This document shows positions 1 to 38,087 of a stretch of 38,087 nt of DNA, piece by piece (within the stretch, counting starts at the first letter, position 1; each line of letters opens with the position of its first letter). Under the pieces are notes generated by a model that worked only from the letters and a program-made list of their open reading frames with translations, searched no databases and had not been told where the DNA came from. The DNA is taken from positions 1 through 38,087 of the forward strand of contig JAMOMQ010000099.1 of assembly GCA_027066995.1 (NCBI GenBank). Reading direction: 5' to 3'. A program made the position numbers and the translations under genes. Source of the DNA: Flavobacteriales bacterium (GTDB lineage Bacteria > Bacteroidota > Bacteroidia > Flavobacteriales > Flavobacteriaceae).

Positions 1-392
1 AAAAAATACAAGTCATAGTCGTTGTTTCGGGCGGCTTCGTCGAGTAGCGGATCGACATATCCGCCATAATATTCTTTTGAATATACTTTGGTTTCGAGCA
101 AATCGGTATCGCAAAACAGCACATCGGTGGCTTTTGTTGCCAAGTCGTTTTCCAATGCCATTTGTCCAATAGCAATAGGAATTAAATCTTTTTGTTCGCA
201 GGTTTTACGCTCGTTGTTCCATTTGTTTTGTAAATAATCACGGGCATATTCGGGCACCCAAACCGTATTGTAGTAGCGTGCCAATTGTTGCGAAAGGGTG
301 GTTTTGCCGGTAGATTCCGGCCCGAACATCACTACTTTAATTACATTTGATGGTTTTTGCCGGAGTTTTTCTCTTATCTCATTTTTATTCAT
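1..392 (-). CDS. nadR: NadR-type ribosylnicotinamide kinase, C-terminus cut by window edge
   Basis: This gene is absent from the ORF track; I translated it from the minus strand, starting at the ATG at 392 (MNKNEIREKLRQKPSNVIKV). About 130 codons are visible and the 3' end lies beyond base 1. A Walker A loop, GPESTGKTT, sits at about residues 24-32 and is followed by VPEYARDYL, which matches the AAA_28 family, the kinase part of NadR. That family phosphorylates nicotinamide riboside to NMN in the cytoplasm. There is no room for an N-terminal adenylyltransferase domain, so this is a stand-alone kinase type. It follows pnuC by 44 nt on the same strand, and that pairing supports a joint uptake-and-trap role. 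The 44-nt gap holds a small 6-bp hairpin of doubtful meaning. The family call is confident; the exact substrate is inferred from the neighbour. Confidence 0.85.
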   Translation of the reverse strand, partial: MNKNEIREKLRQKPSNVIKVVMFGPESTGKTTLSQQLARYYNTVWVPEYARDYLQNKWNNERKTCEQKDLIPIAIGQMALENDLATKATDVLFCDTDLLETKVYSKEYYGGYVDPLLDEAARNNDYDLYF

Positions 393-436
393 GTTGTAAA
401 TTTAAAACTAATTTGTTGTAAGCAACAAGTATTCCG

Positions 437-1138
437 TTATTTTTTTTGCAGATGTTGTTGCCATTCTTTATAGCCTTGAAAAGCCAAAATTAAAAATATA
501 GTATATTGAATAGCCGTAAAACCGTAACCTTTAATTAAGTATAAAGGCACTGAAGCTATATTGACGATAATCCAAAACAGCCAACTTTCCAGTTTTTTAT
601 TTGCCATCAGCCACATGGCAGCAAAAGCTGCTCCGGTGGTAAATGTGTCTAAAAACGGTGTTATTTTTCTAATTTCCGACAGTTTTCCTGTGGATAAGTG
701 TTGCCAGGTATAAGCTACACTTTCCGAAAAACCCAGTTCGTTCGGCATAACATTAAAATGGCGATAAACCCAGATGACAAATACCGACGTAAAAACAAAT
801 ATTCCCAAAGCTTTTAAGCAATCGTTCCTGTTGCAAGTAGTAATAGGTATGTGTTTTTTCGTTTTTTCATCAACTACTTTACTCCATAACCACCAGCCGT
901 AAATACTCATCAGGGTATAATATATATTGATAATCAAATCACCATACATTTGCCACTTTGAAAGCAAATAAACATAAAGTGCCGTGCTGATAATGCCTGT
1001 CGGATAAACCAAAATATTTTCTTTTTTTGCAAATAAAACACTGGCTATACCGAATGCCATGGCTACAAATTCAATTACAATATAAATAGTAGGTGTGTTT
1101 TGATAAGGATCGGTAAAAAAATGTATTAATTCATTCAT
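437..1138 (-). CDS. pnuC: PnuC nicotinamide riboside transporter
   Basis: A 233-residue inner-membrane protein with about seven hydrophobic segments. It carries the PnuC-type signature around YYTLMSIYGWWLW (about residues 73-85) and a second conserved block, DTFTTGAAFAAMWLMANKK (about 164-182). PnuC proteins move nicotinamide riboside by facilitated diffusion, and phosphorylation inside the cell traps it. The NadR-type kinase gene directly downstream supports this substrate over thiamine, which some Bacteroidota Pnu paralogues carry. I saw no thiamine riboswitch in the 177-bp region upstream. Length is normal for the family. An excellent -7 box lies 18 nt before the ATG. Confidence 0.9.
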   Translation of the reverse strand: MNELIHFFTDPYQNTPTIYIVIEFVAMAFGIASVLFAKKENILVYPTGIISTALYVYLLSKWQMYGDLIINIYYTLMSIYGWWLWSKVVDEKTKKHIPITTCNRNDCLKALGIFVFTSVFVIWVYRHFNVMPNELGFSESVAYTWQHLSTGKLSEIRKITPFLDTFTTGAAFAAMWLMANKKLESWLFWIIVNIASVPLYLIKGYGFTAIQYTIFLILAFQGYKEWQQHLQKK

Positions 1139-1155
1139 TTTTTAAATTTTAAATT

Positions 1156-1163
1156 CAAAAATA
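1156..1163 (-). promoter_or_regulatory. -7 box for pnuC (TATTTTTG)
   Basis: Read on the minus strand this is TATTTTTG, an exact match to the Bacteroidota -7 consensus TAnnTTTG. It ends 17 nt before the pnuC start codon, which predicts a leader of about 10 nt. I see no clear TTTG at the -33 position. Confidence 0.5.
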
Positions 1164-1235
1164 TCATTTTTATTTCATATTGCATTTTGCCGGTGTTTAA
1201 TTTCATTAATATTACTGTTAAATAAATGATATTTT
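1158..1235. repeat. 12-bp inverted repeat in the pnuC/acs divergent region
   Basis: The arms AAAATATCATTT (1158-1169) and AAATGATATTTT (1224-1235) are perfect reverse complements separated by 54 nt. The left arm overlaps the pnuC -7 box. The region is very AT-rich, so chance is possible. A dispersed operator pair is the alternative. Confidence 0.3.
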
Positions 1236-1315
1236 AATTGTTGTGCATGACATTTTTTTCGTTTTGAATTAAAATTAGTATCTTTATTTTCTAATTTAAC
1301 AAAATACACTTTACT

Positions 1316-3223
1316 ATGATTCCTAAAATTTCTACCCTTAGTGGTTATTTGCATGAATATCAAAAAAGTATAGCCAATCCGGTTGGTTTTTGGTCAAATA
1401 TTGCCGAGACTTTTTATTGGCACAAACGATGGCACAAAACCTTGGAATGGGATTTTAAAGAGCCTAAGGTAACCTGGTTTAAAGACGGAAAGCTCAATAT
1501 AACAGAAAATATTTTTGAAAGACATTTGTTTTTACGCGGTGATCAAAAAGCCATTATTTGGGAACCTAATGACCCCAATGAGCCGGGTAAATCTTATACT
1601 TATAAAGAACTTTACAAGGAAGTCAATAAGTTTGCCAATGTATTGACCAATTTAGGTGTTAAAAAAGGTGACCGTGTTGCCATTTACTTGCCCATGATAC
1701 CCGAGTTGGCTATTGCTATGTTGGCTTGTGCGCGCATTGGGGCTATACATTCCATTGTATTTGCAGGTTTTTCGGCCAAAGCTCTGGCAGATCGTAACAA
1801 CGATGCAGAAGCTAAAATACTCATTACGGCAGATGGCGGCTACCGGGGTAAGAAGACCATTCCGCTCAAACAAACCTCCGACGAAGCCTTGGAAATGTCT
1901 GATACCATAGAAAAAATGATAGTTGTCAAACGCACCGGTGAACATGTAGAAATGAAACCAGATAGAGATTTTTGGTGGCACGATTTGATGCAAAACAGCC
2001 CTGACGAATACAAGGCAACTGTAATGGATGCCGAAGATCCTTTATTTATTCTCTATACCAGCGGTTCAACCGGCAAACCCAAAGGGGTATTGCACACCAC
2101 GGGTGGTTATATGGTCTATGCCGCTTATACTTTTAAAAATGTGTTTCAATACAGTCCCGGTGATATTTACTTTTGTGCTGCAGATATCGGCTGGATTACC
2201 GGACACTCATACATTATTTACGGGCCGCTTTTAGAGGGAGCAACAAGTATAATGTTTGAAGGTATTCCTACTTATCCCAAGCCGGATAGGTATTGGCAAA
2301 TTATAGAAAAACATAAAGTCAATCAATTTTATACCTCACCAACTGCCATTAGAGCCTTGTTGGCAGAAGGCGAAGACTGGGTTGATCCTTATGAAATGCC
2401 AAGCTTACGGGTGTTGGGAACAGTTGGTGAACCTATCAATGAAGAGGCCTGGCACTGGTATCATGATCATGTCGGTAAAGGCCGTTGTCCTATTGTTGAC
2501 ACGTGGTGGCAAACAGAAACCGGCGGTATCATGATTAGTCCGTTGGCGGGGATTATTCCAACCAAACCTGCTTATGCCACTTTGCCATTACCCGGTATTC
2601 GTCCGGTCATAGTCGATAATGACGGTAAAAAAATATATGGAAAAAACGTGGAAGGTAATCTCTGTATAGAGTTTCCTTGGCCCGGCATGGCGCGCACGCT
2701 TTGGCGTGACCATAAGCGTTATAAAGAGGCTTATTTTAGCACTTTCCCGGGACTTTATTTTACCGGCGACGGAGTCAAACGCGATGAAGATGGCTATTAT
2801 CGTATTTTAGGTCGTATTGACGATGTTATCAATGTTTCGGGACACCGCTTGGGCACTGCCGAAATAGAAAACGCTTTAAACGAACACCCGTTGGTTGCCG
2901 AATCGGCTGTAGTAGGTATGCCGCACCCTATTAAAGGTCAGGGTATTTATGCTTATGTAGTCGCGCCTGATAAGCCGGATAATTTGGACGACGAATTACG
3001 TAACTCACTCGTTAAAGCGGTTGCCAAACTCATCAGTCCTATTGCCAAGCCCGATCAAATCCAATTTGTAAACGGCTTGCCAAAAACGCGGTCAGGAAAA
3101 ATTATGCGACGTATTTTACGAAAAATTGTAGAAGGTTCAACCGATTTTGGTGATACTTCCACTTTGACCAACCCCGAAATAGTTGATGAACTGATTGAAG
3201 GTTATGTAAAGCTTAAACAATAA
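1316..3223 (+). CDS. acs: Acetyl-CoA synthetase (AMP-forming)
   Basis: This 635-residue enzyme activates acetate to acetyl-CoA through acetyl-AMP in the cytoplasm. The adenylate-forming signature TSGSTGKPKG is at about residues 247-256, WWQTETGG at about 396, and the hinge motif GRIDDVINVSGHRLG at about 499-513. The C-terminal PKTRSGKIMRR (about 588) contains the catalytic lysine that is acetylated in characterised Acs proteins. The N-terminal ACAS_N region (YLHEYQKSIANPVGFW) is present and the length is normal. The ATG at 1316 sits about 30 nt after TATCTTTA, a one-off -7 box. The gene stands alone, divergent from pnuC and convergent with greA. No acetate kinase or acuC-like deacetylase is nearby. 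Confidence 0.97.
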   Translation: MIPKISTLSGYLHEYQKSIANPVGFWSNIAETFYWHKRWHKTLEWDFKEPKVTWFKDGKLNITENIFERHLFLRGDQKAIIWEPNDPNEPGKSYTYKELYKEVNKFANVLTNLGVKKGDRVAIYLPMIPELAIAMLACARIGAIHSIVFAGFSAKALADRNNDAEAKILITADGGYRGKKTIPLKQTSDEALEMSDTIEKMIVVKRTGEHVEMKPDRDFWWHDLMQNSPDEYKATVMDAEDPLFILYTSGSTGKPKGVLHTTGGYMVYAAYTFKNVFQYSPGDIYFCAADIGWITGHSYIIYGPLLEGATSIMFEGIPTYPKPDRYWQIIEKHKVNQFYTSPTAIRALLAEGEDWVDPYEMPSLRVLGTVGEPINEEAWHWYHDHVGKGRCPIVDTWWQTETGGIMISPLAGIIPTKPAYATLPLPGIRPVIVDNDGKKIYGKNVEGNLCIEFPWPGMARTLWRDHKRYKEAYFSTFPGLYFTGDGVKRDEDGYYRILGRIDDVINVSGHRLGTAEIENALNEHPLVAESAVVGMPHPIKGQGIYAYVVAPDKPDNLDDELRNSLVKAVAKLISPIAKPDQIQFVNGLPKTRSGKIMRRILRKIVEGSTDFGDTSTLTNPEIVDELIEGYVKLKQ

Positions 3224-3230
3224 AATCAAA

Positions 3231-3365
3231 AAGAGGCTGTCTCAAAAGTAAATTTTTGTTGTCATTGCGATGAGGAACGAAGTGGCAATCTGTTGATTTT
3301 CAACAACAAATATTAATAGCACTTCAGGTTTCTCATTGAGACAATGCCTTTTGAGACAGCCTCTT
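3231..3365. repeat. Inverted-repeat element, copy 1 (135 bp)
   Basis: The arms AAGAGGCTGTCTCAAAAG (3231-3248) and CTTTTGAGACAGCCTCTT (3348-3365) are perfect 18-bp reverse complements. The interior holds TGTCATTGCGA at offset 29 and smaller nested hairpins, including TTTGTTG/CAACAAA and CATTG-AGA-CAATG. It fills the space between the convergent acs and greA genes, 7 nt after the acs stop and 20 nt before the greA stop, so it could end transcription from both sides. A second copy lies at 37497-37628. No ORF is inside it. A non-autonomous MITE or a large REP-like element are both possible. Confidence 0.8.
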
Positions 3366-3385
3366 GTATTATATTGGTTAATAAT

Positions 3386-3859
3386 TTATCTGCTAATTTC
3401 CAAAATTTCAAATTTTAACAAACCTGCAGGGGCTTGAATTTCGGCAATATCACCGACTTCTTTACCCAATAAACCTTTGCCAATGGGCGAATCCACCGAA
3501 ATTTTACCTGCCAAGGGGTCGGCTTCATTAGCAGATACTAAAGTGTAAGTTTTTTCTTTGCCGGTTTTCAAATTCTTAATTTTAACCGTTGAAAAGATAA
3601 GCACTTTAGAGGCATCCAAATCCTTATCATCTAATATTTGGGCATTAGACAAAGTTATTTGCAACTCATGTATTTTGTTGTTGACGCGCACCTGCTCCTC
3701 TTTGGCAGCATGATATTCGGCATTTTCTGACAAATCTCCTTTATCTCTGGCTTCGGCAATCCGTTTGGTAATTTCAGGCATTTCTGTAAATTTCAAATAC
3801 TCCAATTCATCTTTCAATTTTTGCAGTCCTTCGGGAGTTAAATATACTATTTTGCTCAT
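3386..3859 (-). CDS. greA: Transcription elongation factor GreA
   Basis: GreA enters the secondary channel of RNA polymerase and stimulates cleavage of backtracked RNA. From the ATG at 3859 the protein is 157 residues (MSKIVYLTPEGLQKL), the usual length. The track starts two codons earlier at a TTG, which I consider less likely. The N-terminal coiled coil carries the conserved acidic tip region ARDKGDLSENAEYHAAKEEQ (about 36-55), and the C-terminal FKBP-like domain includes ISVDSPIGKGLLGK. It is a single gene. Its leader contains a strong -7 box and a hairpin followed by T-runs, which suggests control by attenuation. Confidence 0.96.
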   Translation of the reverse strand: MSKIVYLTPEGLQKLKDELEYLKFTEMPEITKRIAEARDKGDLSENAEYHAAKEEQVRVNNKIHELQITLSNAQILDDKDLDASKVLIFSTVKIKNLKTGKEKTYTLVSANEADPLAGKISVDSPIGKGLLGKEVGDIAEIQAPAGLLKFEILEISR

Positions 3860-3880
3860 AATCAATTAGTTTTAAAAAAT

Positions 3881-3921
3881 AATAAAAAAGATTTCCTACC
3901 AATTAACAACCGGCAGGAAAT
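3881..3921 (-). terminator. Terminator-like hairpin in the greA leader
   Basis: On the minus strand the arms ATTTCCTGCC and GGTAGGAAAT (3912-3921 and 3891-3900) pair over 10 bp with one G-U, around an 11-nt loop. They are followed by CTTTTTTATTATTTTTT. In the plus-strand transcript the wobble becomes an A-C mismatch and the T-run is missing, so the structure belongs to the greA direction. The predicted start site falls at the first base of the stem. No upstream minus-strand gene ends here, so this looks like a leader attenuator or a 5'-stabilising hairpin. Confidence 0.6.
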
Positions 3922-3927
3922 ACTTTG

Positions 3928-3959
3928 CAAAAATACAAAAAAATACATGCCATTGTCAA
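3928..3959 (-). promoter_or_regulatory. greA promoter
   Basis: On the minus strand TTG (3957-3959) and TATTTTTG (3928-3935) are separated by 21 nt. The second is an exact match to the TAnnTTTG -7 consensus. Predicted transcription starts near 3922, giving a leader of roughly 60 nt. Confidence 0.55.
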
Positions 3960-4079
3960 GTAATTTCGTTTTTTATTAAAAACAACTCTTTATAATTTAT
4001 TGAAAACGTATATTTTAAGAGAATTAATCAAATTTTCATATTTAACATTTGTCTGACACAGACCAACCGGAAAATGCCG

Positions 4080-4087
4080 TAATTTTG
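4080..4087 (+). promoter_or_regulatory. -7 box for rimO (TAATTTTG)
   Basis: TAATTTTG matches TAnnTTTG and ends 20 nt before the rimO ATG. The nearest TTTG upstream (4048-4051) is 28 nt away, longer than the usual -33 spacing, so the -33 element is unclear. Confidence 0.45.
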
Positions 4088-4107
4088 TAAGCCAAGTATA
4101 TTATTAA

Positions 4108-5412
4108 ATGAAAGTAAAAAATCAATCAAAAAATATCAATATCATTACTTTGGGTTGCTCCAAAAATGTTTATGACAGTGAAAACTTAATGGGGCAGTTG
4201 CAATACAACGGGTATAAGGTAACTCATAATGCCGATAAAGGTGATATTGTCATCATCAATACCTGTGGTTTTATACATGATGCCAAGCAAGAATCTATTG
4301 ATACCATTTTAGCGGCCATCAATGACAAACAAAACGGTCGTATTGAAAAAGTATATGTAACCGGTTGTTTAAGCGAACGTTACAAAAAAGAATTGCCGGA
4401 AGAAATTCCGGAAGTTGATCAATATTTTGGCACGCACGACATGATTAATCTGCTGCAAGAATTTGGTGTGGACTACAAACACGAATTGATTGGTGAACGC
4501 AAATTGACCACGCCTACACATTATGCCTATCTGAAAATATCCGAAGGCTGTGACCGGTCTTGTTCGTTTTGTGCCATTCCGATGATAAGAGGCAAACATA
4601 TTTCGCGTAGCATAGAAAGTCTGGTTTTAGAAGCCGAAAAATTAGCAGCCAAAGGAGTTAAGGAACTAATTTTAATTGCCCAAGACTTGACTTTTTACGG
4701 ATTGGATATCTATGGAGAAAGGCGACTAAATGATTTATTAAAGGCATTGGTAAAAGTTGACGGTATAGAATGGATACGTTTGCACTATGCTTTTCCCACC
4801 GGATTTCCGGAAGAAGTTATTGAAACCATTGCCCAAGAAGATAAGATTTGTAATTATATGGATATTCCTTTGCAACATATCAACAATGATATCCTTAAGT
4901 CAATGCGCCGGGGACATACGCGTCAAAAAACGGAAGATTTAATTCGTAAACTGCGACAACAGGTGCCTGATGTGGCAATCCGGACGACTTTGATAGTCGG
5001 TTATCCGGGCGAAACCGAAGAAAAATTTGAAGAACTCAAACAATGGGTTGCCGATACCCAATTTGACCGTTTGGGTGTTTTTACCTATTCTCATGAAGAA
5101 AATACACATGCCGGAAAATTAATCGATGATGTTCCCGAAGCGGTAAAACAACAAAGGGTAGAAGAAATTATGAATTTGCAAAGCCAAATCTCTTTTGACA
5201 AAAACAGACAAAAAATCGGTAAAATATATAAATGTATTTTTGACCGAAAAGAGGGCAACTACTATGTAGGCAGAACCGAATATGACAGTCCCGAAGTAGA
5301 TAACGAAGTTTTGGTTGATGCTACACAATACCCGATTGAAATTGGCAAATTTATCAATATAAAAATTACTGATGCACAGGAGTTTGATTTATATGGCATA
5401 CCTTTTAAATAA
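4108..5412 (+). CDS. rimO: Ribosomal protein S12 methylthiotransferase RimO
   Basis: A radical-SAM enzyme that adds a methylthio group to an aspartate of ribosomal protein S12. The 434-residue sequence has the N-terminal UPF0004 domain with three cysteines (C17 in LGCSKN, C53 in NTCGF, C87 in VTGCLSE) that should bind the second iron-sulfur cluster. The radical-SAM motif CDRSCSFCAIP has C148, C152 and C155, and a C-terminal TRAM-type region follows (about 370-434). LGCSKN and SFCAIP fit RimO better than MiaB. The start ATG is 21 nt after a good -7 box. It is followed after only 7 nt by the gene for a secreted protein, probably on the same transcript. Confidence 0.95.
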   Translation: MKVKNQSKNINIITLGCSKNVYDSENLMGQLQYNGYKVTHNADKGDIVIINTCGFIHDAKQESIDTILAAINDKQNGRIEKVYVTGCLSERYKKELPEEIPEVDQYFGTHDMINLLQEFGVDYKHELIGERKLTTPTHYAYLKISEGCDRSCSFCAIPMIRGKHISRSIESLVLEAEKLAAKGVKELILIAQDLTFYGLDIYGERRLNDLLKALVKVDGIEWIRLHYAFPTGFPEEVIETIAQEDKICNYMDIPLQHINNDILKSMRRGHTRQKTEDLIRKLRQQVPDVAIRTTLIVGYPGETEEKFEELKQWVADTQFDRLGVFTYSHEENTHAGKLIDDVPEAVKQQRVEEIMNLQSQISFDKNRQKIGKIYKCIFDRKEGNYYVGRTEYDSPEVDNEVLVDATQYPIEIGKFINIKITDAQEFDLYGIPFK

Positions 5413-5419
5413 ACGATTT

Positions 5420-6610
5420 ATGAAGAAAGAATTAGTATTTATTTTGTGGTTTTTAACCTCAATTTATACACAAGCACAGATTAAAGTGCTATTTGATGCT
5501 ACCAAAGCCGAAACGGCTAACAATGCCGATTGGATAATAGATGCCGACGCTTTTAATTTAGGTTATAATCCCAATCCTTATATTGGAGGGAGAGAAGCCA
5601 ATCCGCAACGGTTCCCTACGCCCGATCAATCAACAGTGACGGCAAACACGCAAGAAGACTATTGGACAGGCGCCAATTCCGCTTGGGGCATCGAGTTGGT
5701 GCAATACGGTTATCAGGTAGAGACATTGCCTTATGACGGAGCCATCACTTATGGAGACGCCGGCAATCCGCAAGATTTGTCATATTATGATGTATTTATA
5801 GTAACCGAGCCTAACATTTTATTTACTGCCGATGAAAAAACAGCTATCATGGAATTTGTTGCCAATGGTGGCGGTTTGTTTATGACTTCTGATCATGATC
5901 GTTCTGATAGAAATGGTGATGGAGTCGATTCTGTGGATGTGTGGAATGATTTGATGCAAAACAATTCGGTATTAGGCAATCCTTTCGGGTTATTGTTTGA
6001 CTATGAAAACTTTTCTACTACCACTTATAGTATAGCCAATTTGCCCGGCAATCCTGTTTTACATGGTTATTTTGGTGATGTAACAGCTTTGGAGTTGCAT
6101 GGTGGCACCAGCATCAGTTTATTTCCCGGAGATAATACTTCGGTAACCGGACTTATTTTTAAACAAGGCACCAATATTACTTTATTTGCCGCTGCGGAAT
6201 ATGGCAATGGACGTGTGGTGGCTATCGGAGATAGTTCGCCGGCCGATGACGGTACCGGAGATACACATGATAATCTTTACAACGGTTGGTATGATGAAGG
6301 TAACGGCTCTCATAGAAAATTAATGCTCAATGCCACGCTTTGGCTGGCACAAGATCCGGCCTATATTGATGGTTTTGCCAATACAAATCGTATAAAACTA
6401 ATAGTTAAAGACAGGTATTTGCAAGTGAAAAGTCCTACGGAATTGTCCGTTGCACAAATAAGCATTATCAATATGCAGGGACAACTTTTAACGACTCAAA
6501 AGTATATACCTTTAGGTATCAATGTATCATTTATACCTAAAGGCTTATATTTGGTCCGGATTCAATTAAATAATAAGGCTATATTGATTAAAAAAATATT
6601 GCTTGATTAA
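5420..6610 (+). CDS. Secreted protein, GATase1-like fold, T9SS-type C-terminal tail
   Basis: The track ORF begins inside rimO. I place the start at the ATG at 5420, where MKKELVFILWFLTSIYTQA forms a clean signal peptide cut before QIKVLF, giving 396 residues. The middle (about 100-295) looks like a class I glutamine-amidotransferase-like fold: YDVFIVTEPN, then FVANGGGLFMTSDHDRSD, and later GNGRVVAIGDSSPADD. RNGDGVDSVD resembles a calcium-binding loop. The last 70 residues (IISIINMQGQ-like strand, then FIPKGLYLVRIQ and a final KKILLD) resemble type IX secretion sorting domains. I infer export to the cell surface or medium. The substrate is unknown, and no classical Cys-His-Glu triad is evident. 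Confidence 0.75.
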   Translation: MKKELVFILWFLTSIYTQAQIKVLFDATKAETANNADWIIDADAFNLGYNPNPYIGGREANPQRFPTPDQSTVTANTQEDYWTGANSAWGIELVQYGYQVETLPYDGAITYGDAGNPQDLSYYDVFIVTEPNILFTADEKTAIMEFVANGGGLFMTSDHDRSDRNGDGVDSVDVWNDLMQNNSVLGNPFGLLFDYENFSTTTYSIANLPGNPVLHGYFGDVTALELHGGTSISLFPGDNTSVTGLIFKQGTNITLFAAAEYGNGRVVAIGDSSPADDGTGDTHDNLYNGWYDEGNGSHRKLMLNATLWLAQDPAYIDGFANTNRIKLIVKDRYLQVKSPTELSVAQISIINMQGQLLTTQKYIPLGINVSFIPKGLYLVRIQLNNKAILIKKILLD

Positions 6611-6687
6611 TTTTGAATTTTATAAAAGTTTTCAATTTTACTTGAACAATTAACATCTTTTGAAACAGTCTTATAAACTATAAGATT

Positions 6688-8202
6688 TTAAAATAACGCC
6701 TCCGTCATTTCGTCCGGTTTTTCTAAGCCCATCAGTTTGAGTATAGTTGGCGCCACATTGGCCAAGATACCGTCATGTAATTTTGGTTTTAAATCTTTGT
6801 CAATCAATATCACCGGTACCGGATTGGTAGTGTGAGCCGTGTTGGGTGTGCCATCGGGATTGATCATATTTTCGGCATTGCCATGGTCCGCTAAGATAAT
6901 AATACTGTAATGGTGTTTCAAAGCTTCATTGACTATTTTTTCTACATTTTTATCAACGGTTTCGGCTGCTTTTTTGGCGGCTTCAAAATCTCCGGTATGA
7001 CCGACCATGTCACCGTTGGCAAAGTTTAATACGATTAAATCGGCAGCTTCTTTATCAATTTCTGGTAATAAAGCTTCGGTGACCTCATTGGCACTCATCT
7101 CTGGTTTTAAATCGTAAGTAGCGACTTTGGGGGAAGGAATTAAGATCCGTTTTTCACCGGTAAATTCTTTTTCTTTGCCACCTGAAAAGAAAAAAGTTAC
7201 ATGCGGATATTTTTCGGTTTCGGCAATACGGATTTGTTTTTTACCGGCTTTAGAAACCAATTCGCCCAAAGTATCTTTTAAATCTTCCTTGGGATAAGCC
7301 ACCTTAATACCTTTAAAGTTATCGTCATAAATAGTCATGGTAACAAAATACAAGGGTAAGGTATGCATGTCATATTGTGGTATGTCCTCTTGGGTCAAAA
7401 CTTTGGTCAGTTCGCGTCCGCGGTCGGTTCTAAAATTGTAAAATATCACGGCATCGCCGGGTTTTATGGTTGCTATAGGCTGTCCTTTTTCGTTTACATG
7501 AATGATAGGCAGTATAAATTCATCCGTAACACCATCTTGGTAACTTTCTTCTACGGCCTTTACCAAATCGGAGGCAGGTTTGCCTTCACCTTTAACCAAT
7601 AAATCATAAGCTTTTTTGACGCGTTCCCAACGATTGTCTCTGTCCATGGCATAGTAACGGCCGATGACCGAAGCTATTTTTACAGGTGTGTCTTTGATAT
7701 ATTCTTGTATGTCTTTTAAAAAATTAACGCCCGATTTGGGGTCGACATCACGTCCGTCCATAAATGCATGAATATAAGCAGGCACATTATATTTTTTGGC
7801 CATATCAACCAGAGCTTTGAGGTGGTCAATATGAGAATGGACTCCGCCGTTAGAAAGTAAGCCTAATAAATGCACGGCTTTACCATTCTTTTTGGCGTAT
7901 TCAAATGCGCCGGTCAAAACTTTATTCTCGAAGAAACTACCGTCTTTTATGGCTTTATTTATTTTAACCAAATCTTGATAAACAATTCGCCCGGCACCTA
8001 AATTCATATGTCCTACTTCCGAATTACCCATTTGACCTTCCGGCAAACCGACATTTTCTCCCGATGTATATAATTTTGCATGTGGATATTCTTGTAATAA
8101 TTTATCTATAAAAGGGGTGTTAGCCTGAGCAATAGCCGATACTTTGGGGTCTTGTGTGATACCCCATCCGTCTAAAATCATCAATATAACTTTCTTGTTC
8201 AT
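6688..8202 (-). CDS. gpmI: 2,3-bisphosphoglycerate-independent phosphoglycerate mutase
   Basis: Interconverts 3- and 2-phosphoglycerate in glycolysis and gluconeogenesis through a phosphoserine, using two Mn2+ ions. The 504-residue length is typical. Visible alkaline-phosphatase superfamily motifs are the metal site MILDGWG (D11), the catalytic serine S61 in MGNSEVGHMNLG, HSHIDH (about 122-127), FMDGRDVDP (about 148), FYNFRTDRGREL, FFFSGGKE and ADHGNAENM. It is a single gene with its own promoter, convergent with the T9SS-tailed gene; only about 77 bp separate the two stops, with one weak 6-bp hairpin at 6670-6684. Confidence 0.97.
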   Translation of the reverse strand: MNKKVILMILDGWGITQDPKVSAIAQANTPFIDKLLQEYPHAKLYTSGENVGLPEGQMGNSEVGHMNLGAGRIVYQDLVKINKAIKDGSFFENKVLTGAFEYAKKNGKAVHLLGLLSNGGVHSHIDHLKALVDMAKKYNVPAYIHAFMDGRDVDPKSGVNFLKDIQEYIKDTPVKIASVIGRYYAMDRDNRWERVKKAYDLLVKGEGKPASDLVKAVEESYQDGVTDEFILPIIHVNEKGQPIATIKPGDAVIFYNFRTDRGRELTKVLTQEDIPQYDMHTLPLYFVTMTIYDDNFKGIKVAYPKEDLKDTLGELVSKAGKKQIRIAETEKYPHVTFFFSGGKEKEFTGEKRILIPSPKVATYDLKPEMSANEVTEALLPEIDKEAADLIVLNFANGDMVGHTGDFEAAKKAAETVDKNVEKIVNEALKHHYSIIILADHGNAENMINPDGTPNTAHTTNPVPVILIDKDLKPKLHDGILANVAPTILKLMGLEKPDEMTEALF

Positions 8203-8222
8203 AATTATTGCTTTTTAAATAA

Positions 8223-8253
8223 CAAAGATACATTAATAAAATAGTGAAATCAA
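8223..8253 (-). promoter_or_regulatory. gpmI promoter
   Basis: On the minus strand TTG (8251-8253) and TATCTTTG (8223-8230) are 20 nt apart. The -7 box is an exact TAnnTTTG match and ends 20 nt before the gpmI ATG. This is one of the best promoter matches in the window. Confidence 0.55.
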
Positions 8254-8320
8254 TCTAATCATATAAAGATTAAGCAAATTTTGATTTAATTTTTTTTGTA
8301 AATTTATGGCATAGTTAATT

Positions 8321-9403
8321 ATGAAAAAGCCTAAACATAAATCAGCTTTAACAGAAGTGTCCGGTGTGCCGGATACCCCGAGGCTTAATCCGTCACTGAC
8401 AAAGCGTGGATTGAAAAAACGGGTGTTGCCGGATTTGAACTTATTGGTCAAACAATTAATGTCAGGCGATAAAATAGCTTTAAGCCGTGCTATTACATTA
8501 ATTGAAAGCAGTCACCCCAAGCATTTTGCTTTGGGACAAGAGGTGGTTAAAAAGTGTTTGCCTTATGCCGGCCAATCGGTGCGCATTGGAGTTACCGGTG
8601 TGCCGGGCGTTGGCAAAAGCACCTTTATAGAAAGCTTGGGGCGGTATTATACAAAGCAAGGTCATAAAGTGGCGGTTTTGGCTATTGATCCAAGTAGTAG
8701 TTTGTCAAAGGGGAGTATATTGGGAGATAAAACACGGATGGAACTATTGTCTCGAGATGACAATGCTTATATCCGGCCCAGTCCTTCCGGCAATCACTTG
8801 GGAGGGGTCGCCCGAAAAACGAGAGAAACCATTTTGTTGTGCGAAGCGGCAGGTTTTGACAGGATTATAATTGAAACCGTAGGCGTTGGACAGTCGGAAA
8901 CTATGGTGCATTCTATGGTTGATTTCTTTTTGTTATTAAAACTTGCCGGTGCCGGTGACGAGTTACAAGGTATCAAGCGCGGGATAATAGAAATGGCAGA
9001 TCTTATTGTTATTAATAAAGCCGAAGGGGACAATTTGCAGCCAGCCCGTTTGGCCAAAAAAGCTTTTGAAACCGCTTTGCATTTTTATCCGCCCAAGCCG
9101 GGTGGTTGGATGCCCAAAGTGATGCTGGCAAGTGCATTATATCAAGAGGGTATTGTTGATGTTGCCAATGTAATTAATGCTTATATCGAGCAGATGCAAA
9201 ATAATGATTTTTTTAAAGAGAACAGAATGGAACAAAATAAGTTTTGGCTTTATGAAACCATTAATCAAACCTTACAAAACCGTTTTTTTGAAGATGAAAA
9301 GACAAAAATGTTATTGGCAGATTTGATAAAAAAAATAGAAAATAACCAAATTACAGCTTTTGAAGCTGCCGAAATTTTACTAAATTCGACCTTGCAAAAA
9401 TAA
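8321..9403 (+). CDS. meaB: MeaB-type GTPase (methylmalonyl-CoA mutase chaperone)
   Basis: A P-loop GTPase of the MeaB/ArgK (MMAA) family that guards and reloads the B12-dependent methylmalonyl-CoA mutase. At 360 residues it has the Walker A motif GVPGVGKST (about 95-103), IDPSSSLSKGSILGDKTRM (about 125-143), ETVGVGQSE (about 187-195) with the switch region, and the guanine-specificity motif NKAEGD. The first 45 residues (SALTEVSGV, then NPSLTKRGLKKR) form the N-terminal extension seen in Bacteroidota members. No mutase subunit lies in the window, so its partner must be elsewhere. It is followed 8 nt later by a small membrane-protein gene. The promoter match upstream (TTTG then TAAATTTA) is only fair. 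Confidence 0.92.
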   Translation: MKKPKHKSALTEVSGVPDTPRLNPSLTKRGLKKRVLPDLNLLVKQLMSGDKIALSRAITLIESSHPKHFALGQEVVKKCLPYAGQSVRIGVTGVPGVGKSTFIESLGRYYTKQGHKVAVLAIDPSSSLSKGSILGDKTRMELLSRDDNAYIRPSPSGNHLGGVARKTRETILLCEAAGFDRIIIETVGVGQSETMVHSMVDFFLLLKLAGAGDELQGIKRGIIEMADLIVINKAEGDNLQPARLAKKAFETALHFYPPKPGGWMPKVMLASALYQEGIVDVANVINAYIEQMQNNDFFKENRMEQNKFWLYETINQTLQNRFFEDEKTKMLLADLIKKIENNQITAFEAAEILLNSTLQK

Positions 9404-9411
9404 AAGCATAG

Positions 9412-10089
9412 ATGAGTTTTTTTAGAAGAAATTTGATAGATATAGCTATATTTACTTTAGTTCAATATTTTTTTACTACATTGGTATTAATGTATTTATA
9501 TGAAGGGGGTAATGCTTTAAACGCGCAAACAGCGTCCTATGTTTTTGATTTGAACTATTTAAGTGATTTAGGGCGTGTAGTATTTTATAACGGCATGGAC
9601 AACCCCTTTTGGTTATTTTATTCTTTGAGTATGTTGTTGATTGGTGTCGGGGTAGTTTTTTATTTTTATTTAACCGGATTTTTAATCAATCATAAGTTGG
9701 TAAGAAAATTAATACTTTTCTTAGGTATTCTTTCAGGTTTAGGTTATGCAGCTATAGGTTTCTTTCCTGTAGATGTTAGTTTTGCAAATCATATAAAGGC
9801 CGGTATGTTGGCTTATTACGGTTTTATTTTAGCCCAATTGTTATTGACCTTTTTTATAAATAAAGATCAATATCGCGTTATTTTTTACTTGTTGGTTTTT
9901 CTTAACATACTTTTATTATTAAGATTTGTTCTTTATTATCTTATAAAAGATATGGATATTTCGGCAATATCACTGTTGCAAATAAAAACCATATATCAAA
10001 AAATATTGGTATATGGGCAAGTGTTTGTTGTGCTGGGAATACTAATACGTATTAAAAAAAGGCGTATTAAGCTTCATTCATATTCTTAA
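9412..10089 (+). CDS. Six-helix membrane protein, DUF998-like
   Basis: A 225-residue hydrophobic protein with about six membrane helices (near residues 12-30, 61-83, 97-117, 125-147, 150-170 and 195-212). I do not recognise a precise family. The arrangement and the short motif GFFPVDVSFANHIKAG resemble DUF998/Frag1-type proteins, which carry a conserved FP(x)n-H motif. It begins 8 nt after meaB stops, so the two are probably cotranscribed, but that does not define a function. The basic tail IRIKKRRIKLHS suggests a cytoplasmic C-terminus. Confidence 0.65.
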   Translation: MSFFRRNLIDIAIFTLVQYFFTTLVLMYLYEGGNALNAQTASYVFDLNYLSDLGRVVFYNGMDNPFWLFYSLSMLLIGVGVVFYFYLTGFLINHKLVRKLILFLGILSGLGYAAIGFFPVDVSFANHIKAGMLAYYGFILAQLLLTFFINKDQYRVIFYLLVFLNILLLLRFVLYYLIKDMDISAISLLQIKTIYQKILVYGQVFVVLGILIRIKKRRIKLHSYS

Positions 10090-10271
10090 TTTGTTTGCGT
10101 CCTTTTATGTTTTATTATAGTAGCTAAAAACTTCCCTGAGGTATGCAACAGGTATTTCACCACTTTAAGTTATAGTTGTTTTATATAATTATGAATTTGG
10201 TAATATAAAATTACTATACAAATCATTTTATTAAATGAAACTTTTTATCTTGCCATCCGAAAATTTGATTG

Positions 10272-12272
10272 ATGAATATGAAATATTTTTGGACATTTTT
10301 ATCTTGGTTTATTGTGTGGTTTGCAGATGCACAAAATCAAAATAAAGCAGGTGATGAATTGCTTGACACATTACAAATAGTTACTCATGGTATTTCAAAC
10401 ACCATGCAACGTCTGCCCAAAACAATCCGTGTGATAAAGGCACGTGATATACAACAAAGCGCTGTAGAAAGTATTGATGATGTTTTGAATTTAGTAGCCG
10501 GCATCGATATGAGAAGTCGCGGTAGTAAAGGGGTGCAATCTGACATCAGTATTCGTGGCGGTAATTTTGACCAGGTATTGGTATTGCTTAACGGTGTCAG
10601 GCTTAATAATCCCCAAACCGGACATCATGTTTTGGATTTGCCTATTGATTTGAGCATGATAGACCGTATCGAAATTTTGGAAGGCGCCTCCGGGCAGAGT
10701 TTTGGAGTCAATGCTTACAGCGGGGCTATTAATTTTATTACTAAAAAACCGGAGCATGAACAGGCTTATACCCAATTTAACGCAGGCCAATATAATTATT
10801 TGAAAACCGATTTCGGCTTGTCGCACCGGTTAGGAAAAATTTCGGTTTATAACGGATTTACCTATCAAAGATCCGGTGGGTATTTAACTAATACGGATAT
10901 CAACAACACCGATTTTTATACTATTAAGGATTTTGTCAATTTGCATTTTGACCATGAACGCTTTCCATTGAACCTACAAGCCGGTTACCATCAGAAAGAT
11001 TTTGGCGCCAATAGTTTCTATACGGCCAAATATCCTTGGCAGTTTGAAAAAACTCATGGTTATTTTATCAGTCTGTTTACTAAAACAGGCAAAAAATTTG
11101 TGCTTAAACCGGAAGTGCATTATAAATTGCATTATGATGAGTTTCAACTGTTTAGAGAGAGTGTTTACCAATATCGCAATGGCTTTTTTATTCATGATAA
11201 GGATACGGCACAATATGCTCCGGGAGTGTATTACAAAGGGCATAATTATCATAAAACACAAAATGCCGGTGGCGGATTGAATATGAGCATTGTATCAAAA
11301 TATGGTCATACTTATATCAATTTAAGTATTGAGAACGAGCGTATTTGGAGTAATAAATTAGGAGAAGATTTACCTGAACCTATCAGAGTTGATCAAAGAA
11401 TTGTCTATACCAAATCGGATAGTCGCACATATTTCGAAGCGCAGTTAAACCAAGTCAAGCAATGGCAAAAAATAGCGATTGGCGCCGGTTTAAATGTATT
11501 ATATAGCCGTCAATATGATTTGCAAATGAGCGGTGGTGCTTATATTAACTATCGTCAAGCACACATGACACATTATTTTAATATCAATTCAGCCTACCGG
11601 TTGCCCACTTTTACGGATTTGTATTATCAAGGACCGGCCAATATGGGCAATCCTGCCTTGCAACCTGAGCAGGCTGTAACTTACGAATTGGGAACCAAAT
11701 ATTTTGACCTGCAAAATTATATTACAGCCGCTGTTTTTTTGAGAAATGCCAATAATACGATTGACTGGATTAAATACCGGGTTAAGGACAAATGGCAACC
11801 GCAAAATTTAACCCGCTTGCAAACTTACGGTTTAGAAGTATCGTGGAAACACCGTTTTAACAAAGGCTTTATCAAAAAAGCCGCTTTATCTTATGCTTTT
11901 TTGTATATGGAAAAGGGTGACAACGAGCAAGTTATCTCAAAATATGTTTTAGATTATTTAAAACATAAATTTAATATATCACTTTCACACCGGTTTTTGT
12001 TTGATACAAATTTGCAATGGACGGCTGTTTATAAAAATCGTGAAGGTCAATATTTGAACTATATCGACAATCAATACCGCTTGTTTGATTATAAACCTTA
12101 TGCTGTTGTCAATTTAAAACTCAATAAAGAAATCGGCAAAAGCCGTTTGGGATTGTCTATTGAAAATCTTTTTGATGTAAAATACAATGATTTGTCCTAT
12201 GTGCAAATGCCGGGCAGATGGATAATTTTTGAATGGCGCTACCGGATTATACCAAAACGACATACAAATTAG
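10272..12272 (+). CDS. TonB-dependent outer-membrane receptor, BtuB-sized
   Basis: From the ATG at 10272 this is 666 residues; the track starts one codon earlier at a TTG. A signal peptide (MNMKYFWTFLSWFIVWFADA) is cut before QNQNK. The plug domain spans about 40-155 and includes TIRVIKARDIQQSAVESIDD, ISIRGGNFDQVLVLLNGVRL and IEILEGASGQSFGVNAYSG. A beta-barrel follows and ends in an aromatic-rich strand (WIIFEWRYRI). The N-terminal carboxypeptidase-like domain of SusC proteins is absent and no SusD gene is near, so this is a small-ligand type (siderophore, cobalamin or similar). Proximity to meaB, a B12-enzyme chaperone, hints at cobalamin, but I saw no cobalamin riboswitch. A 182-bp AT-rich spacer precedes it with only short hairpins. 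Confidence 0.9.
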   Translation: MNMKYFWTFLSWFIVWFADAQNQNKAGDELLDTLQIVTHGISNTMQRLPKTIRVIKARDIQQSAVESIDDVLNLVAGIDMRSRGSKGVQSDISIRGGNFDQVLVLLNGVRLNNPQTGHHVLDLPIDLSMIDRIEILEGASGQSFGVNAYSGAINFITKKPEHEQAYTQFNAGQYNYLKTDFGLSHRLGKISVYNGFTYQRSGGYLTNTDINNTDFYTIKDFVNLHFDHERFPLNLQAGYHQKDFGANSFYTAKYPWQFEKTHGYFISLFTKTGKKFVLKPEVHYKLHYDEFQLFRESVYQYRNGFFIHDKDTAQYAPGVYYKGHNYHKTQNAGGGLNMSIVSKYGHTYINLSIENERIWSNKLGEDLPEPIRVDQRIVYTKSDSRTYFEAQLNQVKQWQKIAIGAGLNVLYSRQYDLQMSGGAYINYRQAHMTHYFNINSAYRLPTFTDLYYQGPANMGNPALQPEQAVTYELGTKYFDLQNYITAAVFLRNANNTIDWIKYRVKDKWQPQNLTRLQTYGLEVSWKHRFNKGFIKKAALSYAFLYMEKGDNEQVISKYVLDYLKHKFNISLSHRFLFDTNLQWTAVYKNREGQYLNYIDNQYRLFDYKPYAVVNLKLNKEIGKSRLGLSIENLFDVKYNDLSYVQMPGRWIIFEWRYRIIPKRHTN

Positions 12273-12297
12273 TTCAATATTTCGTTTCTTTTTGGTA

Positions 12298-12780
12298 TTA
12301 AAAAATTTTTTTGAACAAACCGCTTTTTAAGCAGACCTCTTTAAAAGTTTCAATAGGGGTTTCATGTCCCATATCGTATTCATAAATTTTATGAGGAATT
12401 TGCCATTTGTTTAAAAGTAATTTGGTAGTGACCGGAGGTATAATCTCATCTTTGATGCCTATACTGATATGATGCATGCTATCGCCGGCCATTAAACGAT
12501 TGTCCGGTTTAATAATATTAGTCATAATTAGAGCAGGATTGAGCAAAATGGTCGGTATATGATAATATTGTCCCAAATGAAAAGCCATATAGCCTCCCAT
12601 ACTACTACCGATAATCACTTGTGGCCGGTATCGTCGCACCAAATGATCCAGATATTGAAATGTAGCAGGTAAATTTTTATATGAAACCAAGGGGTGAAAC
12701 AGTTTGCCGTATTGTTGCAACCAAGCGGTGCGGTCATTGACATTGGTGCTATTGAGTCCGTGTAAATATAAATTGATCAT
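12298..12780 (-). CDS. YqiA-like alpha/beta-hydrolase esterase
   Basis: A 160-residue compact alpha/beta hydrolase. The start MINLYLHGLNS is typical of the UPF0227/YqiA group, the nucleophile elbow is GSSMGG (S60), and the likely triad partners are D111 (GIKDEIIPP) and H139 (DMGHETP). Family members show esterase activity in vitro on small acyl substrates; the natural substrate is not known. Its ATG overlaps the waaA stop by 4 nt (ATGA), so it is translationally coupled to waaA. It converges on the TonB receptor gene with a 25-nt gap. Confidence 0.8.
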   Translation of the reverse strand: MINLYLHGLNSTNVNDRTAWLQQYGKLFHPLVSYKNLPATFQYLDHLVRRYRPQVIIGSSMGGYMAFHLGQYYHIPTILLNPALIMTNIIKPDNRLMAGDSMHHISIGIKDEIIPPVTTKLLLNKWQIPHKIYEYDMGHETPIETFKEVCLKSGLFKKIF

Positions 12781-14012
12781 TGTTGATTTTTTAAATAACG
12801 GATAATTTTTTCAGTAGCACCTATATTTTTCAGAGCATAGGTTTTAGTAGTGGATGCTTTTTTTGTTCTTAAATGGTCATTTTGCCATAGCTGATCCAAT
12901 ATTTTTTTTAATGAATTGTAATCCGTTACGGTTATTAGTCCTCCTAATTTTTTTAAATCGACGGCTTCATTAAATTTTTGAATATGCGGGCCCGTAATGA
13001 TAGGAACGCCATAGACGGCGGGTTCTTGTATATTATGAATGCTTTTACCAAAGCCGTTGCCTATATAAACAATATCGGCATAGTGGTAAGTTTTGTTAAG
13101 CAAACCGATGGTGTTTAAAATAAGAACATCGTAGCTTGATAAATCAGTTTCCGCTTTAATATCTGTATAGCGAATGGCTTTTTTTTTCAATTGTTTTAAA
13201 ATGCCGTTTACATGTGCATCATCTACTTCGTGGGGAGCAATAACGGTTTTAAAATCATGGGATGCCGTATTGATATACGGAACTAAAATTTTTTCATCGG
13301 ACGGCCAGGTGCTTCCGGCTACCAGTAACTTTTGATTATTTTTAAATCTTTTTACAAAATCTAAAGAATCAGTTTGTTGTGCAATTTGATGCACGCGGTC
13401 AAACCGTGTATCACCTGTTATACTTATATTTTCAAATCCTTGATCCTGCAAGGCTTGTTTTGATACTTGGTCTTGCACAAAAAAATGATGAAAGGCTTTA
13501 AGCGATTGTCGTAACCACGACCATTTAAAAAAAGAATGGTTGGTTTTGAATAATCCCGAAATAAGATAAACCGGAATTTGTCGTTTTTGTAATTCGTATA
13601 AATAGTTGGGCCACAAGTCGTATTTGGTAAAAAAGACCATAACGGGATTAATGGTGTCAATAAATTTTTTAGCATTGGCACGGGTATCTATTGGTAAATA
13701 CACAACACAACCGGCCGGTGTTTTATCTTTTTTTATTTCATAGCCCGAAGGGGAAAAGAAACTCAAAACTATTTGATGATTGCCAAATTCTTTTTTAATA
13801 GCTTCCATAACAGGCAAGGCTTGTTCATATTCGCCAAGCGAAGAGACATGAAACCAAATAACGGGTTTATCTTTTTGTAAACATTGGTTTAACCGGCTGA
13901 ATACTTGTTGTTGCCCGACTTTAAAAAAATGCACTTTAGAACCAAAAAAATTTCCGAAAACCTTTAAAAGATTTTCGGAAATGGTCAATGCTATATTATA
14001 TAATGATTTCAT
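12777..14012 (-). CDS. waaA: 3-deoxy-D-manno-octulosonic acid (Kdo) transferase
   Basis: Transfers Kdo to lipid IVA at the inner membrane during lipopolysaccharide assembly (GT30). I start at the ATG at 14012 (MKSLYNIALTISENLL, 411 residues); the track adds three codons from a TTG. The sequence shows the catalytic glutamate E61 in HVSSLGEYEQA, then YLISGLFKTNHSF, AGSTWPSDEK, IAPHEVDDAHV and YIGNGFGKSIHNIQEP. The N-terminal stretch is hydrophobic enough to act as a membrane anchor. It lies 22 nt downstream of dnaN and overlaps the esterase gene by 4 nt. Codons 11-23 form a strong hairpin plus T-run, which may limit read-through from dnaN. Confidence 0.94.
   Translation of the reverse strand: MKSLYNIALTISENLLKVFGNFFGSKVHFFKVGQQQVFSRLNQCLQKDKPVIWFHVSSLGEYEQALPVMEAIKKEFGNHQIVLSFFSPSGYEIKKDKTPAGCVVYLPIDTRANAKKFIDTINPVMVFFTKYDLWPNYLYELQKRQIPVYLISGLFKTNHSFFKWSWLRQSLKAFHHFFVQDQVSKQALQDQGFENISITGDTRFDRVHQIAQQTDSLDFVKRFKNNQKLLVAGSTWPSDEKILVPYINTASHDFKTVIAPHEVDDAHVNGILKQLKKKAIRYTDIKAETDLSSYDVLILNTIGLLNKTYHYADIVYIGNGFGKSIHNIQEPAVYGVPIITGPHIQKFNEAVDLKKLGGLITVTDYNSLKKILDQLWQNDHLRTKKASTTKTYALKNIGATEKIIRYLKNQQ
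13944..13982 (-). terminator. Terminator-like hairpin inside the 5' end of waaA
   Basis: On the minus strand the arms starting ATTTCCGAAAA and ending TTTTCGGAAAT (13972-13982 and 13950-13960) are perfect over 11 bp. The loop adds four more pairs, one of them U-G, giving a 15-bp stem with a UUA loop, followed directly by TTTTTT. It starts 30 nt after the waaA ATG, inside coding sequence. The shape is that of an intrinsic terminator in the direction of dnaN-waaA transcription. Confidence 0.6.
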
Positions 14013-14034
14013 TAAGTGCAATAAGAAATCCGGT

Positions 14035-15150
14035 TTAGTTTAGCATCAAAGGCATAACAAGCATGGTGACAAATTCGCCTTCTTCCAATCCGTCCATGGG
14101 ATGGATTAAAGCGGCTTTACTGGGAACCGACATATTGAGTGATATTTCGTCCGAATCCAAATTGGATAACATTTCTATTAAAAATTTGGAATTGAACCCG
14201 ATAGACATGTCATCACCTTGAAAATTACAAGTCATGCGTTCTTCGGCTTTGTTAGAAAAGTCTAAATCTTCGGCCGATACTTTTAATTCCGAACCGGCAA
14301 TATCCAAGCGAATCAAATGGGTGGCTTTATTGGCAAAAATAGCAATCCGTTTGACTACATTGAGCAGGTTCTGACGGTCTGCTACCAAAACATTAGGATT
14401 TTCGGTAGGAATAACAGCACGATAATTGGGATACTGACCGTTAATCAATCTTGATAGAAGTTGTATATTATCAAAATTAAATTTGACATTACGATCATCA
14501 TAGGTGATAGTAACATCATCATCGGTGCCAACAATATAATTTTTTAAAATTTGCAAGGGCTTTTTGGGAACGATAAATTGCGTTTCGCCGTCGGCTTTTA
14601 AATCTTGACGTTCGTATTTGACCAATTTATGGGCGTCGGTAGCAACAAAGTTTAAGCCCTCGGGTGAAAACTCGAATAAAATACCGGTCATAGTCGGGCG
14701 CAACTCGTCATTGCTAGTGGCAAAAATGGTTTTACTGACGGCATCAGCCAATACACCCGATGGCATTGACAGGCTGTCGGCTTCTTCCATTTCAACCGGC
14801 TTGGGATAATCTTCGGCGTCGGCGTATGCAAAGCTGTATTTGCCCGTTTCGCTGATGATGTCCATGGTGTTATTGTCGTTGAACATAAATGTTAAGGGTT
14901 GTACCGGAAGGGCCTTGATGGTATCAACCAGCATGCGAGCCGGTAATAAAAATTTACCGCTTTCTGTAGATTCTACAGGCACAGTTGCCGTCATGGTAGT
15001 TTCCAAGTCTGAGGCGGTAATTTTTAATGAATTGTTATTCAGTTCAAATAAAAAGTTGTCTAAAACCGGAATGGTATTGTTATTATTGATTACATTTCGT
15101 AATGCTTGTAAATTTTTGATTAATTCGTCACTTGATACTAAAAATTGCAT
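14035..15150 (-). CDS. dnaN: DNA polymerase III beta subunit (sliding clamp)
   Basis: The ring-shaped clamp that tethers polymerase III to DNA. The track ORF has an N-terminal extension; the true start is the ATG at 15150 (MQFLVSSDELIKNLQAL), giving 371 residues, the normal length. Three clamp domains of about 120 residues each are recognisable, with family blocks such as TTMTATVPVES, DAVSKTIFATSNDELRPTM, TGILFEF, SRLINGQYPNYRAVIP and the C-terminal MLVMPLMLN. It is not beside dnaA or recF here, but heads a run with waaA and a YqiA-like esterase. Its promoter has an exact -7 box. Confidence 0.97.
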   Translation of the reverse strand: MQFLVSSDELIKNLQALRNVINNNNTIPVLDNFLFELNNNSLKITASDLETTMTATVPVESTESGKFLLPARMLVDTIKALPVQPLTFMFNDNNTMDIISETGKYSFAYADAEDYPKPVEMEEADSLSMPSGVLADAVSKTIFATSNDELRPTMTGILFEFSPEGLNFVATDAHKLVKYERQDLKADGETQFIVPKKPLQILKNYIVGTDDDVTITYDDRNVKFNFDNIQLLSRLINGQYPNYRAVIPTENPNVLVADRQNLLNVVKRIAIFANKATHLIRLDIAGSELKVSAEDLDFSNKAEERMTCNFQGDDMSIGFNSKFLIEMLSNLDSDEISLNMSVPSKAALIHPMDGLEEGEFVTMLVMPLMLN

Positions 15151-15170
15151 AGTTTTATTTTTTTCAATAA

Positions 15171-15204
15171 CAAAAATACGAATTATTTTTTTATTAAATG
15201 CCAA
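15171..15204 (-). promoter_or_regulatory. dnaN promoter
   Basis: On the minus strand TTG (15202-15204) and TATTTTTG (15171-15178) are 23 nt apart, with an exact -7 consensus 20 nt before the dnaN ATG. The spacing is at the long end of the usual range. Confidence 0.5.
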
Positions 15205-15222
15205 TTATTCATTAATCAAAAC

Positions 15223-15251
15223 TTCGTTTAAAGAAATTAATCTTAAATTTG
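15223..15251 (+). promoter_or_regulatory. galE promoter
   Basis: TAAATTTG (15244-15251) matches the -7 consensus and lies 31 nt before the galE ATG. TTCG (15223-15226), one mismatch from TTTG, is 17 nt upstream. AATTTG-TTTG-CAAATT forms a small 6-bp palindrome over the box. Confidence 0.45.
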
Positions 15252-15282
15252 TTTGCAAATTAATTGATACAAAAAAACGTAT

Positions 15283-16317
15283 ATGAAAATATTGGTAACC
15301 GGCGGATTGGGTTTTATAGGATCGCATACCGTGGTAGAACTGCAACATAAAGGTTATGAGGTGGTTATTATTGATAACTTGTCTAATTCTACCATAGAAG
15401 TTTTGGATGGTATTGCTAAAATTACCGGCATTCGTCCCGAATTTCATCAAATAGACTTGCGTGATAAGCCGGCAGTCATTCAATTTTTTAAGTCCCAGCC
15501 CGATTTGCAGGGAGTGATACATTTTGCGGCTTCGAAAGCGGTAGGCGAAAGTTTGCAAAAACCACTATTGTATTATGAAAACAATATCAATACGCTGGTT
15601 TATATTTTGCAACAAATGCAAGCGCATCAAATTTCCAATTTTATTTTCAGCTCGTCTTGCACCGTTTATGGAGAGCCCGACAAATTGCCCATTACCGAAG
15701 AAGAAACGGTAAAACCGGCACTGTCACCTTATGGCAATACCAAACAAATTGGTGAAGAAATTATTCGTGATACCACTCATGCTTATCCGGAAATGAAAGC
15801 CATTGCCTTGCGTTATTTCAATCCTATTGGAGCCCATCCTTCTGCACATATTGGAGAATTGCCCAATGGTGTGCCGCAAAATTTGATTCCTTTTGTAACA
15901 CAAACAGCTATAGGCATCAGAGAGGAATTATCCGTTTTTGGAGACGATTATCCCACCGAAGACGGTACTGCCATTAGAGATTATATTCATGTGGTTGATT
16001 TGGCACAATCACATGTAGTGGCTATGGAAAGACTGTTGCAAAACAAAAATAAATCTAATTATGAGATATTTAATATCGGCACCGGACGTGGCAGTTCGGT
16101 TATGGAAATTATCAAAGCCTTTGAAAAAGTAAATAAGGTAAAACTCAACTACAAAATTGTTGACCGGCGTCCCGGTGATGTAACGGCCGTTTGGGCAGAT
16201 ACAAGCCTTGCTGCTTCAGAATTGGGGTGGCAATCTAAGCTCACTATGGAAGATGCTCTTAGAGATGCTTGGAAATGGCAACAAAAATTAGATGAGGCTG
16301 AGGGCAACAAAGTATAA
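15283..16317 (+). CDS. galE: UDP-glucose 4-epimerase
   Basis: A short-chain dehydrogenase-type enzyme that interconverts UDP-glucose and UDP-galactose. The 344-residue protein begins with the NAD-binding motif GGLGFIGSH (about 7-15), has FSSSCTVYG (about 122-130), and the catalytic pair Y150 and K154 in SPYGNTK. GTAIRDYIHVVDLA and IFNIGTGRGSSVMEI are typical of GalE; VDRRPGDV is near the C-terminus. It is divergent from dnaN and probably a single transcription unit, since the next gene has its own -7 box. It supplies sugar nucleotides for surface polysaccharide; action on UDP-GlcNAc cannot be excluded. Confidence 0.95.
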   Translation: MKILVTGGLGFIGSHTVVELQHKGYEVVIIDNLSNSTIEVLDGIAKITGIRPEFHQIDLRDKPAVIQFFKSQPDLQGVIHFAASKAVGESLQKPLLYYENNINTLVYILQQMQAHQISNFIFSSSCTVYGEPDKLPITEEETVKPALSPYGNTKQIGEEIIRDTTHAYPEMKAIALRYFNPIGAHPSAHIGELPNGVPQNLIPFVTQTAIGIREELSVFGDDYPTEDGTAIRDYIHVVDLAQSHVVAMERLLQNKNKSNYEIFNIGTGRGSSVMEIIKAFEKVNKVKLNYKIVDRRPGDVTAVWADTSLAASELGWQSKLTMEDALRDAWKWQQKLDEAEGNKV

Positions 16318-16398
16318 ATTAATGCTATTTGCGACTGGTGTAACTAAAATGCTTGTATTTCTGTATAAAAAGTCACTAATGATATAGACTTAAAATGC

Positions 16399-16406
16399 TA
16401 CTTTTG
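16399..16406 (+). promoter_or_regulatory. -7 box for the FAD oxidoreductase gene (TACTTTTG)
   Basis: TACTTTTG matches TAnnTTTG exactly and ends 13 nt before the ATG at 16420. No clear -33 box is seen. Confidence 0.4.
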
Positions 16407-16419
16407 AAAAAAATTATTT

Positions 16420-17463
16420 ATGTACGATTATATCCTTGTTGGCTTTGGGGTAGCCGGTTTTTCTTTTATGCAACAACTGGAAGAAAACCGTCAAAATTTC
16501 ATTGTTTTTGACAACCAATCCCAACAATCGACACGCATTGCAGGCGGCATGTTTAACCCTATTATTTTAAAACGTTTTACACCGGCTTGGCAAGCGGCCG
16601 AAATGTTGCCTTATGCCTTATTGCAATTTCAAAAAGCCGAACTGGCATATCAAAATAAATACATTCATTACATAGATATTTACCGTAAACTTACCTCTGT
16701 TGAAGAGCAAAATAATTGGGTTGTTGCTTCTGATAAACCGGTAATGCGCGACTTTATGCAGCCTATTAGTTTTGAAAAAATTGACGGCATTGCTGCACCT
16801 TTTGGTTTTGGTATTTTAAAAGGCACCGGTATTGTTAATGTTAACCGGCTTTTAGATGATGCTTTGTATGGGTTGCAACAAACCGGAAAATTGCGTAAGG
16901 AAAAATTTGATTATAGTCAACTTCAAATTACTTCGGATTTTGTGCAATATAAAGATATCAAAGCCCGCAAAATAGTCTTTGCCGAAGGCTACGGTTTGCA
17001 TCACAATCCGTTTTTTAACCATTTGCCGCTGATGGGCACCAAAGGTGAAATGCTTATGATAGAAACAGATGCCGAAATACCTTATATAGTCAAATCAAAT
17101 GTTTTTATAGCTCCTAATGTAGCTAAAAAAGGACAGTATTATGTAGGAGCAACCTATAATTGGGAAGATAAAACCAATACACCGACAGCTGAGGCTAGAA
17201 AACATTTAAAAGAAAAATTGGGACAATTGCTTCAAAAACCTTTTAAAATAGTTTTGCAAAAAGCCGGTATCAGGCCTACCGTTATTGACCGGCGTCCATT
17301 GGTGGGTGTGCATCCAAACTATAATAATTTGGGCGTATTAAACGGAATGGGCACCCGCGGGGTTATATTGGCGCCTACAACCGCAAAACAATTATTTAAA
17401 CATATGACATTTGGCATGCCTTTACCTAAAGAAATTGATATTAAACGCTTTGAAAAGAATTAG
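16420..17463 (+). CDS. FAD-dependent oxidoreductase of the DAO family
   Basis: A 347-residue flavoprotein. It opens with the Rossmann motif VGFGVAGFSFMQQL (G8, G10, G13) and an acidic end of strand 2 (IVFDNQ), and ends with GIRPTVIDRRPLVGVHP and GMGTRGVILAPTTAKQL, the C-terminal FAD-contact block of D-amino-acid-oxidase-like enzymes. RIAGGMFNPIILKRFTPAW near residue 40 is typical of a Bacteroidota subgroup annotated only as NAD(P)/FAD-dependent oxidoreductase. The substrate is unknown; MnmC-type tRNA modification or amine oxidation are both conceivable. No signal peptide, so it is cytoplasmic. It converges on the Nudix gene with a 36-nt gap. Confidence 0.8.
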   Translation: MYDYILVGFGVAGFSFMQQLEENRQNFIVFDNQSQQSTRIAGGMFNPIILKRFTPAWQAAEMLPYALLQFQKAELAYQNKYIHYIDIYRKLTSVEEQNNWVVASDKPVMRDFMQPISFEKIDGIAAPFGFGILKGTGIVNVNRLLDDALYGLQQTGKLRKEKFDYSQLQITSDFVQYKDIKARKIVFAEGYGLHHNPFFNHLPLMGTKGEMLMIETDAEIPYIVKSNVFIAPNVAKKGQYYVGATYNWEDKTNTPTAEARKHLKEKLGQLLQKPFKIVLQKAGIRPTVIDRRPLVGVHPNYNNLGVLNGMGTRGVILAPTTAKQLFKHMTFGMPLPKEIDIKRFEKN

Positions 17464-17499
17464 AAAATAAAATTTATAGCTTTAGAAGTGGTTGTGAAG

Positions 17500-18105
17500 T
17501 TATCTTTTCAATTGATTTAGATCGGAAAATAACAATTTGATATTTTCATAGGAGTTATGCAAGGGTAAATCATCGTTTTTGATATCAAGCCATTCCACCC
17601 GTTCAATGCCTTCTTCTGTCTGTGGTATTAATGGACTTTTCTCTTGTTCACTCATTTTATACCAATGCGTTATTTTTAAGCGTTTCTTTTTATTTTCGGT
17701 AAACAAATGATAAGTGTCTAATAAAAAATGTTCAATTTTAATATTTTGAATGCCACATTCTTCTTTAACCTCTCTAATGGCAGTTTCATCGGGGGATTCT
17801 CCTTTTTCCATTTTACCTTTGGGTAAGTCCCATTTACCGTTACGATAAATAAACAGATATTTTTTTTCATCATTTTCTACTATTCCACCGGCAGCTTCAA
17901 TCACATCAAAATGGGTTTGAAATTGCTGCCAAGCCTCTTCTATTTTAGGATGATATAAAAAAACTTCAGGTAAGATATTGGTCTGTAATTTATTGATAAT
18001 GTCATCTAAATCAATAGATGAAAAGGCGTAAACATTAGTTTTGCTTTCATTAAGGTTGTCCGTTATGGTAATAGCTTTATCAAAGATGTAAACTTTATAG
18101 GACAT
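17500..18105 (-). CDS. Nudix hydrolase with N-terminal extension
   Basis: A 201-residue protein whose Nudix box is perfect: G97 to I119, GKMEKGESPDETAIREVKEE followed by CGI, fitting Gx5Ex7REUxEExGU. FIYRNGKWDLPKG before it is common in Nudix enzymes acting on nucleotide diphosphates. The first 65 residues (MSYKVYIFDKAITITDN onward) form a separate alpha/beta segment, which I do not recognise beyond its frequent presence in Bacteroidota Nudix proteins. The substrate is unknown. It follows rpe on the same strand after a 141-bp gap, but has its own -7 box inside a perfect 13-bp palindrome. Confidence 0.88.
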   Translation of the reverse strand: MSYKVYIFDKAITITDNLNESKTNVYAFSSIDLDDIINKLQTNILPEVFLYHPKIEEAWQQFQTHFDVIEAAGGIVENDEKKYLFIYRNGKWDLPKGKMEKGESPDETAIREVKEECGIQNIKIEHFLLDTYHLFTENKKKRLKITHWYKMSEQEKSPLIPQTEEGIERVEWLDIKNDDLPLHNSYENIKLLFSDLNQLKR

Positions 18106-18107
18106 AA

Positions 18108-18143
18108 CTCTTAATTTATTCTACAAATTTAATAAATTAAGAG
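18108..18143 (-). promoter_or_regulatory. Perfect 13-bp palindrome enclosing a -7 box before the Nudix gene
   Basis: The arms CTCTTAATTTATT (18108-18120) and AATAAATTAAGAG (18131-18143) are exact reverse complements around a 10-nt spacer. The spacer and first arm base contain, on the minus strand, TAAATTTG (18124-18131), an exact -7 box. The palindrome ends 2 nt before the ATG. No T-run follows in the gene's direction, so an operator is likelier than a terminator; a 5' hairpin is the alternative. Confidence 0.6.
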
Positions 18144-18246
18144 CAATAATAAAACCTATTTATGTTAAAACTTGAATCGTTTTAATTACTCATCTGATTG
18201 TCAAATAGTTGAGTTTTAACAATTTGCAATTGTTTTTAAAAGATGC

Positions 18247-18915
18247 TTATTGCTCAAAATATTTTAAATTTCTAATAGCTTTAAGTGGATTATCATGATT
18301 AAATATATAGCTGGCTGCTACTAAAATGTCGGCGCCTGCCGCAAACAATTTTGGAGCATTTTGATCGTTGACACCCCCATCTACTTCAATCATGGCTTTG
18401 GAACCGGAAGCTTCTATTAGGTTTTTGGCTTCATATATTTTGTCATAGGTATGTTCAATAAATTTTTGTCCGCTGTATCCCGGATTGACCGACATGATTA
18501 ATACTAAATCCAAATCGGCAATAATATCTTTTAATAAATTTACAGGCGTATGCGGATTAAGAGCGACACCGGCTTTCATACCGATTTTTTTTATCAAATC
18601 AATAGTGCGGTTCAAATGCACCTGGGTTTCATAATGCACTGTCAGGACATCTACTCCAATAACTTTAAAATTGTGAATATAGCGTTCAGGTTGCTCAATC
18701 ATCAAATGGGCATCAAAAACTTTATTGGTCAATTTGCGCAAGCTTTTAATCACAGGCATGCCAAAACTGATATTGGGGACAAAATTACCATCCATCACAT
18801 CCAAATGAATCCATTCGGCTTCACTTTGATTGAGCATTTTAAAAGTTTTTTCCATATCTGCAAAATCAGCAGATAAAATTGACGGCGCAATAATCGGTGT
18901 GTTCATAACAGTCAT
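18247..18915 (-). CDS. rpe: Ribulose-phosphate 3-epimerase
   Basis: Interconverts ribulose-5-phosphate and xylulose-5-phosphate in the pentose phosphate pathway. The 222-residue TIM barrel shows APSILSADFADM, the metal-site block HLDVMDGNFVPNISFG, HLMIEQPERYI, MSVNPGYSGQKF and IEVDGGVN. Two in-frame ATGs exist, at 18915 and 18906; either gives a normal protein and I keep the longer. TATTTTCG at 18930-18937 (minus strand) is one base off the -7 consensus. The 141 bp downstream hold a 9-bp inverted repeat GTTAAAACT/AGTTTTAAC and the Nudix promoter palindrome. Confidence 0.96.
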   Translation of the reverse strand: MTVMNTPIIAPSILSADFADMEKTFKMLNQSEAEWIHLDVMDGNFVPNISFGMPVIKSLRKLTNKVFDAHLMIEQPERYIHNFKVIGVDVLTVHYETQVHLNRTIDLIKKIGMKAGVALNPHTPVNLLKDIIADLDLVLIMSVNPGYSGQKFIEHTYDKIYEAKNLIEASGSKAMIEVDGGVNDQNAPKLFAAGADILVAASYIFNHDNPLKAIRNLKYFEQ

Positions 18916-18971
18916 TTGTTTTGTTATTGCGAAAATAATAATTAAAAAATAGTTTGGGTATAATTTTTGCT

Positions 18972-18979
18972 TATTTTTG
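18972..18979 (+). promoter_or_regulatory. -7 box for the glmU-glmS unit (TATTTTTG)
   Basis: TATTTTTG matches the consensus exactly; TTTG at 18953-18956 lies 15 nt upstream, slightly short for a -33 box. The predicted leader is about 57 nt, with no recognisable riboswitch. Confidence 0.45.
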
Positions 18980-19042
18980 TAATATCATTGCATTTGTAGA
19001 TAAAAAATACATTAACCGTAAAAAATATCCTGTTTTCTATCG

Positions 19043-20218
19043 ATGAATTTTATATTGTTTGATTCTCTGACTATTAGAGAAAATTTATTGCCTTTAACTT
19101 ATTTTAGACCTGTTTCTCAAATCCGTTGCGGTATTTTTACCTTAAAAGAAAAGTGGGAAACATCTTTGAATACTCATTTTACCGAATTAACCGAAACCTA
19201 TTTGCAAAAAAAGTTTCCTGTTGTTTATCAGGAAGATAACGTATATATTAACGCTGCTGTTTTTCCTGATGATGATTTAATCAATGCCATCAATTCTTTA
19301 AAACCAAACGAACAACTGCTCTCGGGAAGTCATGTTGTTGCCTTAAGAACAGGGCGCTTATCTTGGAAAGAACTTCAGAATTTTGAGGGGCGGCGTATAG
19401 AATATGTCAAACCGGTAGAAATGCTCCGGCATACTTATGATATTTTTAGTAAAAACGGATGGCAAATTAAAAAAGACTTTGTGTTGGCTACCCGGAATAA
19501 GATATCGCAGCAAATGTCGGAAACCAATATTCATATAGGCTCTCATCCTGTTTTTGTAGCTAAAGGAGTAAGCGCCGAAGCCGTTGTTTTTAATACGGAA
19601 GACGGTCCTGTTTATTTGGGTGAAAATGTAAAAATACTAGAAGGCAGCCTTATTCGTGGCCCGTTTGCCGCTTTGGACGGGACAGTAATTAAAATGGGAG
19701 CTAAAATTTATGGAGGCACGACCTTGGGGCCTAACACTAAAGCCGGTGGCGAAATTAAAGATACGGTCTTTTTCGGCAATGCCAATAAAGGACATGACGG
19801 ATATTTGGGAGATTCGGTAATTGGCGAATGGTGCAATTTGGGAGCCGGCACTAACAACTCCAATTTAAAAAATAATTATTCTAAGGTTAAACTTTGGCAA
19901 TATCCTCAAAGGGATTATGTAAACACCGGATTGCAATTTTGCGGTTTGATTATGGGAGACCATTCCAAGTCCGGTATAGCTACCATGTTTAATACAGGAA
20001 CAGTGGTTGGTGTCAGTAGCAATGTTTTCGGTGCGGGTTATCAACCCAAATTTTTTCCGTCCTTTAAATGGGGCGGACAATCTTATACGGATTATCGTTT
20101 TGATAAAGCCATAGAAGTAGCAGAGGTAATGATGCAACGGCGGCACAAAAAATTTGATGCCATAGAAAAAGAAATTTTTAATAAAGTGTATAAATTGGTT
20201 AAAGAAAAAGAAATTTAA
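19043..20218 (+). CDS. glmU: Alternative GlmU: UDP-GlcNAc diphosphorylase / GlcN-1-P acetyltransferase
   Basis: This 391-residue protein fits the alternative GlmU family of Bacteroidota (modelled as TIGR03991), which replaces the standard GlmU. The N-terminal half starts NFILFDSLTIRENLLPLTYF and continues RPVSQIRCGIFTLKEKWE, a divergent nucleotidyltransferase without the usual GxGTRM loop. The C-terminal half (about 190-330) is a left-handed beta-helix with hexapeptide turns: VKILEGSLIRGPFA, GTVIKMGAKIYGGTTLGPNT, VIGEWCNLGAGTNNSNLKNN. Predicted role: acetylate glucosamine-1-phosphate and make UDP-GlcNAc in the cytoplasm. The next gene, 31 nt downstream, is glmS, the first enzyme of the same pathway. 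Bifunctionality is inferred from the family. Confidence 0.85.
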   Translation: MNFILFDSLTIRENLLPLTYFRPVSQIRCGIFTLKEKWETSLNTHFTELTETYLQKKFPVVYQEDNVYINAAVFPDDDLINAINSLKPNEQLLSGSHVVALRTGRLSWKELQNFEGRRIEYVKPVEMLRHTYDIFSKNGWQIKKDFVLATRNKISQQMSETNIHIGSHPVFVAKGVSAEAVVFNTEDGPVYLGENVKILEGSLIRGPFAALDGTVIKMGAKIYGGTTLGPNTKAGGEIKDTVFFGNANKGHDGYLGDSVIGEWCNLGAGTNNSNLKNNYSKVKLWQYPQRDYVNTGLQFCGLIMGDHSKSGIATMFNTGTVVGVSSNVFGAGYQPKFFPSFKWGGQSYTDYRFDKAIEVAEVMMQRRHKKFDAIEKEIFNKVYKLVKEKEI

Positions 20219-20249
20219 ATAAGTTTTAAGTTTTTATAAAAAAATAAAT

Positions 20250-22094
20250 ATGTGTGGAATTGTAGGATATATAGGGCATCGCAATGCTTACCCAATTATT
20301 ATTAACGGATTAAAACGATTGGAATACCGTGGTTATGATAGTGCCGGATTGGCTTTGTTTAATCATGATTTAATTAGTAAGAAAACTAAAGGAAAAGTAG
20401 CCGATTTGGAACAATTGTTTGTAACCAAGGCTGAGACAGAAGGTCATATAGGATTAGGACATACCCGATGGGCAACACATGGAGAGCCCAATGATATCAA
20501 TGCACATCCGCATATTTCAAATTCGGGAAATTTGGTCATTGTTCACAATGGTATCATCGAAAATTATGATGCCATCAAACAAACTTTAATCCAAAGAGGA
20601 TATCAATTTGAAAGTGATACCGATACCGAAGTTCTGGTCAATTTGATTGAAGATGTCATGAGAAATGAAAAAGTAGGCTTGGGCAAGGCGGTGCAAATGG
20701 CTTTGAACGAAGTTGTTGGCGCTTATGCTATTGTGGTGTTTGACAAACAAAATCCTGATGAAATGGTGATGGCCCGTTTGGGAAGTCCTTTGGCTATTGG
20801 TATTGGTGAGGAAGAGTATTTTATTGCATCTGATGCTACGCCGTTTATTGAATTTACAAAAAATGCCATGTATTTGGAAGATGAACAAATGGCTATCATT
20901 AAAAGAGGAGCGGAACCGGATATCAGAAATATTAAGGACGACAGTAAAATATTACCTTATATTCAAGAGTTGCAATTGAGTTTAGACCAAATAGAAAAAG
21001 GCGGTTACGAACATTTTATGCTTAAAGAAATTTATGAACAGCCCAATGTTTTGAGAGATACCATGCGTGGTCGTGTTTTGCCCGAAAAAAACTTGATAAA
21101 ATTATCCGGTATTGACAATTATCTCAACAAATTTTTAAATGCCGACCGGATTATTATGATAGGCGCAGGCACATCATGGCATGCCGGCTTGGTAGGCGAA
21201 TATTTGTTTGAAGAACTGGCCCGTATTCCAGTTGAAGTGGAATATAGCTCCGAATTCCGGTATCGTAACCCCATTATTAAGGATAATGATATTGTAATGC
21301 CTGTATCACAATCCGGTGAAACAGCCGATACTTTGGCAGCCATTAAATTGGCTAAAGAAAAAAATGCTTTTATTTATGCTATTTGCAATGTGGTTGGTTC
21401 GTCTATTCCGCGAGAATCGGATTCAGGAACTTATACCCACGCCGGTCCCGAAATAGGTGTCGCTTCTACCAAAGCTTTTACGACACAAGTTATGGTTATG
21501 GCCATGATGGCTTTAAAATTAGCTAAAGAAAAAGGGACTATTTCTATGAGTGAATATAATCTGTATTTGTCTGAACTGGCGCAAATACCCGAAAAAATAG
21601 AAAAAACATTAAAAACCGATTTGTATATCCAACAGATAGCTCATTTTTACAAAGATGCTACCAATGCTTTATATTTGGGACGCGGCTTTAATTTTCCCGT
21701 AGCTCTGGAAGGCGCTTTAAAGTTAAAAGAAATTTCATATATACATGCCGAAGGCTATCCTGCTGCCGAAATGAAACACGGCCCTATTGCTTTGATAGAT
21801 GAAAATATGCCGGTATTTGTTATTGCCACCAAAAAGGGACAATATGAAAAAATTGTCAGCAATATTCAGGAAATCAAGTCACGAAAAGGTAAAATTATTG
21901 CTATTGTTACCGAAGGTGATACACAAGTCAAAAATTTGGCCGATCACGTCATAGAAATACCGGAGACGTTAGAAGCTTTTACCCCTTTATTAGCTACCAT
22001 ACCATTACAACTTTTGTCTTATTACATAGCCGTTTATCGCGGTTGCAACGTTGATCAACCACGTAACTTAGCCAAATCTGTCACCGTAGAATAA
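20250..22094 (+). CDS. glmS: Glutamine-fructose-6-phosphate aminotransferase
   Basis: Makes glucosamine-6-phosphate from fructose-6-phosphate and glutamine, the entry step to UDP-GlcNAc. The 614-residue protein starts MCGIVGYIG, leaving Cys2 as the N-terminal nucleophile of the glutaminase domain, with RLEYRGYDSAGLAL and HTRWATHGEPN following. Two SIS domains hold the sugar site (MIGAGTSWHAGLVGEY, VMPVSQSGETADTL, then LGRGFNFPVALEGALKLKE) and the chain ends in the standard QPRNLAKSVTVE. It lies 31 nt after glmU and is probably cotranscribed. I saw no glmS ribozyme, which is expected outside Firmicutes. Confidence 0.97.
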   Translation: MCGIVGYIGHRNAYPIIINGLKRLEYRGYDSAGLALFNHDLISKKTKGKVADLEQLFVTKAETEGHIGLGHTRWATHGEPNDINAHPHISNSGNLVIVHNGIIENYDAIKQTLIQRGYQFESDTDTEVLVNLIEDVMRNEKVGLGKAVQMALNEVVGAYAIVVFDKQNPDEMVMARLGSPLAIGIGEEEYFIASDATPFIEFTKNAMYLEDEQMAIIKRGAEPDIRNIKDDSKILPYIQELQLSLDQIEKGGYEHFMLKEIYEQPNVLRDTMRGRVLPEKNLIKLSGIDNYLNKFLNADRIIMIGAGTSWHAGLVGEYLFEELARIPVEVEYSSEFRYRNPIIKDNDIVMPVSQSGETADTLAAIKLAKEKNAFIYAICNVVGSSIPRESDSGTYTHAGPEIGVASTKAFTTQVMVMAMMALKLAKEKGTISMSEYNLYLSELAQIPEKIEKTLKTDLYIQQIAHFYKDATNALYLGRGFNFPVALEGALKLKEISYIHAEGYPAAEMKHGPIALIDENMPVFVIATKKGQYEKIVSNIQEIKSRKGKIIAIVTEGDTQVKNLADHVIEIPETLEAFTPLLATIPLQLLSYYIAVYRGCNVDQPRNLAKSVTVE

Positions 22095-22119
22095 TTTTTT
22101 TTGTTATACATTTGTAACT

Positions 22120-23268
22120 ATGCTGATCAAACCATTGATTTCCAAATATAAACGTCTGATTTTTATCGGAGCTACACTAATGGCTTTAGCAATGACTTTA
22201 TTGGAAACCAATCGTTTTTTACAGGAGTTTAAAAAAGAGGAACGCATCAAAATGGAACTTTTGGCATCAGCTTATAAAAAATTGTTAGAAGTCAAAGGTG
22301 ATAATCCCAATTTGCTAAACTTGGCATCAAGTATCTTGGAAAACAATCATACTATTCCGGTTATTATAGTGGATCAAGATAATAATGTTGTGCTTCACCG
22401 GAATTTGGAACGGACGGACAATGCTTATATTCAAAAAAAACTGGCTCAATTTAAAAAAACCGATAAACATTTTAAGCTTGATTTGGGTAATGGCGAATAC
22501 CAAACCTTATATTACGGCGATTCATCTTTGTTGAACAAACTAACTTATTATCCGGTAATATTGGTTGCTATTTTTTTATTGTTTGCCGCCATTATATATT
22601 TGTATTATCACACCGGTAAAATTTCTGATGAAAATCGTTTATGGTCAGGTTTGGCCAAAGAAACGGCACATCAAATAGGCACACCTTTGAGTTCTCTTAT
22701 GGGGTGGGTTGAAATACTTAAAGCTGAAAACAATCCGGATATTCCGGTAGAGGAAATTGAAAAAGACGTGCAACGTTTAAATGTGATTTCACAACGGTTT
22801 TCAAAAATAGGATCCACACCCAAATTAGAACACGGTAATATAATGGATATCACAAAAAAAACCATTAATTATATCAAAAACCGCACGTCCAAATTGGTTA
22901 AAATTCATATTAAAGGCAATGAAAAAGCCGAAGCCTTGATTAATGAGCAATTATATTCTTGGGTGATTGAAAATATGGTCAAAAATGCCATTGATGCCAT
23001 GGATGGCCAAGGACAAATTAATATTGAAATTTCGGAAACCGCTCAAAATGTTTTGGTAGATATTTCCGATACGGGCAAAGGCATTCCGGCTTCTAAGTTT
23101 CAACAGATTTTTCATCCGGGCTATACTACCAAAAAACGTGGTTGGGGACTGGGATTGTCTTTGACCAAACGTATCATAGAACAATATCATAAAGGTAAAG
23201 TCTTTGTCAAAAAATCGGTTTTGGGTCAAGGCACTACTTTTAGAATTGTTTTGACAAAAACCGAATAA
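22120..23268 (+). CDS. Membrane sensor histidine kinase (orphan)
   Basis: A 382-residue kinase with two membrane helices (about 12-29 and 143-163) around a periplasmic sensor of about 110 residues that has no recognisable ligand motif. The phosphorylated histidine is H184 in LAKETAHQIGTPLSSLMGW, a variant H-box common in Bacteroidota. The ATPase domain shows NMVKNAIDAMDG, DTGKGIP and GWGLGLSLTKRI. No response regulator is adjacent. It follows glmS after 25 nt; TACATTTG at 22107-22114 matches a -7 box but lies so close to the ATG that the mRNA would be almost leaderless. The MuiA-like gene comes 34 nt later. Confidence 0.9.
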   Translation: MLIKPLISKYKRLIFIGATLMALAMTLLETNRFLQEFKKEERIKMELLASAYKKLLEVKGDNPNLLNLASSILENNHTIPVIIVDQDNNVVLHRNLERTDNAYIQKKLAQFKKTDKHFKLDLGNGEYQTLYYGDSSLLNKLTYYPVILVAIFLLFAAIIYLYYHTGKISDENRLWSGLAKETAHQIGTPLSSLMGWVEILKAENNPDIPVEEIEKDVQRLNVISQRFSKIGSTPKLEHGNIMDITKKTINYIKNRTSKLVKIHIKGNEKAEALINEQLYSWVIENMVKNAIDAMDGQGQINIEISETAQNVLVDISDTGKGIPASKFQQIFHPGYTTKKRGWGLGLSLTKRIIEQYHKGKVFVKKSVLGQGTTFRIVLTKTE

Positions 23269-23302
23269 AAAATAAAATTCCTCTATATCAAAAATAATTA
23301 TT

Positions 23303-25201
23303 ATGAAACAACTTATCATTTTAATAATCAGCTTGGTAACAGTATCCGGTTTAACCGCCCAAGATGTTACAATTCAAAAACTGGATTCAAAAATTAATAA
23401 TGTCAGTGTTTTTTTAAATAAAGCCCAAATTACACGCACCAAAAAGGTGGTGATTCCCAAAGGTGAATCCGAAATCAGATTTGTCAATTTATCTCCTTTT
23501 ATCAATCCTAAATCCATACAAGTAACAGCTCCGGGACAACTGATGATTTTGTCTGTAGATCATGAATTGAATTATAAAAATAAAGCTAAAAAGCCACCTA
23601 AGTTAAAGGCCTTGGAAACCCAATATCAAAAATTGACAGATGATATCAAGTTAGCCCAAACTCATTTAGATATTACCCGTGAACAGATAGATTTTTTACA
23701 AAAAAATAAAGCCATAGGAGGTAAAAATCAGCCTTTGAGCGTTGCTGCAGTCAAGTCGATGGGCGACTACTACGCCAAACAACTGGCAGCTTTAAAATTG
23801 AAAACTTTAAAACAGGAAAAAGCTTTGGAAGGTTTGCAAAAAAAACAAAAAAGCCTGCGCAAAGAATTACAAAAATATGCCGATTTAAAAGTGTTTCCTA
23901 GCGGTGAAATAGTCATCAAACTTTCCTGTCCGCAGAGTTTTACTACATCTTTTACATTAAAATACAATGTTGATAATGCCACTTGGTTTCCGTCTTATAC
24001 TATCCGTATGAATGATATTAACAAGCCGTTGGCAGTAACTTACAAAGCTAATGTCAGTCAAAATACTCAGGTAGATTGGGATAAGGTTCATTTGACATTT
24101 TCGTCTGCTAATCCGAGTCTGTCCAACGATGTGCCTAAGTTAATTCCCTATCGTTTAGGTTTTGGAACCATGCCGCCTGTATACGGCACAAAAGTTAAAG
24201 AAGTGACCGGTTATGTATATGATGCCAGTGATAATTCACCTTTGCCCGGTGTAAACATCGTTGTAAAAGGCACCAGTATTGGCACATCAACAGATTTTGA
24301 CGGTAAGTATCATTTGGTTTTGCCTAATCTGGAATCACCGGTTATAGTATTCTCTTATCTCGGTTATAAGCAGCAAGAAAGAATAGCCAATCAATCGCCT
24401 ATAAATGTCTGGTTAACTCCGGACGAAGCAATATTGCAATCGGTCGTTGTTACTGCCCTTGGGGGTTCAAAACATAGACGACACTTGAGTGGTAAAATTA
24501 GAGGTGAGAAAATTGAAAGTGCGCCCGATAGATTGCCTCAATCTAATAAACCGAATAAAAATATAGCCATACCGGTAGAACGTATAAATCATCAAACTAG
24601 TCTTAGTTTTAAAATAAACAGGCCTTATACCATAAAGTCAGAACATAAAGTAAAGGTGATTCCTATCAAAAATTTTGATATGCCGGCCGATTATGAATAT
24701 GTCAGTGTTCCTAAAGTTAATCCCAATGCCATTTTGATTGCTTATGTCAAGGACTGGGATAAATATGATTTGTTATCCGGTGAAAGCAATGTGTTTATTG
24801 AAGGTACATCGGTAGGCAAAACCTTATTGGACACGCAAACCGCCAACGATACTTTACAAATTTCATTGGGCGTGGATAATGGTATTCAGATCACGCGCAA
24901 ATTGGAAAACAAGTTTACCGGACGGAAATTTATCGGCTCAAAAAGAACGGAAATGCGACATTGGAAAATAACGGTTAAAAACAATAAAAACCAGCCGGTC
25001 AATATTAAAGTTCACGATCAAGTGCCGGTGTCGGTGCGTAATGATGTAACGGTTGAAGTAATAGAAAAGTCGGGAGGTAAAATCAATTCCGAAACCGGCG
25101 AAGTAATATGGCGTTTACAGTTACAGCCCGGCGAAAAAAAGATTTTAAATCTGAAATACGCAGTTAAATTGCCTAAATACGATCAGTTGATAATAGAGTA
25201 A
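23303..25201 (+). CDS. MuiA-like DUF4140/DUF4139 protein with inserted carboxypeptidase-regulatory domain
   Basis: A 632-residue exported protein: signal peptide MKQLIILIISLVTVSGLTA cut before QDVTIQ. The N-terminal part (about 30-130) is DUF4140-like (VSVFLNKAQITRTKKV), followed by a coiled coil (about 105-195) and a beta-rich DUF4139 region (about 205-632) as in mucoidy-inhibitor MuiA proteins. Inside DUF4139, at about 300-375, sits a carboxypeptidase-regulatory-like domain (TGYVYDASDNSPLPGVNI and FDGKYHLVLP) followed by SVVVTALGG, which resembles the start of SusC-type receptors. No plug or barrel follows. The function of MuiA proteins is poorly known; an envelope role is likely. It probably shares a transcript with the sensor kinase. 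Confidence 0.82.
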   Translation: MKQLIILIISLVTVSGLTAQDVTIQKLDSKINNVSVFLNKAQITRTKKVVIPKGESEIRFVNLSPFINPKSIQVTAPGQLMILSVDHELNYKNKAKKPPKLKALETQYQKLTDDIKLAQTHLDITREQIDFLQKNKAIGGKNQPLSVAAVKSMGDYYAKQLAALKLKTLKQEKALEGLQKKQKSLRKELQKYADLKVFPSGEIVIKLSCPQSFTTSFTLKYNVDNATWFPSYTIRMNDINKPLAVTYKANVSQNTQVDWDKVHLTFSSANPSLSNDVPKLIPYRLGFGTMPPVYGTKVKEVTGYVYDASDNSPLPGVNIVVKGTSIGTSTDFDGKYHLVLPNLESPVIVFSYLGYKQQERIANQSPINVWLTPDEAILQSVVVTALGGSKHRRHLSGKIRGEKIESAPDRLPQSNKPNKNIAIPVERINHQTSLSFKINRPYTIKSEHKVKVIPIKNFDMPADYEYVSVPKVNPNAILIAYVKDWDKYDLLSGESNVFIEGTSVGKTLLDTQTANDTLQISLGVDNGIQITRKLENKFTGRKFIGSKRTEMRHWKITVKNNKNQPVNIKVHDQVPVSVRNDVTVEVIEKSGGKINSETGEVIWRLQLQPGEKKILNLKYAVKLPKYDQLIIE

Positions 25202-25214
25202 AACTGTATTTTTG
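25187..25214 (+). promoter_or_regulatory. lpxB promoter
   Basis: TTG (25187-25189) and TATTTTTG (25207-25214) are 17 nt apart; the -7 box is an exact consensus match 18 nt before the lpxB ATG. The element overlaps the stop codon of the MuiA-like gene. Confidence 0.5.
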
Positions 25215-25232
25215 TAAATATTTAATCCACTT

Positions 25233-26354
25233 ATGAAATATTTTATCATAGCCGGAGAGGCTTCGGGCGATTTACATGCTTCAAATTTGATGAAAGCTAT
25301 TAAAAATAGAGACACTCAGGCCAAGTTTCAATTTTTAGGAGGCGATTTGATGCAACAAGTAGCACAACAACCACCTTTGGTGCATTATAACCAAATGGCG
25401 TTTATGGGCGTGATTGATGTGGTGAAAAATATCAGGAAAATATTTCATAATTTAAAGCTGACCAAAAAAGCATTGCTTGATTTTAACCCCGATGTGGTTG
25501 TATTGGTAGATTATCCGGGTTTTAACTTAAAAATAGCCAAATTTGCCAAACAAAAGGGTTTTAAAACCGTTTATTATATTTCGCCTAAATTGTGGGCGTG
25601 GAAAGAAGGGCGTGTTAAACAAATAAGAAAATATATCGATAAACTTTTGGTGATTTTACCTTTTGAAATTGATTTTTACAAGAAACATCAAATTCAAGCT
25701 ACTTATGTCGGTAATCCGGTGGTAGATGCCGTCACTAATCATCAAGGTTTGAGCCGTCATGTTTTTTTAGAGAAATTCGGTTTGGACAACCGGCCGGTTA
25801 TTGCCTTGCTACCCGGTAGCAGGCGGCAAGAACTAAAAATGATGTTGCCAACCATGCTGTCGGTTATTGAACACTTTCAGGAATATCAATTTGTTATATC
25901 AGGTGCACCGTCGTTTGATATTTCAGATTATAAAAGCTTTTTACACAATCGCAATATACCGGTTATTTTCGGACATACTTATGACTTGTTGCAACACAGC
26001 CATAGTGCCATAGTCACCTCGGGAACGGCCGCTTTGGAAACAGCTTTGTTTAATGTGCCTCAAGTTGTAGTTTACAAAACACATCAATGGCAATATGCTA
26101 TTGGTAAGCATTTGGTCAAAATAGACTATTTTTCATTGCCCAATTTGATTATGCAACGTCAAATTGTCCCCGAATTGTTACAAAATTCTTTTAATACGGG
26201 TATTTTGACTAAAATTTTAAAAGAGCTAAATCAAGGTGACCGTCGAAGCCGACAGTTACAAGATTATAAAGATTTGCAAACGTTATTGGGGCACGAGCCT
26301 ACATCGGACAAAGCGGCTGACAATATTATAATCCTAGCTCAAAATATGCATTAG
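25233..26354 (+). CDS. lpxB: Lipid-A-disaccharide synthase
   Basis: Condenses UDP-2,3-diacylglucosamine with lipid X at the inner membrane to form the lipid A disaccharide (GT19). The 373-residue protein starts with AGEASGDLHASNLM, then shows QFLGGDLMQQ, MGVIDVVKNI, VLVDYPGFNLKIA, YYISPKLWAWKEGRVKQI, LLPGSRRQELKMMLP and VTSGTAALETAL, all LpxB landmarks. Length is normal. Its stop codon overlaps the apbE stop tail-to-tail by 4 nt (TTAG at 26351-26354), so no terminator fits between the two genes. Confidence 0.96.
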   Translation: MKYFIIAGEASGDLHASNLMKAIKNRDTQAKFQFLGGDLMQQVAQQPPLVHYNQMAFMGVIDVVKNIRKIFHNLKLTKKALLDFNPDVVVLVDYPGFNLKIAKFAKQKGFKTVYYISPKLWAWKEGRVKQIRKYIDKLLVILPFEIDFYKKHQIQATYVGNPVVDAVTNHQGLSRHVFLEKFGLDNRPVIALLPGSRRQELKMMLPTMLSVIEHFQEYQFVISGAPSFDISDYKSFLHNRNIPVIFGHTYDLLQHSHSAIVTSGTAALETALFNVPQVVVYKTHQWQYAIGKHLVKIDYFSLPNLIMQRQIVPELLQNSFNTGILTKILKELNQGDRRSRQLQDYKDLQTLLGHEPTSDKAADNIIILAQNMH

Positions 26355-27367
26355 TTAAGTATATGGACTCCGTTTGTTTTAAAGGTTTTAATATGACCTT
26401 TGTCATCACTATAAACCAAGAATGCCTGTAATTCGGGATGTTTTTTTAAAAAAGTTTTGGCAGCTTCCAATCCCATCACCATAAAGGCCGTAGCATAACC
26501 GTCTGCCATGGTGCAATTGTCGGCAATAACCGATGCGCTTAACAAGTGTCGTTGCACCGGATAACCGGTTTTTGGATCGAGGGTATGCACATATTTTTTT
26601 CCGGTTTGCGGGTCTGTATAATATTTGCGGTAATTACCAGAAGTAGCAATCGCCTGATCGGACAAAGCTATTTTAGAAATAAATTTACTGCCATGTTGCC
26701 GGTCCGGATTATCAATTGCTACTAACCAAGGTTTATTTTTTTTAATATTTTTTCCTTTAGTCAATACTTCGCCGCCCATTTCCACCAAATAATTGTGATA
26801 CCCTTTATTTTCAAACATCTTACCTATGCGGTCAATGGCATAACCCTTGGCAATGGAATTATAGTCTATGTAGATTTGTGGCATCTTTTTCTTTAAAAAC
26901 CCGTGCTCATCAATACTTAAAAAATTATATCCGACAAATTTTTTCAGAGAATCTACTATACTTGAATCTTGGGCAATCTCTTTAATTTTTTGTTTTGGGC
27001 CAAATCCCCAAGCATTGACCAATATCCCAATAGTTGGGTCGTAGAGGCCGCCCGTTTGGCGGTAAATTATTTTAGCGGCTTTAAAAACGTCGGTAAATTG
27101 TTGGTCTAATTTTAAAACTTCTCCTTTATTAATTCGGGATATAAGAGAATTGGGTTGGTAGGTCGAGAGGGAATTGTTGATAGCTTGCACCACACTATCA
27201 ACATCTTTTTTAGTAACATTTTTTGATTTTTTTGACGGAAAAGCTTTGATGTGATAGGTTGTTCCCAAGGCATTACCTTCAAAGTAAACCACTTTCGGTT
27301 GTTCCTGCTGCCGGCACGACCAGATAAATAAAACTATAATACCGGTCAAAAAATATAGTTTTTTCAT
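26351..27367 (-). CDS. apbE: FAD:protein FMN transferase ApbE, lipoprotein
   Basis: Attaches FMN through a phosphoester bond to a threonine in target proteins, here predictably NqrB and NqrC. I prefer the ATG at 27367 (MKKLYFLTGIIVLFIWSC, 338 residues) to the track start 18 nt upstream, because the longer start would sit 1 nt from a stable hairpin. The N-terminus is a lipoprotein signal with a likely lipid-bearing C18. Family motifs are GGLYDPTIG, IDYNSIAKGYAIDRIG, VEMGGEVLTKGK, ATSGNYRKYY, HTLDPKTGYPV and MADGYATAFMVMG. It ends the nqr operon, 72 nt after nqrF. Confidence 0.94.
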   Translation of the reverse strand: MKKLYFLTGIIVLFIWSCRQQEQPKVVYFEGNALGTTYHIKAFPSKKSKNVTKKDVDSVVQAINNSLSTYQPNSLISRINKGEVLKLDQQFTDVFKAAKIIYRQTGGLYDPTIGILVNAWGFGPKQKIKEIAQDSSIVDSLKKFVGYNFLSIDEHGFLKKKMPQIYIDYNSIAKGYAIDRIGKMFENKGYHNYLVEMGGEVLTKGKNIKKNKPWLVAIDNPDRQHGSKFISKIALSDQAIATSGNYRKYYTDPQTGKKYVHTLDPKTGYPVQRHLLSASVIADNCTMADGYATAFMVMGLEAAKTFLKKHPELQAFLVYSDDKGHIKTFKTNGVHILN

Positions 27368-27386
27368 TGCTTTTTGTGTTATCATG

Positions 27387-27421
27387 TAATAAGAGACGCG
27401 ATTGATACGCGCCTCTTATTA
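27387..27421 (-). ncRNA. Intercistronic hairpin between nqrF and apbE
   Basis: On the minus strand a 14-bp stem (arms 27408-27421 and 27387-27400, with one G-U pair) encloses the 7-nt loop TATCAAT. On the plus strand the wobble is an A-C mismatch, so the RNA of the operon is the likely functional form. No T-run follows, so it is not a standard intrinsic terminator; an mRNA processing or stability element is plausible. It lies 18 nt after the nqrF stop. Confidence 0.6.
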
Positions 27422-27439
27422 AATATGTTATCGTTAAGA

Positions 27440-28747
27440 TTAGCCACCAAAGTCATCAAAACGGATATTTTCGGGCGGCACACCTAAATTTTCGAGCATG
27501 CCTACCACCGCTTTATTCATCATAGGCGGCCCACAGAAGTAATATTCAATATCTTCCGGGGTTTCGTGCTTGCTCAAATAATTATCATACAATGCTTGAT
27601 GCACAAAACCGGTAAAGCCGTCTCCCGGGCAGTCTAAACATTCTTTGACTTTCCAATCGTCTTCGGGGCGAGGTTCTGACAATACCAAGTAAAATTTGAA
27701 ATTCGGGAATTCTTTTTCCAATTTTCTAAAATGATCTACATAGAACAGTTCCCGTTTAGAACGGCCACCATACCAATAGGATACTTTTCGGTTGGTTTTT
27801 AAGGTTTTAAACAAGTGGAATAAATGCGAACGCATGGGGGCCATACCGGCACCACCGCCAATATAAACCATTTCGGCATCCGAATCTTCATTGATAAAGA
27901 ATTCGCCGTAGGGGCCGGATATTTTAACGATATCTCCGGGTTTTCTTGAGAAAATATAAGAAGAAGCTACACCGGGATTGACATCCATCCAAGTATTTTT
28001 TTCACGATCCCAAGGTGGTGTGGCAATACGCACATTGAGCATTATGCGACGACCTTCGGCCGGATAACTGGCCATAGAGTAGGCGCGCGTTACTTCTTCA
28101 TCGTTTTTCATTACAAGCGGCCACAGATTGAACTTATCCCAATCTTCTTTAAATTTATCAGGTTCGCCCGGGTGTTCTTCGGGGTGTGCTGTAATATCAA
28201 TATCTTTATAAGGGATAACAGCTGGCGGCACATCAATTTGAATATAACCACCGGCTTTGTAATTGATATCTTCGGGCACTTCTACCACAAATTCTTTGAT
28301 AAAGGAGGCAACGTTATAATTGGAGACAACTTTGGCATCCCATTTTTTTACACCGAATACTTCTTCGGGCACTTCTATTTCCATATCTTCTTTTACCTTG
28401 ACTTGACAGCCCAAACGCCAACCTTCTTCCTTTTCTTTAAGGGTAAAATTGGGTTCTTCGGTAGGAAGCATATTACCACCACCTTTAAGCACTTTAACTT
28501 TACATTGTAAGCAGGTACCGCCGCCGCCACAGGCAGAAGGCAAAAATATTTTTTCGTTGGACAAAGTGCTTAGCAATGAAGCCCCACTTTCAACTTCAAT
28601 TTCTTTTTCTCCGTTAATCAATATTTTGACTTTGCCACCGGGAAGCAATTTGGCTTTGGCCCATAGTAGCAATACCACTAATATTAATACGACTACAAGA
28701 AATACTAAAACACTTGCTATAATTACTTTTGTTGTATTTTGATCCAT
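27440..28747 (-). CDS. nqrF: Na+-NQR subunit F (NADH dehydrogenase, FAD and 2Fe-2S)
   Basis: The NADH-oxidising entry subunit of the sodium pump. The 435-residue protein has one N-terminal membrane helix (about 8-30), a ferredoxin-like domain with C73, C79, C82 and C114 for the 2Fe-2S cluster ([20 protein letters not shown]), an FAD-binding domain with [10 protein letters not shown], and an NADH domain with [15 protein letters not shown]. The chain ends IRFDDFGG, as in other NqrF proteins. Length is slightly above the roughly 407 of Vibrio NqrF, through small insertions in the FAD domain ([16 protein letters not shown]). It starts 18 nt after nqrE. Confidence 0.97.
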
Positions 28748-28765
28748 CTTCTATAAATCTTTTTA

Positions 28766-29380
28766 TTAAATTTTGATTCCCATAAAGGCCATAAAGGCAA
28801 TAGCCATCAATCCGGTTATGATAAAGGTGATACCCAAGCCACGTAAAGGTGCCGGTACGTTAGAATACGAAATTTTTTCACGCACGGCAGCCAGTAAAAC
28901 AATGGCTATTAACCATCCGATGCCCGATCCCAAACCGTAAACAATTGCTTCCGACACTTCGGTAAATTCTTTTTGTTGCATAAATAATGACCCTCCCAAT
29001 ATGGCACAGTTTACGGCAATTAGCGGTAAAAATATACCCAATGAAGCATATAAAGCGGGGGCAAAACGTTCTACAAACATTTCAACCAATTGTACCATAG
29101 CGGCAATTACGGCAATAAACATGATAAAACTCAAAAAGCTCAAATCGATATTGGCAAACGAGGGGTCTAACCATTTTAAAGCTCCGGGTTGCAATAAATA
29201 TTTATCTATTAAAAAGTTGACAGGCACGGTGATAGCTAATACAAATACAACGGCTGCTCCTAAACCTACGGCTGTTTTAACCTTTTTGGAAACGGCCAAG
29301 TAAGAACACATTCCCAAGAAAAAGGCAAACACCATATTTTCTATAAATATACTACGTATAAATAAATTCCATAATTCCAT
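28766..29380 (-). CDS. nqrE: Na+-NQR subunit E
   Basis: Integral membrane subunit with six helices in 204 residues, the normal size. NqrD and NqrE are inverted-topology homologues that together hold an iron centre in the membrane; the NqrE start [20 protein letters not shown] and the later [14 protein letters not shown] contain the conserved half-helix and cysteine (C of VNCAILGG; another in GMCSYLA). It lies 12 nt after nqrD and 18 nt before nqrF in the operon. Confidence 0.96.
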
Positions 29381-29392
29381 AATACTTCCTTT

Positions 29393-30022
29393 TTATTCTT
29401 TTTCTGTTAATTGCGGATACAAGCTGCGTTGCACCCAAATGACAATACCTACGGTAATTAGTGCCATAGCCGGTAGCAGCATCATGGCATTATTGACATA
29501 TCCCGCATCATAAAAAGATTGCGGAATCACTTGCTTATCAAACAAAGTGCCCGAACCGAGTAATTCTCTAAAAAAGGCTACTATAATCAATATCAATCCG
29601 TAACCGGCACCGTTGCCAATACCGTCTAAAAACGAATCAAAGGGTTTGTTAGCCAATGCAAACGCTTCGAGACGTCCCATTACAATACAATTGGTGATTA
29701 TCAATCCGACAAAAACCGATAATTGTTTGGAAACATCATAAGCATAAGCTTTTAAAAGTTGATCTACCAAAATTACCAATGTAGCCACTACTAATAACTG
29801 CACAATAATACGAATCCGGTTAGGAATATAATTACGCATCAGTGAGACAATCACATTACTAAATGCTATAACGACCATAACTGACAAAGCCATAACTATG
29901 GCCGGCATCAGTTTGACGGTGATTGCCAAGGCCGAACAAATACCCAATACCTGAACCGTTATCGGGTTGTTTTCATTTAAAGGATCTTTAATCAGATCTT
30001 GCCATTTATGTTTTTTTGCCAT
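29393..30022 (-). CDS. nqrD: Na+-NQR subunit D
   Basis: Six-helix membrane subunit of 209 residues. The start DPLNENNPITVQVLGICSALA and the block LIITNCIVMGRLEAFALANKP are standard NqrD, with the two cysteines (C29 and the one in TNCIVMG) that pair with those in NqrE at the membrane iron site. It is 6 nt after nqrC, consistent with translational coupling. Confidence 0.96.
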   Translation of the reverse strand: MAKKHKWQDLIKDPLNENNPITVQVLGICSALAITVKLMPAIVMALSVMVVIAFSNVIVSLMRNYIPNRIRIIVQLLVVATLVILVDQLLKAYAYDVSKQLSVFVGLIITNCIVMGRLEAFALANKPFDSFLDGIGNGAGYGLILIIVAFFRELLGSGTLFDKQVIPQSFYDAGYVNNAMMLLPAMALITVGIVIWVQRSLYPQLTEKE

Positions 30023-30028
30023 AATATT

Positions 30029-30793
30029 TTAATTTTGTTGTTGTCTTACTTTATTAAAGAAGGGTAAATAATGCTTCAAACGTTCTTGCAACATATTGGT
30101 AACACCGTTACTGGTCAAGGTAGAACCTGATATAGCATCGACTTCGTGGTCTTCTTTATCTTTATTTTCGGGGTCTTTATTGGTTTTACTCAAAGTAATA
30201 CCTTTAAAAGTGCCGTTTTTGTCAAATATTTTTTCGCCTTTAAATTGGTTTTCAAACCATTTTTTTGTGATTTCCGCTCCTAAACCGGGCGTTTCACCTT
30301 TATGGCCGAATTTGACACCTTTTACGGTATTCAAATCTTCATTTAAGGCAATATAACCCCAAATGTCGTCCCACAAACCTTTACCGTAAAGCGGAATTAC
30401 ATAATACTTGTGGCCGTCCACCTCGGCAATGTAAATCGGAAATCGTTGTTCCTCTACAGGTTTTTTTATTTCCGCTTTCATATTGATGTCAAAGGCATTT
30501 ACCGACTTATCTATGGTTCCGTCAGCTTTTAAAGCATATTGTTTGATAAAATATTTATTAAAATACTTTTCTATCAATTGGTAGTTAAGTTTTAAACCTT
30601 CGGCGGCCGCTTTGGTGGTAAGGTTTTCTTTATCTAAACCGATCGTATACATAATATCGGTCATTTTTTCTTGTCTTTTGTTTCTTTCTTGAGCCGGTTT
30701 TAAAACCATCACTGCCACTGCCAGTAAAATCGCAGACACTGTAACGACAACGGCTGCAAACAAAATTGTATATAAATTACTATTTCTATCCAT
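30029..30793 (-). CDS. nqrC: Na+-NQR subunit C (covalent FMN)
   Basis: A 254-residue subunit with one N-terminal membrane helix (about 8-32) and a periplasmic FMN-binding domain. The flavinylation motif SGSTLTSNGV has its acceptor threonine at residue 225, where ApbE attaches FMN. GHKGETPGLGAEI (about 164-176) is the second family landmark. Compared with the usual SGAT, the third position here is serine. It is 11 nt after nqrB and 6 nt before nqrD. Confidence 0.96.
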   Translation of the reverse strand: MDRNSNLYTILFAAVVVTVSAILLAVAVMVLKPAQERNKRQEKMTDIMYTIGLDKENLTTKAAAEGLKLNYQLIEKYFNKYFIKQYALKADGTIDKSVNAFDINMKAEIKKPVEEQRFPIYIAEVDGHKYYVIPLYGKGLWDDIWGYIALNEDLNTVKGVKFGHKGETPGLGAEITKKWFENQFKGEKIFDKNGTFKGITLSKTNKDPENKDKEDHEVDAISGSTLTSNGVTNMLQERLKHYLPFFNKVRQQQN

Positions 30794-30804
30794 AATTATA
30801 AATA

Positions 30805-31953
30805 TTAAGCCGTTTGTTTTTCAAATCTTTTCATTCGTTTTTTGATATTTGCCTGAACGATGTAATAATCTATCGTTGGTGCTACTACATTTAATAAGAG
30901 AATAGCCAACATAACACCTTCGGGGTAAGCCGGATTAAAAACTCTGATTAATATGGCAAACATACCAATTAAGAAGCCATAAATCCATTTGCCCTTACGG
31001 GTTTGTGCCGCAGTAACCGGATCCGTGGCCATAAAAACCACACCAAAAGCCAAACCACCGACTAATAGATGTTGCCACCAAGGCAGTTGCATCAATGTAT
31101 TGGCACCCCACAAATTAAAGATAAATGCCATCACAGCGGCTCCTAAAAAACCTGAAACCATAATACGCCAACTGGCGACTTTGGTTGCCAATAACAGTAA
31201 AGCGCCTATAAGAATCATAATAACCGATGTCTCACCGATACTTCCGGGAATAGTGCCTATGAACATATCTTTCCATGTATAAGCAATATGATGTCCTTGT
31301 CCCAAAGCGCCTAATATGGTTTCGCCGGAATAGGCATCGGCATTTTCGGGTTTGGGTATCCATACTTCGTTACCGGACATAAAAGTCGGATAGGCAAAAA
31401 AGGCAAAAGCACGTGCCGTAAGAGCCGGATTGACAATGTTCATACCCGTGCCGCCGAAAACTTCTTTACCGATAATAACGGCAAAGGCAACGGATACAGC
31501 CAATATCCAAAGTGGAATGGTTACCGGCATAATCAAGGGAATTAGTAATCCGGACACCAAATAACCTTCATTGACTTCATGGCCGCGTAACACGGCAAAA
31601 TAGAACTCGATACCCAAACCGACTACGTATGATACGATAATCATGGGTAATACTTTCCAAAATCCATACATAAAGGCTTCCATATTGGTAAAGTCAAGAC
31701 CGGCATGGGTAAAATATTGATAGCCGACATTCCACATGCCGAAAATAGTGGCGGGAATCAAAGCCAATACAACCGTAAACATTACCCGTTTCAAATCGAC
31801 GGCATCACGAATGTGAGCACCTTTTTTGGTGGTTTCGTCGGGTGTAAACATAAAAGTATACATGGCCATGTAAGCCGGACGATACTTTTCGTATTTTCCA
31901 CCTTCTAAAAAAAGATGTTCGTATTTATTAAAAAATTTTTCTAATACTTTCAT
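30805..31953 (-). CDS. nqrB: Na+-NQR subunit B (covalent FMN, quinone side)
   Basis: Large membrane subunit of 382 residues with about ten helices; it carries a covalent FMN and takes part in sodium and quinone handling. The likely flavinylation site is T212 in DAYSGETILGAL; family members usually read SGAT, so the third residue is glutamate here. RDAVDLKRVMFTVVLALIP, GKEVFGGTGMNIVNPALTAR and FMATDPVTAAQTRKGKWIYG are conserved blocks. It is a little shorter than Vibrio NqrB (about 415). It lies 38 nt after nqrA. Confidence 0.95.
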   Translation of the reverse strand: MKVLEKFFNKYEHLFLEGGKYEKYRPAYMAMYTFMFTPDETTKKGAHIRDAVDLKRVMFTVVLALIPATIFGMWNVGYQYFTHAGLDFTNMEAFMYGFWKVLPMIIVSYVVGLGIEFYFAVLRGHEVNEGYLVSGLLIPLIMPVTIPLWILAVSVAFAVIIGKEVFGGTGMNIVNPALTARAFAFFAYPTFMSGNEVWIPKPENADAYSGETILGALGQGHHIAYTWKDMFIGTIPGSIGETSVIMILIGALLLLATKVASWRIMVSGFLGAAVMAFIFNLWGANTLMQLPWWQHLLVGGLAFGVVFMATDPVTAAQTRKGKWIYGFLIGMFAILIRVFNPAYPEGVMLAILLLNVVAPTIDYYIVQANIKKRMKRFEKQTA

Positions 31954-31991
31954 TTATAATTATTTAATCGTTTATTTCATTTAACAATCAA

Positions 31992-33329
31992 TTAGCCTAT
32001 TTCAACTTGCATGATATCCAAACCTTTGCGGATCAAATCTTGTGCTTCTATTTTAGAAGAATTGATATAATCTATTAAAGCAAAGTCTTCGGGAGCGACT
32101 TCCAAAATACCTAGTTGTTCCATTTTTTCAACATCGCCTAAAAGTGCTGCTTTAAGCAGATGTACCGGATAAATATCCAATGGCATGACCGCTTCAAATT
32201 CTTCATTCATAACAAAAGCTCTCTCTTCACCATAAAGGCTGGCATCCAAGTCCAACTGTTTTTTTGTAGGGCCAAAGTTGTAAAAACTCTTACGGTTTTC
32301 GCCTAAAAACGGCATCCAGCCCATAAAACGCGGCCGTTTACCTAAGGGAATCACACTAATTTGGTTGTCGTAAAAATTTAAAAACTTGTCTTTGCTGATG
32401 TTAGAACCGGTAAGCACATTGCCGCTGATGATACGTACATCGTCATCTTTTAACTTGTCTTTTAAAAACTCTGACAAGTCGGCACCGGCTTTGATAGTGT
32501 AATACATAGGTTCTTTGACTTTAGATCCGGATAATGCAACATTGCGGACAGGATTATATTGTCCCGTTTCAAAAAACTCTCCTATTAATGCAACATCGGC
32601 AGGATTAATAGTCCAAACGCGATCGCCTTTTGAGATAGGTTCAAATTTTTCGATACTGATACTAACATTGCCAACCGGATGGGGGCCAAAAGCTTTAACG
32701 ATTTCAACGTCTTTTAATTTGTCAAAGTCAGATACCGAGTTGCCGTTAACAATTAGATAAACCTTGCCGTCTGTCAGTTTTGTAATAGCTTTTATACCAG
32801 TTTCAAAGGCTTTCATCTTATTTTTTAACGCAAATGTATAATCGACACCCATTGGCGCCGTATCATAGGTTGAAATAAAAATAGCCTTGGGTTGGTCGTC
32901 GGGATGTGCTATCAAATCATACGGACGTTGTTTGATCGTGGCAAATAGACCACTTTCTAATAACAGATCTAAAATTTGTTCTTTGTTTAAATGTTCAGGC
33001 TTATCTACCTTAAATGTTTTGAAGGTGTCGGTAGCATCCGGGCTGATTAATATTTTTAATATTTTACGTCTTTCACCGCGCACTATATCTTCAATGGTGC
33101 CGCTAACCGGAGAGGTGAATTTGATTCTGTCTAAATATTTATGATAGAACAATGGATCACCTGCATTGACATGGTCACCTATTTTGACCGATAAACGCGG
33201 ATTGATGCCGTAAAATTCAGTCGGCTTGACGACATACATTTTTGAACGGGGAGCTTCGGCCAATTTATGAGCTGCTTTGCCTTTCAAATTGATGTCCAAA
33301 CCTTTTGATATTTTAACTTGTTTATGCAT
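31992..33329 (-). CDS. nqrA: Na+-NQR subunit A
   Basis: The cytoplasmic, cofactor-free subunit, involved in quinone interaction in Vibrio. The 445-residue length and the N-terminal KISKGLDINLKGKAAHKLAE fit the family, as do KIGDHVNAGDPLFYHK, FTSPVSGTIEDIVRGERRKI, GPHPVGNVSISIEKFEPI and the C-terminal DIYPVHLLKAALLGDVEKME and CPED-like block (here EVAPEDFALIDYIN). It is the first gene of nqrABCDEF-apbE and has its own promoter, divergent from the CBS/ACT-type gene. Confidence 0.96.
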   Translation of the reverse strand: MHKQVKISKGLDINLKGKAAHKLAEAPRSKMYVVKPTEFYGINPRLSVKIGDHVNAGDPLFYHKYLDRIKFTSPVSGTIEDIVRGERRKILKILISPDATDTFKTFKVDKPEHLNKEQILDLLLESGLFATIKQRPYDLIAHPDDQPKAIFISTYDTAPMGVDYTFALKNKMKAFETGIKAITKLTDGKVYLIVNGNSVSDFDKLKDVEIVKAFGPHPVGNVSISIEKFEPISKGDRVWTINPADVALIGEFFETGQYNPVRNVALSGSKVKEPMYYTIKAGADLSEFLKDKLKDDDVRIISGNVLTGSNISKDKFLNFYDNQISVIPLGKRPRFMGWMPFLGENRKSFYNFGPTKKQLDLDASLYGEERAFVMNEEFEAVMPLDIYPVHLLKAALLGDVEKMEQLGILEVAPEDFALIDYINSSKIEAQDLIRKGLDIMQVEIG

Positions 33330-33367
33330 AGTAAGTATTTATTTTCCTTTTTATTTGAAAAGTCAAG

Positions 33368-33395
33368 CAAATTTATGAAAAACTCTTGTATCAAA
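33368..33395 (-). promoter_or_regulatory. nqr operon promoter
   Basis: On the minus strand TTTG (33392-33395) and TAAATTTG (33368-33375) are 16 nt apart. The -7 box is an exact consensus match and predicts a leader of about 32 nt before nqrA. Confidence 0.5.
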
Positions 33396-33420
33396 ACTGA
33401 TATTTATCTTTTTATTTATT

Positions 33421-33428
33421 TATTTTTG
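33421..33428 (+). promoter_or_regulatory. -7 box for the CBS/ACT gene (TATTTTTG)
   Basis: TATTTTTG matches the -7 consensus 42 nt before the ATG at 33471. No -33 partner is clear. It is divergent from the nqr promoter, about 45 bp away. Confidence 0.35.
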
Positions 33429-33470
33429 CTTATTGAAAATACCTGATAAATACATAAAAATTTTGGAAAA

Positions 33471-34130
33471 ATGCTACATATTCCCATCTATAAGTTTGAC
33501 CCTGTTACATATAATGAAACTATTGTTACAATGGTAAATTTATGTAATCAGTATGGATTAAGTCATTTGCCGGTCGTTGAAAAGGGTATTTATCGTGGTA
33601 TGGTACGTTATGACGATTTGGTGGCTATTGAGAATAAGCAAGATATTTTGCAACAACACAGTCATCTATTAGAAAAAATATATTTATCTGACAAAATGAA
33701 TTGGACCGAGACTTTGGCTTTAATGATGCGTAATGAAGCCAATATCATTGGTGTTTTGGATTTGTCGGGTAGTTACATTGGTATTCGTTTGTTAGATGAT
33801 ATTCTAAATTTGATTTCAGAAAAAGATTTTATCAATCAAAATGGTTATGTGTTGGTAATTAAAAAACGCACTACTGATTTTAGCATTAGTCAAGTGGCAC
33901 AAATTATAGAATCCGACGGAGGAAAGGTTTTAGGTATTTTGGTTAATGAAACCGGTCAAGATACTGAGGTGGAGGTCAAAATACAAACCGAGGATATCAA
34001 TGAAATCATCCAAACATTTAGACGTTATGATTATCAGATTATTAGTCAAATGGAAGAGGATAGGCACTTACAAGAGCTCAAAGAGCATTCTGACTTTTTA
34101 AGACGTTATCTGGAAATGGGAGAGCAATAA
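33471..34130 (+). CDS. AcuB-like protein: two CBS domains and an ACT-like domain
   Basis: A 219-residue soluble protein. Two CBS motifs (about 5-60, with SHLPVVEKGIYRGMVRYDDL, and about 70-125, with ANIIGVLDLSGSYIGIRLLDDI) form one adenine-nucleotide-binding module. The last 90 residues (YVLVIKKRTTDFSISQVAQI, then KVLGILVNE, then EDINEIIQTFRRYDY) look like an ACT domain, giving the CBS-CBS-ACT layout of AcuB. The ligand is unknown. In Bacteroidota such genes often precede nadK; here the downstream gene is on the other strand. No membrane segment. Confidence 0.75.
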   Translation: MLHIPIYKFDPVTYNETIVTMVNLCNQYGLSHLPVVEKGIYRGMVRYDDLVAIENKQDILQQHSHLLEKIYLSDKMNWTETLALMMRNEANIIGVLDLSGSYIGIRLLDDILNLISEKDFINQNGYVLVIKKRTTDFSISQVAQIIESDGGKVLGILVNETGQDTEVEVKIQTEDINEIIQTFRRYDYQIISQMEEDRHLQELKEHSDFLRRYLEMGEQ

Positions 34131-34153
34131 CAGGCTTTTTTACATTTTTTCTA

Positions 34154-35284
34154 TTATAAAAACACTACTTTGCCCAGCGTATCTTTATGATCGCTACCCA
34201 GTAGCATTTTACGTTGAGGAAAATAAAAACGGAAATTGATAGGCTTATTTTTTAAACTTTCCATGGTAGCAATAATTTGCGAAACCGGTAAAGTATTCAT
34301 ATCAAAAATTAACAACATAGATTGCCGGTTTATTGCGTTTTTATGATCAAAGAGTTGGGCTTTGGGATATCTTTGTTTAATGATGTTAAAGTATTGTTGA
34401 TCGCCCCAAAAGTAAACATCATGCCAATGTTGTCTTTCCGGCACTTGAGGTGTTGTCTTTTTGAGTTTAAGCCAGATTTTAAAAAATGATTTCATCAAAA
34501 CTTCTAAGGCGGGAAAACTACGAAAATGTTTACGGTAGAATTGAAAAGTAGTCTCTAAAAAGTTTTGAAAATAACGATTGTCTTTGCGACTGCTTTCACC
34601 TTTAAAATGAATGATTTTTGCTTTGGGCCAATAGTAATTATCTTTTTTTAATTGTTTAATCCGGTATGATAAGTCTATATCTTCACCATACATAAAAAAC
34701 TGTTCGTCAAAGCCGCCAACTTTTTCAAATGTATCTTTTTTCATAAACATTAGAGCACCGGTGAGTATATCGGTTTTGCCCGTTTGATTTTCGGATAAAT
34801 GTATGGTGTAATAGCTGTTAAAGGGCTTGAAATTTAAAATCTTATAAAGTTGTGTCAGTTTGCTAAATGCTACTATGGGTGTAGGAATGCCCCGTTTGCT
34901 TTCGGGCAGAAACCGGCCGGTGCCGTCTATCATTTTGCCACCGGTAATGCCAAACCCGGGATGTTGTCGGGCAAAGGTTTCAAACTCATCTATAATAGTA
35001 TCGCTGACTAAGGTGTCCGGATTTAAAAATAGCAAATAGTTGCCTTTGGCCTGTTTGACAGCTTTGTTATAAGCCTTGCCAAAACCGTGATTTTGGTCAA
35101 ACCATAAAAAACGGATATCGGGATAAAGCGCTTCCAAATAAGCTTTACTGCCATCGGTTGAGTGATTGTCGGCTACTATTATTTCAATGTCTTTTCTATT
35201 CCCGACAGCTTTTAATACCGTTTGTAAACAGGCATCGGTAAAATATTTGACATTGTAATTTAATATGATTACGGACAGTTTCAT
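34154..35284 (-). CDS. Family 2 glycosyltransferase
   Basis: A 376-residue GT-A fold enzyme. It starts MKLSVIILNYNVKYF, has the nucleotide-binding VADNHSTDGS (D39, D44), the metal site FLNPDT (about 87-91), GFDEQFFMYGEDIDLSYRIK (about 196-215) typical of rhamnosyl- or related transferases, and no membrane helices. The donor and acceptor are unknown; a role in polysaccharide or glycoprotein synthesis is likely. Its ATG overlaps the AlkD-like stop by 4 nt (ATGA), so the two are translationally coupled. It is the last gene of the symporter-alkD-glycosyltransferase run and converges on the CBS/ACT gene. Confidence 0.88.
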   Translation of the reverse strand: MKLSVIILNYNVKYFTDACLQTVLKAVGNRKDIEIIVADNHSTDGSKAYLEALYPDIRFLWFDQNHGFGKAYNKAVKQAKGNYLLFLNPDTLVSDTIIDEFETFARQHPGFGITGGKMIDGTGRFLPESKRGIPTPIVAFSKLTQLYKILNFKPFNSYYTIHLSENQTGKTDILTGALMFMKKDTFEKVGGFDEQFFMYGEDIDLSYRIKQLKKDNYYWPKAKIIHFKGESSRKDNRYFQNFLETTFQFYRKHFRSFPALEVLMKSFFKIWLKLKKTTPQVPERQHWHDVYFWGDQQYFNIIKQRYPKAQLFDHKNAINRQSMLLIFDMNTLPVSQIIATMESLKNKPINFRFYFPQRKMLLGSDHKDTLGKVVFL

Positions 35285-35961
35285 AGGTTTTTGTTTATAA
35301 GCCGCATGGCTTCGCGCCGGCTAAGCGGGTGTAATTTGGTTTGTGCAACAAAATCGGAAGTCCACGCCGGATTGGTTTTGCCATATTCGCGTAAACTCCA
35401 TCCTATGGCTTTGTTAATAAAAAACGTATTGGTGTCTTTTAATTGATCTATGATATGTGACAACAAATGTGTGTCGGTTTGATCTTTATATTTGAGTTGG
35501 AACAAAATGGCCGTGCGTTGCAACCATATATTTTTAGAATTAATCCAAGATTCAATACTTTCCTGAATTTTATTAGGATAAATTTTAAAATAATGACCGA
35601 TTATTTTTTGAGACAGAAAATCGACGGTATCCCACCAAGATTTTCGGGTGATTAATTCTTCAAAAAAAGCAATATCATCTATAGAGTATTGATTTTTATA
35701 TTTTTCGACTAATGTCATGGCAAAATATTGAAATTCTCGTTGGGGCTTTTGCCATAAAATACCGGCAATTTTAAAGGCGTCTTCTTTAGCCGGCAGGTAT
35801 TTTTTTATTAAGAAAGGTTTTTGTAATGTTTGCCTGTCAGGTGCCTGTATGCCAAAAAAATCAAATTGATATTGCATATAGGCAGCTTGACCTTGGGCAA
35901 TTTTTTGATTGGCATGTTGTTCAAATACTTTTTCCAATTGATTAATATATTGGTCAATCAT
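35281..35961 (-). CDS. AlkD-like DNA alkylation repair glycosylase
   Basis: A HEAT-repeat protein of the AlkD family, which excises cationic alkylated bases. I start at the ATG at 35961 (MIDQYINQLEKVFEQ, 226 residues), 2 nt after the symporter stop; the track start lies 24 nt further up inside that gene. SWWDTVDFLS (about 108-117) matches the family's catalytic aspartate-tryptophan block, LQRTAILFQLKYK carries the conserved arginine, and FINKAIGWSLREYGKTNP has the second tryptophan. It is sandwiched between a transporter and a glycosyltransferase gene, so neighbours do not inform function. Activity itself is inferred from the family. Confidence 0.88.
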   Translation of the reverse strand: MIDQYINQLEKVFEQHANQKIAQGQAAYMQYQFDFFGIQAPDRQTLQKPFLIKKYLPAKEDAFKIAGILWQKPQREFQYFAMTLVEKYKNQYSIDDIAFFEELITRKSWWDTVDFLSQKIIGHYFKIYPNKIQESIESWINSKNIWLQRTAILFQLKYKDQTDTHLLSHIIDQLKDTNTFFINKAIGWSLREYGKTNPAWTSDFVAQTKLHPLSRREAMRLINKNL

Positions 35962-35963
35962 TT

Positions 35964-37421
35964 TTATTTTTTTCTGATGAGCCATAATCCGAGCATGGTA
36001 AGTGCCGCATTGATTAAAAGTAATTCAAAACTAAATTGGTATTTCCAACCCAATTTTTCGGGTAGTCCGGCAATCAAATAAGTCAAAATTGGCGAGATGA
36101 TAACCACAAAAGGCACCCAAGCATCTTTTACTTTATGCTTGGTAAAAAGTCCAAAAGTGAATAATCCTAAAAGCGGTCCGTAAGTGTAACCGGCAAATTT
36201 AAAGATGGAGTTGATAATACTCTTGTCGGTAATGAGTTCTTTGTATAAAATTAAAATAAATATGAAAAACAGTGAAATACCGATATGAACTATTTTCCGG
36301 ATTTTTTTCTGTTGTTGGGGTGTGTATTTTTTGTCTATTTGTAAAATATCCAAGCTAAAAGAAGTGGTAATAGCCGTCATGGAAGAATCTGCCGAGGAAT
36401 AAGCCGCAGCAATCAATCCTAAAATAAAAAAGACGGCTGCCGCAATACCCAAATCCGTTTTAACTGCTATGTAAGGAAAAATTTTATCTCCGGAAATATC
36501 CATGCTTTTTAAATCAATATGATTATGTTCGGCATAGACCAAAAGCAAAACACCCAAGGACAAAAACAGCAGGTTGACAAACAATAAAGACCAAGAAAAC
36601 CAAAACATATTTTTTTGAGAGTCTTTTAGGTTTTTAACGGTTAGATTTTTTTGCATCATACCTTGATCCAAACCTGTCATGGCAATGGCTATAAACACAC
36701 CGGCTAAGAACTGTTTCCAAAAATAATTGCCGGCATTAAAATCTTCAAAATGAAATATTTTACTGTGCGGACTGTTTTTTACCGTGCTAATCAAATCGCC
36801 AAAAGACAAACCGACATTAGTTGCAATCAAATAAATGGAAATGACCAAGGCTATCAGCATAAAAGCCGTTTGTAAGGTGTCCGTCCAAATAATGGTTTTG
36901 ATACCACCTTTAAAAGTATATATCCAAATGAGCAAAATAGTAATGGCAACAGTTACTGCAAAAGGCACTCCCAATTCATCAAATATTAACAGTTGCATGA
37001 CACCTGCCACTAAAAATAAACGTAATGATGCTCCGGCGATACGGGCAATTAAAAATAACACAGAACCTGTTTTATGAGTGGTTGTGCCAAACCTTTCTTC
37101 CAAATACTGGTATATGGAAGTCAAATTCATCTTGTAATATAAGGGTAGTAATACATGTGCAATCACAAAATAGCCTACTACAAAACCCAAGACCATTTGT
37201 AAATAGGCAAAACCTTGACTCTCAACCCAACCCGGGACCGAAATAAAAGTAATACCGGACAGTGAAGCGCCAATCATACCAAAAGCAACCAAATACCAAG
37301 GCGCTTCTCGCTTGGCTCTAAAAAAAACTTCATTGCTGTCTTCTTTACCGGTAAACAAAGAAATGCCTATTAAAACTATAAAATATAGAGCAATAATTAT
37401 TAAAATACTTGTTGAACTCAT
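35964..37421 (-). CDS. Sodium:solute symporter (SSS family)
   Basis: A 485-residue inner-membrane protein with about 13 helices and the LeuT-type SSS pattern. The N-terminus reads ALYFIVLIGISLFTG, then FGMIGASLSGITFISVPGW and YQYLEERFG, all familiar from SSS transporters; the conserved AAYSSADSSMTAITTSFS (about 335-352) carries residues that line the second sodium site in this family. The substrate cannot be read from sequence. It uses the sodium gradient that the nearby NQR pump would make. It heads a run with alkD and a glycosyltransferase, and has a good -7 box. Confidence 0.92.
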   Translation of the reverse strand: MSSTSILIIIALYFIVLIGISLFTGKEDSNEVFFRAKREAPWYLVAFGMIGASLSGITFISVPGWVESQGFAYLQMVLGFVVGYFVIAHVLLPLYYKMNLTSIYQYLEERFGTTTHKTGSVLFLIARIAGASLRLFLVAGVMQLLIFDELGVPFAVTVAITILLIWIYTFKGGIKTIIWTDTLQTAFMLIALVISIYLIATNVGLSFGDLISTVKNSPHSKIFHFEDFNAGNYFWKQFLAGVFIAIAMTGLDQGMMQKNLTVKNLKDSQKNMFWFSWSLLFVNLLFLSLGVLLLVYAEHNHIDLKSMDISGDKIFPYIAVKTDLGIAAAVFFILGLIAAAYSSADSSMTAITTSFSLDILQIDKKYTPQQQKKIRKIVHIGISLFFIFILILYKELITDKSIINSIFKFAGYTYGPLLGLFTFGLFTKHKVKDAWVPFVVIISPILTYLIAGLPEKLGWKYQFSFELLLINAALTMLGLWLIRKK

Positions 37422-37443
37422 AACTTAAAATTTCGGTTGCTGA

Positions 37444-37480
37444 CAAAGTTACGATAATTTGTTATACCAACTATACCAAA
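37444..37480 (-). promoter_or_regulatory. Symporter promoter with tandem TATACCAA repeats
   Basis: On the minus strand TAACTTTG (37444-37451) is an exact -7 box 22 nt before the ATG. Next to it on the plus strand are two adjacent 9-bp units, TATACCAAC (37463-37471) and TATACCAAA (37472-37480), covering the -33 zone. They could be a small operator. Confidence 0.4.
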
Positions 37481-37496
37481 ATGATTGTTTAAAAAA

Positions 37497-37628
37497 AAGA
37501 AGCTGTCTCAAAAGATTAAATTATCTGTCATTCCGAACAAAGTTAGGATCTCATGTCTGATAACCAACAGCTTATATTTTCATTATTATTTGAATTGTTT
37601 ATGAAAAGCCCTTTTGAGACAGCTTCTT
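37497..37628. repeat. Inverted-repeat element, copy 2 (132 bp)
   Basis: The arms AAGAAGCTGTCTCAAAAG (37497-37514) and CTTTTGAGACAGCTTCTT (37611-37628) are perfect 18-bp reverse complements. They match copy 1 at 3231-3365 except for one base in each arm, changed so that pairing stays perfect. TGTCATTCCGA sits at offset 29, as in copy 1. It lies between the TonB-like gene's stop and the symporter promoter, where it could end TonB transcription. The surrounding 254-bp gap (37422-37675) holds nothing else coding. Confidence 0.8.
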
Positions 37629-37675
37629 ATGTGTTATTTTATAATTCAACAGCTATTAAGACCAACTGCCAACTG

Positions 37676-38087
37676 CTACTCGGCTACATCAAAGATAATA
37701 GGCAAAGTATAGGTTACTTTTACAGGAATGCCTCTTTGTTTTCCGGGCTGCATTCGGGGCAATTTTTGGATAACACGGCGGGCTTCCTCTTCCAAATCTT
37801 TATATTTGGAGCGGGTTTTGATTTGGATAATTCTTCCGTCTTTATCAATTGTAAATTGGGTCAATATTTTAACACGCTCACCGCTCAGTCCCATTTCTTG
37901 AGCAATCTCTGTGTTAAATTTACGATTGATAAATTGTCTGATTTTTTCATTCAAACATTTTTTAAGTTGTTCGTTATTGCCTTTACAGCCCGGAAAGGCA
38001 GGTACCTGTTCCACAAAAACATAAGGAATCTCAACATCATCGTCTTCAATGATTTCAGTTTTTAAGTTATCTACGGGCACCACCGGT
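37676..38087 (-). CDS. TonB-type energy transducer, C-terminal part
   Basis: The last 137 or so codons of a gene whose 5' end lies beyond the window; the track start at 38083 is an internal GTG. FVEQVPAFPGCKGNNEQLKK and the basic helix KCLNEKIRQFINRKF lead into a TonB C-terminal domain (VKILTQFTIDKDGRIIQIKT, then EEARRVIQKLPRMQPGKQRG, then PVKVTYTLPIIF). Such proteins link the proton-motive force to TonB-dependent receptors such as the one at 10272. Bacteroidota carry many paralogues with similar tails, so a specific partner cannot be named. Confidence 0.85.
   Translation of the reverse strand, partial: PVVPVDNLKTEIIEDDDVEIPYVFVEQVPAFPGCKGNNEQLKKCLNEKIRQFINRKFNTEIAQEMGLSGERVKILTQFTIDKDGRIIQIKTRSKYKDLEEEARRVIQKLPRMQPGKQRGIPVKVTYTLPIIFDVAE

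Follow-up and report, generated by a model that had tools for sequence, protein, structure and literature searches.

A terminator-like hairpin conserved within the first codons of waaA, with counterparts in other second cistrons of the same flavobacterial genus

The first codons of waaA encode a hairpin and U tract that are conserved across a genus of Flavobacteriaceae. In the window (the whole 38,087-nt stretch of DNA analyzed here, from contig JAMOMQ010000099.1 of assembly GCA_027066995.1), this element lies just past dnaN. Its RNA structure, its U tract, and its placement are all conserved within the genus. We consider it probable that the element serves dnaN as an intrinsic terminator that is carried by the next cistron, is leaky, may be relieved by ribosomes, and lowers waaA, and that the same layout is reused elsewhere in the genus. 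The evidence is best read as the use, across the genus, of partial intrinsic terminators that lie within the early codons of second cistrons and would lower, and possibly gate by translation, the expression of the downstream gene. Searches for terminators usually focus on intergenic DNA and tend to discount hairpins that fall within genes, whereas here the layout is kept at four unrelated gene pairs.

The hairpin sits in a run of three genes on the minus strand. The upstream gene, dnaN (14035..15153; stop codon at 14037-14035), encodes a 372-amino-acid sliding clamp (PF00712, PF02767, and PF02768). After a 22-nt gap that contains no other terminator (14013..14034; genus range, 10-35 nt) comes waaA (12777..14012), which encodes a 411-amino-acid Kdo transferase (PF04413, E = 2.3e-42) and holds the hairpin within its first 23 codons. 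NCBIfam Kdo transferase models match WaaA below cut-off only. The third gene, a UPF0227 esterase-like gene (12298..12780; PF05728), overlaps the end of waaA and is present in 12 of 13 genomes; unlike these 12, locus L090 (G003:C40) is missing this gene while retaining dnaN, waaA, and the hairpin. The family matches, including all three beta-clamp domains, bear out the gene identities of the original prediction. No Bacteroidota-type promoter (TAnnTTTG) was found in the 300 nt upstream of waaA in the 13 genomes.

The waaA hairpin has the geometry of an intrinsic terminator. Structures composed of a hairpin and a U tract end transcription by RNA polymerase. On the minus strand, positions 13982-13950 read ATTTCCGAAAATCTT-TTA-AAGGTTTTCGGAAAT, and TTTTTT follows directly at 13949-13944. 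From the 5′ arm onward, the 15-bp stem comprises 11 Watson-Crick pairs, U·G, C-G, U-A, and U-A, of which four are G-C pairs in total, and it is closed by a UUA loop. The stem begins 30 nt inside the gene (ATG at 14012) and occupies codons 11-21, while the six U, or seven with the last stem base, fall in codons 22-23. The stem with its single U·G pair, the loop, the U tract, the 30-nt offset, and the 22-nt gap between the genes are thus exactly as originally predicted. The small share of G-C pairs, 4 of 15, speaks against a terminator, while the folding energy of -15.6 kcal/mol beats that of 64% of the intergenic terminators in one congener. The 131-nt region around it has a folding z of -4.1, and none of 200 shuffles was equally stable. 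Of 2,000 recodings that preserved the WaaA protein sequence and followed codon usage, only 2 reached the same stability. Positions 9000-19000 hold 12 terminator-like sites against 7.9 expected, the waaA site having the longest stem. The 33-nt hairpin sequence has a chance expectation of 0.00 in the window at ≤3 mismatches, and the palindrome occurs once in the window's genome. An Rfam search of the hairpin returned nothing above the gathering score (top match, 27.3 bits against 86, to an unrelated microRNA family). In single-sequence folds of the waaA loci, we noticed no conserved alternative pairing that could act as an antiterminator.

The hairpin lies within the coding sequence of waaA. We rejected a mis-called start, in which the true start would follow the hairpin: the residues before the stem (LYN...) align with WaaA of other genera, and there is no Met just downstream of the hairpin. 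The start had been judged correct in the original prediction, and this holds. The start codon is apparently TTG in 7 of the 13 genomes (L002, L003, and L006-L010), which would fit weak translation of waaA. Codons 4-7 (TTATAYAATATA) show more conservation than is needed; within codons 5-7 (window positions 14000-13992, minus strand), all 13 genomes encode Ile7 with ATA rather than with ATT, the Ile codon used most often.

Synonymous conservation within the genus peaks at the stem and U tract. Our sample comprised 13 genomes of the genus, two of which are named as metagenome assemblies, while the rest also look fragmented. The adjacency of dnaN and waaA, the hairpin, and the seven U are found at the same codons in all 13, at WaaA identities of 53-91% (58-67% between the window protein and the others). 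The 19-mer TTTTCGGAAATTTTTTTGG, which spans the 3′ arm and the U tract, has one copy in each genome, always in waaA. Synonymous identity in the 13-codon window starting at codon 11 is 0.886, against 0.499 expected from codon usage and a mean over the gene of 0.557, and codons 11-23 are its maximum along waaA. All 13 genomes use TTC for Phe19, which lies in the stem, and TTT for Phe22 and Phe23, which lie in the U tract.

Variation in the stem is sparse and mostly compatible with pairing. In two genomes, A-U becomes G·U at two pairs. The pair between codons 14 and 18 is G-C in eight genomes, U·G in three, A-U in one, and an A·C mismatch in one, these changes arising through nonsynonymous Lys/Asn and Leu/Val/Phe replacements. 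Non-pairing cells amount to 2 of 156 in the alignment, and L003 and L010 have one inner-stem mismatch each. The pairing is therefore kept in relatives, as the original prediction had proposed to check. Because 7 of the 12 core pairs never vary, covariation evidence at waaA is thin, and the argument rests on the profile of synonymous conservation and on the unvarying U tract. Codon resampling gives stability z values of -2.5 to -4.6 in every genus genome and pair-count P values of 0.0001-0.13 per genome; conserved amino acids account for part of the pairing. A dual use of this segment, as coding sequence and as RNA structure, had been proposed in the original prediction and is well supported by the pairing retained in all 13 genomes.

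The hairpin inside waaA is most likely the dnaN terminator, now carried by the adjacent coding sequence. We examined 28 readable dnaN loci from sister genera and found an ordinary intergenic terminator after the gene in every case (25 called by script, with stems from +26 to +96 past the stop codon, and 3 by eye). In all 13 genomes of the genus, dnaN has a single such element in its vicinity, namely the waaA hairpin, at a distance of 40-65 nt from the dnaN stop. This suggests that the waaA hairpin replaces the terminator found in sister genera. The original prediction that this is "not simply the dnaN terminator" was misleading in this respect; in other respects that prediction is largely right. 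Like the ordinary dnaN terminators of sister Flavobacteriaceae, the element is a hairpin with a U tract less than 100 nt past the dnaN stop; it differs from them in lying wholly within the codons of the next gene, where it is under both protein and RNA constraint. Intergenic terminators in the genus have a median stop-to-stem distance of 23 nt, shorter than the 40-65 nt found here, which counts against this explanation. In other genera of the family, waaA was examined at 17 loci (L014-L030), none of which has the hairpin or an upstream dnaN. The N-terminus of WaaA in the genus (LYN... LL ... K) retains the ancestral form but is longer by about one residue and includes an FGNFFG segment that is new. 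Given this gain, the protein seems to have adapted to the presence of the RNA signal.

Embedded hairpins with U tracts recur in three other second cistrons of the genus. The lptC element was found by scanning 289 kb of the window's genome, and those of rimM and a PAP2 phosphatase by scanning 1.86 Mb of one congener; for each, all recovered close orthologs within the genus were compared (11-12 loci each). The names of the upstream partners (rpsP, a TPR gene, and a Met-gamma-lyase-like gene) were read from translations without a family search. In the window's genome, lptC (G000:C9:4644-5219, minus strand; PF06835, TIGR04409) starts 4 nt past the TPR gene in a coaX-OMP-TPR-lptC run. Its hairpin (near 5183) has a 16-bp stem followed by six U, lies in the signal-peptide codons, and is present in 12/12 genus loci (L127-L138). 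Both sides of the stem change at four pairs (9 cells), and the covariation score was reached in 0/500 shuffles, shuffle significance being overstated because the sequences are related. The rimM gene (G000:C33:9783-10310 in the window's genome; genus loci L239-L250) lies directly after rpsP, and its stem of 15-17 bp at codons 37-50, 105 nt into the gene, precedes eight U. This hairpin occurs at 12/12 loci in 11 genomes, with both-side changes at three pairs. The PAP2 gene (G000:C162:11128-11676 in the window's genome; genus loci L251-L261), whose upstream partner is the Met-gamma-lyase-like gene, has a hairpin at about codons 17-27 with five or six U in 11/11 close orthologs. All 110 of its 110 stem cells are paired, with both-side changes at two pairs, and the U tract is kept despite residue changes (DNF, DSF, DMF, and DAF). 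These three hairpins are unrelated in sequence to that of waaA, and all three exceed synonymous recodings in stability (z about -3 to -6.6). The second cistrons with an embedded hairpin start about 0-50 nt past the upstream stop.

We propose that these elements reduce transcription of the second gene unless it is being translated. Once RNA polymerase has passed dnaN, the hairpin would form about 50-85 nt beyond the stop, and polymerase would pause on the U tract. Some transcripts would end at the hairpin as dnaN-only mRNA, while the remainder would extend into waaA and the esterase gene. A ribosome that had initiated on waaA and was close behind polymerase would melt the stem. As the stem occupies codons that such a ribosome would melt, termination should peak when waaA is untranslated. 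The outcome would be waaA expression that is low and translation-sensitive relative to dnaN. Every waaA message, from any promoter, passes the site; thus, the terminator must be leaky or suppressible. The stem lies within the translated frame, downstream of a start codon conserved by homology, and hence in a position accessible to ribosomes. The same layout would operate at least at rpsP>rimM, the TPR gene>lptC, and the Met-gamma-lyase-like gene>PAP2, and the pairing of a ribosomal protein with an assembly factor at rpsP>rimM fits dosage control. We infer termination, leakiness, and the ribosome gate from sequence and position, and the gate, taken alone, is the least certain step, standing just short of an even chance. 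That translation of the second gene is the antitermination signal in a genus-wide layout of four or more pairs, with the protein reshaped to keep the RNA signal, is a more tentative proposal. If true, transcription would proceed only where the downstream message is under translation. The waaA hairpin and its conserved counterparts, of which there are at least three, suggest a common mechanism by which the dose of a second cistron is set, and with it a simple route to unequal doses of adjacent genes in a compact genome.

Parts of this scheme are known already, namely intergenic partial terminators, ribosome-relieved leader terminators, and ORF-internal 3′ ends. In E. coli, ribosomes suppress intrinsic terminators, and hairpin formation can be prevented by a ribosome that follows polymerase closely (PMC5021804). 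The attenuator of the pyr leader (pyrL) is likewise a terminator hairpin that a close ribosome can prevent (PMC5021804); it sits within a leader peptide that precedes the gene under control, whereas the waaA terminator would lie inside the regulated gene and after another gene. The available portions of reports on E. coli (PMC7815308) and Borrelia (PMC10319736) describe 3′ ends inside coding sequence that have intrinsic-terminator scores. Those ends come from 3′-end mapping, and no set kept by covariation in the 5′ codons of second cistrons is described in these portions. Our literature search, of incomplete coverage, found no report of covariation-kept, genus-wide embedded terminators in such codons.

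The main rival to a translation-gated terminator is a plain partial terminator. Here, the element would set a fixed dnaN:waaA (and rpsP:rimM) ratio with no ribosome gate, and its position in the reading frame would be a by-product of genome compaction. We regard this as a serious possibility, though on balance a doubtful one. Internal terminators in intergenic regions set the stoichiometry of ABC transporters in cellulolytic clostridia, and these resemble the waaA case in that a partial terminator separates a first gene of high abundance from a second of lower abundance (PMC9045158). The clostridial terminators differ in being described between genes, in gaps that mostly exceed 50 bp, and not within codons (PMC9045158). 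A congener of the window's genome has 644 of 1,124 tandem gene pairs ≤50 nt apart, leaving little room between genes, and the rimM hairpin, at 105 nt into its gene, is distant from the start codon. However, the waaA message passes the site during translation of its early codons, such that a ribosome effect is hard to avoid if the two processes are coupled. The signal also costs protein sequence, yet gaps of 50-100 nt exist elsewhere in the genome.

Two further alternatives, both improbable, would give the hairpin a role other than termination. The first is a stabilizer or processing site at the mRNA 3′ end, which would act as a barrier to 3′ exonuclease for dnaN mRNA. Stable hairpins generally protect 3′ ends, and, according to the available portion of the E. 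coli report, processing is the source of many ORF-internal 3′ ends in other bacteria (PMC7815308). The U tract, which is needed for termination only, is nevertheless kept in all four genes, and in PAP2 it persists while residues vary (N/S/M/A). The second alternative, which we rate as equally improbable, is a translation-control element in which the stem slows early elongation on waaA or alters initiation. Its location within the first 23 codons and the TTG starts in 7/13 genomes, which suggest low translation, are in keeping with such a role. It accounts poorly for a stem that leaves out the start codon and first 10 codons of waaA, for the position of the rimM hairpin at codons 37-50, and for the U tract after every stem.

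A DNA palindrome (a protein site or a dispersed repeat such as an uptake sequence) or programmed transcriptional slippage is very improbable: the core TTTCCGAAAA...TTTTCGGAAA is perfect, and slippage sites, too, combine a hairpin with a T7 run directly after it, but the palindrome is single copy per genome, its U tract is one-sided, the G·U-compatible variation breaks DNA symmetry, the other embedded hairpins are unrelated in sequence, and the frames shifted at T7 end after 0-48 codons and are not conserved. Least credible of all is a chance outcome of amino acid conservation and AT-rich codon usage, for although codon resampling alone gives pair-count P values of 0.02-0.13 in some genomes, synonymous sites are invariant over 13 genomes precisely at the stem and U tract, the stability excess recurs in every genome, and the hairpin is absent from sister genera.

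A survey of one congener points to additional candidate embedded terminators. We applied a strict terminator test to gene 5′ ends defined by simple codon-usage calls, and it matched 10 of 1,557 5′ ends against 0 of 1,143 mid-gene windows; recodings gave 0-6 matches (mean, 2.5). One survey match, at G001 C13:134397, was set aside because its start was probably mis-called ahead of an ordinary intergenic terminator, which leaves nine of the ten. The strict test misses lptC, because the lptC stem is imperfect in this congener. A permissive version of the survey returned many weak matches with no same-strand excess, and the strict survey was used instead. An alpha/beta-hydrolase gene has a 12-14 bp hairpin and U tract in its 5′ codons at L264 (G001:C12:186257) and L265 (G010:C36:6264); as it was found in G001 and G010 only, we rejected it as a genus-wide element. 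Further candidate 5′-end terminators in G001, at C4:27161, C12:66012 (minus strand), C2:21494, and C2:28740, include a NifU-like gene, a VanZ-like gene after gcvH, and two others.
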